This document shows, one piece after another, positions 1 to 64,000 of a stretch of 64,000 nucleotides of DNA. Source of the DNA: an uncultured Pseudomonadota bacterium (lineage in GTDB: Bacteria > Pseudomonadota > Gammaproteobacteria > Steroidobacterales > Steroidobacteraceae). Both the position numbers and the translations under genes were made by a program. The notes under the pieces were generated by a model that was given only the letters and a program-made list of their open reading frames with translations, ran no database searches and had not been told where the DNA came from. Location: contig CAILZL010000011.1 in assembly GCA_903838705.1 (NCBI GenBank), forward strand, positions 1-64,000, given 5' to 3'. The first letter of the stretch is position 1; every line of letters begins with the position of its first letter.

Positions 1-69
1 ATCCCGACGCGTGCGCTTGCGGTAGCGTTCAAACCCCGCCGTGGCCAAACTCTGCTGCGTCGGTTTCAT
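1..69 (-). CDS. IS5-family transposase, N-terminus only (partial)
   Basis: An ATG at 69 (minus strand) opens a frame that runs off the left edge. Its 23 visible residues, starting MKPTQQSLATAGFERYRK and ending in TRRD, match the N-terminal pattern of IS5 transposases (a Gly-Phe-Glu-x-Tyr stretch, then Lys/Arg-Thr-Arg-Arg). An AGGTGA ribosome binding site lies a few bases upstream. The DDE catalytic region is not in the window, so whether the element is intact cannot be judged. Confidence 0.7.
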   Translation of the reverse strand, partial: MKPTQQSLATAGFERYRKRTRRD

Positions 70-137
70 CACCACTTCACCTGTTATCAGTTCAGTGGCG
101 ACATTCTATGATGACGGGGAAATAAATCAGAGATTCC
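1..137 (-). mobile_element. IS5-family insertion sequence, one end (continues off left edge)
   Basis: This looks like one terminus of an IS5-type element. Read inward on the minus strand from 137 the tip begins GGAATCTCTGATTT, and the transposase start lies about 68 bases inside it, a usual spacing. Just outside the tip is CTAA (138-141), which fits the YTAR target that IS5 elements duplicate on insertion. The neighbouring beta-propeller gene breaks exactly here. The other terminus and the second target copy are outside the window, so the boundary is inferred. Confidence 0.65.
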
Positions 138-1380
138 CTAAGTAGGATGAGTGCACAATTTCTCCGTCCGGACTAAAGGTTGTCACAAACGCGTCAACGC
201 CCCCGCCTTGCTTGCTCTGAAATGGTTTTTTTGTGGGGTACCTTATTGAGGCAGTGTTCCCAGTGATGTGGATATAGTCATTTGCATCTACAGCAATTGC
301 GTGTACTTCATCTTTACCGCTACCGCCGAGATATGTTGACCACAATAAGCGTCCATCTGAATTGAACTTAGCAATGAATGCATCGTCGTTTCCACTCCTG
401 GCTGGCCGACTGGCATTCAGTGTGGGAAATTGGTTCGATTTAGTGACGCCAGTAACATAAACATTCCCTGTTCGATCAACATCGGTTGCAACCAATTCAT
501 CTTCATCTGGACTGCCAAGTTTTACTGACCATAGCAGCTCTCCATTCATATCAAATTTTGCAACATAGGGATTCTTTTTCGGAAAGCTTGCGTATCGCTG
601 CTCGTCTGTTTGCATCGGTAAGTGGTCTACGTGTGTATCACCTCCGACGAAGACGTTTCCAGCCACATCCGTAGCAATTGATTTTCCGTCAGTAAAATGG
701 CCATCACCACCAAATGTCTTGCTCCAGATTAATTTTCCAGCACTATCAAATTTGGCGACGCCGCACTTTACATCCGCAAGCCCCGTCACATAAACCACGC
801 CATTGCTTGTCGAAGCTATGGCCGTTGCGAAGTGAATTCCGGAGCCACCTATGTAAGTAGACCAAACAATTTTTCCGCTTTTATCGAACCTTGTTAGAAA
901 CGATTCATTTCTGCTTTGCGGCGCTGACTGAATCGCATTAACCGTTGGGAAGTCAGAAGACGTCGTCGTACCGGCAGCATAAACACCACCGTTCAGATCG
1001 GGTGCCAACCCAGTTACAACGTTAAAGACGTAGTCACTTTCGTTAAAGACTGAGTTACCCTTTACGGAGCCACGTGCGCCACCTAAATGCGTTGCCCACT
1101 GGAGCAAACCTCCCCCTGAGAATTTGGCTACTATCCCACTGTAAGCTCCTTGCCGACTATTTTGAATTGCATTCAATGTCGGAAAGTTATCCCAATACTC
1201 GGTGAATCCGCCAATGAAAACATTTCCAGCACCATCGGCCCGAACAATATTTGCGTGATCATCCCCCTTGCCTCCGAGATAAGTACTAAAAACAATTTCA
1301 GATGCATTATTTTCCCCTGAGTACGCGTCAAAGGTAATCAGCAGGAAAATTGCAACTCGAAAAATTTTAGTGGAAAGCAA
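127..1380 (-). CDS. SBBP-repeat beta-propeller protein, 3' end cut off by the IS5 element
   Basis: The product has 417 residues. An N-terminal hydrophobic segment (about residues 5-20) looks like a signal peptide, so the protein is probably secreted or surface exposed. The rest is SBBP repeats (seven-bladed beta-propeller related) built on Ser-Thr-Tyr-Leu-Gly-Gly followed by D-x-x-G-N-V-Y/F-V-x-G and F-P-T. Seven repeat starts are visible; the last stops at SSYL and is followed by GNL and a stop codon that lies inside the IS5 end. The natural gene was therefore probably longer. The start appears to be TTG at 1380; no ATG lies nearby. Function is unknown; such proteins are often called adhesion- or matrix-like without proof. 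Confidence 0.75.
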   Translation of the reverse strand: MLSTKIFRVAIFLLITFDAYSGENNASEIVFSTYLGGKGDDHANIVRADGAGNVFIGGFTEYWDNFPTLNAIQNSRQGAYSGIVAKFSGGGLLQWATHLGGARGSVKGNSVFNESDYVFNVVTGLAPDLNGGVYAAGTTTSSDFPTVNAIQSAPQSRNESFLTRFDKSGKIVWSTYIGGSGIHFATAIASTSNGVVYVTGLADVKCGVAKFDSAGKLIWSKTFGGDGHFTDGKSIATDVAGNVFVGGDTHVDHLPMQTDEQRYASFPKKNPYVAKFDMNGELLWSVKLGSPDEDELVATDVDRTGNVYVTGVTKSNQFPTLNASRPARSGNDDAFIAKFNSDGRLLWSTYLGGSGKDEVHAIAVDANDYIHITGNTASIRYPTKKPFQSKQGGGVDAFVTTFSPDGEIVHSSYLGNL

Positions 1381-1448
1381 GATGGAGCCTTTGCTAGTTG
1401 GCTTCGAACGACTTCAGTTGAGCATAACTGTCTAAGATATCACTTACC

Positions 1449-1730
1449 TCAAGCAGCAAGTTTGAGTTTGGGGCGTAACCCTGCTCTTGCGGCCAACCGC
1501 ACTAGCAAATCAAGGCTGAAGCGACTGATGGCGCCACGCTTGATGTCTGATACCCTTGCCTGTGTGACGCCCAGTACTTTAGAGGCAGCGGCTTGGGTCA
1601 TGTCGGAGTTCGCGAGCCATTGCGATAAGCCAATCATCAAGGTGGAACGAATCTCCATCTCGGCGGCCTGATCCGGATCGTACAAATCATGAAAGATGCT
1701 CTTGGCTTTCGATTTTTCTTTCTTGCTCAC
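1449..1730 (-). CDS. XRE/HTH_37-type antitoxin of a type II toxin-antitoxin pair
   Basis: This 93-residue protein has a helix-turn-helix around residues 45-75 (TQAAASKVLGVTQARVSDIK), followed by FSLDLLVRLAARAG, the pattern of HTH_37 antitoxins. It should bind and neutralise the toxin encoded just upstream and repress the shared promoter. The start is GTG at 1730, preceded by a strong GAGGTGAG site inside the end of the toxin gene; the two genes are 3 bases apart and probably translationally coupled. The toxin-first order is like higBA. No symbol is assigned because the family has several names. Confidence 0.85.
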   Translation of the reverse strand: MSKKEKSKAKSIFHDLYDPDQAAEMEIRSTLMIGLSQWLANSDMTQAAASKVLGVTQARVSDIKRGAISRFSLDLLVRLAARAGLRPKLKLAA

Positions 1731-1733
1731 GAC

Positions 1734-2051
1734 TCACCTCAAAATGGTCTTCAACCGTTCACGTGCCAATTGAATGTCGTGAACATTGGTTTTCTGAGAC
1801 TTCTTCTGAAAACAATGCAACACGTAAACACCTTGTGGTCCAGTGGCAATGTAGATGATTCGAAATGCACCGGTGGCATCCCGCAGACGAATCTCTTGCA
1901 CTCCCGGACCAATACTCGGCATCGGCTTCCAGTCATCTGGATCAAGCCCGGTTTGCACACGGAACAGCTGATATCCGGCGGCATCCACTACCATTGGTGG
2001 AAACGACTTCAAATCAGTCCTGCTGCTTCCTTGCCAGATAATCCTTTTCAT
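1734..2051 (-). CDS. RelE/ParE-superfamily toxin, phage Gp49-like (DUF891)
   Basis: The product has about 105 residues. It carries the Gp49/HigB-like signature: GYQLFRVQTG, a DDWKPMPSIGPGVQEIRLRD core, FRIIYIA, and a C-terminal VLHCFQKKSQKT. Members are mostly ribosome-dependent mRNA interferases; here that is inferred from the family. ATG at 2051 is preferred; a GTG at 2066 would add five residues. The antitoxin follows directly. Both codons and length look intact, so the pair may be active. Confidence 0.85.
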   Translation of the reverse strand: MKRIIWQGSSRTDLKSFPPMVVDAAGYQLFRVQTGLDPDDWKPMPSIGPGVQEIRLRDATGAFRIIYIATGPQGVYVLHCFQKKSQKTNVHDIQLARERLKTILR

Positions 2052-2052
2052 G

Positions 2053-2085
2053 GGAATAATATGCACGATCTGGAATAATTGTGCA
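2053..2085 (-). promoter_or_regulatory. Probable toxin-antitoxin operator: two direct repeats upstream of the toxin
   Basis: GGAATAAT occurs at 2053-2060 and again at 2072-2079, each followed within one or two bases by TGCA. The copies are 19 bases apart, close to two helical turns, and sit against the toxin start. On the minus strand a TTGCAC and a TATTAT lie within the same stretch and could be the -35 and -10 (19-base spacing). This fits autoregulation by the antitoxin. It is seen in sequence; binding is inferred. Confidence 0.45.
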
Positions 2086-2129
2086 AGAGACCAATCCCAC
2101 TACGTATTAAAGCGAATGAAACAAACTCC

Positions 2130-2158
2130 TTGACCCTCACGTAGCGTCAGCATTTAAG
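2130..2158 (+). promoter_or_regulatory. MerR-type promoter/operator remnant
   Basis: TTGACC (2130-2135) is followed by CCTCACGTAGCGTCAG, an imperfect dyad of the kind MerR-family regulators bind between -35 and -10, then by TTTAAG as a weak -10. It lies 35 bases upstream of a MerR-like reading frame and probably served autoregulation before that gene decayed. Confidence 0.45.
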
Positions 2159-2192
2159 CTCGGCATAGCTCCAGCACACCGAAGGATTCACG

Positions 2193-2410
2193 ATGCAACC
2201 CACAGTGAGTGAACTGGCCAAACACTACGGACTGGCTGTGCGTACGCTGCAGCATTATGATCACATCGGCCTAGTAAAGCCTTCGGCGCGTTCGGAAGTG
2301 GGTATCAGCTGTATGACTGTCGAGACATTACCCGGCTGCATCAGGTTCAGGCATTGCAGTGGCTTGAATTGCACACAATCCGGCTGAGGTCATCAAATTG
2401 GAAGCGATAG
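2193..2410 (+). pseudogene. MerR-family regulator, frameshifted and truncated
   Basis: From ATG 2193 the frame reads the start of a MerR winged helix (SELAKHYGLAVRTLQHYDHI, then GLVKPSARSEVG). At the G-run 2300-2302 one base appears to be missing: the family continuation GYQLYDCRDITRLHQVQAL is found in the next frame up to a stop at 2408-2410. A further shift may follow, since the third frame then gives NPAEVIKLEAI, like the usual SLAEI segment. The effector-binding C-terminus is absent. This is a dead regulator; its target gene cannot be told. Confidence 0.75.
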
Positions 2411-2494
2411 TATGATGCACACATACTTCACTCCCCACGCCGACAATAAAATATCATTGTCCTTCCGCTGGCGCTTTCCGGGCAATCACTCTTC

Positions 2495-3175
2495 ATGTCA
2501 CGAGGCATTTTCATCACGGGCACCGACACCGGCGTGGGCAAGACGCTGGTGTCGTGTGCATTGATCCATTCGTTTGTCTCCAGAGGACTGAAAGTTGTTG
2601 GCATGAAGCCCGTGGCCAGCGGTAGTGAGCTAACACCTGAGGGTTTGCGCAATGATGATGCGCTGGCCATGCAATCCGCTGCAAACGTCAAGGCAGAGTA
2701 TGGACTCATTAATCCTTACTGTTTTGCACCAGCCATTGCGCCGCACCTTGCTGCCAGACAGGCCGGGCAGGAGATCAGCTTGTCCCGATTGCGTTCGGCG
2801 TATGAGAAGTTACAGCAGATGGCTGATGTGGTGGTGGTCGAAGGCGCGGGTGGCTGGCGGGTGCCTTCAGAACCGGTCGGGTATTTAAGTGATTTCCCTG
2901 AAGCCCTGAGGCTGGATGTGATTCTGGTGGTCGGGCTGCGGCTTGGCTGTCTTAATCACGCCTTATTGTCCGCACAAGCCATCCAGTCCGGGCCATGCCG
3001 GTTGGCAGGCTGGGTTGGAAATCATGTCGAAGCGACATTCGCCGAAGCGGATGACAACATTGCTACATTGCAGCAGAGGCTCGAAGTGCCGTGTCTTGGC
3101 ATCATCCCGAACATCAAGCCCGGCCGGACTGACCGACTCGGTCAATACCTGAACATCGACCTTTTGCTGGGCTGA
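2495..3175 (+). CDS. bioD: ATP-dependent dethiobiotin synthetase BioD
   Basis: BioD closes the ureido ring of dethiobiotin from 7,8-diaminopelargonic acid, CO2 and ATP, the penultimate step of biotin synthesis in the cytoplasm. The 226-residue product has the P-loop GTDTGVGKT (residues 9-17), the substrate region MKPVASG (about 38-44), NPYCF and APHLAAR, and the VVVEGAGGW motif near 115. Length is normal. The gene stands alone: bioA, bioB, bioF, bioC and bioH are not in the window. The start is ATG 2495. Confidence 0.95.
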   Translation: MSRGIFITGTDTGVGKTLVSCALIHSFVSRGLKVVGMKPVASGSELTPEGLRNDDALAMQSAANVKAEYGLINPYCFAPAIAPHLAARQAGQEISLSRLRSAYEKLQQMADVVVVEGAGGWRVPSEPVGYLSDFPEALRLDVILVVGLRLGCLNHALLSAQAIQSGPCRLAGWVGNHVEATFAEADDNIATLQQRLEVPCLGIIPNIKPGRTDRLGQYLNIDLLLG

Positions 3176-3336
3176 AGTCAGGTAACTTAATTTGTCCCTG
3201 CGGGAAGGGTCTGATTGCCTGGATTCCCGTCCGGCTCTAACATTCATTGGTTTCAAACCTCAGCTGGCCAAAGTCATTGCGAGAGTCTTCCCCTCATTCC
3301 AGTACCGCTGCGAACGAATCGCCCGTGCAGCGTTCG

Positions 3337-3822
3337 GTGGAGCAACGCGAGGAGCAGTCAATACGGATCGAGCTGCGTGCGCATAACTCCCTGACCCCCA
3401 GGGGTGCGCGAGTGTTTATGGGAACGGTATCAATCGGCCCCATGATTACGGCCGGTTACTGTGTCGCGCAGGGTTTCTGGCCGGTATTGCCATTCGCTGG
3501 GCTGGAGCTGCTACTGGTCTGGCTGGCGTTGCGCTGGTCGTTCAAGCGCGGTGCACAGCGGGAAACCATCGCCATTTCGTATGACTTCGTGACAATTAGC
3601 TCGCAACTCGGCGTGTCACAAGCAAAAACGAGGTTTCCTCGGCACTGGACGAGAGTTAAACTATGCGGCCCCCGCTTTGGGCATTACCCCAGCCGGCTCA
3701 TTTTTGAGTCGGGAAGGAATGTCTGCGAGGTGGGCCGCTTTCTGACCGACGATGAGCGTCGTACCCTGGCGGTACGGTTGCAACAACTGGTTGGAAACAT
3801 GAATGATTCGCCGGCGCTGTAA
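3337..3822 (+). CDS. DUF2244 membrane protein upstream of cytochrome oxidase
   Basis: This small inner-membrane protein of about 161 residues matches DUF2244: a basic N-terminus (IRIELRAHNSLTPRG), two adjacent hydrophobic helices, then a soluble part with FKRGAQRETIAISYDFV, WTRVKLCGP and a late FLTDDERRTLAVRLQQLV. DUF2244 genes often precede coxB in gammaproteobacteria; the function is unknown and the context suggests oxidase biogenesis. The start is uncertain: GTG 3337 and GTG 3325 are possible, the frame stays open to TTG 3247, and none has a clear ribosome binding site. Confidence 0.75.
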   Translation: MEQREEQSIRIELRAHNSLTPRGARVFMGTVSIGPMITAGYCVAQGFWPVLPFAGLELLLVWLALRWSFKRGAQRETIAISYDFVTISSQLGVSQAKTRFPRHWTRVKLCGPRFGHYPSRLIFESGRNVCEVGRFLTDDERRTLAVRLQQLVGNMNDSPAL

Positions 3823-3891
3823 TTATTTACGGTGTGGCTTGGCTGGCATACGCCAGCCAGAGCAGATTCAATATCGGGAGCATGGGTGCAA

Positions 3892-4782
3892 ATGTCGAAG
3901 TTTCTTAAACCTCTGGTGAGCGCGACAGGCGCGTTGTCGGCCAGTCTGTTGGCCAGTCCGGCATTCGCTGCCTGGCAAGTAAATTTGACTCCCGGTGTGA
4001 CCGAACTTAGCAAGCAGGCTTATTCCCTGCATATGACGATCTTGGAAATCTGTACGGGCATTGCGGTCGTGGTATTTGGCGCGATGATTTATTCCATTAT
4101 CAAATTCCGTCACTCCAAGGGCGCAGTGCCAGATACCACTTTGCTGCATAGCACCAAGGTGGAAATCATCTGGACAGCGATACCCATCATTATTCTGGTG
4201 TTCATGGCCATTCCGGCTGCACGCGCGCTGATCAAGATTGAAGATACCCGCGGCTCCGAGATGACCATCAAGGTCACGGGATTTCAGTGGAAGTGGCAGT
4301 ATGAATATCTGGATCAGAAAGTCAGCTTCTATTCAACGTTGTCACGTGATAGTAACTTTGCCCGGCAACTAAATTCCGGTGTGGATGTGAATACGATTCC
4401 GGACTATCTGCTGAGCGTTGATAATCCGCTGGTGGTGCCTGTTGGCAAGAAAGTCCGCGTACTGCTTACAGCCGGAGATGTCATTCACGCGTGGTGGGTG
4501 CCGGCCCTGGGTATGAAAAAAGATGCTATTCCCGGATTCGTCAATGAACTGTGGTTCAAGGCCGATCAGATCGGCATTTACCGTGGCCAGTGTGCGGAAC
4601 TGTGTGGCCGGGATCACGGCTTCATGCCCGTTGTCGTGGATGTCAGGTCGCAGGCCGATTACGACACATGGTTGAAGTCACAACAGTCTGCGAATACTCC
4701 AGCGGCTGCTCCGGCTGTTGCCGCTGCGCCTGCTGCGGAAGGTTCTGCAAGTTCCGCCGCCGCTACACCAGCTTCTACCTGA
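3892..4782 (+). CDS. coxB: Cytochrome c oxidase subunit II (CuA subunit)
   Basis: Subunit II of an aa3-type oxidase accepts electrons from cytochrome c at the binuclear CuA site. It has 296 residues: a cleavable signal peptide ending ASPAFA, two transmembrane helices (about 45-70 and 90-110), GFQWKWQYEY, and a periplasmic cupredoxin domain with the copper ligands in VIHAWWVP and GQCAELCGRDHGFMP. The last 35 residues are rich in Ala and Pro and contain no fused cytochrome c domain. ATG 3892 is chosen for its signal peptide and the GGGAG upstream, although the frame is open further 5'. It is the first oxidase gene of the operon. Confidence 0.95.
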   Translation: MSKFLKPLVSATGALSASLLASPAFAAWQVNLTPGVTELSKQAYSLHMTILEICTGIAVVVFGAMIYSIIKFRHSKGAVPDTTLLHSTKVEIIWTAIPIIILVFMAIPAARALIKIEDTRGSEMTIKVTGFQWKWQYEYLDQKVSFYSTLSRDSNFARQLNSGVDVNTIPDYLLSVDNPLVVPVGKKVRVLLTAGDVIHAWWVPALGMKKDAIPGFVNELWFKADQIGIYRGQCAELCGRDHGFMPVVVDVRSQADYDTWLKSQQSANTPAAAPAVAAAPAAEGSASSAAATPAST

Positions 4783-4817
4783 ACGCCCACGCCCAGTTGT
4801 TTGAATCGAGATAAATC

Positions 4818-6413
4818 ATGAGTGCTTCACATACACACGATACTCACGCGGCAGGCCATGATGATCATGGCCCCATGAAGGGCTGGCGCCGCTGGCTCTT
4901 TGCCACCAATCATAAAGACATCGGTTCGATGTACCTGATTTTCAGTCTGGCGATGTTCCTCACCGGAGGCGCAATGGCCATGGTCATACGTGCGGAGCTG
5001 CTCAAGCCCGGTATGCAGTTTATTGATCCCGGTTTTTTCAATTCCATGACGACCGTGCATGCCTTGCTCATGGTGTTCGGTGCCGTCATGCCGGCTTTTA
5101 CAGGACTGGCCAACTGGATGATTCCCCTGCAGGTGGGTGCGCCTGACATGGCCTTGCCACGCATGAACAACTTCAGTTTCTGGCTGCTGCCGTTTGCTTT
5201 TACGCTGCTGATTCTCACCCTGTTTGTTCCGGGTGGTGCGCCTGCCGGTGGCTGGACTCTGTATCCGCCATTGGTATTGCAGACCGGTGATGCATTTCCG
5301 ATGGCTGTATTTGCGGTGCATCTGATGGGCGCTTCTTCCATCATGGGTGCGATCAACGTGATCGTGACCATCATGAACATGCGCGCTCCCGGCATGACGC
5401 TGCTGAAAATGCCGCTGTTCGTCTGGACCTGGCTGATTACTGCCTATCTGCTGATTGCGGTGATGCCTGTACTGGCCGGTGCCGTGACCATGCTGCTGAC
5501 CGATCACTATTTCGGTACCAGCTTCTTCAATGCCGCCGGCGGCGGTGATCCAGTGATGTTCCAGCACATTTTCTGGTTCTTCGGCCATCCCGAGGTGTAC
5601 ATCATGATTCTGCCGGCCTTCGGCGTAGTGTCGGAAATCATCCCGACATTCTCCCGCAAGCCGCTGTTCGGTTATGACGCGATGGTGTACGCCACGGCAT
5701 CCATTGCATTCCTTTCATTCATTGTGTGGGCGCACCACATGTTCACTACCGGCATGCCACTGGTGGGCGAAATGTTCTTCATGCTGTCCACGATGCTGAT
5801 TGCCATTCCTACCGGCGTGAAGGTGTTCAACTGGACGGCCACCATGTGGAAGGGTTCACTCAGCTTTGAAACACCCATGCTGTTCTCCCTGTCCTTCCTG
5901 TTCCTGTTCACCATCGGTGGCTTTTCCGGGTTGATGCTGGCCATGGCGCCAGTGGATTTCCAGTATCACGATACTTACTTTGTAGTGGCTCATTTCCACT
6001 ACGTACTGGTTCCGGGTGCTGTGTTCTCGATCATGGCGGCTACTTATTACTGGCTGCCCAAGTGGACGGGCAACATGTACAACGAAAAGCTGGGCAAACT
6101 GCATTTCTGGCTGTCCACCATTTTTGTGAATGTGCTGTTCTTCCCGCAGCATTTCCTGGGTCTGGCCGGTATGCCGCGCCGTATTCCGGACTATTCCACC
6201 CAGTTCGCTGACTGGAACTTTGTTTCTTCTATTGGCGGTTTCTGCTTTGGTCTGACCCAGCTGCTGTTCGTGTACAACATCATCAGTTGTGTGCGTGGCG
6301 GTGTGAAGGCTTCTGACAAGGTGTGGGATAGCGCCAGTCCGCATGGTCTGGAATGGACTCTGTCATCACCTCCTCCGTATCACTCATTTGAAGTGCCGCC
6401 GGAAGTGAAGTAG
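4818..6413 (+). CDS. coxA: Cytochrome c oxidase subunit I
   Basis: This catalytic subunit carries heme a and the heme a3-CuB centre, where O2 is reduced and protons are pumped. It has 531 residues and about twelve transmembrane segments. Diagnostic stretches are GHPEVYIMILPAFG (CuB histidine and the cross-linked tyrosine), WAHHMFTTGM (two CuB histidines), and HDTYFVVAHFHYVL (heme a3 and a ligands). The N-terminus is His-rich (SHTHDTHAAGHDDHG). It lies 35 bases after coxB in the same operon. Confidence 0.97.
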   Translation: MSASHTHDTHAAGHDDHGPMKGWRRWLFATNHKDIGSMYLIFSLAMFLTGGAMAMVIRAELLKPGMQFIDPGFFNSMTTVHALLMVFGAVMPAFTGLANWMIPLQVGAPDMALPRMNNFSFWLLPFAFTLLILTLFVPGGAPAGGWTLYPPLVLQTGDAFPMAVFAVHLMGASSIMGAINVIVTIMNMRAPGMTLLKMPLFVWTWLITAYLLIAVMPVLAGAVTMLLTDHYFGTSFFNAAGGGDPVMFQHIFWFFGHPEVYIMILPAFGVVSEIIPTFSRKPLFGYDAMVYATASIAFLSFIVWAHHMFTTGMPLVGEMFFMLSTMLIAIPTGVKVFNWTATMWKGSLSFETPMLFSLSFLFLFTIGGFSGLMLAMAPVDFQYHDTYFVVAHFHYVLVPGAVFSIMAATYYWLPKWTGNMYNEKLGKLHFWLSTIFVNVLFFPQHFLGLAGMPRRIPDYSTQFADWNFVSSIGGFCFGLTQLLFVYNIISCVRGGVKASDKVWDSASPHGLEWTLSSPPPYHSFEVPPEVK

Positions 6414-6416
6414 GCG

Positions 6417-6548
6417 ATGTCGATGATTGAACAACAGGCAATGGATCGTCAGCGTCGTGTGCGCCGCACAACATGGTTGCTGGTGGCGCTGGCGCTGGCC
6501 TTGTACATCGGCTTCATTGTGATGAGCGTGAGTGCTGCGCGTGGCTGA
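6417..6548 (+). CDS. Small single-helix membrane peptide between coxA and ctaG
   Basis: ATG 6417, three bases after the coxA stop, opens a 43-residue frame: a basic N-terminus (DRQRRVRRTTW), one transmembrane helix (LLVALALALYIGFIVMSV) and a short end. It overlaps the start of ctaG by a few bases, so it is probably translated as part of the operon. Small single-span proteins at this position are known as oxidase assembly or small-subunit proteins in related bacteria; the assignment here rests on position, length and topology. Confidence 0.7.
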   Translation: MSMIEQQAMDRQRRVRRTTWLLVALALALYIGFIVMSVSAARG

Positions 6549-7110
6549 CCCAACGGAAGCTGGCAAGCGTCAACAACAATCAAACCGTCGTCTGACAAGA
6601 CAGCTATGGTGGTTTGTTGTTGGTGCCTTCGCTTTCGGCTGGGCATTAGTACCTCTTTATGACGTGCTATGTTCAGTAACAGGTTACGGTAGCAAGAAAG
6701 AATTACTGGTCGCTGCACATGCTGCGGAACGGGTTGATGTAAATCGCGTGGTTACTGTCGAGTTTCTGTCCACCGTGCCAACGGTGGGCACCTGGGAATT
6801 CGCTCCTGAACAAAGCGAAATCAGGGTGCATCCCGGACAGTTGTATGAAGCAACCTTTCGTGCGAAAAACCTGATTGCGCAGCCGGTTACCGCTCAGGCG
6901 GTACCCAGCATCGCACCCAATGAAGCAACCCAGTATTTTCGAAAGACCGATTGTTTCTGCTTTACGCCCCAGCATTTTGAGGCAAATCAGGAACGTGAGC
7001 TGAAAGTGCGTTTCTTTGTAGACCCGGCACTGCCGCGCAACATGGATCGCGTCACGCTTGGCTATGCAATGTTTGATGTGCCACAGAACAAGGTGGCAGT
7101 ACTGAATTGA
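6541..7110 (+). CDS. ctaG: Cytochrome c oxidase assembly protein CtaG/Cox11
   Basis: This copper chaperone is thought to deliver copper to the CuB site of subunit I. The product has about 189 residues: one N-terminal transmembrane helix (WWFVVGAFAFGWALVPLYD), the VLCSVTGYG stretch, and a periplasmic Ig-like domain with the copper-binding CFCF motif (DCFCFTPQ). The end, VTLGYAMFDV, is typical. Starts at GTG 6541 or GTG 6532 are possible; both overlap the upstream small gene. Confidence 0.92.
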   Translation: MADPTEAGKRQQQSNRRLTRQLWWFVVGAFAFGWALVPLYDVLCSVTGYGSKKELLVAAHAAERVDVNRVVTVEFLSTVPTVGTWEFAPEQSEIRVHPGQLYEATFRAKNLIAQPVTAQAVPSIAPNEATQYFRKTDCFCFTPQHFEANQERELKVRFFVDPALPRNMDRVTLGYAMFDVPQNKVAVLN

Positions 7111-7186
7111 TTTGCAGAAGGCTTGCCTTCTGCTCGCTCGTTATAGACAAACCCGAATGACAGATTTGTTAGCAGCAGGAAAAAAT

Positions 7187-8062
7187 ATGGCTCACGCGCA
7201 TCATGACCACGCTCCCGCAGGCAAGTACTACGTGCCACACGCCAGCCACTGGCCGATCGTTGGTTCCGTCTCCCTGTTCATCACCATGTTCGGCGCTACG
7301 CAGTGGCTGAATAGCGGATCTTCAACCATGTTCTGGGTGGGTATCGCCTGTGTGCTCGGCCTGTTCTTCGGCTGGTTCCGTGATGTGATTAATGAAAGTG
7401 TATCCGGAACCTACAATGAGGCAGTCGATCGTTCCTTCCGTATGGGCATGATGTGGTTCATCTTCTCGGAAGTGATGTTCTTCGCCGCCTTCTTCGGTGC
7501 ACTGTATTACGCACGTAATATTGCTCAGCCGTGGCTCAGCGGCCAGGGCGTGAAATTCGCAAATAGCGTGCTCTGGCAGAACTTCAGTGGTGGCTGGCCG
7601 AGCAATGGCCCGGCGCGACTGGGTGGCGAATTTGAAGTTATTCCGGCGTTCAGCTTGCCTGCCGTGAACACCATGATCCTTCTGACTTCGGGTGTGACTA
7701 TCACCATTGCGCACCATGCCCTGAAAGAAAACAAGCGCGGTATCCTCAAAGTATTTCTGGCATTAACCTTCCTTCTGGGTTTCCTGTTCGTCTACCTGCA
7801 GTCGACTGAATATGCTGAAGCCTACAAGGAAATGAACCTGAAGCTCAGCACGGGTATTTATGGTTCCACGTTCTTCATGCTCACCGGTTTCCACGGCTTG
7901 CATGTCACCATCGGTGCCATCATGCTGACAGTAATCTGGTTGCGTAGTATGAAAGGCCATTTCAATCCCGATAATCATTTCGGCTTTGAAGCGGTGGCGT
8001 GGTACTGGCACTTTGTAGATGTGGTATGGCTGGGTTTGTTTATCTTTGTTTACTGGCTGTAA
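7187..8062 (+). CDS. ctaE: Cytochrome c oxidase subunit III
   Basis: This structural oxidase subunit has seven transmembrane helices and stabilises subunit I. The product has 291 residues: a His-rich start (MAHAHHDHAP), FRMGMMWFIFSEVMFF, the TMILLTSGVTITIAHHAL segment, LTGFHGLHVTIG and a C-terminal WYWHFVDVVWLGLF, all diagnostic. ATG 7187 is chosen because AGGA lies six bases upstream; the frame is open further 5' but that part looks like spacer. A strong hairpin terminator follows the gene. Confidence 0.96.
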   Translation: MAHAHHDHAPAGKYYVPHASHWPIVGSVSLFITMFGATQWLNSGSSTMFWVGIACVLGLFFGWFRDVINESVSGTYNEAVDRSFRMGMMWFIFSEVMFFAAFFGALYYARNIAQPWLSGQGVKFANSVLWQNFSGGWPSNGPARLGGEFEVIPAFSLPAVNTMILLTSGVTITIAHHALKENKRGILKVFLALTFLLGFLFVYLQSTEYAEAYKEMNLKLSTGIYGSTFFMLTGFHGLHVTIGAIMLTVIWLRSMKGHFNPDNHFGFEAVAWYWHFVDVVWLGLFIFVYWL

Positions 8063-8081
8063 GTCAGGCAACTTGAGTAGT

Positions 8082-8115
8082 AAAACGGGCCGGAGTTATT
8101 TCTCCGGCCCGTTTT
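8082..8115. terminator. Bidirectional intrinsic terminator after ctaE
   Basis: A perfect 14-base stem (AAAACGGGCCGGAG, 8082-8095; CTCCGGCCCGTTTT, 8102-8115) closes a six-base loop. The A and T runs at its base let it work on both strands, between ctaE and the convergent DUF2909 gene. Confidence 0.9.
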
Positions 8116-8121
8116 GCTTGG

Positions 8122-8328
8122 TCACTTGCTGATGCCGTGTGGCTGGATCAGCCCCTGTTTCCAGGCGATGAAAAGCAGGACGAACAGTGCAACGGACAGC
8201 GCAACCCTGATCGTCAGGGCATTGGCCATTTTCTTTGAGTTGCCCTTGTCATTCACCAGATGGAACAGTCCCGTGCCGAGGCTGATAATGATGCCGATGA
8301 GGCAGGCGACAATCAGGATTTTGATCAT
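8122..8328 (-). CDS. DUF2909 twin-helix membrane protein
   Basis: This 68-residue protein has two transmembrane helices (residues 3-24 and 42-60) joined by a conserved basic linker, LVNDKGNSKKMANALTIRVALS, the hallmark of DUF2909. DUF2909 genes recur in gammaproteobacterial oxidase clusters between subunit III and SURF1, usually on the opposite strand as here. A role in oxidase assembly is a guess from position. ATG 8328 is preferred over further upstream starts because it begins directly at the family N-terminus. Confidence 0.8.
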   Translation of the reverse strand: MIKILIVACLIGIIISLGTGLFHLVNDKGNSKKMANALTIRVALSVALFVLLFIAWKQGLIQPHGISK

Positions 8329-8380
8329 GGGTGGCAACTCATATCGCTGAGTGAAATGGTATAGAGGATGTGAGTATATC

Positions 8381-9136
8381 GTGAACCTTCGTATCGGCAG
8401 TCGTGTGTTTGCTCCGGGCTGGGTCGCCAGTCTGATCACGCTGGCCTTGCTGCCGGGCTTGATCAGCCTCGGGTTCTGGCAATTGCGGCGGGCACAGGAA
8501 AAGCGTGATCTGATGATGCAGGCTGAACAGGGACGGCAGCAATTATTGTCACTGGATGCCGCCAGCATCGATCGGGCTAACCGCTATCAGCATGTCAGTG
8601 TCAAAGGTCACTACGACAACGCGCATCAGATCCTGCTGGACAACATGCCATCAACTGATCCGCCCAGACAAGGCCAGCCGGGTTTTCGAGTATTGACGCC
8701 CCTGATTCCGGATACAGCAGCCAATCAATCAATCATTCTGGTAGATCGAGGCTGGGTATCGTTGATGGCAGAGCGCAAGCAGTTGCCAGAGATCACAGTA
8801 GATGAACAGTCACGTGAGGTACGAGGTCTCCTTGATGAGTTGCCGCAGCCGGGTGTGCGCGCAGGTGATGCCGGTATCAAGGAAAATTCTTGGCCACAGG
8901 TACTGAATTACCCGAAAGCAGATGAGCTTAGAAGGCTTTATGGGGACGGTCTGGCAACACACATTATTCTGCTTGATGCGGATATCGCAGATGGTTACGA
9001 ACGAACCTGGCAGATCAATCTTGGATTTACTCCCGAGCGCCACATCGCGTATGCCGTACAGTGGTTTGGACTGGCGATAACACTTCTTATCATCTATGTT
9101 GTGGTAAATCTGAAACGTCTGGATACTGCTCACTGA
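8381..9136 (+). CDS. SURF1-family cytochrome oxidase assembly protein
   Basis: This is an inner-membrane protein of about 251 residues, with one helix near each end and a periplasmic domain between. Family features are PGLISLGFWQLRRAQEK near the start, VKGHYDN, ILLDN, GFRVLTPLI, ILVDRGWV and a C-terminal HIAYAVQWFGLA helix. SURF1 assists heme a insertion into subunit I. GTG 8381 is chosen because it gives a normal family N-terminus; GTG 8351 and ATG 8357 in the same frame would add up to ten residues. Confidence 0.9.
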   Translation: MNLRIGSRVFAPGWVASLITLALLPGLISLGFWQLRRAQEKRDLMMQAEQGRQQLLSLDAASIDRANRYQHVSVKGHYDNAHQILLDNMPSTDPPRQGQPGFRVLTPLIPDTAANQSIILVDRGWVSLMAERKQLPEITVDEQSREVRGLLDELPQPGVRAGDAGIKENSWPQVLNYPKADELRRLYGDGLATHIILLDADIADGYERTWQINLGFTPERHIAYAVQWFGLAITLLIIYVVVNLKRLDTAH

Positions 9137-9139
9137 ATC

Positions 9140-9757
9140 ATGACTCAACCCGCTGATACCGCTCGCGACAAGCCCACCCGTCGCCCGTTTTTTATCATTC
9201 TGGGCCTGTTTTTCATGCCGCTGGCTCTGGCATTCATTGTTTACTACGGCAGCGGCTGGCGACCAAGTGGCACTACCAACAAAGGGGATCTGATCAGTCC
9301 GGCCATACCTTTGCCGACAGTGACTCTGAACACGGTTGACGGCCAGCAAACAGATGCCCGGTTCCTGCGCGAAGACTGGAGCCTTGTGTATCTGGGTGAA
9401 GGTCAGTGTGCTGAGCCATGCCGCAGTAGTCTGCTGCAGATGCGTCTGGCATTCCAGTTGCTCGGTAAGGACATGACACGCGTAAAACGTGTGTTTCTTT
9501 ACACTGGCATGATCGAAGATAAAAATTATTTTGCTACCGAACAGGGTGATCTGCTGAGTGCCGGTATTGATGATACGCAGGGACAGCAACTGACAGCGAG
9601 TTTTCCAGCCAGCGATGGCGTACCTGCAATACAGGCAGGACGCATCTACATTGTGGACCCGCTGGGTAATCTGATGATGAGCTATGCACAGGGAACAGAT
9701 GCGCGTAATGTTTATCAGGATATCAAAAAGCTGCTGGGTTTATCGCACATTGGCTGA
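9140..9757 (+). CDS. SCO-like membrane-anchored thioredoxin-fold protein of the oxidase cluster
   Basis: The 205-residue product has one N-terminal transmembrane helix (about residues 18-38) and a periplasmic domain that looks thioredoxin/SCO-like: WSLVYLGEGQCAEPCRSSLLQMR with a CxxxC pair (as in Sco1 copper chaperones), and a late IYIVDPLGNLMMSY. The SCO histidine ligand is not obvious. The gene starts three bases after SURF1 and precedes ctaA, so a role in copper or redox steps of oxidase assembly is likely but inferred. Confidence 0.75.
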   Translation: MTQPADTARDKPTRRPFFIILGLFFMPLALAFIVYYGSGWRPSGTTNKGDLISPAIPLPTVTLNTVDGQQTDARFLREDWSLVYLGEGQCAEPCRSSLLQMRLAFQLLGKDMTRVKRVFLYTGMIEDKNYFATEQGDLLSAGIDDTQGQQLTASFPASDGVPAIQAGRIYIVDPLGNLMMSYAQGTDARNVYQDIKKLLGLSHIG

Positions 9758-9789
9758 ATGCCGCGTCTGCCTGTTACGGAGCCGAATAC

Positions 9790-10800
9790 ATGAAGCCTGC
9801 TGATCGTCTGCAACTATTCCGTCGCCTGAGCATGTTTGGCGCTGCACTGGCGTTGTGTGTTGTGGTACTCGGTGCATGGGTCAGATTGAATGATGCGGGG
9901 CTGGGCTGCCCGGACTGGCCCGGCTGCTATGGTCATGTCTCAGCCGGCGCGGCCGAACAGAACCTTGATGTGGCGCAGGGCTTGTATCCCGAACGGAAAT
10001 TTGAATACGCCAAAGCCGTAAAGGAAATGATTCATCGCTACTTCGCCAGTACGCTCGGCCTGATTATCGTGACGCTGGGTGGGATGGCATGGTGGAACCG
10101 ACGTGATCCGAATCAACCCGTAAAGATTCCCTTGCTGCTGATACCGCTGGTGCTCCTGCAGGGTCTGCTGGGGATGTGGACTGTGACGCTGCTGCTCAAG
10201 CCGCTCATTGTTGTTTCACACCTGATCGGCGGGCTGACTACCATGTCCTTGCTGGCATGGCAGAGTATGCGGGTCGATCGCAGCACACGTCCTACAGCAG
10301 AACGCAATATCAGGAAGCTGGCACTGCTCGGACTGATAGTGATTGCCATGCAGATATTTCTGGGTGGCTGGACCAGTACCAACTATGCAGCCGTGTCCTG
10401 TCCGGATTTTCCCACCTGTCAGAATTCATACTGGCCTGAAATGGATATCAGGGATGCATTCGTGGTGTGGCGCGGACTGGGAATCGACTATGAAGGCGGC
10501 GTGCTGGATCACCCGGCACGCGTGGCCATACATTTCATGCATCGGCTTGGCGCGTTGACCACTGCAATCGTGCTGGGCTGGCTGGCGTTCACAGCATGGA
10601 CACGGGCACAGACGCGTGCAGTTCAGTTCGCGGGTCTGGCGATTGGCATCGTATTGCTGGTGCAATTGTTGCTGGGACCTTTGATGGTTCTCAGAGGGTT
10701 CCCGCTCTGGATGGCAACGGCGCATAACGCGGTAGCCGCATTGCTGTTGTTAAGTGTAGTGCGCCTGAATCGTCTGGTATGGGTGCGGCGAGGTTACTGA
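9790..10800 (+). CDS. ctaA: Heme A synthase CtaA/Cox15
   Basis: CtaA oxidises the methyl group of heme O to make heme A for the aa3 oxidase. The product has 336 residues and eight predicted helices. The family opening GAWVRLNDAGLGCPDWPGC, the EMIHRY and HFMHRLGA heme-ligand regions, a mid-protein GGWTSTNYAAVSCPDFP and a last H in TAHNAVAALL are visible. CtaB, which makes the heme O substrate, is not encoded beside it as it often is. Confidence 0.95.
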   Translation: MKPADRLQLFRRLSMFGAALALCVVVLGAWVRLNDAGLGCPDWPGCYGHVSAGAAEQNLDVAQGLYPERKFEYAKAVKEMIHRYFASTLGLIIVTLGGMAWWNRRDPNQPVKIPLLLIPLVLLQGLLGMWTVTLLLKPLIVVSHLIGGLTTMSLLAWQSMRVDRSTRPTAERNIRKLALLGLIVIAMQIFLGGWTSTNYAAVSCPDFPTCQNSYWPEMDIRDAFVVWRGLGIDYEGGVLDHPARVAIHFMHRLGALTTAIVLGWLAFTAWTRAQTRAVQFAGLAIGIVLLVQLLLGPLMVLRGFPLWMATAHNAVAALLLLSVVRLNRLVWVRRGY

Positions 10801-11186
10801 TGAAGAACAGGAAAATTCTGGAATTCTGTTTGCGCGCAGCCTTTGCATCGCTTGGTCTTTGGCTGGCCACTGCCATACTGAATGGCTTGCGGTTCAGCGA
10901 TGCACAAACCCTGATCATGGCGGCTTTGCTGCTGGGGGTCATGAATGCAGTGGTGCGGCCACTGGTGCTGATCCTTACCTTGCCAATCACAGTGGTGACC
11001 CTTGGACTGTTTCTGCTGGTAATCAATGCCGGGATGCTGGGTCTGGTTGCCTATATCCTGGATGGGTTCACCATTGATCGTTTTGCCACCGCGCTCTGGG
11101 CTTCGCTGATTGTCAGCTTCTGTTCAGCGGTTGCGGCGGCTTTGCTGGGCGGCTTGAGCATTCAGTTCAAGATTCACCGCCACTGA
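10800..11186 (+). CDS. Phage-holin-family membrane protein (PF04020-like)
   Basis: A 128-residue protein with four hydrophobic helices. LGVMNAVVRPLVLILTLPIT followed by a VTLGLFLLVINAGML helix is the signature of the so-called mycobacterial phage holin superfamily IV, which is widespread in bacterial chromosomes without phage context. Function is unknown. Its ATG overlaps the ctaA stop by one base (TGATG), so it is co-translated with the oxidase genes. Confidence 0.8.
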   Translation: MKNRKILEFCLRAAFASLGLWLATAILNGLRFSDAQTLIMAALLLGVMNAVVRPLVLILTLPITVVTLGLFLLVINAGMLGLVAYILDGFTIDRFATALWASLIVSFCSAVAAALLGGLSIQFKIHRH

Positions 11187-11208
11187 TAACGAACAGATTT
11201 GAGCTGAA

Positions 11209-12810
11209 TTAACGGGCTTCAGGCAGCTCTGTCTGGCTGCTGGATAGCAGGGTACGAGTGTATTCGTGAGCGGGTGCGGCCCAGAGTAATTCTGTTGCAG
11301 CAGTTTCAAGCAGCTGGCCGGCACGCATTACCATGATTCGATCACATAGATGCCGTACCACAGCCAGATCATGCGAAATGAACAGCATGCTCAGATTGTG
11401 ACGTTCCACCAATGTAAGCAGCAACTCCAGAATCTGCTTCTGAATCGTTACATCCAGCGCAGATACCGGTTCATCAGCGACTACGAATTCAGGTCTGGTC
11501 GCGATGGCTCTGCCGATGGCGATACGCTGACGCTGGCCACCGGAGAATTCATGCGGGTACTTGCGAATATAGGCACGTGCCAGCCCCACATCATCCATCA
11601 GCTTTAATACCTGCTGATCTACATCAGTTTTGCTTGCAATACCATGCAGCAACATCGGTTCAGCCAGAGTGTCATAAATGGTCATGCGCGGATTCAGCGA
11701 AGCATAGGGATCCTGAAAAATCATTTGCATGCGCCGCCGCAACGGCTTCATCTGTTGATTGTCTCTGCCCACCAGCTCTTCACCATCAAAACATACCGAG
11801 CCGCTGCTTGGGCGGATCAGGTTCAGGATGCTACGGCCCAGTGTGGATTTTCCAGAGCCGGATTCACCAACCAGCCCCAGCACTTCGCCACGTCTGAGTC
11901 TGAAGCTGACACTGTTCACTGCGATCAATTCGCTACTTTTGCCGTGATCAATAATGTTGAAGCGGGTGGTCAGGTCATTGACAGCCAGCAGGTCCTGGTT
12001 TGTGGATCGGTCGGCGGCCGACTTGGCACCACGAGGGATCGCGGCCAGCAGTTTGCGTGTGTATGCATCAGCAGGATTATCGAAGAGAGAATGTACCGGT
12101 CCCTGCTCGATCATGCGTCCGTCTTTCATGACCAGAACCTGATCAGCAATGCCTGCGACCACGCCAAGATCGTGGCTGATGAATATCACAGCCAGATTGC
12201 GCTTGCGACGCAGCTCATTGATCAACTCAAGTATCTGACGCTGAACAGTGACATCCAGTGCAGTGGTGGGCTCATCGGCGATCAATAGCTGTGGTTCAGC
12301 AATCAATGCCATGGCAATCATGACGCGCTGACGCATGCCGCCTGAAAATTCATGTGGATAGCAGTCTATGGTCTGGGATGGATTGCGTATGCCGACCTCT
12401 TCCAGCAAAGCAATAGCCTGCTTGCGCGCAGCATCGCGACTCTGGCCGCGGTGATATACAAGCGGCTCAATCAATTGTTCACCAATGCGCAGAAAAGGAT
12501 TCAGGCTCGTCATGGGATCCTGAAAAATCATTGCGATCTTGTCGCCGCGCACCCGGCGCAGTTCGGCCTCAGAGCAATGCAGCAGATCACGGCCGGCAAA
12601 CATCGCAGTGCCTGAGTCGATGCGGCCGGGTGGACGAGGAATCAAACCCAGCAGGGAGTAGCAGCAGACGGATTTGCCGGAACCGGATTCGCCCACAATG
12701 CCCAGCGTCTGACCCTGCTCAAGGCTGAAGCTGATGTCATCCACAGCACGGGCTATGCCATTGCGGGTATGAAAGCTGACGCTCAGATGGCTGACTTCAA
12801 GTAGTGCCAT
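11209..12810 (-). CDS. Peptide ABC transporter ATPase, DppD-DppF type fused in one chain
   Basis: A 533-residue protein with two complete ABC ATPase halves. Half one has GESGSGKS (40-47), FSGGMRQR, and LLIADEPTTALDVT. Half two has GESGSGKST near residue 315, FSGGQRQR and FVVADEPVSALDVT. Each half ends in an oligopeptide-type tail. The architecture equals YejF/GsiA-type fused ATPases that power import of oligopeptides or related compounds. It is the last gene of an oppA-oppB-oppC run, two bases after oppC. The substrate is not known. Confidence 0.92.
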   Translation of the reverse strand: MALLEVSHLSVSFHTRNGIARAVDDISFSLEQGQTLGIVGESGSGKSVCCYSLLGLIPRPPGRIDSGTAMFAGRDLLHCSEAELRRVRGDKIAMIFQDPMTSLNPFLRIGEQLIEPLVYHRGQSRDAARKQAIALLEEVGIRNPSQTIDCYPHEFSGGMRQRVMIAMALIAEPQLLIADEPTTALDVTVQRQILELINELRRKRNLAVIFISHDLGVVAGIADQVLVMKDGRMIEQGPVHSLFDNPADAYTRKLLAAIPRGAKSAADRSTNQDLLAVNDLTTRFNIIDHGKSSELIAVNSVSFRLRRGEVLGLVGESGSGKSTLGRSILNLIRPSSGSVCFDGEELVGRDNQQMKPLRRRMQMIFQDPYASLNPRMTIYDTLAEPMLLHGIASKTDVDQQVLKLMDDVGLARAYIRKYPHEFSGGQRQRIAIGRAIATRPEFVVADEPVSALDVTIQKQILELLLTLVERHNLSMLFISHDLAVVRHLCDRIMVMRAGQLLETAATELLWAAPAHEYTRTLLSSSQTELPEAR

Positions 12811-12812
12811 AA

Positions 12813-13691
12813 CTAATCTCTGGAGGTGCGCACATCCAGCGCGTCACGCAGACCATCACCGAGAAAATTGAGTGCGAATAAAGTCAGGCTCAATGCCATA
12901 CCCGGAAAGATCAATAGCCACGGGAACTCTTCCATGGTTTCTACTCCTTCAGCGATCAATGATCCCCATGATGACTGGGGTGGCTGAATACCCAACCCGA
13001 GAAATGAAATGAATGCTTCGAGCAGCATGACTGATGGAATTGTCAGGGTGGTGTAAACGATCACAGGCCCGATAGCGTTTGGAATCAGATGTCGGCGGAT
13101 AATGGTCCAGCCTGAAAGGCCAAGTGAAACCGCTGCTTCGATGAACTCCAGCTGTTTAAGGCCCTGCACCTGACCACGCACAATGCGCGCCATGGTCAGC
13201 CATTCCACTGCACCGATGACCAGAAACAGCAACAGCAGGTTGCGTCCGAACACCACCATCAGTAGCACCACAAAAATCATGAACGGCAGCGCATATACAA
13301 TGTCTACGAAGCGCATCATGACTGCATCTACGCGCCCGCCGGCATAGCCAGCAATCGCACCCCATGTGACACCGATTATCAGTGCGACGCCGGTGGCGAT
13401 CAGTCCCACCATCAGCGAGATGCGTCCGCCATACAGTATGCGGGTCAGCAGATCGCGCCCGAACACATCGGTGCCCAGCCAGTGCCGGGCTGAAGGGCCG
13501 GCTGCACCCAGCACCAGATCCTGCTGCTCATAACCATAGGGTGAAACAAAAGGAGCCAGCAGGCACAGAAGTGTCACAACAATCAGTGTCATCCCGCCGA
13601 TCACAGCCAGCCTGTTCTTGCGCAGTCGTATCCAGGCATCACGCCACAGTGACGTGCCTTGCTCGTAGTCTTCAATCCGGGTTGCGTTCAT
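12813..13691 (-). CDS. oppC: Oligopeptide ABC transporter permease, OppC/DppC type
   Basis: An inner-membrane permease of 292 residues: an OppC-type N-terminal segment (WRDAWIRLRKNRLAVIGG), about six helices, HWLGTDVFGRDLLTRILYGG, and the EAA loop EAAVSLGLSGWTIIRRHLIPN that contacts the ATPase. ATG 13691 overlaps the oppB stop by one base. A GTG one codon upstream is also in frame. Confidence 0.92.
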   Translation of the reverse strand: MNATRIEDYEQGTSLWRDAWIRLRKNRLAVIGGMTLIVVTLLCLLAPFVSPYGYEQQDLVLGAAGPSARHWLGTDVFGRDLLTRILYGGRISLMVGLIATGVALIIGVTWGAIAGYAGGRVDAVMMRFVDIVYALPFMIFVVLLMVVFGRNLLLLFLVIGAVEWLTMARIVRGQVQGLKQLEFIEAAVSLGLSGWTIIRRHLIPNAIGPVIVYTTLTIPSVMLLEAFISFLGLGIQPPQSSWGSLIAEGVETMEEFPWLLIFPGMALSLTLFALNFLGDGLRDALDVRTSRD

Positions 13692-14623
13692 CACTTAACG
13701 CCCAGACCTGCACGCAGGCGTGGATTGAGCCAGGCAGCCAGCACATCTGACAACAGATTGAAGACCACAATCAGTACCGCAAAGAAAACCGTGCTGCCCA
13801 GAATCAGTGTGTAGTCACGATTGAATGCGGCTTGGACAAAAAACCGGCCCAATCCGGGTACCTGGAAGATAGTTTCCACCACGAATGAACCGCTTAACAG
13901 ACCAGCGAATGCCGGGCCCAAGAAGGCAACGACCGGTATCACGCCGCCCCGCAGCGCATGTTTGAATACCACCACATATTCAGGCAGGCCTTTGGCTCTG
14001 GCAGTGCGTATGTAGTCCTGTGACAGGACTTCGAGCATGCCGCTGCGAGTCAGACGTGCGATATACGCTGCATAGGCTGCACCCAGCGTAATGCTGGGCA
14101 GAATCTTGTCACCACTGACTTCACCCCAGCCCGACACCGGTAGCCATTCCAGCCACAGTCCGAATATCAGCACCAGCAGCGGTCCCAGCAGGAAGGTGGG
14201 CATGCAGATGCCAATCATGGCCGCTGACATGGGCACATAGTCACGCCAGCTATTGGGGTTCAAGGCGGCTACGATACCGGCAGCCATACCCAGTACCACT
14301 GCCACCAGTAGCGCATACAAACCAAGTTCTGCAGTAGCCGGAAAGCCCGCCGCGATCAACTCGTTCACGGTGCGTCCGGGATACTTGAAGGAGGGCCCGA
14401 AGTCACCGTGTACCAGATCAGTCAGATACGAGCCGAACTGAGCAAGCAAAGGCTGGTCCAGCTGATATTGAGCTTCCAGCGCACGCTTCACTTCGGGCAC
14501 AACAGCTTTTTCCGTGGAGAACGGGCCGCCGGGAGCAAAGCGCACCAGAAAGAAAGTGAGTGTGATCACGATGAACAGGACAGGAATGGCCTGCAGAACA
14601 CGTGAAGCTATGAAACGCCACAT
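13691..14623 (-). CDS. oppB: Oligopeptide ABC transporter permease, OppB/DppB type
   Basis: The product has 310 residues and six helices. The OppB signatures are TFFLVRFAPGGPF near the start, the EAA loop YIRTARAKGLPEYVVVFKHA, and a late FQVPGLGRFFVQAAFNRDY. It pairs with the downstream OppC to form the channel. Its ATG overlaps the oppA stop by one base, so the transporter is tightly coupled for translation. Confidence 0.93.
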   Translation of the reverse strand: MWRFIASRVLQAIPVLFIVITLTFFLVRFAPGGPFSTEKAVVPEVKRALEAQYQLDQPLLAQFGSYLTDLVHGDFGPSFKYPGRTVNELIAAGFPATAELGLYALLVAVVLGMAAGIVAALNPNSWRDYVPMSAAMIGICMPTFLLGPLLVLIFGLWLEWLPVSGWGEVSGDKILPSITLGAAYAAYIARLTRSGMLEVLSQDYIRTARAKGLPEYVVVFKHALRGGVIPVVAFLGPAFAGLLSGSFVVETIFQVPGLGRFFVQAAFNRDYTLILGSTVFFAVLIVVFNLLSDVLAAWLNPRLRAGLGVK

Positions 14624-16239
14624 CAGGTCTCAGGCTCCAGATGAATATGCTTGAAGGCATAGTAATCCAGTAGATTGGTCGGCATGCCCTTTACGCTGGG
14701 GTGAATCAGGTACTTGGTTGAGTAGATATAGATAGGAATGATGGGCATTTCCTGCATCAGTATGGTTTCCGCCCGGGTAAACCCTGCAAACCGTTCTTCC
14801 TGTGTGTGCATGGCAGGAATTTTATGCAGAATGAGGTCATCGTATTCTGCACTTGACCAGCCGGTGTCGTTATTGCCACCGCCAGTGATCCACATGTTCA
14901 GAAAAGTATCTGGATCAACGTAGTCACCAATCCATGCGGCGCGTGCCACGCTGTAATCCAGTGAGTTGCGACTGTCGAGATACACCTTCCACTCCTGATT
15001 GAGCATGGTGACATCAATGTTGAGGTTGGTTTTCCACATCTGTTGCAGCGCCACTGCAATCTTGCGGTGAGCTTCATTGGTGTTGTACAGAATTTCTATT
15101 TTTGGCAATCCCTTGCCACCGGGATATCCCGCATCTGCCAGCAGTTTGCGGGCACCTTCCGGATCAAACTTGAACAGAATGGGAGGCTGATATCCCGCAG
15201 TGCCCGGTGGTGTCATGCTGTAAGCAGGAAAATTCACGCCATCCAGTACATTTTTTATCAGCGAATCCCGATCAATCGCCATGGCCAGCGCTCTGCGCAC
15301 TCGCGCATCGTTCAAACCAGGTCGCTTGACGTTAATCATGTAGTAGTAACTGCCAAGATAAGGATCCACTCTGAGTTCATCAGAGCGACTGGTGCGATAC
15401 ACCGGTATCTTGTCCAGTGGTATGGATGAAGTGACATGTAACTGCTGCGAGCGGAACAGGCGTTCTTCGGTAATAGTATTTTCGGTGGGATAGAAAACAA
15501 TGCCGTTCAGCTTTACGTTGGCGGCATCCCAGTAATAGGGGTTCTTTTCCAGGCGGACATATTTGTACAGCTTCCATTCGGTCAGACGGAACGGGCCGTT
15601 ACTGACCATATTGCCCGGGCGTGTCCACTGGCTGAAGCGATCAACAGGTGTACCAAATTTCTCAATCACCTTGCGGGGTACCGGAAACATGCTTTCATGA
15701 TCCAGTAACTGCATGAAATAGGGTGTCGGTGCGGTGAGTTCAATTTCCAAGGTGTGTAGATCTATTACACGTACTCCCACCTGTGAGAAATCTGTGAGCT
15801 TGCCGGTGGCATACGCTTCAGCATTCCTGATCGGATACAGCATATAGGCATATTCGTTGCCCAGCGCCGGCTGCAAGCCGCGCCACCAGCTCCAGCGGAA
15901 ATCTTCGGCAGTGATGGCTTCGCCATTTGACCAGCGAGCATTCTCGCGCAGATGAAAACGATAGACGCGGCCATCTGCGCTGATTTCCCAGCGATCGGCA
16001 ACTCCGGGCACCGGCGCGAGAGTTTCCGGGTCTTTACCTACCAGGCCTTCAAACAATGCCTGCTCGATATGATGTTCCGGTACGCCGGTAGTGGTGTGTG
16101 GATCAACACCCTGAGGTTCCGTCCCGTTGCCGAAATGCAGGATGCCATCGCGAGTGCCTTGTTCAACCCGACGCTCACCGCCGGAGCAGGCGGTCATCAC
16201 ACTCAGGGTAATTACAAGCAGGGCACGAAATACAGTCAT
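14623..16239 (-). CDS. oppA: Peptide ABC transporter substrate-binding lipoprotein, OppA type
   Basis: A 538-residue family 5 solute-binding protein. The N-terminus is a lipoprotein signal (LSVMTACSGG, Cys near residue 18). Family features are GTEPQGVDPHTTTGVPEHHI, LFEGLV, WSNGEAITAEDFRWSW, RRALAMAIDRDSL and a late TKYLIHPSVKG. It should capture oligopeptides, including perhaps murein peptides, at the periplasmic face. It heads the oppABC-ATPase run and lies 39 bases downstream of tatC; no separate promoter is evident. Confidence 0.93.
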   Translation of the reverse strand: MTVFRALLVITLSVMTACSGGERRVEQGTRDGILHFGNGTEPQGVDPHTTTGVPEHHIEQALFEGLVGKDPETLAPVPGVADRWEISADGRVYRFHLRENARWSNGEAITAEDFRWSWWRGLQPALGNEYAYMLYPIRNAEAYATGKLTDFSQVGVRVIDLHTLEIELTAPTPYFMQLLDHESMFPVPRKVIEKFGTPVDRFSQWTRPGNMVSNGPFRLTEWKLYKYVRLEKNPYYWDAANVKLNGIVFYPTENTITEERLFRSQQLHVTSSIPLDKIPVYRTSRSDELRVDPYLGSYYYMINVKRPGLNDARVRRALAMAIDRDSLIKNVLDGVNFPAYSMTPPGTAGYQPPILFKFDPEGARKLLADAGYPGGKGLPKIEILYNTNEAHRKIAVALQQMWKTNLNIDVTMLNQEWKVYLDSRNSLDYSVARAAWIGDYVDPDTFLNMWITGGGNNDTGWSSAEYDDLILHKIPAMHTQEERFAGFTRAETILMQEMPIIPIYIYSTKYLIHPSVKGMPTNLLDYYAFKHIHLEPET

Positions 16240-16278
16240 GGAAATAGCTTTGCTTATTCTCTGTTTCTTCAGATTTCG

Positions 16279-17064
16279 TTAATCAGCTGCTGATTCTGCT
16301 TCCTCTTTCTCGCGGGCAGCAATTTTTTCCTTAAGAAAAATGCGTGCGAATATGATGCCTAACTCATACAGAAAATACATGGGGCCTGCCATCAGGGTCT
16401 GGGACAGCGGATCAGTTGTAGGTGTCAGTATTGCAGCAATTACAAATACCACTATCAGGACATAACCGCGATTTTCAGTCAGCTGCCTGAATTTCAGCAG
16501 GCCGGTCCAGACCAGCAGAAAGGTTGCAATCGGAATTTCGAAAGACGCACCGAACGCGAAGATCAGCATGGCCACAAAATCCAGATACAACGTCATGTCC
16601 GGCATCATGACAACTCCCACCGGGAGATAGGTGGTGAGGAAGGCAAACATTACCGGGAACACGGCAAAATAGGCGAAGGCTGCACCGCAGTAAAACAACA
16701 CGATGCTGGATATCAGCAAGGGGATGGCGAAGCGTTTTTCCTGTTTGTACAGGCCGGGTGAAACGAATGCCCAGGCCTGATACAGCACATAGGGGATACC
16801 GATGAACAGCGCCACCAGCACGGCGAGTTTCAAAGGAGCCATGACTGGTGCTGTCAGGCTGGTGGATACCATGGAGGAACCATTCGGCAGCTTCGCCAGC
16901 AGAGGTTTCGCGATCAGGGTGAACAGTTCCTGACTGTAGTAAGCGCAGGGTGCAAATATCACAAGCACCACGATCACTGATCGCAGCAGGCGATCACGTA
17001 ATTCCAGCAGATGGGAAATCAGCGAGCCTTCAGCCAGCTGTTCTGTACCGGAGGTTTCACTCAT
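16279..17064 (-). CDS. tatC: Sec-independent protein translocase TatC
   Basis: TatC is the core membrane receptor of the twin-arginine pathway; it recognises RR signal peptides together with TatB. The product has 261 residues and six helices. The N-terminal SHLLELRDRLLRS, the periplasmic YALEQAW-like stretch IGIPYVLYQAWAFVSPGLYK, FAFGASFEIP, and the late AAILTPTTDPLSQTLMA motif are diagnostic. Its start overlaps the tatB stop (ATGA). Confidence 0.96.
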   Translation of the reverse strand: MSETSGTEQLAEGSLISHLLELRDRLLRSVIVVLVIFAPCAYYSQELFTLIAKPLLAKLPNGSSMVSTSLTAPVMAPLKLAVLVALFIGIPYVLYQAWAFVSPGLYKQEKRFAIPLLISSIVLFYCGAAFAYFAVFPVMFAFLTTYLPVGVVMMPDMTLYLDFVAMLIFAFGASFEIPIATFLLVWTGLLKFRQLTENRGYVLIVVFVIAAILTPTTDPLSQTLMAGPMYFLYELGIIFARIFLKEKIAAREKEEAESAAD

Positions 17065-17450
17065 GAAGAAGAGCCCGCAATATTTTTGCTCTGGTCAGGA
17101 GGTAATTCACTGTGTGTCGGTGAATGTTCAGCTTCCTGAGTATCAGATTGCAGAGCGGGCGGAGTATGTTCGGCAGCAGCGGGCGCAACTGTCTGGTTCA
17201 GTTCGTGATGAAATTCCATGGGTGCAGCGTTGGCTTTACGCAAAGCTTCTTCGGCCGCCTGTTTCTGCTGCAGCAGTTCTTCATAACTGACTTCCTGTTC
17301 AAGTTGCTGTCTTAGATTGCGCGCCATACTGCGTGCCCTGCCTGTCCAGCGACCAAGCTTGGCTGCGAGTTTGGGCAGCTTCTCCGGGCCCAGCACCACC
17401 AGCGCAAGCAGTGCGATCAGCACGAGTTCCTGAAAACCGACTTCAAACAT
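17061..17450 (-). CDS. tatB: Sec-independent protein translocase TatB
   Basis: TatB forms the receptor complex with TatC. The product has 129 residues: one N-terminal helix starting MFEVGFQELVLIALLALVVL, the GPEKLP hinge, an amphipathic helix (KLAAKLGRWTGRARSM) and a long, poorly conserved acidic tail. It lies 23 bases after tatA. Confidence 0.93.
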   Translation of the reverse strand: MFEVGFQELVLIALLALVVLGPEKLPKLAAKLGRWTGRARSMARNLRQQLEQEVSYEELLQQKQAAEEALRKANAAPMEFHHELNQTVAPAAAEHTPPALQSDTQEAEHSPTHSELPPDQSKNIAGSSS

Positions 17451-17473
17451 TGTTCAGTGGCCTGTCAGGAATG

Positions 17474-17710
17474 TTATGACTTGTTACTGGTTTTGTCGCC
17501 GGTGACTGTGGTGAAGTCCGCATCCTTTGCATCAGGTGATTTCAGCTGCTTGTCATTTTCAGCGTCCTGTATCCGCTCACCGTCCTTCATGGCGTCCTTG
17601 AAACCTTTGACTGCACCGCCCAGATCAGAGCCGATATTTTTCAGCTTCTTGGTGCCGAAAACCAGCAGGGCTATCACCAGGATGACGATCAACTCTCTCA
17701 TGCCTAACAT
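17474..17710 (-). CDS. tatA: Sec-independent protein translocase TatA
   Basis: TatA assembles into the protein-conducting patch of the Tat pathway. The product has 78 residues: a transmembrane helix ([16 protein letters not shown]), the [14 protein letters not shown] hinge, an amphipathic helix ([13 protein letters not shown]) and a charged tail. Start at ATG 17710; a second ATG three codons on is possible. The first gene of tatABC; hisI/hisE, its common upstream neighbours, are absent here. Confidence 0.94.
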
Positions 17711-17796
17711 TGGTGTCTCCGAGAATTTGAAAGATTAAAATCATACGCCAATTAACCATTCAGAACTGCGACATGAACCGGTATTAATTCATGCAT

Positions 17797-18258
17797 TTAC
17801 TGTTCAGCTGCGCTTTGCGGTGTTACCTGTAGCCAGAAGGTAACGGGGCCGTCGTTACATAGCCACACCTGCATGTCAGCACCAAATATTCCCGTGGCCA
17901 CTTCAGGATGCTGCTGACGCGCCCGTTCAACAAAATAGTGAAACAGCTGCTTGCCGATTACCGGAGTGGCTGCACTGCTGAAACCGGGTCGGGTGCCCCG
18001 TCGTGTGTCTGCTGCAAGGGTAAATTGTGGCACCAGTAACAAACCGCCGCGCTGATCCTGCAGACTGAGGTTCAGCTTGCCGGCATCATCGGCAAATATC
18101 CGGTATGTCAGCAGGCGTTCCAGCAACCGGTCCGCCTGTGCCTCCGTGTCACCGCGCTCAACACCGAGCAATACCAGCAGGCCCGCGCCGATGCGGCCAG
18201 TATCCTTGCCATCAACCTGTACGTGAGCCTGCGTCACACGTTGCAACAAGGCAATCAC
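17797..18258 (-). CDS. dtd: D-aminoacyl-tRNA deacylase
   Basis: Dtd releases D-amino acids (and mischarged glycine) from tRNA, a proofreading step of translation. The 153-residue protein is a normal length and carries the catalytic [20 protein letters not shown], the RGTRPGF segment, and the cross-subunit Gly-Pro motif in NDGPVTFWL. It lies between the mrcB-lipoprotein pair and tatA, all on the same strand. Confidence 0.95.
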
Positions 18259-18271
18259 GCTCGAAACCCTG

Positions 18272-18838
18272 TTATCGGTCTGTCAGTGAATTGGCGCGCC
18301 CGTAAGCCTGTTGCGCTTCACTGTTCTGGTTGCGGGCTTTGTAACTGTCAGCAATCAGACGCCAGGCACTGGCCTGAGTGCGTGCATCACCACTGGCAGA
18401 GGCCAGGGCTTTACGTGCCATGCTTTCTGCCTGGGCGAAATTGTTTTCATCCATACGCAACTCACCATACTCAAGCCACAGCAGTGGATTCTTGGGTTCG
18501 ATGCGTAGTGCCCTTTCCAGGGTGGCGGCAGCCTGAACAAAATCCAGGTTTTTACGCTGGGTAGTTGCCTGATTAACCAGAGTACGGGTTGCAGCACTGA
18601 GTGTGTAATTGCGGGTGGCAGGAGTCGTTGTGGGAAGTGGAACACTGGGTTCGACTGCGACCACCGGTTCTACCGGGTGAGTCTCAGTGACCGGCGCTGC
18701 TGGTTCGACCACTGCGGTGCTGTGTGCCGGAGGAGTGACGATCGGCGCCGGACTATACGGCGGGATGCTGGAACAGGCACAAAGACTCAGCAAAAGTGCC
18801 AGAGATGTGACGCGATAAAAATTGGGACAGGCATTCAT
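18272..18838 (-). CDS. TPR-containing lipoprotein coupled to mrcB
   Basis: A 188-residue protein: a lipoprotein signal with lipobox LSLCAC, a Pro/Val/Glu-rich linker (about residues 25-75), then a tetratricopeptide pair ([40 protein letters not shown]) and a third partial repeat. ATG 18838 is chosen because it overlaps the mrcB stop (ATGA), which marks translational coupling. By context it may be an outer-membrane activator or partner for the PBP1b encoded upstream, comparable to LpoB in role, but it does not resemble LpoB in sequence. That role is inferred. Confidence 0.75.
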
Positions 18839-21138
18839 CTGCCTATCATACCGTGCAACCACTGTGCTGCACGTCCCCCGAGTGTACTTTCGGCTGCTTT
18901 GCAGCCGTCACGCCATGGAATTTCGGCATCGTCAGGCACTGCCACAGTCATGCTTTCCCTGGAGCAGCTGTCATTGACGGCCAATCCATTGGCGAATTCA
19001 ATCTGGGCTTCGTGAATGCCTTCAGGCAAGGGTTGATCCCATGAAGTCGTGTTGATGCCTGCCATGATTTTCGTCCAGATAGGCAGTGCACCGGATGAAC
19101 CTGAAAAACGGGTGGGTTGATTATCGTCGTAGCCGAGCCATACCACGATGGAGTGATTGCCTGAAAAACCCGCAAACCAGCTATCACGATAATCAGAAGA
19201 AGTACCGCTCTTGCCGGCCACCACCAGATCACCGAGCTGGGTTCGTGCTGAAACTCCGGTACCACGGCGCATCACCTCCACCATCATGCGTTGCAGCTGG
19301 TACACCGCTGTGGGTTCGGCAACCTGAGTGACTTCAAGTGGAAAGGCTTTAAGTGTTTTGCCCTGACTGTCCAGCACGGCACGCACTGCTCGCAGAGGGG
19401 TACGGAAGCCGCCATTCGCAATACTGTTGTAAACCTGCGCAACTTCAAGAGGTGGTACCGTGACTGCACCGAGTGCCATGGCCGGTACCGCTTGAGGTTT
19501 TTCAGCCAGGCCCAGTTCCAGAAAATTGGTGGAGATTTTTTCCAGTCCCACATCCTGACTCAGGTTTACTGTAGCCAGGTTCAGGGATTGTGCCAGCGCA
19601 CGCACCAGGGGCACCGGGCCGTTGACCTTTTTATCGTAGTTCTGCGGTGTCCAGTCCTTGCCGGTTGCAAGTTTAAGGGTGACGGGGGCATCGTTGATGA
19701 TGCTGGCTGCGTTGTATCGACCTGTTTCAAGCGCAGTGAGATAGACCACCGGCTTGGCCAGTGAGCCGATGGAACGTCTGGCATCAAGCGCACGATTAAA
19801 GCCGCTGTAACTCACATTTCGACCACCCACGATGGCCAGCACTTCACCATTGGTCGGGGCCGTCACCACCACCGCACCTTCAAGTTCCACATCCTTGCGT
19901 TTACTGTTTTTATCAAGTCTGTCCAGTTCACTGACCAGCGCGGATTCAGCTCTGGCCTGTACCAGCGGGTCAAGCGTACTGAACACCACGAGGCCTGCTT
20001 CAGTAAGGTCGGACTCCTGATAATCACGTCGAAGAGTTCGCCGCACGAAATCCAGAAACGCCGGATAGTAAGTGCTGTGTGCTGCGGTGGCATTGACCAG
20101 TCCAAGGGGTTTGGCTTTGGCAACTTCGGCATCCTTGGCAGTCACGATCTTGAATTCCGCCAGCAGATCCAGAATCAGATTACGCCGCGCCAGCGCCCGT
20201 TCAGGTTGTTTGCGCGGGTTGTAGTAGGTGGGGCTGCGAACTTCAGTGACCAGCAGTGCGATTTCATGCAGCTGCAATTCCGCCAGCGGCTTGCCGAAGT
20301 AGAACTGACTGGCCAGACCAAAGCCCTGTATCGCCCGCCCACCTTCCTGACCGAGATTGATTTCATTGATGTAGGCATTCATCAGGTCCTTCTTTTCGAA
20401 GTGCACTTCCAGCAGGATGGCCATTACTGCTTCGGTGAGTTTGCGGCTCAGCGTCTGGCGGTTGTTAAGAAAGTAACTGCGTACCAGTTGCTGGGTCAGC
20501 GTGGACGCTCCCTGATCGAAGCTGCCGCTCCTGAGGTCTACCCAGATGGCCCTCAGGATACCGATCGGATCAACGCCGATATGGGTATCAAATCGCCGGT
20601 CCTCGACAACCTTCAGTGCTGCCGGTAACAGTGCCGGTGTTTCCTGCTGGCTGACGATGATGCGATCCTCACCCTGAGTCGGATAGATGCTGCCGATCAA
20701 CAGTGGATCAAGGCGGAAGACCGGCACTTCACGTGCGCTGGAATCCCACATTTTTTCGATGTGGTTGTCGGCAAAACTGATCGAAAGTGTTTGCTGTTCA
20801 CGATTTTCATCCGCGAAACGGAAAGGTCGTGAAACCAGATCAATACGATTGGGCCGGCGCTGAAAATTTCCCGTACGACTGACCTGAGCGCTGCGCAGAT
20901 AACCCAGACGCTCCAGCGCCTGTTGCAGTTCATCAATCGACAATGCCTGACCGGTGTATAGCTCCAGTGGCTGCGCATACACTTTGGCGGGCAGCGTCCA
21001 GCGACGGCCTTCAAATTGCTGCCGTATCTGACGATCAAGGGTCACAATCCAGATGGTCACAGCCAGCAGGCAGATGCCCACCACGGCAAGCACATGGGGC
21101 CAGTACTTTTTCAGCAGATTCCTGGTGCGTGATTTCAT
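18835..21138 (-). CDS. mrcB: Penicillin-binding protein 1B (bifunctional class A PBP)
   Basis: PBP1b polymerises lipid II into glycan strands and cross-links them. The product has 767 residues: one N-terminal helix (about 14-34), a UB2H-like region (about 55-140), a glycosyltransferase domain with VVEDRRFDTHIG (catalytic Glu179) and QGASTLTQQLV, and a transpeptidase domain with SLAK (Ser459 and Lys462), SLN (518-520) and KSG (643-645, the less common form of KTG). All catalytic residues are present. It is translationally coupled to the lipoprotein after it. Confidence 0.95.
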   Translation of the reverse strand: MKSRTRNLLKKYWPHVLAVVGICLLAVTIWIVTLDRQIRQQFEGRRWTLPAKVYAQPLELYTGQALSIDELQQALERLGYLRSAQVSRTGNFQRRPNRIDLVSRPFRFADENREQQTLSISFADNHIEKMWDSSAREVPVFRLDPLLIGSIYPTQGEDRIIVSQQETPALLPAALKVVEDRRFDTHIGVDPIGILRAIWVDLRSGSFDQGASTLTQQLVRSYFLNNRQTLSRKLTEAVMAILLEVHFEKKDLMNAYINEINLGQEGGRAIQGFGLASQFYFGKPLAELQLHEIALLVTEVRSPTYYNPRKQPERALARRNLILDLLAEFKIVTAKDAEVAKAKPLGLVNATAAHSTYYPAFLDFVRRTLRRDYQESDLTEAGLVVFSTLDPLVQARAESALVSELDRLDKNSKRKDVELEGAVVVTAPTNGEVLAIVGGRNVSYSGFNRALDARRSIGSLAKPVVYLTALETGRYNAASIINDAPVTLKLATGKDWTPQNYDKKVNGPVPLVRALAQSLNLATVNLSQDVGLEKISTNFLELGLAEKPQAVPAMALGAVTVPPLEVAQVYNSIANGGFRTPLRAVRAVLDSQGKTLKAFPLEVTQVAEPTAVYQLQRMMVEVMRRGTGVSARTQLGDLVVAGKSGTSSDYRDSWFAGFSGNHSIVVWLGYDDNQPTRFSGSSGALPIWTKIMAGINTTSWDQPLPEGIHEAQIEFANGLAVNDSCSRESMTVAVPDDAEIPWRDGCKAAESTLGGRAAQWLHGMIGR

Positions 21139-21229
21139 GAGCAGAATGCGAGAGAAGTCTGAATAGTCAAAGGCAACAAAGAGCCATTGGCTCGTCTCAT
21201 TACGGTGAACCGTTCAGACTCTGGCTGAA

Positions 21230-22681
21230 TCATCGCCTCCAGAATGCAGGGGTGACGAGTACGATTAACGGATAGATTTCCAGTCGTCCCAGCAGCATGG
21301 CCAGTACGCACAGCCACTTGCCGGGTGTGCTGAGGCTGGTGAAATTATGTGCCACAGCGCCCAGACCGGGGCCGGTGTTATTGATGGTTGTGGCAATCGC
21401 AGAGAACGCCGTGATCTGATCTTCACCAGTGGCAATCAGCAGCACCATCAGTACCGCGAAACAGCCGACATAGATGGCGAAAAATCCCCACACAGCATCA
21501 ATCACCCGCCACGGTACCGGACGACCGCCGATCTTGACCGGAAAAACTGCATTGGGATGTACCAGACGATTGATTTCACGCGTGCCTTGCTTCCACATCA
21601 ATATCCAGCGAATCACTTTCATGCCGCTGGCTGTAGAGCCGGCGCAGCCGCCGGCAAAGGTAATGAAGATCAGCATGACGGGCAGTGCACTGGGCCAGAC
21701 AGCGAAATCGGTGGCAACAAAACCGGTGCTGGTCATCATCGACGTCACATGCAGTAACGCGCTGCGCACTGCATAGCCGTTGTTGTTGAAGGTATGGTGG
21801 GCGATCAGCGTTGCAGTAAAGACCGCAGTGGCAATCAGCAGAATGCCTGCATATACGCGCAATTCAGGGTCGCGCCAGTAGTCACTCAGGCTCAGGTGGC
21901 GCCACGCCAGGAAGTGCAGTGAAAAGTTGATGCCTGCCATCAGCATGAAAACAGTCGCAATCACTTCAACCGCAGGATTGTTGAAATACGCGAGATTCGC
22001 ATCATGGGTTGAGAAGCCACCGGTGGATACCGTGGAAAAGCTGTGACAGATGGCATCAAACGGCGTCATGCCGGCAACCCAGTAACTGGTTGCGCAGGCC
22101 GCAGTAATCAGCACATACACCAGCCAGAGTGCCTTGGCGGTCTGTGTAATGCGCGGCGTGAGCTTTGTGTCTTTTACAGGGCCGGGAGTTTCCGCTTTTA
22201 GCAGCTGCATGCCGCCGATACCCAGCATGGGTAACAGTGCAACCGCCAGTACCACCATGCCGATACCGCCGAGCCACTGAATCTGATGACGGTAGTACAG
22301 CAGTGATTTGGGCATTTCATCCAGCTGCGTCAGTACCGTTGCACCCGTGGTAGTGAATCCGGACACTGCTTCAAACACCGCGTTGGTCAGTGACAGATCA
22401 GGGTGGGTGGACAGCACCATCGGCACGGCGCCTGCCAGTCCCAGTACCACCCAGAACAGGGCCACCACCAGAAAGCCATCGCGCAGGCGCAATTCACGGC
22501 TTTGTTTGCGAACCGGAAACCAGATCACCAGACCCGTCAGCATCAGGCCCATGAAAGCATCAACAAATGGCGAGGACTGATGATCCTGAAAGGCAAGTGA
22601 CACCGCCACAGGCGGTAGCATGGTTACCGAAAACAGCATCAACAGGATGCCCAGAATGCGTTGTACAACCAGCAGATTCAT
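21230..22681 (-). CDS. trkH: Potassium uptake protein TrkH
   Basis: TrkH is the membrane pore of the Trk potassium importer. The product has 483 residues and four selectivity-filter loops: GFTTTGAT, STVSTGGFS, TSMMTSTGFV and INNTGPGLG. WLGGIGMVVLAVALLPMLGI is a typical stretch. It starts eight bases after trkA and depends on it for gating. Confidence 0.96.
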   Translation of the reverse strand: MNLLVVQRILGILLMLFSVTMLPPVAVSLAFQDHQSSPFVDAFMGLMLTGLVIWFPVRKQSRELRLRDGFLVVALFWVVLGLAGAVPMVLSTHPDLSLTNAVFEAVSGFTTTGATVLTQLDEMPKSLLYYRHQIQWLGGIGMVVLAVALLPMLGIGGMQLLKAETPGPVKDTKLTPRITQTAKALWLVYVLITAACATSYWVAGMTPFDAICHSFSTVSTGGFSTHDANLAYFNNPAVEVIATVFMLMAGINFSLHFLAWRHLSLSDYWRDPELRVYAGILLIATAVFTATLIAHHTFNNNGYAVRSALLHVTSMMTSTGFVATDFAVWPSALPVMLIFITFAGGCAGSTASGMKVIRWILMWKQGTREINRLVHPNAVFPVKIGGRPVPWRVIDAVWGFFAIYVGCFAVLMVLLIATGEDQITAFSAIATTINNTGPGLGAVAHNFTSLSTPGKWLCVLAMLLGRLEIYPLIVLVTPAFWRR

Positions 22682-22689
22682 GATGCTTC

Positions 22690-24075
22690 TCAGCGGCGAC
22701 GGCGGGGTACATCAAACAGGCGTTCCACTGCGTCAATCTGGCGTCGATCAGTGAGGAACAGAATCACATGGTCGTCTCTTTGTACCACCGTGTCGTGATG
22801 TGCCATCAAGACTTCATCGCCGCGCACCAGCGCGCCGATGGTGGCGCCTTCGGGCAGGGGTATGTCAGCGATCTTGCGGCCGATCACCCGGCCTTCACCC
22901 TGAATGCCATGCGCCACTGCCTCAATGGCTTCAGCAGCGCCGCGTCTTAATGAATGCACCTGCACCACATCACCGCGACGTACATGGGCCAGCACCGAAC
23001 CGATGGTAATCATCTGCGGTGAAATGGCTACATCGAGGTTACCGCTCTCCATCAGCTCTGCATAAGCAGGCCGGTTGATCAATGCCATGACCTTTTTTGC
23101 GCCGAGCCGCTTGGCCAGCATGGCCGACAGAATGTTTGCTTCTTCGGCATTGGTGACGCCGACAAATACATCTGCGCTGTCAATGTTTTCTTCCAGCAGC
23201 AATTCTTCATCAGAGGCATCGCCGGTCAGTACGATGGTATTGCCAAGCTGTTCCGATATCCGTCGGGCGCGGCGGCCATCGCGTTCAATCAGCTTGACCT
23301 GCAGCGACTGTTCCAGTTGCTGCGCCAGTCTGAAACCGATGTTGCCGCCACCGGCGATGACTACGCGCCGCACCGGTTCCTCCAGACGCTGAATCTCGTT
23401 CATCACCTGACGGATGTCCTTGCGCGCCGCGAGGAAGAAAACTTCATCACCATGCTCAATCACCGTCTCGCCGGTGGGTTTGACGCTCTGACCATTGCGG
23501 TAGATCGCTGCCACGCGCGCATCGGTTTTCGGCATGTGCTCGCGCAGTGTCTGCAGACGCTGACCCACCAGCAGGCCGCCGCGCAGCGCACGTGCACACA
23601 CCAGGCGTACCCGGCCATCGGCAAAATCCAGTACCTGCAACGCACCGGGATAACGGATCAGACGGGAGATATGTTCGGTCACCAGCTGTTCCGGACTGAG
23701 CGTTACATCCACCGCGAACGCGCGGTCTTCATCAACGAACAGTTTGCTGTGCCGGGTGTATTCAGTGGAGCGGATGCGCGCGATGCGGATGGCATCCTTG
23801 TTAAAGAGAGTTGCCATGATCTGGCAGGCCACCATGTTCAGTTCATCGCTGTTGGTCAGCGCAATGAACACATCGGCCTGACGGGCGCCTGCGGCCTCTA
23901 GAATGGATGGCTGGGCACCGTTACCGATGATGGTGCGGATATCCAGACGATCCTGCAGATGGCGCAACAGCTTTTCATCCAGGTCGATGACTGTAACTTC
24001 GTTGGCTTCTTCACGCGCCAGACGGTATGCGGCGGTGCGCCCTACCTGTCCTGCACCCAGAATGATGATCTTCAC
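22690..24075 (-). CDS. trkA: Trk system NAD-binding regulatory protein TrkA
   Basis: A cytoplasmic gating ring protein for TrkH, 461 residues, with two tandem RCK units. Rossmann motifs are IIILGAGQVGRT at the start and VVIAGGGNIGFRLAQQL near residue 235; each is followed by a TrkA-C domain. The start is GTG 24075. trkA and trkH form a two-gene operon; rsmB or fmt, frequent neighbours of trkA elsewhere, are not here. Confidence 0.96.
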   Translation of the reverse strand: MKIIILGAGQVGRTAAYRLAREEANEVTVIDLDEKLLRHLQDRLDIRTIIGNGAQPSILEAAGARQADVFIALTNSDELNMVACQIMATLFNKDAIRIARIRSTEYTRHSKLFVDEDRAFAVDVTLSPEQLVTEHISRLIRYPGALQVLDFADGRVRLVCARALRGGLLVGQRLQTLREHMPKTDARVAAIYRNGQSVKPTGETVIEHGDEVFFLAARKDIRQVMNEIQRLEEPVRRVVIAGGGNIGFRLAQQLEQSLQVKLIERDGRRARRISEQLGNTIVLTGDASDEELLLEENIDSADVFVGVTNAEEANILSAMLAKRLGAKKVMALINRPAYAELMESGNLDVAISPQMITIGSVLAHVRRGDVVQVHSLRRGAAEAIEAVAHGIQGEGRVIGRKIADIPLPEGATIGALVRGDEVLMAHHDTVVQRDDHVILFLTDRRQIDAVERLFDVPRRRR

Positions 24076-24155
24076 GCTTACACCTCAAGAGATACGCCGT
24101 CGTATTCCAGTGACTGGCTATTTCCGGCGCGGCATTGTAGCCGAGAACGGTGGTA

Positions 24156-25106
24156 TCAGGCCTTGAACAAATACTCCAGCGCAATGCCGGCAAACACGGC
24201 CAATCCGAAATAGTTGTTATTCAGGAATGCCAGCAGGCAGTCGTCCGGTTCGCGTCGACGGATCAGGTACTGCTGATACAGCGCGAAGCAGGCCGCTGCG
24301 GCCAGACCGGTTCGATACCAGCCGCCCAGTTGCAGCTCCAGACCTGCCAGCCATAGTGCGTACAGAGTCATCAATTGCATGACACCGATAATCACCCGGT
24401 CGGCATCACCAAACAGGATGGCACTGGATTTGATGCCGATACGCAGGTCGTCTTCACGATCCACCATCGCATACATGGTGTCATAGGCGGCTGCCCACAG
24501 AATGTTGGCGGCAAACAGCAGCCAGCACAGTCGCGGCGTGCTGCCGGTCTGCGCTACAAAACTCATCGGGATAGACCAGCTGAAGGCCAGACCCATGTAG
24601 AACTGGGGGGCAGGGAAAAACCGTTTGAAAAACGGATAGCTGACCATCAGGCCGATGCCTGCAAAAGACATCTGCACCACCTTTACATCCAGCGTCAGTA
24701 CCAGGCCGAAGGCCAGCAAGGCCAGCGCAGTGAACAGCAGCAGTGCTTCCACCGGTGATACCTCGCCGGTGGCCAGCGGGCGTTTCTGCGTGCGCTTCAC
24801 ATGGCCATCAAATTTGCGATCAGCAAAGTCATTGATGACACAGCCTGCCGAGCGGGTAAGGAACACACCCAGCACGAACACAATGAATACCTGTTCCTGT
24901 GGCCTGCCACCCGTTGCCAGCCAGAGTGCCCAGAGCATGGGCCATAACAGCAGGAAGGTACCGATCGGTCTGTCCAGACGCATCAGCCGTGAATACGCAC
25001 CCAGTGCTTCTTTCAGGCCGGGACGGTTTTCAACCGGGTCATTGCTGCTGATCCGGTAACGTAACCAGCGGACCCGTTCGCGGAGAGTAGGAGAAGATGA
25101 GCGCAT
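24156..25106 (-). CDS. ubiA: 4-hydroxybenzoate polyprenyltransferase UbiA
   Basis: UbiA attaches the polyprenyl tail to 4-hydroxybenzoate, a membrane step of ubiquinone synthesis. The product has about 316 residues, with [16 protein letters not shown], the first Asp-rich motif in [23 protein letters not shown], and the second in [19 protein letters not shown] 25106 gives a sensible N-terminus; ATG 25112 is two codons earlier, and the frame stays open to 25385 but that part is not family-like. No ubiC is next to it. Confidence 0.94.
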
Positions 25107-25232
25107 GGGCATGCAGTGTAGCAATAGCTTCAGCAAAGCGGTGGTAATGAGCAAGTTTACCAAGCGCGCACAGTCGGCGAAGTTTCCGGTGCGCAGGCGA
25201 GGTAAGATGCCGTTTTCAATTGCACAGGTTAA

Positions 25233-25577
25233 ATGATGAGCACCTTGCCGCCCTGCCCCCAATGCAAATCCACTTTTACCTATGAAGATGGTCAGAATTA
25301 CATCTGTCCGGAATGTGCCCATGAATGGTCGGCCAGTGCGGCAACAGAAACAGCTGACGCGGGCCTGGATGTCCGTGATGCCCATGGCAACCCGCTGAAA
25401 GACGGCGATTCAGTGACGGTCATCAAGGATCTGAAAGTGAAAGGTTCCTCATCCGTGGTAAAGGTGGGCACCAAGGTGAAAAGCATCCGGCTGGTTGAGG
25501 GCGACCACAACATTGATTGCAAGATAGATGGTATTGGCGCGATGTCCCTGAAGTCGGAGTTCGTGAAGAAGGCGTGA
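25233..25577 (+). CDS. yjdM: PhnA/YjdM-type zinc-ribbon protein
   Basis: The 114-residue protein begins with a zinc ribbon (CPQC ... CPEC, residues 8-30) and continues with the PhnA domain: [35 protein letters not shown], and [18 protein letters not shown]. Despite the old name this family is not the phosphonoacetate hydrolase; the role is unknown. The gene is alone, divergent from ubiA. A second ATG one codon on is an equal start. Confidence 0.9.
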
Positions 25578-25731
25578 TTTATTGTTCCATCACGGTTGCG
25601 GCAGGACTCGTTTGATATCTTGGTCAGGCATGGTTACATTCTCAATCTCATAGATTGGCCGCAGTAGTCAGTGCACTGGTATGTTGTTGGTGGCAAGCTG
25701 TTGCCGTATTTGGCAGAAGGAGTGACAGGTA

Positions 25732-26520
25732 ATGAAACTAATAATAATGGTGTTAATGTCTGCTCTGATTAGTGGTTGTGTTGGCTTGCATGGTGCGCCA
25801 GTTGCGTCCACTGAATTTTTGCAATCCGTTGAAGAGAAGCGGCAAACACTGCCTCCTAATCCTCAGGATGGAAAAGAATTATGGGGAGGCCTTAAAGTAG
25901 GAATGACAGTAGAGGATGTATTGAAGACGCTTCCGAATTCCAAATTTGATGACCAGTGGAGTTCCGGAGGGGTTGTTGGGGTGATGGGCGAGGCAGGTAT
26001 TTATGCAACTAACAAGGTGAAGGTCGTTGCAGAAATTACTGGTCCGTTCAACTCTCCCTCAAATCTCTATCTCCTATTTGATGAAGCAGGCCGACTTGAT
26101 GGGCTTGTAATCTTTACTATTAAGAAAAACCTTCCTGAGGAAGTGCTTCGCAACTATGGGTCTTTAGGCTTTAACGTTGCGGAATACAAAGAGGCTGCGA
26201 AGTTAATAATTGGTAAATACGCCATTCAAGACTTGGGAAAAAGGGTTGGTTCGCCCAGTTTTGGGAAAGAAAAAATGGACTCATTTGGTACGGTTGGGGT
26301 GGCAGCGCCAATAGGCGGCAACATGGCACTTGGAGTTGGAATTCCTACTGGATCGATAAGTCCAGCGACAATTGTTCAAAGATATGACCGAGATGGGTTC
26401 AAGTCGATGATCAGTATCCATTCAGCATATCTTGGGCTTTATAACGTTTACGCCAATGTTTCCGTCTTCATGACTATACAGACTAAATCTAAATATGATG
26501 AAGAAATAGGTGATTTCTAG
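25732..26520 (+). CDS. Hypothetical lipoprotein of AT-richer composition
   Basis: The product has 262 residues. The N-terminus MKLIIMVLMSALISGC is a lipoprotein signal; the mature part starts CVGLHGAP. A segment ELWGGLKVGMTVEDVLKTLP resembles the start of BamE/SmpA-like small domains, followed by a mixed alpha/beta region; a second hydrophobic Gly-rich stretch lies near 180-205. No family was recognised. A good GAAGGAG site lies upstream. Codons are clearly more AT-rich than in ubiA or recG on either side, which suggests a recent arrival. Confidence 0.65.
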   Translation: MKLIIMVLMSALISGCVGLHGAPVASTEFLQSVEEKRQTLPPNPQDGKELWGGLKVGMTVEDVLKTLPNSKFDDQWSSGGVVGVMGEAGIYATNKVKVVAEITGPFNSPSNLYLLFDEAGRLDGLVIFTIKKNLPEEVLRNYGSLGFNVAEYKEAAKLIIGKYAIQDLGKRVGSPSFGKEKMDSFGTVGVAAPIGGNMALGVGIPTGSISPATIVQRYDRDGFKSMISIHSAYLGLYNVYANVSVFMTIQTKSKYDEEIGDF

Positions 26521-26590
26521 CGCGTAGGTGGCTTGGTAGGCTTGAATGAGTCAGCGAAGCCAAACATTCGTAATGCGTCATTTCAACGCA

Positions 26591-28690
26591 TCACACCTTC
26601 CCAAACCGTTCACTCTGCCCAACCCATCTTGTCAGCAATGGCTCGACGTGATCCGGCTTATCTCGGAGCAGCAAGTCCGCTGCTTTCTGAACCTGCGGTA
26701 GCAGATCTGCATCACGCATCAGATCAGCAACACGAAGTTGTACTAAACCAGTTTGCCTTGTGCCGAGCAATTCACCGGGGCCGCGGATTTCCAGATCATG
26801 CCTCGCGATTTCAAATCCATCGTTGGTCTCACGCATGATGCGCAGGCGCGTGCGGGCCACTTCACTCAACGGATATTGATAAAGCAAAACACAGCTGCTC
26901 TGTGCGCTGCCGCGTCCGACACGACCGCGCAACTGGTGCAGTTGTGCCAGTCCCATGCGTTCAGCATTTTCAATCACCATCACGCTGGCATTAGGTACAT
27001 CCACACCCACTTCGATTACGGTTGTGGCTACCAGCACATCCGCTTGATGCGATTTGAATTGTTCCATCACAGCGTCTTTCTGTTTTGCATTCATACGGCC
27101 ATGCAGAAGCTGGATGCGCAGCTCCGGCAGGGCTGCCACCAGGTTCGCATAAGTCTCTTCAGCCGCCTGAGCACTGAGCAATTCTGATTCTTCAATCAGC
27201 GGACAAACCCAGTACACCTGACGCTGTTGCAGGCAGGCTTCACGCACACGTTGAACGATTTCATTGCGCCGGCCATCGGGAACGACAACGGTTTGCACGG
27301 GGGTGCGACCCGGTGGGAGTTCGTCAATCACGGATACATCCAGATCGGCATACGCACTCATTGCCAGAGTGCGAGGGATCGGCGTGGCGGTCATGATCAG
27401 TTGATGCGGATAACGACCTGCATCCAGTCCCTTCTCGCGAAGCAGCAAGCGTTGATTCACACCAAAGCGATGTTGTTCATCAATGATTACCAGTGCGAGT
27501 CTGGCAAACGCCACATCAGACTGAAATAACGCATGCGTACCGATGGCCACGCTGGCTTTACCGGAGGCCAGTGATGCCATGATAGCGGCGCGTGTCTTGC
27601 CGGTATGTTTGCCGGTAAGCAGCACCACTTCAATGCCAAGCGGTTCCAGCCAGCGCTGAAAGTTGCGTGCATGCTGTTCGGCCAGCAGTTCTGTGGGGGC
27701 CATCAAGGCGGCTTGCATGCCGCAGGCAACGGCTTTGACCGCGGCCAGTGCTGCTACCACTGTTTTTCCCGATCCCACATCGCCCTGCACCAGACGCAAC
27801 ATGGGCTGCGGTAGCGCCAGGTCATGTTCGATTTCCTGCCACACCCGCTGCTGTGCGCTGGTGAGCTGAAAGGGCAGCGAGTTGCGGAAACGTTGCAGCA
27901 ACTCAGTTCCCTGCACCAGCGGCCAGCTTGCATCACGCTTGATGTCCTGCCTTAGCAGACGCAGGCTCAGTTGTTGCGCCAGCAGTTCTTCAAAGGCAAG
28001 ACGACGTTGTGCTGGGTGATGTCCTGAAGCGAGCAGTTCCAGTCGTGCATCGGGCGGTGGTCTATGCACATACTGCAAGGCAGCCTGCAAAGTGGGCCAG
28101 CGCGGGTCCGGCAACAGTTCAGCAGGTAACCAGTCGCGGATGTTGTTCTGTTTCAGTTCCTGTAATGCAGCTGTGCTGAGCTGCCGCAAGCGAGCTTGCT
28201 GAATGCCTTCAGTAGCCGGATAAATGGGTGTGAGTGTTTCGCTGTCCATGTTGCCGCCATCCGCCATGATGCGGCGGTATTCCGGATGCACCATCTCCAG
28301 TGTCTGCGGACCTGACCTGACTTCACCAAAGCAGCGTAATCTGGTGCCGCGTGCCATCTGGTTTTGTTGTGCGGCACCAAAGTGAAAGAAGCGCAAAGTC
28401 AGCCAGCCGGAACCATCACTGATTCGTACCAGTAATTGACGGCGACCTCTGAATGCAATTTCACTCAGCTGCACCTCGCCTTCTACTACCGCACGTATTC
28501 CCGCATGCAGGCTGCCGAGTGGCACGGTGCGGGTGCGGTCTTCATACCGGAACGGCAAATGAAACAGTACATCCTGAATGGTGTGCAGACCCAGTGTGGC
28601 CAGCTTCACTGCCAGTGCACTGCCCACCCCGCGCAATGCCGTGACCGGCCGCAGTTCGGTGCTGGATGAGGTTTTCAGTACAACTGCCAT
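26591..28690 (-). CDS. recG: ATP-dependent DNA helicase RecG
   Basis: RecG remodels stalled forks and branched DNA. The 699-residue protein has an N-terminal wedge/OB domain (through about residue 180), then a superfamily 2 helicase core: LVQGDVGSGKTVVAAL (Walker A), a LVIIDEQHRFGV box (DEQH), MTATPIPRTLAM, and the late QLRGRVGRG. The TRG region with RTRLRIMRETNDGFEIA follows. It is at the end of the yicC-gmk-rpoZ-spoT-ridA run, a usual place. Confidence 0.97.
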   Translation of the reverse strand: MAVVLKTSSSTELRPVTALRGVGSALAVKLATLGLHTIQDVLFHLPFRYEDRTRTVPLGSLHAGIRAVVEGEVQLSEIAFRGRRQLLVRISDGSGWLTLRFFHFGAAQQNQMARGTRLRCFGEVRSGPQTLEMVHPEYRRIMADGGNMDSETLTPIYPATEGIQQARLRQLSTAALQELKQNNIRDWLPAELLPDPRWPTLQAALQYVHRPPPDARLELLASGHHPAQRRLAFEELLAQQLSLRLLRQDIKRDASWPLVQGTELLQRFRNSLPFQLTSAQQRVWQEIEHDLALPQPMLRLVQGDVGSGKTVVAALAAVKAVACGMQAALMAPTELLAEQHARNFQRWLEPLGIEVVLLTGKHTGKTRAAIMASLASGKASVAIGTHALFQSDVAFARLALVIIDEQHRFGVNQRLLLREKGLDAGRYPHQLIMTATPIPRTLAMSAYADLDVSVIDELPPGRTPVQTVVVPDGRRNEIVQRVREACLQQRQVYWVCPLIEESELLSAQAAEETYANLVAALPELRIQLLHGRMNAKQKDAVMEQFKSHQADVLVATTVIEVGVDVPNASVMVIENAERMGLAQLHQLRGRVGRGSAQSSCVLLYQYPLSEVARTRLRIMRETNDGFEIARHDLEIRGPGELLGTRQTGLVQLRVADLMRDADLLPQVQKAADLLLRDKPDHVEPLLTRWVGQSERFGKV

Positions 28691-28778
28691 GTATGAAATT
28701 GCGGGGGGGCGGGTTATGGCTTTGCTGGCAGGGGCAGATGATAAGACCTGATGATATTCACCCGCCGGTGCAGAAAAC

Positions 28779-29159
28779 CTATAGCTCTACGACGCAATCC
28801 ATTTCCACCGCGGCACCCTTCGGTAACGCGGCAACCTGAATGGCCGCCCGTGCAGGATAGGGCTGGGTGAAGTATTCGCTCATGATCTGATTAACCAGTG
28901 CGAAATGGCTCAGATCAGTCAGGAATACATTGAGTTTGGCTACATGTGAAAAGTTGCCGCCTGCTGCAGTGATGATCGCAAGCAGATTGTCGAACACGCG
29001 GCGTATCTGCTTGTCCATGTCGCCAGTGACCAGATTCGCTGTGGCCGGATCGAGTGGAATCTGTCCGGACACATAGACTGTGTTGCCGCATTTCACAGCC
29101 TGTGAATAAGTGCCGATGGCCTGAGGTGCATTGGGAGTGCTGATAACGCTGCGAGACAT
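28779..29159 (-). CDS. ridA: RidA-family enamine/imine deaminase
   Basis: RidA hydrolyses reactive 2-aminoacrylate-type enamines made by PLP enzymes. The 126-residue protein carries the family's core: [25 protein letters not shown], the [11 protein letters not shown] segment, [33 protein letters not shown] with the conserved Arg near 104, and a Glu close to the C-terminus. It sits between spoT and recG, as in many gammaproteobacteria. Confidence 0.95.
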
Positions 29160-29270
29160 ATGCGTTCCTTAATTAAGATTACGGGTAGATTATTTGAGAC
29201 AAAATTAGCTTGTCGCGTCAGATAAGAACAGGCCGGAAAGCAGTGGAGTCACTTTCCCGCTCGCTACAAA

Positions 29271-31424
29271 TCAGGTCAGGCTGCGAGACACGCTCACCAC
29301 ATCAGGCATCTTGCGCAGCCGCTTGATTACCTGCGCGAGATGCCGGCGGTCTGTTACCAGAAGTTCGAATATCTCGGTACTGACACCACCATCGCGTTCG
29401 TCGATAGTCACCTTTTCAATGCTGGTATGCGTCGCCGCAATTTCAGAGGCTACTGCTGCAAGTATGCCGATGCGGCTCTTGACCTGTACACGGATTTCCG
29501 TGGCAAAGAATTTTTCAGGGGCGGGCTGCCAGACAATAGACAGCCATTTATCCGGTTGCTTGCGGTAAGACTTCAGGTTGCCGCAGGACTCGCGGTGAAT
29601 GACGATGCCATGTCCGCTGGTGACATAGGCCATGATGGGATCGTTGGGAATAGGGAAGCAGCAACGTGCGTAACTCACGCTCAAGCCTTCCGTACCGGCA
29701 ATGGCAAGAGGACCGCTGTCCTTGACCTTGCTGGTGACTGCCGCGGGTGGCAGCAACCTTCGTGCTACCAGTGGTGCGAGACGTTCGCCGAGACCGATTT
29801 TTTCGAGCAGTTCATTGGCGCTGGCTAATTGCAGATCGTGCGCCAGATCATTCAGTTGCTGCTCGCTGATGTTCTTGTAAGTCAGGTTCAGTTCTTCGAG
29901 TGACTGACTGAGCATACGCTTGCCGAGCTCGGCAGCTTCGCCCTTCTTCATGTTCTTCAGGTATTGACGCACGGCTGAGCGAGCCTTGGCGCTGACCACG
30001 AAGTTGGTCCAGGCCGGATTGGGCGTGGCGCCCTTGGCGGTAATGATTTCCACCGTCTGACCGTTACGCAGTGGTGTACGCAATGGCACCAGTCGACGAT
30101 CAATCTTGGCGGCGACGCAGCGGTTGCCGATATCAGTATGCACCGCATAGGCAAAATCCACAGGCGTTGCGCCACGCGGCAGACGCCGGATATCGCCCTT
30201 GGGTGTGAACACATATACCTTGTCCGGAAACAGATCGACCTTGACGCTCTCCAGAAATTCTTCCGAGTTACCTCCATGCATATCCACCAGATGCTGAATC
30301 CAGGCCCGGGCCCGGTCATGTCCTGCGCGGTTGTCATCGGCTTCACCTGTCTTGTACTGCCAGTGTGCAGCCACACCGGATTCAGCCGTCTGCTGCATGG
30401 CTTCAGTACGCAACTGCACTTCTACCGGCATGCCGTTAGGGCCGAACAGGGTGGTGTGTAAAGATTGGTAGCCGTTTACGCGCGGTATCGCGATGTAGTC
30501 CTTGAACCGGCCGGGCATCGGCCGATACAGGCTGTGCACAATACCGAGACAGCGATAACAGGTGTCCACACTGTCCACCACAATGCGAAAGCCGAACACA
30601 TCAACAATTTCATTGAGTGAAGTGCGTTTGCGCTTCATCTTCTGATAGATGCTGTAGGGATGCTTTTCGCGGCCTTCAACCCGCCCTTTGATGCCGGCTT
30701 TGGCAAGTGCGGCCTCGATCGCAGTCCTGATCTTGTCAACGAACTGCTTCTGGTTGCCGCGAGCGGTCTTGACCGCTTTTTCAATTACCTTGTAGCGATT
30801 GGGATACAGAGTTTTGAGGCCGAGATCTTCCAGCTCGTTCTTGATGTTGTAGATACCAAGCCGGTTGGCAATCGGCGCGTAGATATCCAGTGTTTCACGA
30901 GCAATGGCACGTCGCTTTGCCGGCGGCATGGCGCCGAGGGTGCGCATGTTATGAGTACGATCGGCCAGCTTGACCATGATGACGCGGATGTCGTGCACCA
31001 TCGCCAGCAGCATCTTGCGAAAACTTTCTGCCTGGGCTTCGGCGCGGCTGGTGAACTGAACCTGATCAAGTTTGGATACACCATCGACAATTTCAGCCAC
31101 TTCCTTGCCGAATTTCTGTGCCAGTTCATCCTTGAGCGTCGGGGTGTCTTCGATTACATCATGCAGAATGGCCGCGATGATGGTCTGGCTGTCCATGTGC
31201 AGATCAGCCAGCAGATCTGCGACTGCTACGGGATGCGAGATGTAGGGTTCGCCGCTGCGGCGTTTCTGACCTTCGTGCGCAGAAGCGCCGAACTCATAGG
31301 CTTCGCGTATATGCTCAACCTGATCAGGTGGCAGATAGGCTTCCAGCTTGTTGATGAGCTGAGTGACACCTACGGAGCGTCGTCCGATTGGTAAAAAACC
31401 GAAAAAGGACGAGCTATCCACCAT
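29271..31424 (-). CDS. spoT: Bifunctional (p)ppGpp synthetase/hydrolase SpoT
   Basis: SpoT makes and degrades the alarmone (p)ppGpp. The product has 717 residues: an HD hydrolase domain with HDVIEDTP, a synthetase domain (GRFKDYIAIPRVNGYQSLHT and VEVQLRTEAMQQTAESGVA), a TGS domain (VYVFTPKGDIRRLPRGATPV), and a C-terminal ACT domain. The intact HDxxED fits a hydrolase-competent SpoT rather than RelA. It follows rpoZ by 33 bases. Confidence 0.95.
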   Translation of the reverse strand: MVDSSSFFGFLPIGRRSVGVTQLINKLEAYLPPDQVEHIREAYEFGASAHEGQKRRSGEPYISHPVAVADLLADLHMDSQTIIAAILHDVIEDTPTLKDELAQKFGKEVAEIVDGVSKLDQVQFTSRAEAQAESFRKMLLAMVHDIRVIMVKLADRTHNMRTLGAMPPAKRRAIARETLDIYAPIANRLGIYNIKNELEDLGLKTLYPNRYKVIEKAVKTARGNQKQFVDKIRTAIEAALAKAGIKGRVEGREKHPYSIYQKMKRKRTSLNEIVDVFGFRIVVDSVDTCYRCLGIVHSLYRPMPGRFKDYIAIPRVNGYQSLHTTLFGPNGMPVEVQLRTEAMQQTAESGVAAHWQYKTGEADDNRAGHDRARAWIQHLVDMHGGNSEEFLESVKVDLFPDKVYVFTPKGDIRRLPRGATPVDFAYAVHTDIGNRCVAAKIDRRLVPLRTPLRNGQTVEIITAKGATPNPAWTNFVVSAKARSAVRQYLKNMKKGEAAELGKRMLSQSLEELNLTYKNISEQQLNDLAHDLQLASANELLEKIGLGERLAPLVARRLLPPAAVTSKVKDSGPLAIAGTEGLSVSYARCCFPIPNDPIMAYVTSGHGIVIHRESCGNLKSYRKQPDKWLSIVWQPAPEKFFATEIRVQVKSRIGILAAVASEIAATHTSIEKVTIDERDGGVSTEIFELLVTDRRHLAQVIKRLRKMPDVVSVSRSLT

Positions 31425-31457
31425 ATTGATCAGCCGGCTGGAATCACCGTGAAATGA

Positions 31458-31838
31458 TTACTCAGCTTCGCCGGGTTCTTCCTTGGCGGCTTTGGCATCA
31501 GCCTTGAAGTCTTCCTTGAAGTCATCGGCGAAATCATCACCGAAATCATCAAGACCACCCTTCAGACCCAGATGCGGCGCACGGAAATCATCCGGCATCA
31601 TCATGTCCATTGCGCTCAACTCATGTGAAGGCGGACGATCCACTTCGTCCAGAATTTCCGGACCGACATGACCGGCCGCAATTTCACGCAGAGCAATTAC
31701 GGTGGGCTTGTCATTCTCGCGGTCAACCGTGGCTTCCGCACCATTGGCAATACGGCGTGCCCGCTTGGCGGCAACCAGCACCAGATTGAACAAATTAGGT
31801 ACGTTCTGCAGACAGTCTTCAACGGTAATGCGGGCCAT
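31458..31838 (-). CDS. rpoZ: RNA polymerase omega subunit
   Basis: Omega helps assemble RNA polymerase and forms part of a ppGpp site with beta-prime. The product has 126 residues: the canonical start [52 protein letters not shown]. After the core, about 45 extra residues form an acidic tail containing [21 protein letters not shown] 31838 is chosen because it begins at the family N-terminus; the frame stays open seven codons upstream. Confidence 0.95.
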
Positions 31839-31924
31839 GCGGACACCTGAGGAATTCAAAAGGAGGCGGATTATAGCGGGCGAATCGTTCCGGCATAAGC
31901 CGATTTAATGATTTGATGGCCGGT

Positions 31925-32551
31925 TCAGGTGGCCAGTAGCTCGCTGATGACCGGTTGCAAGCCGGGACGACCGGCGCGAAGGGCTTCCCCCTGACCCAGC
32001 ACAATTGAGTGCAATTCAGCCAGTGCCTGCGCAAAGTCCGCATTCACTACTACATAGTCGAATTCGGCCCAATGGCTCATGTCGCTGGCCGCATCCCGTA
32101 ACCGTCGCTGGATCACGGCTTCGTCATCAGTACCGCGACCGCGCAGACGGCGTTCCAGTTCGGAACGTGAGGGCGGCAGAATGAACACACTACGACAGGC
32201 CGGCAGCACCTTGCGGATCTGCTGGGCGCCCTGCCAGTCGATTTCCAGGATCACATTTGTGCCCTGACTCAGTAACTGTTCAACCTGGGCACGCGCTGTG
32301 CCGTAGTAATTGTCGAATACCCGTGCATGCTCCAGAAATGCCCCCGCCGCTACCATAGCTTCGAATTCTGTATGGCTGACAAAGTGGTAATCGCGGCCAT
32401 GCACTTCATTCGGTCGCTGCCTGCGGGTGGTATAGGAAATTGAAAACCGGGCACTGGGCTCCTGTTGCAGCAGGGCTTTGACCAGTGAGGTTTTGCCAGC
32501 GCCCGAAGGTGCGGCAATCACATACAGGTGACCTGAAGCTGGAATCGTCAT
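31925..32551 (-). CDS. gmk: Guanylate kinase
   Basis: Gmk phosphorylates GMP to GDP with ATP. The 208-residue product has the P-loop APSGAGKTS, the GMP-binding YTTRRQRPNEVHGRDYHF and DNYYGT, and ILEIDWQGAQQI. Start ATG 32551 (a GTG one codon earlier is possible) lies right after the yicC stop. It leads into rpoZ and spoT, the usual gmk-rpoZ-spoT order. Confidence 0.96.
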   Translation of the reverse strand: MTIPASGHLYVIAAPSGAGKTSLVKALLQQEPSARFSISYTTRRQRPNEVHGRDYHFVSHTEFEAMVAAGAFLEHARVFDNYYGTARAQVEQLLSQGTNVILEIDWQGAQQIRKVLPACRSVFILPPSRSELERRLRGRGTDDEAVIQRRLRDAASDMSHWAEFDYVVVNADFAQALAELHSIVLGQGEALRAGRPGLQPVISELLAT

Positions 32552-32554
32552 CAC

Positions 32555-33421
32555 TTATTCCACGTTCTGAATCTGTTCGCGCATCTGTTCGATGATTACT
32601 TTCACTTCGACGGCGGCGCGGGTGGTTTCGGCATCCTGTGATTTGGATGACAGGGTGTTGGCTTCACGGTTAAGTTCCTGCATGAGGAAATCCAGGCGCC
32701 GCCCGGCAGGTTCTGAAGAGGAAATGACGCTGCGTATTTCCACCAGGTGACTGGTCAGCCGGTCCATTTCTTCATCCACGTCCATCTTGTGGGCGAAGAT
32801 CACCAGTTCCTGTTCCAGGCGGTCATGATCTACCTGTGCCGTGAGTGTGCTCAGGCGTGCCAGCATGCGTTCCCGCTGGCGACTGGCTATTTCCGGCAAT
32901 CTGGTTTTCACCAGTGCGACCTGATTTGCAATGGCGGTGCAGCGTTGCTCCAGCAATTCATGGATACGATTGCCTTCCCGGCTGCGCATGTCATTCAGTT
33001 CCACCAGCGTCTGCCTGACCAGATCCTGAGCGGCAACCAGCATGGGGCTGGCATCACGCTCGCCTTCCTTGAGAACTCCGGGCCAGCGCAGCAGATCAAG
33101 CGCACTGATCGGTGCATCTGCCTGCAGCGTGGTGCGTACTACGTCGAGGCGTGAATGCAGCTCATTCAGCAGCTCCATGTTGAGTTCATGCAAATGCGTG
33201 CCGGCGTTCGTGGTCTTCAGATACAGGCTGGCATCGACTTTGCCACGCCGTAAAGAGTTGGCGATCAGCTGCCGCAGTTCGCTATCCAGTGTGCGCAAAT
33301 CTTCCGGCAGACGTAGCGAGACTTCCAGAAACCGGTGATTGACAGTCCGGATTTCACATACCAGTGTTCCCCACTCGCCCTGACATTCCTGCCGGGCAAA
33401 ACCAGTCATACTGCGAATCAT
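32555..33421 (-). CDS. yicC: YicC-family endoribonuclease-like protein
   Basis: The 288-residue protein has the YicC N-terminal domain (MIRSMTGFARQECQGEWG, EIRTVNHRFLEVSLRLPE) and the C-terminal DUF1732 domain with DRLTSHLVEIRSVI, PAGRRLDFLMQELNREANTL and a final VEVKVIIEQMREQIQNVE. E. coli YicC has been reported to act on small RNAs. It is first in the run toward gmk and divergent from the phosphatase and rph genes. Confidence 0.93.
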   Translation of the reverse strand: MIRSMTGFARQECQGEWGTLVCEIRTVNHRFLEVSLRLPEDLRTLDSELRQLIANSLRRGKVDASLYLKTTNAGTHLHELNMELLNELHSRLDVVRTTLQADAPISALDLLRWPGVLKEGERDASPMLVAAQDLVRQTLVELNDMRSREGNRIHELLEQRCTAIANQVALVKTRLPEIASRQRERMLARLSTLTAQVDHDRLEQELVIFAHKMDVDEEMDRLTSHLVEIRSVISSSEPAGRRLDFLMQELNREANTLSSKSQDAETTRAAVEVKVIIEQMREQIQNVE

Positions 33422-33574
33422 GAATTTTCCATAGTGGTCATAATGAATGGCGGGATCAGCCAGTCAGCAGCGTTATCGACTCGATGACGCTTTTTTTCCC
33501 GGCATGGCACTGTTATAAAGCTGATTCCAAAGTGTAGCAGTATCGATGCTGCGTCGTCTTTCCCGGAGCGTTGT

Positions 33575-34321
33575 TTGCAAGTCGAATCAGCACAGATCAG
33601 TTTGTTGGGTGATCGTGGAGACAATCAGGATCGGGTCGGCATTGTCAGGTCCGGGCCAGCCACCTTGATGGTGGTGCTGGATGGCATGGGCGGTCATTCC
33701 GATGGCAGTCTCGCCGCAGAGGCTGCACTTAAAAGCATCACTGAAGTTTTTACAAAGCTCGCCACTCCCCTGCTGGATCCAATCGGCTTCATGCACATGG
33801 CGCTGAGTCGAGCCCATGACGATGTGGTGCGTCTGGGCAGTGATCGTTCAATCGAATCGCGCCCGCGTGCCACGGCAGTCATGTGTCTGGTTCAGGAAGG
33901 ATTTGCTTACTGGGCGCATGTGGGTGACAGCCGGATTTATCATCTGCGTCAGGAAGCAGTGCTGGAGCGCACCCGCGATCACAGTCATGTGGAATTGCTG
34001 TTGAGTCAGGGCAAGATCTCGGAAGCAGATATTCAGGGGCATCCCATGCGGAATTTTGTCGAATGCTGTCTGGGTGGGGATGCGAGTATTCCCGAGATGA
34101 GCGTAAGCGGTTTCAAGCGACTGCAAACAGGTGACATGCTGTTGCTGTGTACCGATGGCATCTGGGCCAGCCTCAAGGATGCTGATATTGCCGGGTTTGC
34201 GCGTGGACAGGCTCTCTTGCAGCCTGCGCTCGAACAGCTTGCTGAGCGCGCGGTGCTGGCATCGGCTCCGTATAGTGACAATTCCACTGCAGCTGTGTTG
34301 CGTGTCTGTAACCCAAATTAA
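33575..34321 (+). CDS. PP2C-family serine/threonine protein phosphatase
   Basis: A 248-residue soluble metal-dependent phosphatase. Motifs in order: [22 protein letters not shown] (metal-binding Asp), [41 protein letters not shown], and [10 protein letters not shown] (final metal Asp). All metal-binding aspartates are present. The start is TTG 33575, supported by GGAG six bases upstream and by the motif spacing. No protein kinase gene is adjacent, although such phosphatases often pair with one. It is 11 bases before rph. Confidence 0.9.
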
Positions 34322-34332
34322 TCAGGTCGAAT

Positions 34333-35085
34333 ATGAACTCCAGTCAGACTAATACCCGGCCAAGCGGTCGGGCCGGTGATGAATTGCGCGCCATCAGGTT
34401 CACCCGTGGATTTACCCGTCATGCTGAAGGGTCGGTACTGGTGGAGTTCGGCCAGACGCGCGTGCTGTGCACGGCTTCCATTGAGGAAAGCGTGCCCCCG
34501 TTTCTGCGTGGCAAGGCGCAGGGCTGGGTGACAGCTGAATATGGCATGTTGCCGCGCGCAACACATACGCGTACGCCACGCGAAGCAGCCAAGGGCAAAC
34601 AGACCGGTCGTACGCAGGAAATTCAGCGACTGATTGGTCGCGCACTGCGCGCAGTGATTGACCTGAAAGGTCTGGGTGAGCGCACCATCACCATTGATTG
34701 CGATGTGTTGCAGGCTGATGGCGGTACGCGTACGGCAGCCATCACGGGCGCCTACGTTGCAATGGTTGATGCTGTTGAAGCATTGATGCGCAAGGGCGCA
34801 GTCAAATCCAACCCTGTACATGCGCAGGTGGCCGCAGTATCAGTGGGTATCTGGTCGGGCCAGCCGGTACTGGATCTGGATTACGCTGAAGATTCCAGTG
34901 CCGAAACAGACATGAATGTAGTGATGAACAATGGTGGTGGCTTTGTGGAAATTCAGGGTACGGCCGAAGGGCATGCCCTGCATCGTCATGAGCTGGATGC
35001 GTTGCTCAATCTTGCTGTGCAAGGCATCAACCAGTTGCACGCCTTGCAGCTGGAATCCTTGCACTCTGAGGTAACTGTTCGCTGA
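34333..35085 (+). CDS. rph: Ribonuclease PH
   Basis: Rph trims the 3' end of tRNA precursors with phosphate. The 250-residue product has [70 protein letters not shown] and the late [19 protein letters not shown]. The length is slightly longer than E. coli Rph and looks intact. It overlaps rdgB by one base (TGATG). Confidence 0.96.
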
Positions 35086-35684
35086 TGCGTATTGTTCTGG
35101 CAACCAACAATGCCGGCAAGTTGCGCGAGTTGCAGGCCATGTTGCAACCGCTGGGATTTAGCGTATTGCCCAAAGCGGAGTTCACCTCTGAAGAAGTCGT
35201 GGAAGATGGTGACAGCTTTGTTGCCAATGCCCTGCTGAAAGCGCGTCATGCGGCGCAGGCATCGGGACTGGCCGCGATTGCGGATGATTCTGGTATCGAA
35301 GTGGATGCGCTGGCGGGTGCGCCCGGTATTCATTCAGCCCGTTATGCCGGGGCACAAGCTGGTGATATCGATAATCTGAACAAGCTTCTGGAAGCAATGC
35401 AACACGTTCCGGATGTGCAGCGTAGCGCTCGCTATCGATGTGCGCTTGTCTATGTCCGCAACGCGCAGGACAGTGCGCCGTTAATCTGTGAAGCAAGCTG
35501 GGAAGGCAGCATTACAAGGGTTCCCGCCGGTACAGGTGGTTTTGGTTACGATCCCATGTTCTGGTTGTCCGAGCAGGGTTGTACTGCCGCAGAAATCAGT
35601 GCCGAACTGAAAAACAGACTCAGTCATCGCGGTCAGGCATTAAAGAAGCTGCTGGAGTCGTTATCCAGGGCGCAGGCGTGCTGA
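35085..35684 (+). CDS. rdgB: dITP/XTP pyrophosphatase RdgB
   Basis: RdgB cleaves non-canonical purine triphosphates such as dITP and XTP to keep them out of DNA. The 199-residue product has LATNNAGKLRELQAML, the DDSGIEVDALAGAPGIHSAR core, GTGGFGYDPMFW and SHRGQALKKLL. It is coupled to rph upstream and overlaps the start of hemW. Confidence 0.95.
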   Translation: MRIVLATNNAGKLRELQAMLQPLGFSVLPKAEFTSEEVVEDGDSFVANALLKARHAAQASGLAAIADDSGIEVDALAGAPGIHSARYAGAQAGDIDNLNKLLEAMQHVPDVQRSARYRCALVYVRNAQDSAPLICEASWEGSITRVPAGTGGFGYDPMFWLSEQGCTAAEISAELKNRLSHRGQALKKLLESLSRAQAC

Positions 35685-36820
35685 GTACCCCGCCGCTTGC
35701 CTTGTACGCACACTTTCCTTGGTGCGTGCAGAAATGTCCGTACTGTGATTTCAATTCGCACAAGGCACCGGAGCAGATTCAGGAGCAGCGATATATCGAT
35801 GCATTGCTGGAAGATCTGGCGCTGGATGTGCCAGATCATGTGAATCGCCCCTTGGTATCGATATTCATGGGTGGCGGTACACCCAGTCTGTTCAGTCCTG
35901 ACTCAATTGCACGTTTGCTGGAAGAAATCAAAGCGCGATTGCCTGTCAGTCCAGATCTGGAAGTAACACTGGAGGCCAATCCCGGTACGATTGAACACGG
36001 CAAATTTGCTGCGTATAGAGCAGCGGGCGTGAATCGTGTGTCATTGGGCGCACAAAGTTTCGATACAGAGCAACTGACCAAGCTGGGCCGTATTCATGGC
36101 AGCGCAGATATCGCATTGGCCGTTGAAGAAATACGCAGTGCCGGAATCGAAAATTTTAATCTGGATCTGATGTATGGGTTGTCTGGACAGACGCGCGAAG
36201 CAGCACTGGCCGATCTGCGGCAGGCAATTGCTTTGGCGCCCACGCACATATCGCACTATCAGTTGACGCTGGAGCCGGGTACGCCATTCTTTCATCGTCC
36301 GCCTGAATTGCCGGACGATGATCATTGCTATGCGATGCAGGTTGAGTGTCAGGCTCTGCTTGCTGATGCGGGGTATCAGCAATATGAGGTTTCAGCTTAC
36401 GCGCAGGCAGGACGGCAATCGGTGCATAACCGAAATTACTGGCAGTTTGGCGATTATCTGGGGCTGGGTGCGGGTGCCCATGGCAAGTTGACTCACAACG
36501 GTCAGATATTGCGAACCGAGCGCCAGAAGCAGCCTCGTCAGTATCTGGGTTCGCCTGTGGCTGGGCGGCTGGTGTTGCATCAAGCGGTTGCGCCGGAGGA
36601 GTTACCCTTTGAGTTCATGCTCAATGCGCTGCGCTTGCGAAGCGGATTTGCACCTGAGCTGTTTGAATCACGAACCGGACTTTGCTGGTCAAGCATTCAG
36701 CCCCAGCTTACCCAGGCCAGGGCGCGCGGTTTGCTCGAAATCGATAGAGGCAGGGTTTTTCCTACTGAACTGGGCCGGCGATTCCTGAACGATCTGATTG
36801 CATTGTTTCTGGGTGGATAG
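35678..36820 (+). CDS. hemW: HemW-type radical SAM heme chaperone
   Basis: HemW is related to oxygen-independent coproporphyrinogen oxidase and is thought to deliver heme. The 380-residue product has YAHFPWCVQKCPYC (the CxxxCxxC iron-sulfur motif), FMGGGTPSLFS, VSLGAQSFDTEQL, LDLMYGLSGQT and YEVSAYAQ. GTG 35678 overlaps the rdgB stop and begins just before the conserved fold; the frame is open upstream but lies inside rdgB. Confidence 0.93.
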   Translation: MLSTPPLALYAHFPWCVQKCPYCDFNSHKAPEQIQEQRYIDALLEDLALDVPDHVNRPLVSIFMGGGTPSLFSPDSIARLLEEIKARLPVSPDLEVTLEANPGTIEHGKFAAYRAAGVNRVSLGAQSFDTEQLTKLGRIHGSADIALAVEEIRSAGIENFNLDLMYGLSGQTREAALADLRQAIALAPTHISHYQLTLEPGTPFFHRPPELPDDDHCYAMQVECQALLADAGYQQYEVSAYAQAGRQSVHNRNYWQFGDYLGLGAGAHGKLTHNGQILRTERQKQPRQYLGSPVAGRLVLHQAVAPEELPFEFMLNALRLRSGFAPELFESRTGLCWSSIQPQLTQARARGLLEIDRGRVFPTELGRRFLNDLIALFLGG

Positions 36821-37035
36821 CTTTCTTCAGGTCAATATTCCGACGTAATGCGCTAACTCCTTGACCGCATTCGGCAATACTTTTTGCTTGACATATTCTC
36901 TGGGATTCGTAACTGGGGTTTCTGTTTTATGCACATCCGCAGTGCCGTCTATATGGCATCAGGCCTTGGTGGTCATTTAACATGCTGCTTCTCAAGCAGC
37001 GCTCTCAAGTCATTGTATTTTAAGAATAAATACCA

Positions 37036-37052
37036 TGGTCAATTTTTGACCA
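37036..37052. repeat. 17-base perfect palindrome TGGTCAA-TTT-TTGACCA
   Basis: The arms are 37036-37042 and 37046-37052 with a three-base spacer. It lies about 63 bases upstream of the DnaA boxes in an AT-rich patch. A regulator-binding site or a small hairpin are both possible; the spacing is short for a typical dimeric operator but not unknown. Confidence 0.6.
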
Positions 37053-37114
37053 ATACCACAAACACCATGCAATGAGGCCATTTTGACAGCCTTGTGACAA
37101 GTTCATGCACAGAC

Positions 37115-37137
37115 TTATCCACAGGTTTTGTGGATAA
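37115..37137. promoter_or_regulatory. Pair of inverted perfect DnaA boxes
   Basis: TTATCCACA at 37115-37123 and its reverse complement TGTGGATAA at 37129-37137, separated by five bases, both match the DnaA box consensus exactly. They are 208 bases upstream of rpmE and 2 kb from parA. They could be part of an initiation region, a DnaA-titration site or a DnaA-regulated promoter. The dnaA gene is not in the window. Confidence 0.6.
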
Positions 37138-37344
37138 CCGATTTCACACTTTCCCTGCTCATCTCTGGAGAGGTGCTTCAGGCTTGAAGAAGTGCAGGCT
37201 GGTTATTTTGTATACCGTTACCGGGATTGCCCAGTTAAAAGGCGGTCTTATTTTGATAAACGGACTTTCCTTGCGGAACAGAGGAGGCGCGGCTACACTG
37301 CGCGCCCCATTTTTCTGGAACAGGGCGTCACGCCCAAGACAGTC

Positions 37345-37545
37345 ATGAAAGCCGGCATTCATCCTGAATACAAAGAAATCTCCGTGACTTGCAGCTGTGG
37401 CAACTCGTTTGCTACGCGCTCTACTGGCGGAGATCTGCAGCTTGAAGTGTGTTCCAACTGCCATCCGTTCTATACCGGCAAGCAGAAGACCGTGGACACA
37501 GGCGGTCGCGTCGATAAGTTCCGCAAGAAATACACACGCGGCTGA
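37345..37545 (+). CDS. rpmE: 50S ribosomal protein L31 (zinc-binding form)
   Basis: A 66-residue L31 with [20 protein letters not shown] and [20 protein letters not shown]. Four cysteines (CSC ... CSNC) mark the zinc-holding C+ type. ATG 37345 is set by the family N-terminus; the frame extends upstream but has no matching sequence. A clear terminator follows. Confidence 0.96.
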
Positions 37546-37596
37546 ACCGGGCACACTGAACAGGGCTGAATTCATTTCAGTTCCTGCTATGACATC

Positions 37597-37633
37597 AGGC
37601 GCTTTGCAGATTCAAAGCGCCTTTTGTTTGTTT
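37597..37633 (+). terminator. Intrinsic terminator after rpmE
   Basis: AGGCGCTTTG (37597-37606) pairs with CAAAGCGCCT (37613-37622) around a six-base loop, followed by TTTGTTTGTTT. Confidence 0.9.
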
Positions 37634-37770
37634 ACCGTATTTACGTTTCGTTGTTGATTTCCACCGGTGGCAGCTTTCCGATAAGATTGCTCGTCTTTAA
37701 ACAAGCTGATTTAGGTACGGGTTGGGCAGGCATATAGCCTTTTCATCCCAAGGTTGTCTGGAGAGTGGAT

Positions 37771-38394
37771 ATGCATGTTCGATTGACCTTGCTGATTGGT
37801 CTGGGATTGATTCTGGGTACGCCGGTGATGACGGCCCATGCAGAAGGCGATGCGGCTCGTGGCAAACCGTTGTCATATACCTGTCAGGGTTGTCACGGCA
37901 TAGCCAACTATAAGAATGCTGCCCCTACATACAGCGTTCCCAAGCTGGGTGGTCAGCAAGTCGCCTACCTGGTGGCTGCACTCAAAGAATATGCCTCGGG
38001 TGACCGCGCGCATCCCACCATGCATGCGCATGCCGCAAGCAACAGTGATCAGGATCGTGAAGATATGGCTGCCTTCTTTGCCGGCAAAGGGCCACGCAAA
38101 ACAGCAGTAGTAGGTTCCCCGCCAGCCGCAGCAGCAGTGTGTACTGCCTGTCATGGCACCGATGGTCAGCCGGTGGGGCCTGAGTACCCGAACCTCGCAG
38201 GACAGCATGCTGATTATCTGGTTCAGGCGTTGCGCGACTACAAGAGTGGTAAACGCAAGAACGCTATCATGTTAGGCATAGTGGGTGCATTGGCCGACAA
38301 GGACATGGAGTCAATTGCGCAGTTCTACGCCAGTCAAACCGGCCTGTGTGATACCAGACAGATTCTGGAAAACAACGGCCAGTGTAAAAAATAA
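37771..38394 (+). CDS. Di-heme cytochrome c4
   Basis: A periplasmic electron carrier of 207 residues: signal peptide ending TAHA, then two similar cytochrome c domains with CQGCH (near 37-41) and CTACH (near 132-136), plus the second half GPEYPNLAGQHADYLVQALR that mirrors the first. It could feed the aa3 oxidase encoded earlier in the window. ATG 37771 is preceded by GGAGAG at a good distance; the GTG at 37765 is less likely. Confidence 0.93.
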   Translation: MHVRLTLLIGLGLILGTPVMTAHAEGDAARGKPLSYTCQGCHGIANYKNAAPTYSVPKLGGQQVAYLVAALKEYASGDRAHPTMHAHAASNSDQDREDMAAFFAGKGPRKTAVVGSPPAAAAVCTACHGTDGQPVGPEYPNLAGQHADYLVQALRDYKSGKRKNAIMLGIVGALADKDMESIAQFYASQTGLCDTRQILENNGQCKK

Positions 38395-38432
38395 ATGCGA
38401 AAGGCCTGATTCAGGCAACTGCTTGATAATTC

Positions 38433-38460
38433 AAGGCCGGGCATCCCGGCCTTTTCTTTC
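38433..38460 (+). terminator. Intrinsic terminator after cytochrome c4
   Basis: AAGGCCGGG (38433-38441) and CCCGGCCTT (38445-38453) form a stem with a three-base loop, followed by a TTCTTTC tail. Confidence 0.9.
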
Positions 38461-38491
38461 TCATAACTTTAAACAGATACCGCATCGGGGC

Positions 38492-39121
38492 ATGAACGAC
38501 ACCTTGATCAAGGCAGCAGCGCATTTCGGAATATCACTGACTGTTGATCAGTCTGGAGCTTTGCGAGTGTTGCTGACCGAGTTGAATGACTGGAATCAGC
38601 GCATCAATCTCACGGCAATCCGGGATCCGGAGCAGCAGTTGACCAAACATCTGCTCGACAGTTTGTCCATTCATCCCTATTTGCGGGGTAATTACATCGC
38701 TGATGTTGGCACAGGAGCCGGGTTCCCGGGTTTGCCGCTGGCGCTGGTGAATCCAGACAAGCAATTTGTTCTGATGGATTCCATCAACAAGAAGTTACGT
38801 TTTGTAAAGCATGCCGCGCAGGTGATGAAGCTGAGTAACGTCGCTGTTCTGCATACGCGTGCTCAGGATCACCGGCCTGCGCGCCGTTTTGATTGCGTGG
38901 TTTCACGGGCCATGGGTTCCATAGAGAATTTTGTTCTATGGTGCGGCCATCTGTGTGCTGACGGTGGACGATTGCTCGCGATGAAAGGGCGTTATCCTGA
39001 CGCGGAGCTGGCCGCTGTACCTGAGGGCTGGCGGGTTGTCGCAATCCATGAACTCAAGGTGCCCGGGCTGGACGAACAGCGTCACCTTGTGGAACTCTGC
39101 AGGAAACAGGGCGCGTGTTGA
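38492..39121 (+). CDS. rsmG: 16S rRNA (guanine-N7) methyltransferase RsmG
   Basis: RsmG methylates G527 of 16S rRNA. The 209-residue product has LTELNDWNQRINLTAIRDPE, HLLDSL, the SAM motif IADVGTGAGFPGLPLALV, and LMDSINKKLRFV and VVSRAM. ATG 38492 starts right at the family N-terminus with GGGG just upstream. mnmG, its classic neighbour, is not next to it. parA follows. Confidence 0.96.
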   Translation: MNDTLIKAAAHFGISLTVDQSGALRVLLTELNDWNQRINLTAIRDPEQQLTKHLLDSLSIHPYLRGNYIADVGTGAGFPGLPLALVNPDKQFVLMDSINKKLRFVKHAAQVMKLSNVAVLHTRAQDHRPARRFDCVVSRAMGSIENFVLWCGHLCADGGRLLAMKGRYPDAELAAVPEGWRVVAIHELKVPGLDEQRHLVELCRKQGAC

Positions 39122-39230
39122 ATCGGCTGATTCCAGGCGACGCTGTGGCAGCCTGTCCATTGTTCAACAGTTGCATTGCCTTGATGTTATTCAAGTAGTC
39201 TACCGACCTTAGCCAGTAACCCAGCTCACC

Positions 39231-40034
39231 ATGAAACGTGTTATCGCTGTTACCAACCAGAAAGGTGGTGTGGGCAAAACCACCACCAGTGTGAATCTCG
39301 CGGCCTCACTTGCGGCAACCCAGCGGCGAGTATTGCTGATTGACATGGATCCGCAGGGAAATGCAACCATGGGCTGCGGGGTTGAAAAGCGCGCATTACA
39401 GCACTCGATCACCGAAGTGTTGTTAGGTGAAGCCGGCATTGAAGAGTCCATGCTGGCAATTGAACATAGCAGATTTACGCTGTTGCCCGGAAATCAGGAT
39501 CTGGTGGCTGCTGAAGTCGGGCTCACCGGCAAGCCGGGTGGCGAGACACGCTTGCGTGAGGTGCTGACGACGATCCGTCCGCAATTTGATGTGATCCTGA
39601 TTGATTGTCCACCCTCTCTCAACATGCTGACCATTAATGCACTGGTGGCGGCTGATTCGGTGTTGATTCCGATGCAGTGTGAGTATTACGCGCTGGAAGG
39701 TTTGACGGCGCTGGTGGATACCATTGAGCAGATCAAGGCAAGCGCCAACCCCGCGCTGCACATTGAAGGCATTCTGCGCACCATGTACGACCCGCGCAAT
39801 AATCTGGCCAATGAAGTGTCACGGCAACTCATCGAACATTTTGGCGAACGGGTTTATCGAACGCTCATACCGCGCAATGTGCGACTGGCAGAAGCGCCCA
39901 GCCATGGACAGCCGGCGCTGGTGTATGACAAGGACTCGCGTGGTGCGCTGGCTTATCTGGCACTGGCAGGAGAAATGTTACGTCGGGAAGACGACCGTAA
40001 GGCAGGCCTTGTGGACGGTGCCGTAGCCAGCTGA
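39231..40034 (+). CDS. parA: Chromosome partitioning ATPase ParA (Soj)
   Basis: ParA is the ATPase that moves ParB-bound origin regions. The 267-residue product begins MKRVIAVTNQKGGVGKTTTS, with the deviant Walker A K11-T17, then LLIDMDPQGNATMGCG and DVILIDCPPSLNMLT. It starts 109 bases after rsmG and pairs with parB 73 bases downstream. Confidence 0.96.
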   Translation: MKRVIAVTNQKGGVGKTTTSVNLAASLAATQRRVLLIDMDPQGNATMGCGVEKRALQHSITEVLLGEAGIEESMLAIEHSRFTLLPGNQDLVAAEVGLTGKPGGETRLREVLTTIRPQFDVILIDCPPSLNMLTINALVAADSVLIPMQCEYYALEGLTALVDTIEQIKASANPALHIEGILRTMYDPRNNLANEVSRQLIEHFGERVYRTLIPRNVRLAEAPSHGQPALVYDKDSRGALAYLALAGEMLRREDDRKAGLVDGAVAS

Positions 40035-40107
40035 TGGATTTTGGCTGGAGTGTTGCTGCCGCGCGCGAGTACACTGCCGTCCCTTTCCGGCCAATCACTG
40101 ATAAATC

Positions 40108-41016
40108 ATGGTCACCAAGCGTACCACCCTAGGACGTGGCCTCGGCGCATTGCTGGGTCAGACTGCCACTGCTAACGAGCCAGAAGCTGCAACTCCGGTT
40201 ACCGGCGCTGTTCGTGATGGTGAACTGGCAAAGCTGCCGGTCGACTTGTTGCAGCGCGGCAAGTACCAGCCGCGACTCGATATGCATCAGGAATCGCTGC
40301 AGGAGCTGGCTGAATCCATCAAGGTGCAGGGCATTATTCAGCCTATCGTGGTGCGGCCACTCGGCGAGCAGGCACCCGGCCAGCCATTGCGCTACGAAAT
40401 TATCGCGGGTGAGCGACGCTGGCGGGCTGCGCAACTGGCGGGGTTGCATGAAGTTCCGGCGCTGATTCGCCGGATTCCCGATGAATCTGCGATCGCCATG
40501 GCGCTGATCGAGAATATCCAGCGCGAAAATCTGAATCCTCTGGAAGAGGCAAAGGCCCTGGAGCGATTGATCAGTGAATTCGATATGACTCACCAGACTG
40601 CGGCCGATGCAGTGGGTCGTTCACGTGCGGCAGTATCGAACTTGTTGCGACTGCTGGATCTTGCCGATGAAGTAAAAGCCCTGCTGGAACGGGGCGAGCT
40701 GGAAATGGGCCATGCGCGTGCCCTGCTGGGGCTGAACGGGTCACGTCGCCAGGTGGAAGTCGGTTTGCTGGTGGCAAAAAAAGGCCTGTCAGTTCGTGAT
40801 ACCGAAGCGCTGGTACGGCGCATGGAGAAAAACGAACATGAACCCGCTGCGCAACCCGTCCGCCCAGATCCGGACATCAAGCGACTTGAAAGCAGGCTTG
40901 CTGAAAAACTCGGTGCCAAAGTGCAGTTGCAGCATTCAGCCAGGGGCAGTGGCAAGCTGGTCATCAATTACAACAATCTGGATGAGCTGGATGGCATTCT
41001 GGCGCATCTGCAATGA
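40108..41016 (+). CDS. parB: Chromosome partitioning protein ParB (Spo0J)
   Basis: ParB binds parS and spreads along the origin region as a CTP-dependent clamp. The 302-residue product has KRTTLGRGLGALLG, LPVDLLQRGKYQPR, the CTPase/ParB motif IAGERRWRAAQLAGL, ALIENIQRENLNPLEEA, the HTH (TAADAVGRSRAAVSNLLRLL) and a C-terminal dimer domain. No full parS consensus was found in the window. Confidence 0.96.
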   Translation: MVTKRTTLGRGLGALLGQTATANEPEAATPVTGAVRDGELAKLPVDLLQRGKYQPRLDMHQESLQELAESIKVQGIIQPIVVRPLGEQAPGQPLRYEIIAGERRWRAAQLAGLHEVPALIRRIPDESAIAMALIENIQRENLNPLEEAKALERLISEFDMTHQTAADAVGRSRAAVSNLLRLLDLADEVKALLERGELEMGHARALLGLNGSRRQVEVGLLVAKKGLSVRDTEALVRRMEKNEHEPAAQPVRPDPDIKRLESRLAEKLGAKVQLQHSARGSGKLVINYNNLDELDGILAHLQ

Positions 41017-41017
41017 G

Positions 41018-41044
41018 CAAATGGCATGAGCAATGAGCCATTTG
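41018..41044 (+). terminator. Possible weak terminator after parB
   Basis: CAAATGGC (41018-41025) and GCCATTTG (41037-41044) can pair across an eleven-base loop, directly after the parB stop. The tail is AT-rich (AGTTAAATAA) but lacks a T-run, so termination is uncertain. Confidence 0.4.
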
Positions 41045-41068
41045 AGTTAAATAACCGCTCGGCTTTTG

Positions 41069-41097
41069 TTGATGCACTTCGAATCGCCCCCTATAAT
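41069..41097 (+). promoter_or_regulatory. Sigma70-type promoter of the atp operon
   Basis: TTGATG (41069-41074), a 17-base spacer and a perfect TATAAT (41092-41097) lie upstream of atpI. The -10 is consensus and the -35 matches at four of six positions. Confidence 0.7.
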
Positions 41098-41159
41098 CCG
41101 CCGCCTTCAATCGGGGGTGACTCCGGTTTTGGGTTGTACAGACGGGCAATGAACGCGCA

Positions 41160-41525
41160 ATGCTGAGTTCAACAGTTCGTCAAGGTGTGCGGATTCTGGG
41201 TTGGCAGCTGGCGGGAATGATCCTGCTGACAGGGTTGATCTGGATGTATGACGGACGGATTGCTCGCTCGTTGCTGGCAGGTAGCGGAATCGGTCTGCTG
41301 GCAACCAGTTATCTGGTGTTTGTGCTGATCAAGCACGATATGCAGCCCGCGCGCCCGGCCAGTGTTTTGAGTTTTTTTGCCAACTGGTTTGTAAAGACTC
41401 TGTTGGTGCTGGGTCTGCTGATGATTGCGATGCGATCCAGATCGTTGTTGCCTGAGGCGATATTGCTCGGGCTGGCGTTGAGTCTGGTGATGTACTGGCT
41501 GGCCGTAATGACGCGGCGAAGCTAG
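41160..41525 (+). CDS. atpI: ATP synthase subunit I (AtpI)
   Basis: AtpI assists assembly of the c-ring. The 121-residue membrane protein has four helices and the family pattern SLLAGSGIGLLATSYLVF and FFANWFVKTLLVLGLL. It is the first gene of atpIBEFHAGDC, 62 bases after the proposed -10. Confidence 0.9.
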   Translation: MLSSTVRQGVRILGWQLAGMILLTGLIWMYDGRIARSLLAGSGIGLLATSYLVFVLIKHDMQPARPASVLSFFANWFVKTLLVLGLLMIAMRSRSLLPEAILLGLALSLVMYWLAVMTRRS

Positions 41526-41554
41526 AAGAAGTGACAGGAATAGAGACAAGTCGA

Positions 41555-42439
41555 ATGGCTGAATTAGAGACAATGGCGAATGAAGGCGGCGCGGTTAAAG
41601 AAACCATGTCCGAATACATTTCGCACCATTTGACTCATCTTTCCAGCAGACCAGCCTCTGGTTTGTTTGATTTCGCATTTGATGCGATGCATCTGGACAC
41701 TCTGTTTTTCTCTTTGTTGTGTGCGCTGATAGTGCTGATCCCATTGCGAATGGCTGCTTCACGTGCCACTGCTGGCGTGCCCGGCAAGTTCCAGCTGGCA
41801 GTTGAGTTGCTGCTAGAGTGGGTCAATGATCAGGCCAAGACGCTGGTGCATGGCAAGCTCGATTACATTGCGCCCCTCGCGCTTACCATTTTCACCTGGG
41901 TCACAGTCATGAATGCAGTGGACTTGCTGCCGGTGGACTGGCTGCCGTGGGTAGGTAAGCATGTATTTGGAGTGGAACATCTGCGACCGCTGGTGACTGC
42001 AGATATCAACGGTACGCTTGGTATGTCTCTGGGCGTGCTGTTGCTGGTGTTCTACTACAACCTGAAGATCAAGGGCGTGGGCGGCTACATCCACCAGTTG
42101 CTGTGCGCGCCATTCGGCATGCTGAAAATCAGCATGAATCCGCTGACATGGATCGGAGCGCTGTTGCTGGCGGTAGTTAATGTTGCAATGAATTGCGTGG
42201 AATACATTTCCAACACACTGTCGCATGGCATGCGACTTTACGGAAACATGTACGCCGGCGAACTGATTTTCTTTCTGATTGCGGGTCTGGGTGCAAGCGG
42301 CACAGCGCTGGGCATCGGCCTGCATCTGTTTACCGGCACAATCTGGGCAATATTCCATATCCTGATTGTGCTGTTGCAAGCCTTTATTTTCATGATGCTG
42401 ACGCTGGTATACATCGGCCAGGCGCATGACAAGCACTGA
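41555..42439 (+). CDS. atpB: F0F1 ATP synthase subunit a
   Basis: Subunit a forms the proton path against the c-ring. The product has about 294 residues with SEYISHHLTHLSS near the start, FTWVTVMNAVDLLPVDWLP, and the key Arg in SHGMRLYGNMYAGELIF. The start is ambiguous: GTG 41531, ATG 41555 and ATG 41573 share the frame and none is clearly favoured. Confidence 0.94.
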   Translation: MAELETMANEGGAVKETMSEYISHHLTHLSSRPASGLFDFAFDAMHLDTLFFSLLCALIVLIPLRMAASRATAGVPGKFQLAVELLLEWVNDQAKTLVHGKLDYIAPLALTIFTWVTVMNAVDLLPVDWLPWVGKHVFGVEHLRPLVTADINGTLGMSLGVLLLVFYYNLKIKGVGGYIHQLLCAPFGMLKISMNPLTWIGALLLAVVNVAMNCVEYISNTLSHGMRLYGNMYAGELIFFLIAGLGASGTALGIGLHLFTGTIWAIFHILIVLLQAFIFMMLTLVYIGQAHDKH

Positions 42440-42489
42440 TTTGATTTGTTGACGTTTTCTTTCACCACTGGTTCTAACGGAGAACTTAA

Positions 42490-42732
<243 letters not shown>

Positions 42733-42834
42733 GTACAGAATCTGCACGTCTGGCGGTTAGTTCCGTCCGGCGTAGCCGATTCACTCACTGAAGTGGTGCC
42801 GCGTGGTACTGCCTAGAGTAGGTCTCAGGATCGT

Positions 42835-43314
42835 ATGAATCTTACTGCAACATTATTTATCCAGACGCTGGTCTTGCTGATTCTCGGCTGGGTCACGATG
42901 AAGTTCATCTGGCCACCGCTGATTGCGGCAATCGAAGAGCGGCAGCGCAAAATTGCCGATGGTCTGGCTGCTGCTGACAAAGGCGAGAAAAGTCTGGCCG
43001 AAGCGCAGGCTTCAGCCGCTGACATCGTCAAGGAAGCGCGCGTTCAGGCTGGCAAGATTGTTGATCAGGCGCATCGTCGTTCCACCGAAATGGTTGATGA
43101 GGCAAAAAGCACTGCACTGGCCGAAGGTCAGCGTCTGGTAGGTGATGCCCGTCAGGAAGTGGTACTGGAGAAAAGCCGTCTGCGCGATCAGTTGCGCGCT
43201 GAAGTCGGTACGCTGGCCATTGCCGGTGCATCACGGGTGCTGGGTCGTGAAATCGATGCAAAGGCGCATGCTGATCTGATTGAACAGCTGGCCCTCGAAA
43301 TCGAGCGCGGTTAA
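42835..43314 (+). CDS. atpF: F0F1 ATP synthase subunit b
   Basis: The stator stalk protein, 159 residues: an N-terminal helix (ATLFIQTLVLLILGWVTMKF) starting MNLTATLF, IWPPLIAAIEERQRKIADGL, then a long charged coiled coil rich in Ala, Glu and Lys. Length is normal. Confidence 0.95.
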   Translation: MNLTATLFIQTLVLLILGWVTMKFIWPPLIAAIEERQRKIADGLAAADKGEKSLAEAQASAADIVKEARVQAGKIVDQAHRRSTEMVDEAKSTALAEGQRLVGDARQEVVLEKSRLRDQLRAEVGTLAIAGASRVLGREIDAKAHADLIEQLALEIERG

Positions 43315-43323
43315 GGAGCAAGC

Positions 43324-43860
43324 ATGGCCGAAAAAGCCACAATCGCCCGACCCTATGCGCGTGCCGCTTTCGAGTATGCAAAGCAGCATGGTGCTTTTAG
43401 GCAATGGTCAGAATCGCTGGCTATTGCGGCTGCGGTTGCCAGTGATCCTGCTGCAAAGCGGTTGCTGAATCACCCGCGCGTCTCTGCGGCACAGCTGGTT
43501 GATCTGATTGCTGATGTGGCTGGCAGTCAGCTTGATGTTTCGGCGCGTAACTTCATTGCCACGCTTGCACAGAATCGTCGTCTGGGATTGTTGCCTTACA
43601 TCACTGAGATGTATGAGGCATTGCGTGCAGATGTTGAAGGCATTGCGGATGTTGAAGTGATTTCGGCGGTGCCGCTTGATGCGGCGCAACAGCAACGGCT
43701 GACTGCTGCTCTGAAGACACGGCTCAAGCGTGAAGTGCGCATGCATTGTTCTGTCGATGCAAGGCTGGTGGGTGGTGCAGTGGTGCGTTATGGCGATCTG
43801 GTGATCGATGGTTCGGTCAAAGAGCGCCTTGCCCGTCTGGCTAATGTGGTTATCAATTAA
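43324..43860 (+). CDS. atpH: F0F1 ATP synthase subunit delta
   Basis: Delta links the stator stalk to the top of F1. The 178-residue product has TIARPYARAAFEYAKQHGA, the NFIATLAQNRRLGLLPYI segment, and the C-terminal VGGAVVRYGDLVIDGSVKE with RLARLANV. It starts ten bases after atpF. Confidence 0.95.
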   Translation: MAEKATIARPYARAAFEYAKQHGAFRQWSESLAIAAAVASDPAAKRLLNHPRVSAAQLVDLIADVAGSQLDVSARNFIATLAQNRRLGLLPYITEMYEALRADVEGIADVEVISAVPLDAAQQQRLTAALKTRLKREVRMHCSVDARLVGGAVVRYGDLVIDGSVKERLARLANVVIN

Positions 43861-43912
43861 TTATCAAGAAACCGGCACACTCGGTTGACCGAGTTCCTGT
43901 GAGGAAGTGGAC

Positions 43913-45451
43913 ATGTCCATCAAGGCATCTGAAATTAGCGACCTGATCAAAAACAAGATTGCCCAGTTTTCGGCTGCAACCGAAGACCGCAATGTCGGTA
44001 CAGTCGTGACCGTAACGGACGGTATCGTGCGTGTGCACGGTCTGGCTGATGTGAAGTACGGTGAAATGCTTGAATTTCCGGGTGGCAGCTTCGGTCTGGC
44101 CCTGAACCTCGAACAGGATTCCGTGGGTTCGGTGGTGCTGGGTGAATACAAGCACATCACGGAAGGCGATACAGTGAAGACCACTGGCCGCATTCTGGAA
44201 GTGCCTGTGGGTGAAGGCCTGCTGGGTCGTGTAGTTGATGCGCTGGGTAATCCGATTGACGGCAAGGGTCCGATCAATGCAGCGCGCCAGGCTCCGATTG
44301 AGCGCGTGGCGCCGGGCGTGATCTATCGTAAGTCGGTAAATCAGCCGGTACAGACTGGATATAAGGCAGTCGACTCGATGGTTCCGATCGGTCGTGGCCA
44401 GCGTGAGCTGATCATCGGCGATCGTCAGACCGGCAAGACCGCAATGGCGGTAGATGCCATCATCAATCAGAAGGGCAGCGGCATTAAGTGTATTTACGTT
44501 GCCATCGGTCAGAAGCAATCTTCGATCGCCAATGTGGTGCGCAAGCTTGAAGAACATGGCGCGATGGATCACACCATCATCGTGGCTGCTTCGGCCTCCA
44601 CGCCCGCCGCCATGCAATACCTCGCACCTTATGCAGGTTGCGCAATGGGCGAATACTTCATGGATCAGGGTGAAGACGCACTGGTCATATATGACGACCT
44701 GACCAAGCAGGCTTGGGCGTATCGTCAGATTTCATTGCTGTTGCGCCGTCCACCGGGCCGCGAAGCTTATCCCGGCGACGTGTTCTACCTGCACTCACGT
44801 CTGCTGGAGCGTGCAGCGCGCGTCAATGAAGAATACGTTGAGAAGGCCACCAATGGCCGCGTGAAAGGCAAGACCGGTTCATTGACAGGTCTGCCCATCA
44901 TTGAAACTCAGGCCGGTGACGTGACTGCCTTCGTACCGACTAACGTGATTTCGATTACGGACGGCCAGATCTTCCTGGAATCCGATCTGTTTAATGCAGG
45001 TATCCGTCCTGCCATGAACGCTGGTATCTCAGTATCCCGCGTGGGTGGTGCAGCACAGACGGACATCATCAAGCGTCTGGGCGGCGGTATCCGTCTGTCA
45101 CTCGCTCAGTATCGTGAGCTGGCGGCCTTCTCGCAGTTTGCTTCTGACCTCGACGAAGCAACCCGTAAGCAGCTGGAACGCGGACAGCGCGTGACCGAGC
45201 TGATGAAGCAGAAGCAGTATGCACCGATGTCGGTGGCTGAAATGGCGTTGTCTATTTACGCTGTGAATAACGGATATCTGGATCAGGTGGCAATCAACAA
45301 GGTCAATGCTTTTGAAAGTGCCTTGCAATCATTTGCCAGAAACAGCTTCAAGGCAGATGTAGATGCCATCAATGCTGAGCCCGTGTTGAAGAAGTACGAA
45401 GCGACTTTGAAGAAGATATGCGATGAATTTGCAGCATCCGGTAGTTACTAG
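43913..45451 (+). CDS. atpA: F0F1 ATP synthase subunit alpha
   Basis: Alpha is the non-catalytic nucleotide-binding subunit. The product has 512 residues with the Walker [27 protein letters not shown], and [23 protein letters not shown] 43913, preceded by GAGGAAG, gives the family start [13 protein letters not shown]; a GTG two codons upstream is not needed. Confidence 0.97.
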
Positions 45452-45488
45452 TCGCCCCACACTGCCAAACAAGTACTGACCCAACGAC

Positions 45489-46352
45489 ATGCCCGGCACA
45501 AAAGAAATTCGCACCAAGATCGCGAGTATCAAAAATACTCAGAAGATCACCAAGGCCATGCAGATGGTGGCTGCCAGCAAAATGCGCAAGGCGCAGGATC
45601 GCATGCGGGCAACGCGGCCGTACTCGGAACGCATCCGTCGCGTGATCGGTCACCTGCGTCTGGCCAATCCGGATTTCAAGCATCCATACCTGCTGGAGCG
45701 CGAAGCACAGGCTGTTGGGTTCATCATTGTCAGCACGGATCGTGGCTTGTGCGGCGGCCTGAATGTCAATCTGTTCAAGGCGGCGCTGGCCTCCATGCGC
45801 GAATGGCAGGCCAAGGGTTGTTCTGTTCATCTCAGCCTGATCGGTTCCAAGGCAGTGCAATTTTTCCGACGGCTTAAGAATGTCGAAACATTGGGTACGG
45901 TGACCCATCTCGGCGATCATCCACACGTGACTGACCTCATCGGCAACGTCAAGGTGATGCTGGATATGTATCGTGAAGGCAAGCTGGATCGTCTGTACGT
46001 CGTGAACAACGTATTCGTCAACAGCATGACCCAGAAGCCAACCGTCAAACAGCTTTTGCCGGTGGTTACAGAAGACGAAGACAAGTTGCAGAAGATGTGG
46101 GATTACATCTATGAGCCTTCTGCTGCGGAATTGCTGGAAGGAATGCTGATGCGTTACATCGAATCGCAGGTCTACCAGGGTTCAGTAGAAAATGTGGCGT
46201 GCGAAATGGCAGCGCGAATGGTTGCCATGAAGAGCGCAACCGACAACGCGGGATCATTGATCAGCGAACTGCAGCGTGTTTATAACAAGGCACGTCAGGC
46301 CGCGATCACCAAGGAAATTTCGGAGATCGTCGGTGGCGCTGCTGCGGTGTGA
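45489..46352 (+). CDS. atpG: F0F1 ATP synthase subunit gamma
   Basis: The central rotor shaft, 287 residues: starts [20 protein letters not shown], has [32 protein letters not shown], and ends in [20 protein letters not shown]. All hallmark helices are present. Confidence 0.97.
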
Positions 46353-46380
46353 TCGACTGATTAAAGAATTTGCTTATTGA

Positions 46381-47856
<1,476 letters not shown>

Positions 47857-47879
47857 GCAGCACGGGCACAAGGCAGGTC

Positions 47880-48296
47880 ATGGCAACCATACATGTTGAT
47901 GTCGTAAGCGCCGAAGGCGAAATCTTCAGCGGTGAAGCTGCAATGGTGTTCGCGCCGGCACAGCTGGGTGAAATCGGCATCGCTCCCCGGCATGCACCGC
48001 TGCTCACCACGCTGCGTGCAGGCGAGCTGCGTGTCCAGTTACCTTCCGGCGAAGAACAGCATGTCTATGTTTCCGGCGGTGCGCTGGAAGTGCAACCGCA
48101 CCTGGTGACTGTGCTGGCTGACACTGCCATTCGCGCTAAGGATCTGGATGAAGCTGCTGCGCTGCAGGCCAAGCAACGGGCCGAAGAAGTGCTGGCCAGT
48201 CGCAGTGACACTCTGGAAATGGCCGAAGCACAGGCGGAACTGCTGCGTGCCGTGGCACAGCTCAAAGCCATCGACCGGTTGCGCAAACAAAAATAA
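47880..48296 (+). CDS. atpC: F0F1 ATP synthase subunit epsilon
   Basis: Epsilon regulates and connects the rotor, 138 residues. The N-terminal beta sandwich has [17 protein letters not shown] and [17 protein letters not shown], and the C-terminal helices are Ala/Glu/Lys-rich ([15 protein letters not shown]). It is the last gene of the operon, before a terminator. Confidence 0.96.
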
Positions 48297-48327
48297 CCGC
48301 CGGGATTGCAGTCGCAGTGAATATCGT

Positions 48328-48369
48328 ACGCGCTCGAAGAAGTTCTCCGGGCGCGTTCTTGTTTGTTAG
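48328..48369 (+). terminator. Intrinsic terminator of the atp operon
   Basis: ACGCGCTCG (48328-48336) and CGGGCGCGT (48348-48356) form a nine-pair stem with one G-T pair and an eleven-base loop, followed by a T-rich tail (TTCTTGTTTGTT). Confidence 0.8.
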
Positions 48370-48448
48370 AACTGGTGCACACTCGGTAGCTTGTGTACGG
48401 CTATCGTCCGGCCTAGAGTCGGCGGTATCAATTATCTAGGAAAACGCG

Positions 48449-49813
48449 ATGTCCTTATCCATCGTCATTCTGGCTGCCGGTCAAGGCAAGCGCATGAACT
48501 CGAAACTGCCCAAGGTATTACAGCCACTGGCAGGCGTCCCTTTGCTGGGGCATGTGCTCAACACCGCGCATAGTCTGAAAGCAGCAGATATTCATGTGGT
48601 GTACGGACATGGTGGCGAACAGGTTCGCGCTGCAATTACAGATCCATCAATCAACTGGGTCTTACAGGCTCAGCAGCTGGGTACTGGACATGCGCTTGCG
48701 CAGGCCATGCCGCAGATTGCTGATGATCAGACGGTGCTGGTGCTCTATGGCGATGTACCGCTGACCCGTCCACAAACCCTGCAACCTTTGCTTGATGCGG
48801 TAACAGCTGGCTCGGTTGGCTTGTTGAGCGTGAAGCTGAATGATCCCTCCGGTTACGGGCGCATCGTGCGTAACAATGTGGGTCGCGTGGTTCGCATAGT
48901 TGAACACAAGGACGCCAACACCAAGGAGCGTCTGATTGACGAAGCAAATACCGGATTGCTGGCCGCCAGAGCGGGTCAGTTGAAGCAATGGTTATCGCAG
49001 CTGAAAAACGACAACGCACAAGGCGAATACTATCTGACTGATATTGTGACGATAGCGGTACGCGACGGGGTGAATGTCGAAGCGGTGCAGGCACCAAGCG
49101 AAGCAGAAGTACTGGGTGTGAATGACAAGGTGCAGCTGGCTGAAGTAGAAGCACATCTGCGTGGCTGGCGCGCAAAGGAATTGATGCTGCAGGGTGCAAC
49201 GCTGGCGGATCCGGCCCGTGTCGATATACGTGGCGAAGTCACGGTGGGCAAGGATGTATTCATAGACGTAAATGTGGTGCTGGTGGGACGGGTGCATCTC
49301 GCTGATGGCGTGCGCATCGGCCCGAACTGTTATCTGAAAGACACAGAAGTTGGTGCCGCTACCGAACTGTTTCCGAATTGCGTAACAGACCGAGCGGTAA
49401 TCGGCCCTGAGTGCAACATCGGACCATTCGCTCGGCTGCGTCCGGAAGCCAGACTGGCAGATCATGTACACATCGGTAATTTCGTTGAAATCAAGAAGAG
49501 CAACATCGGTTCAGGCAGCAAGGCTAATCATCTGACTTACGTGGGTGACGCGCAGGTGGGCAGTGGCGTCAACATTGGTGCCGGTACCGTTACCGTCAAT
49601 TACGATGGTGCGAATAAGTGGCAGACCGAAATTGGTGACAATGCGTTTATCGGTTCAGGCTCTATGCTGGTAGCGCCCGTGTCTATTGGCGCAGGTGCCA
49701 ACACCGGTGCAGGTTCCACCATCACCAAGGATGCCCCCGCCGGTAAGCTGACACTGGCCCGGGCCAGGCAGGTCACGCTGGATGGCTGGAAGCGACCCAA
49801 CAAGAAAAGTTAA
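48449..49813 (+). CDS. glmU: Bifunctional UDP-GlcNAc pyrophosphorylase / GlcN-1-P acetyltransferase GlmU
   Basis: GlmU makes UDP-GlcNAc for peptidoglycan and LPS. The 454-residue product has an N-terminal nucleotidyltransferase (ILAAGQGKRMNSKLPKVLQP, VLYGDVPL) and a C-terminal left-handed beta helix with repeating hexapeptides and GNFVEIKKSNIGSGSKANHL. It follows the atp terminator and precedes glmS. Confidence 0.97.
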   Translation: MSLSIVILAAGQGKRMNSKLPKVLQPLAGVPLLGHVLNTAHSLKAADIHVVYGHGGEQVRAAITDPSINWVLQAQQLGTGHALAQAMPQIADDQTVLVLYGDVPLTRPQTLQPLLDAVTAGSVGLLSVKLNDPSGYGRIVRNNVGRVVRIVEHKDANTKERLIDEANTGLLAARAGQLKQWLSQLKNDNAQGEYYLTDIVTIAVRDGVNVEAVQAPSEAEVLGVNDKVQLAEVEAHLRGWRAKELMLQGATLADPARVDIRGEVTVGKDVFIDVNVVLVGRVHLADGVRIGPNCYLKDTEVGAATELFPNCVTDRAVIGPECNIGPFARLRPEARLADHVHIGNFVEIKKSNIGSGSKANHLTYVGDAQVGSGVNIGAGTVTVNYDGANKWQTEIGDNAFIGSGSMLVAPVSIGAGANTGAGSTITKDAPAGKLTLARARQVTLDGWKRPNKKS

Positions 49814-49924
49814 AAACAGATACAACATTAAGTGCAATTCGAAACTAATTAACTGATTCTGCCCGAGTTAGAATTACAACCTGAAAAAGCTGTGCGACAG
49901 CGACTCTCAAGATAGGGGAAGACC

Positions 49925-51763
49925 ATGTGCGGAATTGTGGGTGGCGTAGCCAAAAGGGATATCGTACCGATCCTGATCGAAGGCCTGCGCCGACTCGAAT
50001 ATCGCGGATATGACTCAGCCGGCATGGCTGTGTTGACCGATAGTCAGAAGCTTGCGCGCCTGCGTACTGTTGGCAAGGTAAAGAACCTGCAGGATGCGCT
50101 GGACGATAGTCCGACTTCGGGACGCATGGGCATTGCGCATACTCGCTGGGCGACACATGGTGCTCCAGCGGAACGGAATGCGCATCCACATATATCCAAA
50201 GACGGCATTGCCATCGTGCACAACGGCATCATCGAGAATCACGATGATTTGCGCGATAAATTGCAGCAGCTTGGTTATCAGTTTCACTCCGAAACTGATA
50301 CGGAAGTGATTGCACATCGTATTCACTTTCACATGACAAAGCTCGGTGGTGACCTGTTCAAGTCGGTACGGGCGACGGTGTCCGAACTTGAAGGAGCGTA
50401 TGCACTGGCAGTTATTTCAGAAAACACGCCCGACAAGATTGTTCTGGCGCGTGAAGGTTGTCCGGTAGTGATCGGAGTGGGCGAGGGCGAACATTTTGTT
50501 GCCTCTGATGTATCGGCTCTGCTGCCGGTAACCCGCAACTTCATGTTCCTCGAAGAGGGCGATGTGGCGGAAGTGTACTGCGATCGCATACGTATCCTTG
50601 ATCGGGAAGGTCAGGTTGCACAGCGTCCCGTGCGCATCAGTGAATTGACAGCGGATGCAGCCGAGAAGGGTGACTATCCGCACTATATGCTCAAGGAAAT
50701 ACACGAGCAGGCACGTTCGGTGGCACAAACGCTTGAAGAGCGTGTTGCAGGTGGCAAGCTGCTGGAAGCGGCATTCGGTCCTTCTGCAATTGAGGTGTTG
50801 CGACGTGCCGAAGCGGTGCAGATTGTGGCCTGTGGCACCAGTTATCATGCCGGTGTAGTTGCCAAGTACTACATCGAACAGATTGCGCGCCTGCCATGCT
50901 GGGTCGAAGTGGCCAGCGAATATCGCTATCGCAATCCCGTTGTGCCCAAGCACACGTTATTTGTCACCATCTCGCAGTCCGGAGAAACTGCCGATACGCT
51001 GGCTGCACTGCGCATGGCCAAACAATCCGGCTACCTGTCTTCGCTTGCCATCTGCAATGTGCCGGAAAGTTCACTGGTACGTGAATCAGAATTGGTGATG
51101 CTGACTCGCGCCGGCCCGGAAATCGGTGTGGCATCCACCAAAGCCTTTACCACTCAGCTCACTGCTCTGGGGATGCTGGTGGTCGCACTGGCAAAATTCC
51201 ACAGCGCTGATGCAGAACGAGAACGCGTACTGGTGCAACGACTGATTGAAATCCCCGGCCTGATAGACAAGACATTGCAGCTGGATGGCAAGATCAAGGA
51301 ACTGGCCACGCAGTTTGCTGACAAGCACCATGCATTGTTTCTGGGGCGTGGCCAGATGTATCCCATAGCCATGGAAGGTGCACTCAAGCTGAAAGAAATT
51401 TCCTACATTCACGCTGAAGCCTATCCTGCCGGTGAACTGAAGCATGGTCCGCTGGCTCTGGTGGATGCCGAAATGCCAGTGATTGTAGTTGCACCCAACA
51501 ATGATCTGGTGGAAAAGCTAAAATCCAACATGCAGGAAGTTCGTGCACGAGGTGGAGAGCTGTATGTATTTGCTGACCCTGATTCAGGCATTGAATCATC
51601 AGAGGGTGTAACCGTCATTCACATGCCAAAACATGTCAGCCATTTCCAGGCTGCTATTATCTACACCTTGCCATTGCAGTTGCTTTCCTATCACTGCGCT
51701 ATTCTCAAAGGTACGGATGTCGATCAGCCGCGCAACCTGGCCAAATCGGTCACGGTGGAATAG
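49925..51763 (+). CDS. glmS: Glutamine-fructose-6-phosphate aminotransferase GlmS
   Basis: GlmS makes glucosamine-6-phosphate, the entry to amino-sugar synthesis. The product has 612 residues: the glutaminase nucleophile Cys2 in MCGIVGG, GYDSAGMA and HTRWATHGAP, then two SIS domains with VACGTSYHAGV, ISQSGETADTLAALR and a C-terminal RNLAKSVTVE. A strong AGGGGAAG site lies upstream. No glmS ribozyme-like structure was identified in the leader. Confidence 0.97.
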   Translation: MCGIVGGVAKRDIVPILIEGLRRLEYRGYDSAGMAVLTDSQKLARLRTVGKVKNLQDALDDSPTSGRMGIAHTRWATHGAPAERNAHPHISKDGIAIVHNGIIENHDDLRDKLQQLGYQFHSETDTEVIAHRIHFHMTKLGGDLFKSVRATVSELEGAYALAVISENTPDKIVLAREGCPVVIGVGEGEHFVASDVSALLPVTRNFMFLEEGDVAEVYCDRIRILDREGQVAQRPVRISELTADAAEKGDYPHYMLKEIHEQARSVAQTLEERVAGGKLLEAAFGPSAIEVLRRAEAVQIVACGTSYHAGVVAKYYIEQIARLPCWVEVASEYRYRNPVVPKHTLFVTISQSGETADTLAALRMAKQSGYLSSLAICNVPESSLVRESELVMLTRAGPEIGVASTKAFTTQLTALGMLVVALAKFHSADAERERVLVQRLIEIPGLIDKTLQLDGKIKELATQFADKHHALFLGRGQMYPIAMEGALKLKEISYIHAEAYPAGELKHGPLALVDAEMPVIVVAPNNDLVEKLKSNMQEVRARGGELYVFADPDSGIESSEGVTVIHMPKHVSHFQAAIIYTLPLQLLSYHCAILKGTDVDQPRNLAKSVTVE

Positions 51764-51837
51764 CGGCAACTTAGGGATTATGGGGTGGGGTCTGGACTTC
51801 TGCACTATATGTCGCCAATCAATAAGAACAGAATTTT

Positions 51838-51864
51838 GTAGGCCGGGATCGCATCCCAGCCTAC
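51838..51864. repeat. REP-like imperfect hairpin between glmS and the methyltransferase gene
   Basis: GTAGGC-C-GGGAT (51838-51849) pairs with ATCCC-A-GCCTAC (51853-51864), eleven of twelve pairs, around CGC. There is no T-run on either side, so it is more like a repetitive extragenic palindrome than a terminator. No second copy was found in the window. Confidence 0.5.
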
Positions 51865-51876
51865 GGATCCGTTCCG

Positions 51877-52815
51877 TTACTTGCAGAGTGCTGATGCAAG
51901 AATGGCTGAGTTCGACTTCAGAACCGGAATGCCCTTCAAGACAGGAAAGCACAGTCCCGTCTCGTTCGAGAAGTAAAAATCATCGAGTTTTGTAAGCGGA
52001 AAATCGGTTCCGGGCACTGAAAATATATTGAGTCCACTTCCGGTTTGTACTGTTGACCGGCTATCAGCGGGCGCAGGGGCGATCACGTAACAGGCCGTTG
52101 GGTTCAGTGGATTCATCGAGTTTTTTATCATCACCTTCTCAACGACGTTGCCACCCAGTTCTTTAACAGCGCCTTCAATGTTTTTGATGTAACCAAGTCT
52201 TTTCATTCTTCTTTTTCCCTCTTCAGAGCTGCACTCGAAGCAAGGTTCAAAAAGTACGAGCTTGTCGATGGTGATTCTGAACAGCTCTTTCAGTAACTCT
52301 TTAAGTTTGCCGCCATTGGGTTCGAGGGCATGACTGGAGGTTGTAATGTTGATTGATTTGTTCAGTAAGGGAATTTCACACATGTCCGCAACGAAACAGG
52401 TGAGGGCATGAGGATCAAGGTTCATGTTTTTTCTGGCGAAGCTGATCCCTTTATAGGTGCGGGACCAGCTCAGATCGAATGCATAGATATGTTGTGGTTT
52501 TCGAGTGAGTGATTTGGTCAGCTGGCTCAGGGTGGTCAGTTCACCCGTCCCGATATCCAGCATTGAGCCATTTTCAATTACGTGTTGATCAAGAATGGCA
52601 GCAATTTCACTTGTATATTGGCTTAGCTGATGCGGGTGCTGCTCTGCAAAATCTATATAAGTTCCAGCTTGCAAGTCATATGCAATCTCTATGATTTCTG
52701 ATGTGTTCGCATCAAGGGAATGTTGCAGCCGCAGCGTTTCCGTTATGTTGCCGCCAGTCGCATAGGCTTTTCTGGCAGACAGAATGTCGAAGTATTTGCC
52801 GGATTTGACAGTCAT
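51877..52815 (-). CDS. Class I SAM-dependent methyltransferase with Trm112-like tail
   Basis: About 312 residues. A Rossmann methyltransferase fold is indicated by MLDIGTGELTTLSQLTKSL (SAM motif I), IYAFDLSWSR (motif II) and the TCFVADMCEIPLLNKSINI stretch; then LFEPCFE and a C-terminal segment TGLCFPVLKGIPVL, which resembles a Trm112-type zinc-less tail. The substrate is unknown; this shape is seen in methyltransferases of surface polysaccharide or flagellin clusters. ATG 52815 fits best, although the frame is open to 52920. It is AT-richer than glmS and slyD and stands alone. Confidence 0.75.
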   Translation of the reverse strand: MTVKSGKYFDILSARKAYATGGNITETLRLQHSLDANTSEIIEIAYDLQAGTYIDFAEQHPHQLSQYTSEIAAILDQHVIENGSMLDIGTGELTTLSQLTKSLTRKPQHIYAFDLSWSRTYKGISFARKNMNLDPHALTCFVADMCEIPLLNKSINITTSSHALEPNGGKLKELLKELFRITIDKLVLFEPCFECSSEEGKRRMKRLGYIKNIEGAVKELGGNVVEKVMIKNSMNPLNPTACYVIAPAPADSRSTVQTGSGLNIFSVPGTDFPLTKLDDFYFSNETGLCFPVLKGIPVLKSNSAILASALCK

Positions 52816-53019
52816 TATTATCTTGATGTGCTGATGCCGGATGCTGGCGAATTCAGGCCAGTGTATGACTCTCATATAATTAGCACAATGCCGTGCAGGA
52901 CGAGGATGGTTCTGTAGCAAGTCAACAATCTCATTTCATTACCACTGACCGGTCTGCTGATGGAATTGGCCGGCAGTAAAGAATTTCCTGTCTTTACAAT
53001 TGCTGAATGATCTAATTCG

Positions 53020-53048
53020 TTGACGTGGCACGGCACACATGATTTAGT
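53020..53048 (+). promoter_or_regulatory. Probable promoter of slyD
   Basis: TTGACG (53020-53025), a 17-base spacer and TTTAGT (53043-53048) lie 45 bases upstream of slyD. Confidence 0.4.
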
Positions 53049-53092
53049 GCGCGCATTCAATTCACTCAAGAGACAGCGTCCCGGAGCCGCCC

Positions 53093-53575
53093 ATGCAAAT
53101 CGCCAAAAATCTCGCCGTACAGATTCATTACACATTGAAAAATGATGCAGGCGAGGTACTGGATTCATCAGAGGGGTCGGATCCCCTCTCTTACCTGCAG
53201 GGTCATGGCAATCTGATTCCAGGTCTCGAAAAGGCGCTGGAAGGCAAGCGTGCAGGGGAAGCTCTGAATGTCAGCATTCCACCTGAGGAGGCATATGGAG
53301 TACGTGACGATTCATTGATTCAGGATGTGCCGCGCAGTGCTTTTCAGGGCATTGCCGACATTCAGGCAGGCATGCAGTTTCAGGCTGACTCAAATCATGG
53401 TCCGCGTACAGTGACTGTGACCAAGGTTTCAGCTGATGTGGTCACAGTGGATGGTAATCACCCGCTGGCAGATCAGACACTGCATTTTGCGGTGAAGATT
53501 GTGGATGTGCGGGCTGCCAGCAAGGAAGAGCTGAGTCATGGGCATGTTCATGGCCCCGGCGGACATCATCACTAA
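53093..53575 (+). CDS. slyD: FKBP-type peptidyl-prolyl isomerase SlyD
   Basis: SlyD is a prolyl isomerase and metallochaperone with an inserted flap. The 160-residue product has VQIHYTLKNDAGEVLDSSEG, GHGNLIPGLEKALEGKRAG, PPEEAYGVRDDSLI, and VTVDGNHPLADQTLHF. The tail HGHVHGPGGHHH keeps metal-binding histidines but lacks the many cysteines of the E. coli tail. Confidence 0.94.
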   Translation: MQIAKNLAVQIHYTLKNDAGEVLDSSEGSDPLSYLQGHGNLIPGLEKALEGKRAGEALNVSIPPEEAYGVRDDSLIQDVPRSAFQGIADIQAGMQFQADSNHGPRTVTVTKVSADVVTVDGNHPLADQTLHFAVKIVDVRAASKEELSHGHVHGPGGHHH

Positions 53576-53600
53576 ACCCCGGCATGCCGGGTTCCGTCTC
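53576..53600 (+). terminator. Possible terminator after slyD
   Basis: CCCGGCATGCCGGG (53578-53591) is a perfect palindrome right after the slyD stop, followed by TTCCGTCTC. The tail is only moderately T-rich. Confidence 0.4.
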
Positions 53601-53656
53601 AACAATGGCATGGTACGTGCTTGATTCCGGGCACGCATCCTTGAAGAGGTAAAATT

Positions 53657-54010
53657 ATGGAAACCGGCACCATTTCATCCGTGGGACGCACGCGCAAGGT
53701 GCGCCCTGCCAAACTGGATGATCCCGAAGCGGGCAAACCTGCTGTAAAAAAAGCCTCCGCCAAGTCAGCGGCCAAGGTCAGTAGCAATCAGAAAGTTGCA
53801 ACGAAGTCCAAGGCTGCGAAGACTACAGCTGCAACTGCTCCCCGACAGAAAAAGACAACCAAGTCCGGAGTGGCAACAGTCCTGGATATGCAACCCATGA
53901 TTGCGACGGCGGCTTATTACCTGGCCGAGCAGCGCAATTTCGCACCGGGATATGAGCTTCAGGACTGGTTGGCAGCGGAACAGCTGATCCGCACCGGTCA
54001 GCCCGGCTGA
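53657..54010 (+). CDS. DUF2934 protein with a Lys/Ala-rich N-terminal tail
   Basis: A 117-residue protein. Residues 30-70 are rich in Lys, Ala, Ser and Thr (KKASAKSAAKV, TKSKAAKTTAATA), like histone H1-type tails. The C-terminal 40 residues (IATAAYYLAEQRN, YELQDWLAAEQLI) match DUF2934, a short domain of unknown function. The basic tail suggests nucleic acid contact, which is inference. Confidence 0.75.
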   Translation: METGTISSVGRTRKVRPAKLDDPEAGKPAVKKASAKSAAKVSSNQKVATKSKAAKTTAATAPRQKKTTKSGVATVLDMQPMIATAAYYLAEQRNFAPGYELQDWLAAEQLIRTGQPG

Positions 54011-54110
54011 ATGCCCGGGCAGAGTGGTGGATAGTTGACCGGGTAGAGTGCAGCAGCGCTAGAATCTTCCCGCATGGGTTACCTGACTAATCAGAACGGG
54101 GAGATTAGCC

Positions 54111-54545
54111 GTGTTGCGTGTCAAACATTTGATGGCAGATAAAGAATCAGGTGGCGAAGTCTGGTTCATTGAAGCTGAAGATCCGGTACTGGAAGCCATT
54201 CAGATCATGGCAGATAAGCATATCGGTGCATTGCCGGTGATGCGCGGCAATAATCTGGTGGGAATCGTTTCCGAGCGCGATTACGCCCGCAAAGTCATTC
54301 TGCACGGCAGATCTTCAGCAGAAACGCCTGTGTGGCAGATCATGGCCAGCCCGGTGGTGACGGTAACGCTGGATGACAGCGTACATCACTGCATGCAGCT
54401 GGTAACGGAGCATCGTATCCGTCACCTGCCGGTCATTGAAAAAGGTCAGTTGATCGGGATGATTTCCATCGGCGATCTGGTCAAGGCCGTAATTGATGAG
54501 CAGCAGCAGACCATCACTCAATTAGAAAAATATATTGTGAGCTGA
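54111..54545 (+). CDS. CBS-domain pair protein
   Basis: A stand-alone 144-residue protein with two CBS domains: EDPVLEAIQIMADKHIGALP, NNLVGIVSERDYARKVIL, and SPVVTVTLDDSVHHCMQLVT, HRIRHLPVIEKGQLIGMIS. CBS pairs bind adenosyl ligands and sense energy state; the partner is unknown. GTG 54111 has GGGGAG seven bases upstream. Confidence 0.9.
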   Translation: MLRVKHLMADKESGGEVWFIEAEDPVLEAIQIMADKHIGALPVMRGNNLVGIVSERDYARKVILHGRSSAETPVWQIMASPVVTVTLDDSVHHCMQLVTEHRIRHLPVIEKGQLIGMISIGDLVKAVIDEQQQTITQLEKYIVS

Positions 54546-54576
54546 AGATCTGCTGCATCAGCTACTTGATGGACTG

Positions 54577-54603
54577 GGCACGCTTAACCTGTGTCAGCGT
54601 GCC
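54577..54603. terminator. Possible terminator between CBS gene and leuA
   Basis: GGCACGCT (54577-54584) and AGCGTGCC (54596-54603) can pair around an eleven-base loop between two convergent genes. No T-run follows on either strand. Confidence 0.4.
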
Positions 54604-54624
54604 ATTCCAGTAAGCATCTCCGGC

Positions 54625-56319
54625 TCAACGTGGGCTTGCCACCGGCATAACATCATTCAAAGCGCCTTGCCTGAAGGCCCGGTTGACCGCACTCAACACG
54701 GCGATAAGTGATGCGCTGACTATGTTGCCATGCATGCCAACACCAAACAGCGTAATGCGGGCAGGAGTAGTGATCTCAACAAAGGCGATTGCCTTTGCAT
54801 TGCTACCGCTGCCGATAGATCGCTCTTCATAGGACAGTACATCGCACTGCAATCCCAGCGCATCGATCAGCGCATTGATCGGACCGTTGCCACTGCCGCT
54901 GAAGGTTGCGCCCTGACCGCGGTAGCTGAGTTTGATGGTGATCCGTTCGTTGTCGTTGCCATCCTGTGAAGTAACCAGCTGATGCGCACGATATTCATAA
55001 GCACCTGCCTGCTGAAGGTATTCACGTTCAAACAGTTCCCAGATTTCAGCTGAGCTCAGCTCTTTTCCGGTCGTGTCTGTTACAGCCTGAACAACCTGAC
55101 TGAATTCGATCTGCAGGCGGCGTGGCAGCGCCAGGTCGTAATCACGTTCGAGCAGATAGGCGATGCCACCCTTGCCGGACTGGCTGTTCACTCGAATCAC
55201 GGATTCATAAGTTCGACCCAGATCGCGTGGATCAATCGGCAGATAAGGCACTTCCCAAAAATCCTCTTCCTTGCGCGCAGCAAAGCCTTTTTTGATTGCA
55301 TCCTGATGTGATCCCGAGAACGCAGTAAACACCAGATCTCCAACATATGGATGGCGCGGATGGATGGGCAGCTGGTTACAGTGTTCTACGCAGCGTGCGG
55401 CTTCATTGATATTGGAGAAATCCAGTTGTGGATGTACACCCTGTGTGTAGAGATTCATGGCCAGTGTAACCACATCTACATTACCGGTACGTTCGCCATT
55501 GCCGAACAGCGTACCTTCTACCCGATCAGCACCTGCCATCATGCCCAGTTCAGCCGCGGCAATTGCCGTACCTCGATCATTATGCGGATGCAATGAAATG
55601 ATGATGCAATCGCGGTTCCTGATGTGGCGCCCGAACCACTCGACCTGGTCGGCATAGATATTAGGCGTGGCCATTTCAACTGTGGCGGGAAGGTTCAGGA
55701 TTACCTTGCGGTCAGGTGCCGGTTGCCATACTTCAGTAACGGCATTGCAGATTTCCACTGCAAACTCCAGTTCTGTGCCGGTAAAACTTTCCGGACTGTA
55801 CTGAAACACCCACTCGGTTTCGGGTTGCTGCTGTGCATGATGCAGCACGCTCTGCGCGCCACGTACCGCAATGTCAACAATGCCGGGCATGTCGAGATTG
55901 AATACCACGCGCCGCTGCACAGTAGACGTTGAGTTATACAGATGCACGATGGCGCGCCGTGCGCCCCGCAATGCTTCAAACGAACGAGCAATCAGTTCCG
56001 CACGCGCCTGAGTCAGAACCTGAATGGTGACGTCATCCGGTATCAGCTTCTGTTCGATAATGTTACGGACGAAATCGAAGTCAGTCTGTGATGCCGCAGG
56101 AAAACCCACTTCAATTTCCTTGAAGCCGGTTTTCACCAGTAATTCGAACATCTTCAGCTTGCGCTGTGCGTCCATCGGTTCGATAAGCGCCTGATTGCCG
56201 TCCCGCAAATCTACGCTGCACCACATAGGTGGCTGAGTGATAGTTACATTGGGCCAGTTTCGATCCGGCAGATTTACTGGAGCGAAGGCACGATATTTCT
56301 GATTGGGCTGAATCAACAC
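54625..56319 (-). CDS. leuA: 2-isopropylmalate synthase, long (type 2) form
   Basis: LeuA condenses acetyl-CoA with 2-ketoisovalerate, the first committed step of leucine synthesis. The product has 564 residues: the TIM-barrel catalytic part with [38 protein letters not shown] and [14 protein letters not shown], and a C-terminal regulatory LeuA dimer domain. It is the long form typical of actinobacteria and some proteobacteria, not the short E. coli form. The start is GTG 56319 with GGGAG upstream. leuBCD are absent here. Confidence 0.95.
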
Positions 56320-56417
56320 GGTATTTCTCCCGCAAGGTAGTCAGCGACTGATAAGTCGTTACAAAGTATAAAATGGATTGTCTGCAGCACCGGTTGGCGC
56401 GGGTGAATTATTTGCGT

Positions 56418-56501
56418 CTAGCGACGCAGGTGCAGGCGCGCACCCAGCAACGATCTGCCGCGGCGGGGCAGAGAGCACATCGGTTGCTGGTGGTTACGCA
56501 T
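56418..56501 (-). CDS. Possible leuA leader peptide
   Basis: An ATG at 56501 opens a 27-residue frame (MRNHQQPMCSLPRRGRSLLG, then ARLHLRR) ending 98 bases before leuA. Five of its residues are Leu but there is no Leu run. At its stop a TGCGTC/GACGCA hairpin (56413-56428) overlaps the last codons, as an attenuator control could. Evidence is thin. Confidence 0.3.
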   Translation of the reverse strand: MRNHQQPMCSLPRRGRSLLGARLHLRR

Positions 56502-56556
56502 GACTTGAATCTAACAGGCCTGAGTTGAAAAATGCAAGCGCCTGCCATTGTTCATC

Positions 56557-57453
56557 TCACGAATCCGTGACCTTGCAGTTCATGACCACCTCACATACGG
56601 CCTTGATGGCGGCACTGCGTGTGCTGCTTTTTCGCCACACTGCACCGACGCAGCGTGTCGGCGCTGGCTTCGGGAAGGGTTTGATTACAACGCTTTTTTC
56701 CGTCCCGAATGGGCCCTGTGTAGACAGTTTGGGTAGCAAGGTGACACCCATGCCTGCGGCGACCATCTGCCGGAGTGTTTCCAGACTGGTTGCGCGATAA
56801 TCCTGATCTTCATCCAGATCGGCATGGCCACAGATATCCAGCGCCTGATCGCGCATGCAATGACCATCTTCGAGTAACAGCAGTGAATCGCCGGACAGAT
56901 CGCTCAGTTTTACGCTTGTCCTGTCTGCCAGTTTGTGTCCCTTCGGCAGAGCGATCATGAACTCCTCATCATACAGTTTGCATGTATCCACACCATCAGC
57001 ATGGACTGGCAAAGCCAGGATGCCCATATCTATCTCGCCCGCACGCAGGGCACGCAGCAGCTGCTCGGTCTGATATTCATACAGCATCAGTTTCAGTTTC
57101 GGCACCTGCTTGCGCAGCTGTCTTGCAATCAATGGCAAAAGGTACGGACCGATAGTCGGAATCAGCGCCAGTTTCAGACTGCCACTTAATGGATCATGCT
57201 GACCGCGTGCCAGGGTCAGCAGTTCATCGCTTTCATTGATGATACGGCGCGCGCGAGCCACCAGTTGTTCGCCGATTTCAGTGAGTGCGACGCGGCGTGG
57301 TTGACGTTCAATCAGTTCCACACCCAGATATTCCTCCAGTTTTTTCAGCTGTGCAGACAGCGTGGGCTGACTGACATGACAGCGTGCTGCGGCCTTGCCA
57401 AAGTGCCGGGTGTCAGCCAGTGCAACCAGATAACGCAGATCACGCAGATTCAT
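56557..57453 (-). CDS. oxyR: LysR-type peroxide sensor OxyR
   Basis: OxyR activates peroxide defence genes when Cys199 and Cys208 form a disulfide. The 298-residue product has the LysR HTH (CHVSQPTLSAQLKKLEEYLG) and a C-terminal sensor with EDGHCMRDQALDIC, where the two cysteines fall exactly at residues 199 and 208. No katG or ahpC is next to it. It is 25 bases downstream of yajQ on the same strand. Confidence 0.95.
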   Translation of the reverse strand: MNLRDLRYLVALADTRHFGKAAARCHVSQPTLSAQLKKLEEYLGVELIERQPRRVALTEIGEQLVARARRIINESDELLTLARGQHDPLSGSLKLALIPTIGPYLLPLIARQLRKQVPKLKLMLYEYQTEQLLRALRAGEIDMGILALPVHADGVDTCKLYDEEFMIALPKGHKLADRTSVKLSDLSGDSLLLLEDGHCMRDQALDICGHADLDEDQDYRATSLETLRQMVAAGMGVTLLPKLSTQGPFGTEKSVVIKPFPKPAPTRCVGAVWRKSSTRSAAIKAVCEVVMNCKVTDS

Positions 57454-57478
57454 GGTGAGTTCCTGTGTGCGAAACGGA

Positions 57479-57961
57479 TCAGTCGCGAAAATTGGTAAAT
57501 TGCATAGGCATTTCCAGTTCGGCAGCCCGGATCAGGGCAATTACCGCTTGCAGATCATCGCGGCTCTTGCCGGTGACACGCACCTGCTTGTCCTGTAGCG
57601 CTGCCTGTACCTTGATTTTGGAATCCTTGATAACACGTTGCACTTTCTTGCCCAGCTCACTGTCAATTCCTTCACGCAGCGTGATGAGCTGTCGGGCAGT
57701 TGCCAGATTGATAACCGGGTCGTCGATTTTCATGCATTGCACATCAATTCCGCGCTTGGCCAGACGCAGACTGAGAATGTCGAGCATCTGCTGTAACTGA
57801 AACTCGGAAGGAGCAATGATGGTGATGACCTTATCATTCAATTCGAATTTTGCATTGGCGCCTCTGAAATCGAAACGCGTGGCAAGTTCACGCGTGGCCT
57901 GATCCACTGCGTTGACGACTTCGTTATGTTTGAGTTCGGAGACAATGTCAAATGAGGGCAT
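57479..57961 (-). CDS. yajQ: YajQ-family nucleotide-binding protein
   Basis: A 160-residue protein of the UPF0234 family: MPSFDIVSELKHNEVVNAVD, RFDFRGANAKFEL, IDVQCMKIDDP, VQAALQDKQVRVTGKSRDDLQ. Family members bind RNA or cyclic di-GMP. It lies upstream of oxyR; whether they are co-transcribed is not shown. Confidence 0.95.
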   Translation of the reverse strand: MPSFDIVSELKHNEVVNAVDQATRELATRFDFRGANAKFELNDKVITIIAPSEFQLQQMLDILSLRLAKRGIDVQCMKIDDPVINLATARQLITLREGIDSELGKKVQRVIKDSKIKVQAALQDKQVRVTGKSRDDLQAVIALIRAAELEMPMQFTNFRD

Positions 57962-58103
57962 GGTCTGCTCCCGGCAAGGTTGAGAATGACAAGTTTACGT
58001 ATCTTTTCGGGCTGTTGGCTTGTTTCAGCATAGTGCAGTGATTAGTCTGCCGGGTTGTTCCCAACTTGCAATACAGAAGGCTTATTTTGACCGCAGGCAT
58101 CGC

Positions 58104-59279
58104 ATGAACCCGTCTGTTGGCGCCGCCGGACCCAAACTGGGCTGGCTGTTGTTGTTAGGTGCCTTGACCTGTCTTGGCCCAATTTCCATAGATCTGTATC
58201 TGCCTGCATTCAATCTTGTCGAGCACGAACTGGGCAAGGGGATAGCCAATACGCTGGCTGCTTATATGTTTGGTGTGGCGCTGGGTCAATTGTTCTATGG
58301 CCCGTTAAGTGATCGCTTCGGTCGCAAGCCGCCTTTGTATGGTGCCTTGCTGCTGTATTGCCTGGGGTCGCTTGGCTGTGCCATGGCGCACAGCATGAAT
58401 GCACTGATTCTGTTCCGCTTTCTGCAGGCGCTGGGTGGCTGTGCGGGCGTGGTGGTTGCACGTGCTATCGTGCGTGATTGTTGTGAGGCACATGATGCAG
58501 CGCGGGTGTTCTCGACGCTGATTCTGATTACTGCAATCGGTCCGATCGTTGCGCCGCTGGTGGGCAGCTTTCTTGCCGTGGCCAGCAGCTGGCGTATCCT
58601 GTTCTACGGTCAGGCCGTACTGGGTTTTCTCGTGCTGCTCGTTATGCACTTTTCTTTGCGTGAAAGCGGAACACGCGGTCAGGCAATCAGTATGCAGCGG
58701 GTGATCAGTACTTATGCCACGTTGTTGCAGGATCGCAGCTTTATGGGTAATGCACTGCTCGGAGCCTGCGTAATAGGAATGATTTTTTGCTACATCGCGA
58801 GTGCCCCTACAGTGCTGATGCAGTCTTACCATCTTACTACACAGCAGCTGGCGGCATTGATGGGCTTGAACAGTCTGGCATTCGTGCTGGCCAGTCAATT
58901 CAATCTGCGTCGTCTGCGCAAGCATTCACCCGCCGCCATATTGAAAGTTGCAGTGTGGGTACCGGTATTTTTCGCTGCGGCTACGCTACTGATCGATATG
59001 CATAGCGGTATCAGTCTGGGTGTGCTGGTGATCTTGCAGTCAGCGATCTTCATCGGCGCAGGTCACATCGCGCCCAATGCCACCGCAGAAGCATTGTCCC
59101 GGCAAGGTGCGCGTGCTGGTGCAGCGTCTGCACTGCTGGGGTCAATTCAATCGGTAGGTTCAACTCTGGCGGGTGTGGCGGTCGGCTTGTTCAGGTACGG
59201 TGGCGTGCAGGCCATGGTGCTGCTGATGTTAACGTTCGCACTTGCAATGTGCGCAGCACAACGCTGGTCGGCGCGCTAG
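58104..59279 (+). CDS. MFS drug efflux transporter, Bcr/CflA type
   Basis: A 391-residue inner-membrane transporter with twelve helices. GPISIDLYLPAFNLVEHEL and GQLFYGPLSDRFGRKPPLYG are the first helix and the A-motif; VVARAIVRDCCEAHDAARVF is typical. Family members export chloramphenicol, bicyclomycin and similar compounds; the substrate here is unknown. ATG 58104 is chosen since the frame upstream is not family-like. Confidence 0.9.
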   Translation: MNPSVGAAGPKLGWLLLLGALTCLGPISIDLYLPAFNLVEHELGKGIANTLAAYMFGVALGQLFYGPLSDRFGRKPPLYGALLLYCLGSLGCAMAHSMNALILFRFLQALGGCAGVVVARAIVRDCCEAHDAARVFSTLILITAIGPIVAPLVGSFLAVASSWRILFYGQAVLGFLVLLVMHFSLRESGTRGQAISMQRVISTYATLLQDRSFMGNALLGACVIGMIFCYIASAPTVLMQSYHLTTQQLAALMGLNSLAFVLASQFNLRRLRKHSPAAILKVAVWVPVFFAAATLLIDMHSGISLGVLVILQSAIFIGAGHIAPNATAEALSRQGARAGAASALLGSIQSVGSTLAGVAVGLFRYGGVQAMVLLMLTFALAMCAAQRWSAR

Positions 59280-59286
59280 CTGCCAG

Positions 59287-60048
59287 TCAGCGCGTGGGTA
59301 CTGCCCAGGGCAGCGCTACTTTACGTACTACTTCTTCGTTGTCAGGTTGTTCATCCTTGATCCGGGTTGCAATGGCGGGTTGTGCCTGACTGGAGTTGAT
59401 CCATATCTGACCCTGCAGGTCGCCATGTTGATCGACTTTTCCCTTGAACAGCAGGGTTCGCCCCTGGCTGAGTGCGCTCAGGTACACATCATCACCATTC
59501 GCCTGACCATAGAGAGTTAATGGTTTGCTGCCCTGATCGAGGATCAGCTTGCCATCTACTGCATCAAACGATTGTCGCAATTGCAATGTGACCGGTGCGC
59601 TGAAGTGATCGGGGCTGATGGCCGAAAGCTGCCAGTAACCCGAAATATCCGCATTGTCGGTGCTGGCCTGCGCAACGAATCGAAAGCGCTGATTCAGTTC
59701 AGCATTGAACGGCAGGGTTTCAGTTTTGCCAAGCGGATCGGCAATCTGCAATTCGCCCTTGAGCTGCTTGCGGCTGAAGCTGACTTTCAGATTGCCGGCG
59801 CCTTCGGGAAGCTGTGCCTCAAGCACCCCTTCATGAAATTGAACTGCTGTCGCGGCCAGGGCATCACCGTCCTGTAGCAGCCACAGCTGTGGTGTGCCTC
59901 CCTGACTGCCTATACGAAGTTCGAGCGGAACCTGGCCGCCTTTAACTTCCACGACGGCCCGGTAGTCACCGGCAACAGGGCTGTCCAGCCTGCTACAGCC
60001 GGTGGACAGCATTGCAAGAAGTGGAAAAAGAAGTCGCAGCTTGCTCAT
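59287..60048 (-). CDS. Hypothetical lipoprotein
   Basis: A 253-residue protein with a lipobox (LLAMLSTGC) and an all-beta-looking mature part, with repeated stretches such as GGQVPLELRIGSQGG and DISGYWQLSAISPD. No family was recognised. It is convergent with the MFS gene (stop codons 7 bases apart) and divergent from the sulfate transporter operon. Confidence 0.7.
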   Translation of the reverse strand: MSKLRLLFPLLAMLSTGCSRLDSPVAGDYRAVVEVKGGQVPLELRIGSQGGTPQLWLLQDGDALAATAVQFHEGVLEAQLPEGAGNLKVSFSRKQLKGELQIADPLGKTETLPFNAELNQRFRFVAQASTDNADISGYWQLSAISPDHFSAPVTLQLRQSFDAVDGKLILDQGSKPLTLYGQANGDDVYLSALSQGRTLLFKGKVDQHGDLQGQIWINSSQAQPAIATRIKDEQPDNEEVVRKVALPWAVPTR

Positions 60049-60228
60049 GGAGTGAGAGTAACAGTGAAGCTGTGTTCATTCTGCCGCAGCTGACTGAATC
60101 TGGCGTAATTCTTAACGACTTGTCATCTGTAACCGCTTTATGTCCCATCATTCGGTCTGGTTGCCAAGCGATTTGTTACCACTTTATAACCAGTCTGTAA
60201 CTGACCCTGATACCGCTGGCACGGTACG

Positions 60229-62058
60229 ATGCCTGACCTTTTGCCGGTGCCTACGTCCATGTCCATCACGCTCGATCAGATTACCAAGCGTTACCAGAAC
60301 ACGCCGGTGGTCAACGATGTATCGCTGGAAGTCAGCGATGGCGAGTTTTTTGTCCTGCTCGGTGCCAGCGGCAGTGGCAAAAGCACCCTGTTGCGTGCCA
60401 TTGCCGGGTTGACCGGCGTTGATCATGGCCGTATCTCGCTGCATGGTCGGGACGTAACCCAGGTATCACCGCGCAAGCGTGAAGTCGGTTTCGTATTCCA
60501 GAACTACGCCCTGTTCAAACACATGAGCGTGGCTGACAACATCGAATTTGCCCTGCGCGTGCGGGGAGTTAAGTCAGCTGAGCGTCGCGCCCGCCGGCAA
60601 GAGTTGCTGAGGCTGGTTGCACTTGAGGGTATGGATGACCGGCTGCCTACCCAGTTGTCCGGTGGCCAGCAGCAGCGGGTGGCGGTGGCGCGGGCCTTGG
60701 CTCACAAGCCACAGGTTCTGCTGATGGATGAACCCTTTGGTGCGCTGGATGCCAAGATCCGTGAAGAGTTGCGCCGTACCATTCGCGAGGTTCAGCGTGA
60801 GCTGAAAATTTCCACCATTCTTGTGACGCATGATCAGGAAGAAGCCTTTGCGCTGGCAGATCGCATCGGCGTGATGAATCTGGGGCGATTACTGGAAGTG
60901 GGACGTCCTGAAGAGTTATATGCACGACCGGCAACGCGTTTCGTCGCGACATTTCTCGGTGCGGCCAATCTCCTGCTTGCACGCCAGACAGCTCAGGGCA
61001 TACGTGTTGGTGCTACACCTGTCAGCACGATGCTGGACAAGCCGGCGAATCAGCGTGCCGAGCTGCGTCGTGAACATGAAGTGGTTGCCATGCTGCGGCC
61101 GGAAGAAATTTCGCTGGCTGTAGAACGTGAATCGCTCAACAGTATTTATCTCGGTGCAGGTAAGGTAGAGACAATCAGTTTTACCGGTGCCTTTGAGCGG
61201 TTGCGCGTACGTATGGTTGAAGCAGACAAGGCCGCTGTATCAGCTGATGCCGATGCGGAGAATCTGGCGATTCTGGATGTGACACGCACGCAGCACGAGC
61301 AGCGTCAGTTGCCATTGAGTGTTGGCCAGAGTGTTGCGGTCGGTGTCCGGCGCATTCATGTACTGCCCACGCCATTGTCCAGTTACAGTGTTTATGCAGT
61401 GACCAGTACCGAGGCTGATGCATTGAAGCAGCATCCATTGCTGGTGGATCTGGCGACTCGCATGAAGACCCGCATCACTACTCAGATAGAGCCGGGACTG
61501 GGTCAGGCAGGTACGGCCAGACCACAGCAACCTCTGGCGGGTGTTGCGGTAATTGCAGCGGGTGCAGATGCCGGTGCGCAGCTTGATTGGCTGTTGCAGC
61601 GCGGCGCTGCTGAAGTACTGATCCTGCCCGGACAATACACACCCGCCACGCGAGTGCTGATTCACTGGACCGGTGAGGAAGTGCGGCGCGCTACACTCGC
61701 TGTCGCTGCCAGCGTGTTGCGCCATGTGCCTGCTGAAGCCACTTATCTGAACATTCTGCCGGAAGAAGAAAGTGATGCCAGCAAGCCATCAGGTATGCGC
61801 GAGTTGCTTGATGCACGTTCAGAAGCACAGGCGGTACACGGTCTGGAAATGCGTACCGAGTTGCATTACGGCGATGCCGCAGCGCTGTTACAGCGGGAGC
61901 TGGCAGAGCATACCAGTGGGATGCTGATTCTGGGTGTGACTGATCCGGTTGATTTCAGGCAACGCTTCGACTGGTTGCTACAGCAATCACCCGGATGGCC
62001 GGTACTGCTGGTATTCCGTTCGGAAGAAACTTCTGCGCCTGTAAGGAAGATGACCTGA
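60229..62058 (+). CDS. cysA: Sulfate/thiosulfate-type ABC ATPase with a C-terminal USP-like extension
   Basis: A 609-residue protein. Residues 13-250 are a CysA-type ATPase: Walker [10 protein letters not shown] (45-53), LSGGQQQR (143-150), LLMDEPF (164-170) and His201 in VTHDQEEA, followed by a TOBE-like region (about 285-385). The last 200 residues are unusual: [20 protein letters not shown] with YLNILPEEE, and GMLILGV with PVLLVF, resemble universal stress protein strands. The start is ATG 60229 or ATG 60259, neither with a strong ribosome binding site. It is first in cysA-sbp-cysT-cysW. Confidence 0.85.
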
Positions 62059-63131
62059 TGCTGCGTACGGTCTGTCTCAGTCTGCTGTTTCTTGCATTCC
62101 TCAGTGCCTGTAGTGCAGGTACGGCAACGGATGTAAAAAGCGTGCAATTACTGAACGTCAGCTACGACCCGACCCGTGAGCTGTATCGCGATGTTAATGA
62201 GCGCTTCAGCAAGCAGTGGCTGGACAAGACCGGACAGCATGTAAGTATCAAGCAATCGCATGGCGGCTCGGGCAGTCAGGCGCGTGCCGTGATCGAAGGT
62301 TTGCGTGCAGATGTGGTGACGCTGGCGCTCGGCTATGACATTGATGCCATCCACAAGCGGGGCAAGAAACTGGGTGCGGACTGGCAAACCCGCCTGCCTG
62401 ATAACAGCTCGCCCTATACCTCAACCATTGTGTTTCTGGTACGCAAGGGCAACCCGAAAGGTATTCATGACTGGGATGATCTGATACGCAGCGATGTAAA
62501 AGTAGTCACACCCAATCCCAAAACCTCAGGCGGTGCACGCTGGAATTATCTGGCTGCATGGGGCTATGTGCTTGAGCGTGAGTTGCAGGGTGACTGGAGC
62601 AAGCTGAGTGATCCGGCTGCTGCCGGGCAGGTTGCGGCAGCGCAGATCAAAGCCGAACAGTTTGTGGCCGCGTTGTATCGCAACGCGCCGGTTCTGGATC
62701 GGGCGGCGCGTGCGGCGACCAATACTTTCGCGCAGCGTGGCATCGGAGATGTGCTGATTGCATGGGAAAATGAAGCACTGCTGGCCATCAAGGAGCTGGA
62801 CGGGCAGGGACTGGAACTGGTTGCACCGAGTTCCAGTATTCTTGCCGAGCCGCCGGTGGCGATTGTGGATACCGTGGTGGATCGCAAGGGAACGCGCCAG
62901 ATCGCCGAAGCATACCTGCAATATCTATATAGTGATGCAGGACAGGAGCTGGTGGCGGAACATCATTTCCGGCCACGTAATGCTGCCGTGATGACTCAAC
63001 ATCAAAGCGAATTTCCAGCAATTAGACTGTTCACTATCAGTCAGGTGTTCGGCAACTGGCAGCAGGCACAGGCAGAGCATTTCGCAGATGGCGGAAGATT
63101 TGATCACATCTATACGGTGCCCAAGAGTTGA
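62058..63131 (+). CDS. sbp: Sulfate/thiosulfate-binding protein, lipoprotein form
   Basis: A 357-residue binding protein. The N-terminus LFLAFLSACSAG is a lipobox, so it is membrane-anchored rather than free in the periplasm. Family stretches: LLNVSYDPTRELYRDVNERF, SHGGSGSQARAVIEGLRADVV, VTPNPKTSGGARWNYLAAWGY, and IGDVLIAWENEALLA. ATG 62058 overlaps the cysA stop by one base. Confidence 0.92.
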   Translation: MLRTVCLSLLFLAFLSACSAGTATDVKSVQLLNVSYDPTRELYRDVNERFSKQWLDKTGQHVSIKQSHGGSGSQARAVIEGLRADVVTLALGYDIDAIHKRGKKLGADWQTRLPDNSSPYTSTIVFLVRKGNPKGIHDWDDLIRSDVKVVTPNPKTSGGARWNYLAAWGYVLERELQGDWSKLSDPAAAGQVAAAQIKAEQFVAALYRNAPVLDRAARAATNTFAQRGIGDVLIAWENEALLAIKELDGQGLELVAPSSSILAEPPVAIVDTVVDRKGTRQIAEAYLQYLYSDAGQELVAEHHFRPRNAAVMTQHQSEFPAIRLFTISQVFGNWQQAQAEHFADGGRFDHIYTVPKS

Positions 63132-63133
63132 GC

Positions 63134-63973
63134 ATGGCTGATACACGTCAACATACGGTTCTGCCTGGTTTTGGCTTGACGGTGGGTTACACCACCTTCT
63201 TCCTGAGCGCAGTGGTACTCATCCCGCTGGCGGCCATGGTGATCAAGGCATCCAGCATGAGTATTGGCCAGTTCATGGCGGTACTGCTTGATCCACGAGT
63301 GATTGCATCTTACAAACTGACATTTGGAACGTCGTTGCTGGCTGCGCTGATTAACTCGGTATTCGGTTTTATTATCGCCTGGTCACTGGTTCGCTATGAT
63401 TTTCCCGGCCGGAAGTTTCTTGATGCGCTGATCGATATGCCGTTCGCGTTGCCGACGGCAGTGTCCGGCATTGCGCTCACCGCTGTGTTTGCCCAGGACG
63501 GCTGGCTGGGTCAGCAGCTGGCGCGCATGGGAATACAGGTGGTGTATACCTGGCTGGGCATCACGGTGGCGCTGACCCTGATTGGTATGCCGTTTGTAGT
63601 GCGATCGGTACAACCGGCTCTGGCAGAAGTGCAGCGCGATCTTGAAGATGCAGCGGAAACACTGGGTGCCACGCGTTTCACTGTATTCTGGAGGATCATC
63701 TTTCCGACAGTGCTGCCTGCCTTACTGACGGGCTTTACCATGGCATTTGCACGCGGTATTGGTGAGTATGGTTCAGTCATTTTTATTGCCGGCAACTTGC
63801 CGATGAAAACCGAGATAACACCACTGCTGATCGTCATCAAGCTGGAACAATACGACTATGTGGGTGCGGCAGCACTGGGTTGCATCATGCTGGGCATGTC
63901 GTTTTTCATGCTGTTGTCGATCAATCTGTTGCAGGCCTGGGGCCGGCGACGTCTGTTTGTAGGTAAGCGCTGA
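63134..63973 (+). CDS. cysT: Sulfate ABC transporter permease CysT
   Basis: A 279-residue permease: VLPGFGLTVGYTTFFLSAVV, INSVFGFIIAWSLVRYDFPG, IDMPFALPTAVSGIALTAVF and the EAA loop region DAAETLGATRFTVFWRIIFP are typical of CysT/CysU. ATG 63134 lies two bases after the binding-protein stop; TTG 63128 is also in frame. Confidence 0.94.
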   Translation: MADTRQHTVLPGFGLTVGYTTFFLSAVVLIPLAAMVIKASSMSIGQFMAVLLDPRVIASYKLTFGTSLLAALINSVFGFIIAWSLVRYDFPGRKFLDALIDMPFALPTAVSGIALTAVFAQDGWLGQQLARMGIQVVYTWLGITVALTLIGMPFVVRSVQPALAEVQRDLEDAAETLGATRFTVFWRIIFPTVLPALLTGFTMAFARGIGEYGSVIFIAGNLPMKTEITPLLIVIKLEQYDYVGAAALGCIMLGMSFFMLLSINLLQAWGRRRLFVGKR

Positions 63974-64000
63974 TGTCCAGTGGTCCATCCAGACAACTGC
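63973..64000 (+). CDS. cysW: Probable CysW permease, first codons only
   Basis: ATG 63973 overlaps the cysT stop (TGATG) and opens a frame that runs off the window after MSSGPSRQL. Identity rests on operon order only. Confidence 0.5.

Follow-up and report, generated by a model that had tools for sequence, protein, structure and literature searches.

The region analysed here, referred to below as the window, comprises the first 64,000 nucleotides of contig C11 (C11:1-64000) in the 2.74-Mb draft genome (43 contigs) of an uncultured member of the Steroidobacteraceae. The 524-bp gap between hemW and rpmE houses a composite element of about 130 bases (about 37006-37137), which unites DnaA boxes and a 17-base palindrome (Table 1). 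Both the two opposed perfect boxes 5 bp apart and the palindrome 63 bp before the first of them were located as the original prediction had described them. Its count of only two boxes, by contrast, overlooked a third, which lies 3 bp ahead of the inverted pair and gives the core the layout III-3bp-II-5bp-I. The palindrome is an exact match to the Fis consensus GnnYAnnnnnTRnnC, with its start 66 bp before box III. An exact scan of the hemW-rpmE gap did not find the IHF consensus; the sole IHF-like match at the conserved offset in the window sits outside all three DnaA boxes. A consensus promoter scan called none at the position of the candidate rpmE promoter. Just ahead of the rpmE start, at 37323-37345, lies a GGGCG-TCA-CGCCC inverted repeat, partly kept in the fetched locus L005; we presume that this may be an L31 autoregulation leader, for which Rfam gave no match.

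Table 1. Features of the hemW-rpmE gap and the downstream gene, in window coordinates
Feature	Position	Strand	Sequence and remarks
IHF-like site	37006-37018	+	CAAGTCATTGTAT; weak, 3 mismatches to TAAnnnnTTGATW; -97 from box III
17-base palindrome	37036-37052	no strand	TGGTCAATTTTTGACCA; holds the Fis-consensus 15-mer
Predicted Fis site	37037-37051		GGTCAATTTTTGACC; perfect consensus; 66 bp before box III
DnaA box III	37103-37111	+	TCATGCACA; one mismatch to TTWTNCACA; same-direction box at exactly 3 bp conserved
DnaA box II	37115-37123	+	TTATCCACA; perfect; pair kept in 129/196 order genomes
DnaA box I	37129-37137	-	TGTGGATAA on the + strand, TTATCCACA on the - strand; perfect; faces box II across 5 bp
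Candidate rpmE promoter	37271-37299	+	TTGCGG-17-TACACT, read by eye; conserved in L005; outside the composite element
rpmE (ribosomal protein L31)	37345-37545	+	PF01197 and TIGR00105 above cut-off (Pfam, NCBIfam); downstream gene

Within the draft genome, the perfect inverted pair is unique when 0-12 bp are allowed between the boxes, and a reversed-pattern control gave 0 matches in the genome. Single boxes are not enriched in the window (6 relaxed boxes vs 4.6 expected from shuffles), and perfect single boxes number 19 genome-wide vs 21 expected by simple base arithmetic.

Conservation of the boxes in relatives, which the original prediction had proposed as a check, is strong. In the sample from the order, the inverted pair was found in 129 of 196 genomes when a spacing of 3-8 bp was allowed, with a spacing of exactly 5 bp in every pair among the matches listed; the reversed-pattern control gave zero matches in this sample. 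The other 31 spacings (6-36 bp) produced matches in 8 of the 196 genomes, 6 of which are boxes III and I of the same element. The remaining two are a different box cluster (genome G004) and a 21-copy repeat (genome G164). The latter genome has 21 copies, spread over several contigs, of an inverted repeat that is 43-44 bp long and bounded by perfect DnaA boxes; it may represent a small mobile element. The class sample (369 genomes) has the exact pair in 152, and the phylum sample (299 genomes) in 42; the pair is absent from 67 of the 196 order genomes and 217 of the 369 class genomes. When 3 mismatches are tolerated, matches appear in 60 of the 67 pair-less order genomes and in 15 of 67 in the reversed control. 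Since the reversed control also matches, imperfect pairs were used only for context and for one-sided changes. A scan for RpmE fetched 80 loci, some of which end at contig ends, with the exact pair in 14 and not in 66; these loci and the order sample may have species in common.

The third box is likewise fixed in position. Among 74 distinct elements, a box within one mismatch, in the direction of its neighbour and exactly 3 bp outside the pair, is present in 43, and at any other gap from 0 to 35 bp in at most 1. In a later set of 36 elements, in which locus L219 re-fetches L104 and loci L101 and L102 share identical flanks, box III lies at gap 3 in 25 (within one mismatch) or 34 (within two), and any other gap yields at most one within one mismatch. 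The core consensus is about TNNTCCACA-GAS-TTATCCACA-GNTTY-TGTGGATAA.

Outside the core, nearly all of the conservation is on the side of box III, where it extends to about -98. The flank analyses kept elements with box III within 2 mismatches (113, 112 and 113 elements); the check outside the order kept all 127 elements, of which 112 pass the box III filter. Within the 150 bp upstream, 59 of 113 elements have an exact Fis consensus, vs 10.4 over 100 dinucleotide shuffles (sd 3.6, maximum 25); 52 of 63 such sites begin 65-69 bp ahead of box III, with 40 at exactly 66. On the flank past box I, the corresponding figure is 21 vs 10.6 in shuffles (maximum 20), a mild excess. In the palindrome of locus L005 (GGTTAATTTTTAACC), both halves are altered together. 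For the IHF consensus TAAnnnnTTGATW, a match with at most 2 mismatches sits between -101 and -95 in 97 of the 113 elements, vs a mean of 2.9 (maximum 7) in other stretches. The earlier suggestion that the pair is DnaA-related and that the palindrome belongs with it holds; the distance at which the palindrome provides a Fis consensus is conserved. Two further conserved patches lie at about -51 to -44 and -27 to -23 from box III (window 37052-37059 and 37076-37080); one follows the Fis site and the other is GC-rich.

The same arrangement is seen outside the order. Among 65 elements from there, box III (within two mismatches) is present in 62, the Fis consensus (within one mismatch) in 50, the IHF consensus (within two mismatches) in 55, and both flank sites in 48, compared with control means of 4.2 for Fis (maximum 17) and 2.8 for IHF (maximum 5). 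When only the 45 elements with dissimilar flanks are considered, the counts are 43 for box III, 37 for Fis, 37 for IHF and 35 for Fis and IHF together. When trained on 62 of these 65, a weight matrix scored the window element highest among 127,722 positions. A matrix restricted to the flank, and hence devoid of DnaA boxes, also placed it first with 44.0 bits; the next position in the window reached 16.0 bits, and the best elsewhere in the examined pieces of C8 and C11 reached 19.8 bits. Support for the complete element stays within the class: the 19 phylum-sample elements include 9 with box III (at most 2 mismatches), 9 with Fis and 4 with IHF, and both flank sites are present in only 3.

The fetched elements, 158 in number (30 of them imperfect pairs), are recurrently linked to two genes, namely rpmE, which has the element upstream in 56 cases, and priA, which has it there in 41; rsmG-parAB, considered as the key neighbour, was set aside in favour of this linkage. 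By sample, the neighbours are rpmE at 14 loci in the RpmE scan, rpmE at 29 and priA at 1 in the exact order set, rpmE at 7, priA at 16 and others at 7 in the imperfect order set, rpmE at 6, priA at 23 and others at 36 in the class set, and priA at 1 and others at 18 in the phylum set. At rpmE and priA, all 97 of 97 elements point towards the gene. Descent of all elements from one site flanked by divergently oriented priA and rpmE was also considered and was dropped because the element points at each gene where it lies upstream. In E. coli K-12, the priA-rpmE gap contains no pair within 5 mismatches. A second three-box core is present on C11 itself (C11:132871-132893; L179:1501-1523), about 50 bp before priA and with one mismatch in the pair; it lacks the conserved Fis/IHF flank (core 27.2 bits, flank -33.3 bits).

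The uniform orientation at these two genes would suit a DnaA/Fis/IHF operator acting in cis, through which transcription of rpmE, or elsewhere of priA, would be tied to the level or nucleotide state of DnaA, a known transcription regulator (PMC11317965). This is the DnaA-controlled promoter of the original prediction in extended form, and we consider it rather unlikely. The common orientation may reflect plain inheritance, and the distance to the start codon varies widely, from 68 to 692 bp at rpmE and from about 9 to 327 bp at priA. In the window, the candidate promoter lies 134 bp beyond box I. Moreover, 61 of the 158 elements have neither rpmE nor priA in reach (one, L190, lies behind rpmE), and there the next ORF runs as often against the element as with it: among 33 other loci of the class, it runs with the element in 13 and against it in 19, with none at 1. 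Such mixed orientation is as expected for a trans-acting site. Together with the variable distance to the gene, it suggests that a cis function is not the main role, while the constant orientation at rpmE and priA is compatible with such a role there.

The reading that we favour, with reasonable though incomplete confidence, is that the window element is a DARS2-type DnaA-reactivating site in which the order of the Fis and IHF sites has changed. A DARS is defined by three DnaA boxes, with box I opposed to boxes II and III (PMC5742627, PMC8682772). Three boxes at fixed spacing, Fis and IHF consensus positions in relatives and conservation across the sampled class are features observed here, and the three-box geometry, the fixed distances of the Fis and IHF consensus and the mixed orientation in combination favour a site of the DARS type. 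This option was absent from the original prediction, which had offered an origin, a titration site or a DnaA-controlled promoter. The element is classed as a variant of DARS rather than as DARS2 because its internal order and its genomic place differ.

Fis and IHF are probably DnaA's helpers at the element, and by analogy with the E. coli system we infer that the proteins bind there and that DnaA releases ADP. In such a scheme, ADP-DnaA would bind boxes II and I head to head, and box III would take up another DnaA molecule. On the box III side, the DNA would be shaped by Fis (at -66) and IHF (near -98), which would also stabilise the complex, and contact between DnaA molecules would drive ADP out. 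Finally, apo-DnaA would depart and take up ATP, becoming competent again at oriC. The proteins in question are available, as dnaA, fis, ihfA and ihfB are all encoded in the genome of the window. IHF alpha, IHF beta and Fis score above the NCBIfam cut-offs, Fis narrowly (101.8 vs 99). DnaA is 67.9% identical to E. coli DnaA and keeps D269, R285 and L290; E21, the DiaA contact, is replaced by Q. The roles of these residues are in part those described in PMC5742627.

Several points count against the DARS reading. The order is core-Fis-IHF, as opposed to core-IHF-Fis in E. coli, and the IHF match in the window is weak. The 97 of 97 orientation at rpmE and priA is something that a trans-acting site does not require. 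The second core before priA lacks the flank, many genomes lack the exact pair, E21 is Q, and the Fis consensus is in mild excess past box I as well (21 vs 10.6). In a more far-reaching version, which we regard as improbable, the element would represent a second Fis/IHF-assisted architecture (core-Fis-IHF) that is common across the class and may predate the E. coli loci. It would act on DnaA in trans and, at the same time, on rpmE and priA in cis, and would thereby couple ribosome supply and replication restart to the nucleotide cycle of DnaA.

To date, the conservation of DARS2, as far as it is set out in the available descriptions, concerns species near E. coli, namely E. coli and seven relatives (PMC8682772; also PMC4245941). 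Literature searches at the level of titles and abstracts, in a library of largely open-access papers, returned no report of the present element. If the DARS reading is true, DNA-based recharging of DnaA would be widespread, and dozens of natural variants would be at hand for testing the effects of Fis and IHF position on ADP release. It also raises the question of why such elements settle near rpmE and priA.

Perfect, high-affinity boxes outside oriC would also be compatible with a titration site or a datA-like site that merely binds DnaA or promotes ATP hydrolysis, and titration has been argued for the E. coli chromosome (PMC12371093). We think this improbable for the window element. Titration has no need for a fixed head-to-head spacing, for box III at 3 bp or for a Fis site at 66 bp. 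As for datA, its IHF site is described as lying between the boxes (PMC5742627), whereas the IHF-like site of the window lies outside all three.

That the element forms part of the chromosomal replication origin, as the original prediction had also entertained, is very improbable. The argument for it is the adjoining rsmG-parA-parB-atp cluster, since these genes are often found near oriC. The distances given for them hold: parA, placed about 2 kb away, starts 2.1 kb past the pair; for the atp operon, placed about 4 kb away, the first gene tested, which encodes the ATP-synthase A chain (41531), lies 4.4 kb past it. The composition of the contigs argues otherwise. The 230-kb C11, which carries the pair, has positive GC skew in 23 of 24 ten-kb bins and no switch point. 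On C8, the change from negative to positive skew comes near 38-40 kb, placing the cumulative minimum 2-4 kb from dnaA (35.0-36.4 kb). The gap said to be AT-rich is only mildly so: the hemW-rpmE gap has 54% AT, against 71% in the dnaA-dnaN gap, which also contains three boxes within one mismatch. Furthermore, in four single-contig relatives the cores lie 0.09-1.03 Mb from dnaA, if circular chromosomes are assumed (G029, 0.09 Mb; G274, 1.03 and 1.00 Mb; G213, 0.25 and 1.00 Mb; G228, 0.98 Mb). On the skew data and the dnaA-dnaN gap, the origin reading was rejected, and oriC probably lies at dnaA-dnaN on C8, where the identity of dnaN was confirmed. In that gap (C8:34808-35048; L003:6309-6549), a run of TAG/TAA-like triplets stands beside one box, which we take to resemble DnaA-trios. 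C11 carries the rsmG-parA-parB-atp genes (window 38480-48000), and C8 carries dnaA, dnaN, yidC and mnmE; this may reflect a split of the usual origin cluster or just its spread over two contigs.

It is scarcely credible that the pair, whose predicted fold is a 9-bp stem closed by a 5-base loop, is a transcribed RNA hairpin (an rpmE leader or terminator) resembling DnaA boxes by accident, since compensatory change was found in 0 of 30 imperfect pairs (related genomes being counted repeatedly), Rfam gave no match near the gathering score, the fold is no better than that of shuffles (z -1.15), and the element also lies upstream of priA and other genes.

Among known systems, datA resembles the window element as a DnaA-box site outside the origin that uses IHF. 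It is described as having its IHF site between the boxes and as promoting ATP hydrolysis, not ADP release (PMC5742627), and differs from the window, where the IHF-like site lies outside the boxes. DnaA-regulated promoters with double boxes likewise have two DnaA boxes close together upstream of genes. These have been modelled as tandem boxes 2-3 bp apart (PMC11317965), unlike the inverted pair at 5 bp and the third box at 3 bp seen here.

The closest counterparts of the favoured DARS-type site are DARS1 and DARS2, in which box I is opposite boxes II and III with equal spacing at both loci (PMC5742627). In E. coli K-12 (NC_000913), the bioD-uvrB gap reads TTATCCACT-5-TGTGGATAA-3-TGTGTATTA and the rppH-mutH gap TTATTCACC-5-TGTGGATAG-3-TGTGAAGAA; boxes I-III were assigned to these sequences in the present analysis by fit to the published description. 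As a check, the IHF-like sites at -87 and -71 in DARS2 are 3 bp apart, and IBS1-2 of DARS2 have been published as 3 bp apart (PMC4245941). The window shares this core, with three boxes, box I opposite II and III, and spacings of 5 and 3 bp.

With DARS2, the likeness of the element family extends beyond the I-5bp-II-3bp-III core to consensus sites for Fis and IHF in the flank next to box III. There, the window itself has a predicted Fis site of perfect consensus at a conserved position and an IHF-like match with 3 mismatches. Both Fis and IHF are required at DARS2 (PMC4245941). The internal order differs. E. coli has IHF at -87/-71 and the required Fis site near -125 (core-IHF-Fis), whereas the window has the Fis consensus at -66 and the IHF-like match at -97, and the relatives have their IHF consensus near -98 (core-Fis-IHF). 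In addition, the E. coli boxes are more degenerate, and DARS2 lies beside mutH/rppH, unlike the window element between hemW and rpmE.

DARS1, in the bioD-uvrB gap, is reported to need only a short flank (PMC5742627, PMC4585315), and the Fis consensus was not found at -66 there. Its core geometry is the same and scores 37.1 bits with the core matrix; its flank scores 11.7 bits, and an IHF-like match (2 mismatches) lies at -99 from box III (L178). Given this match and the flank score, DARS1 may be a worn relative of the element family represented in the window.
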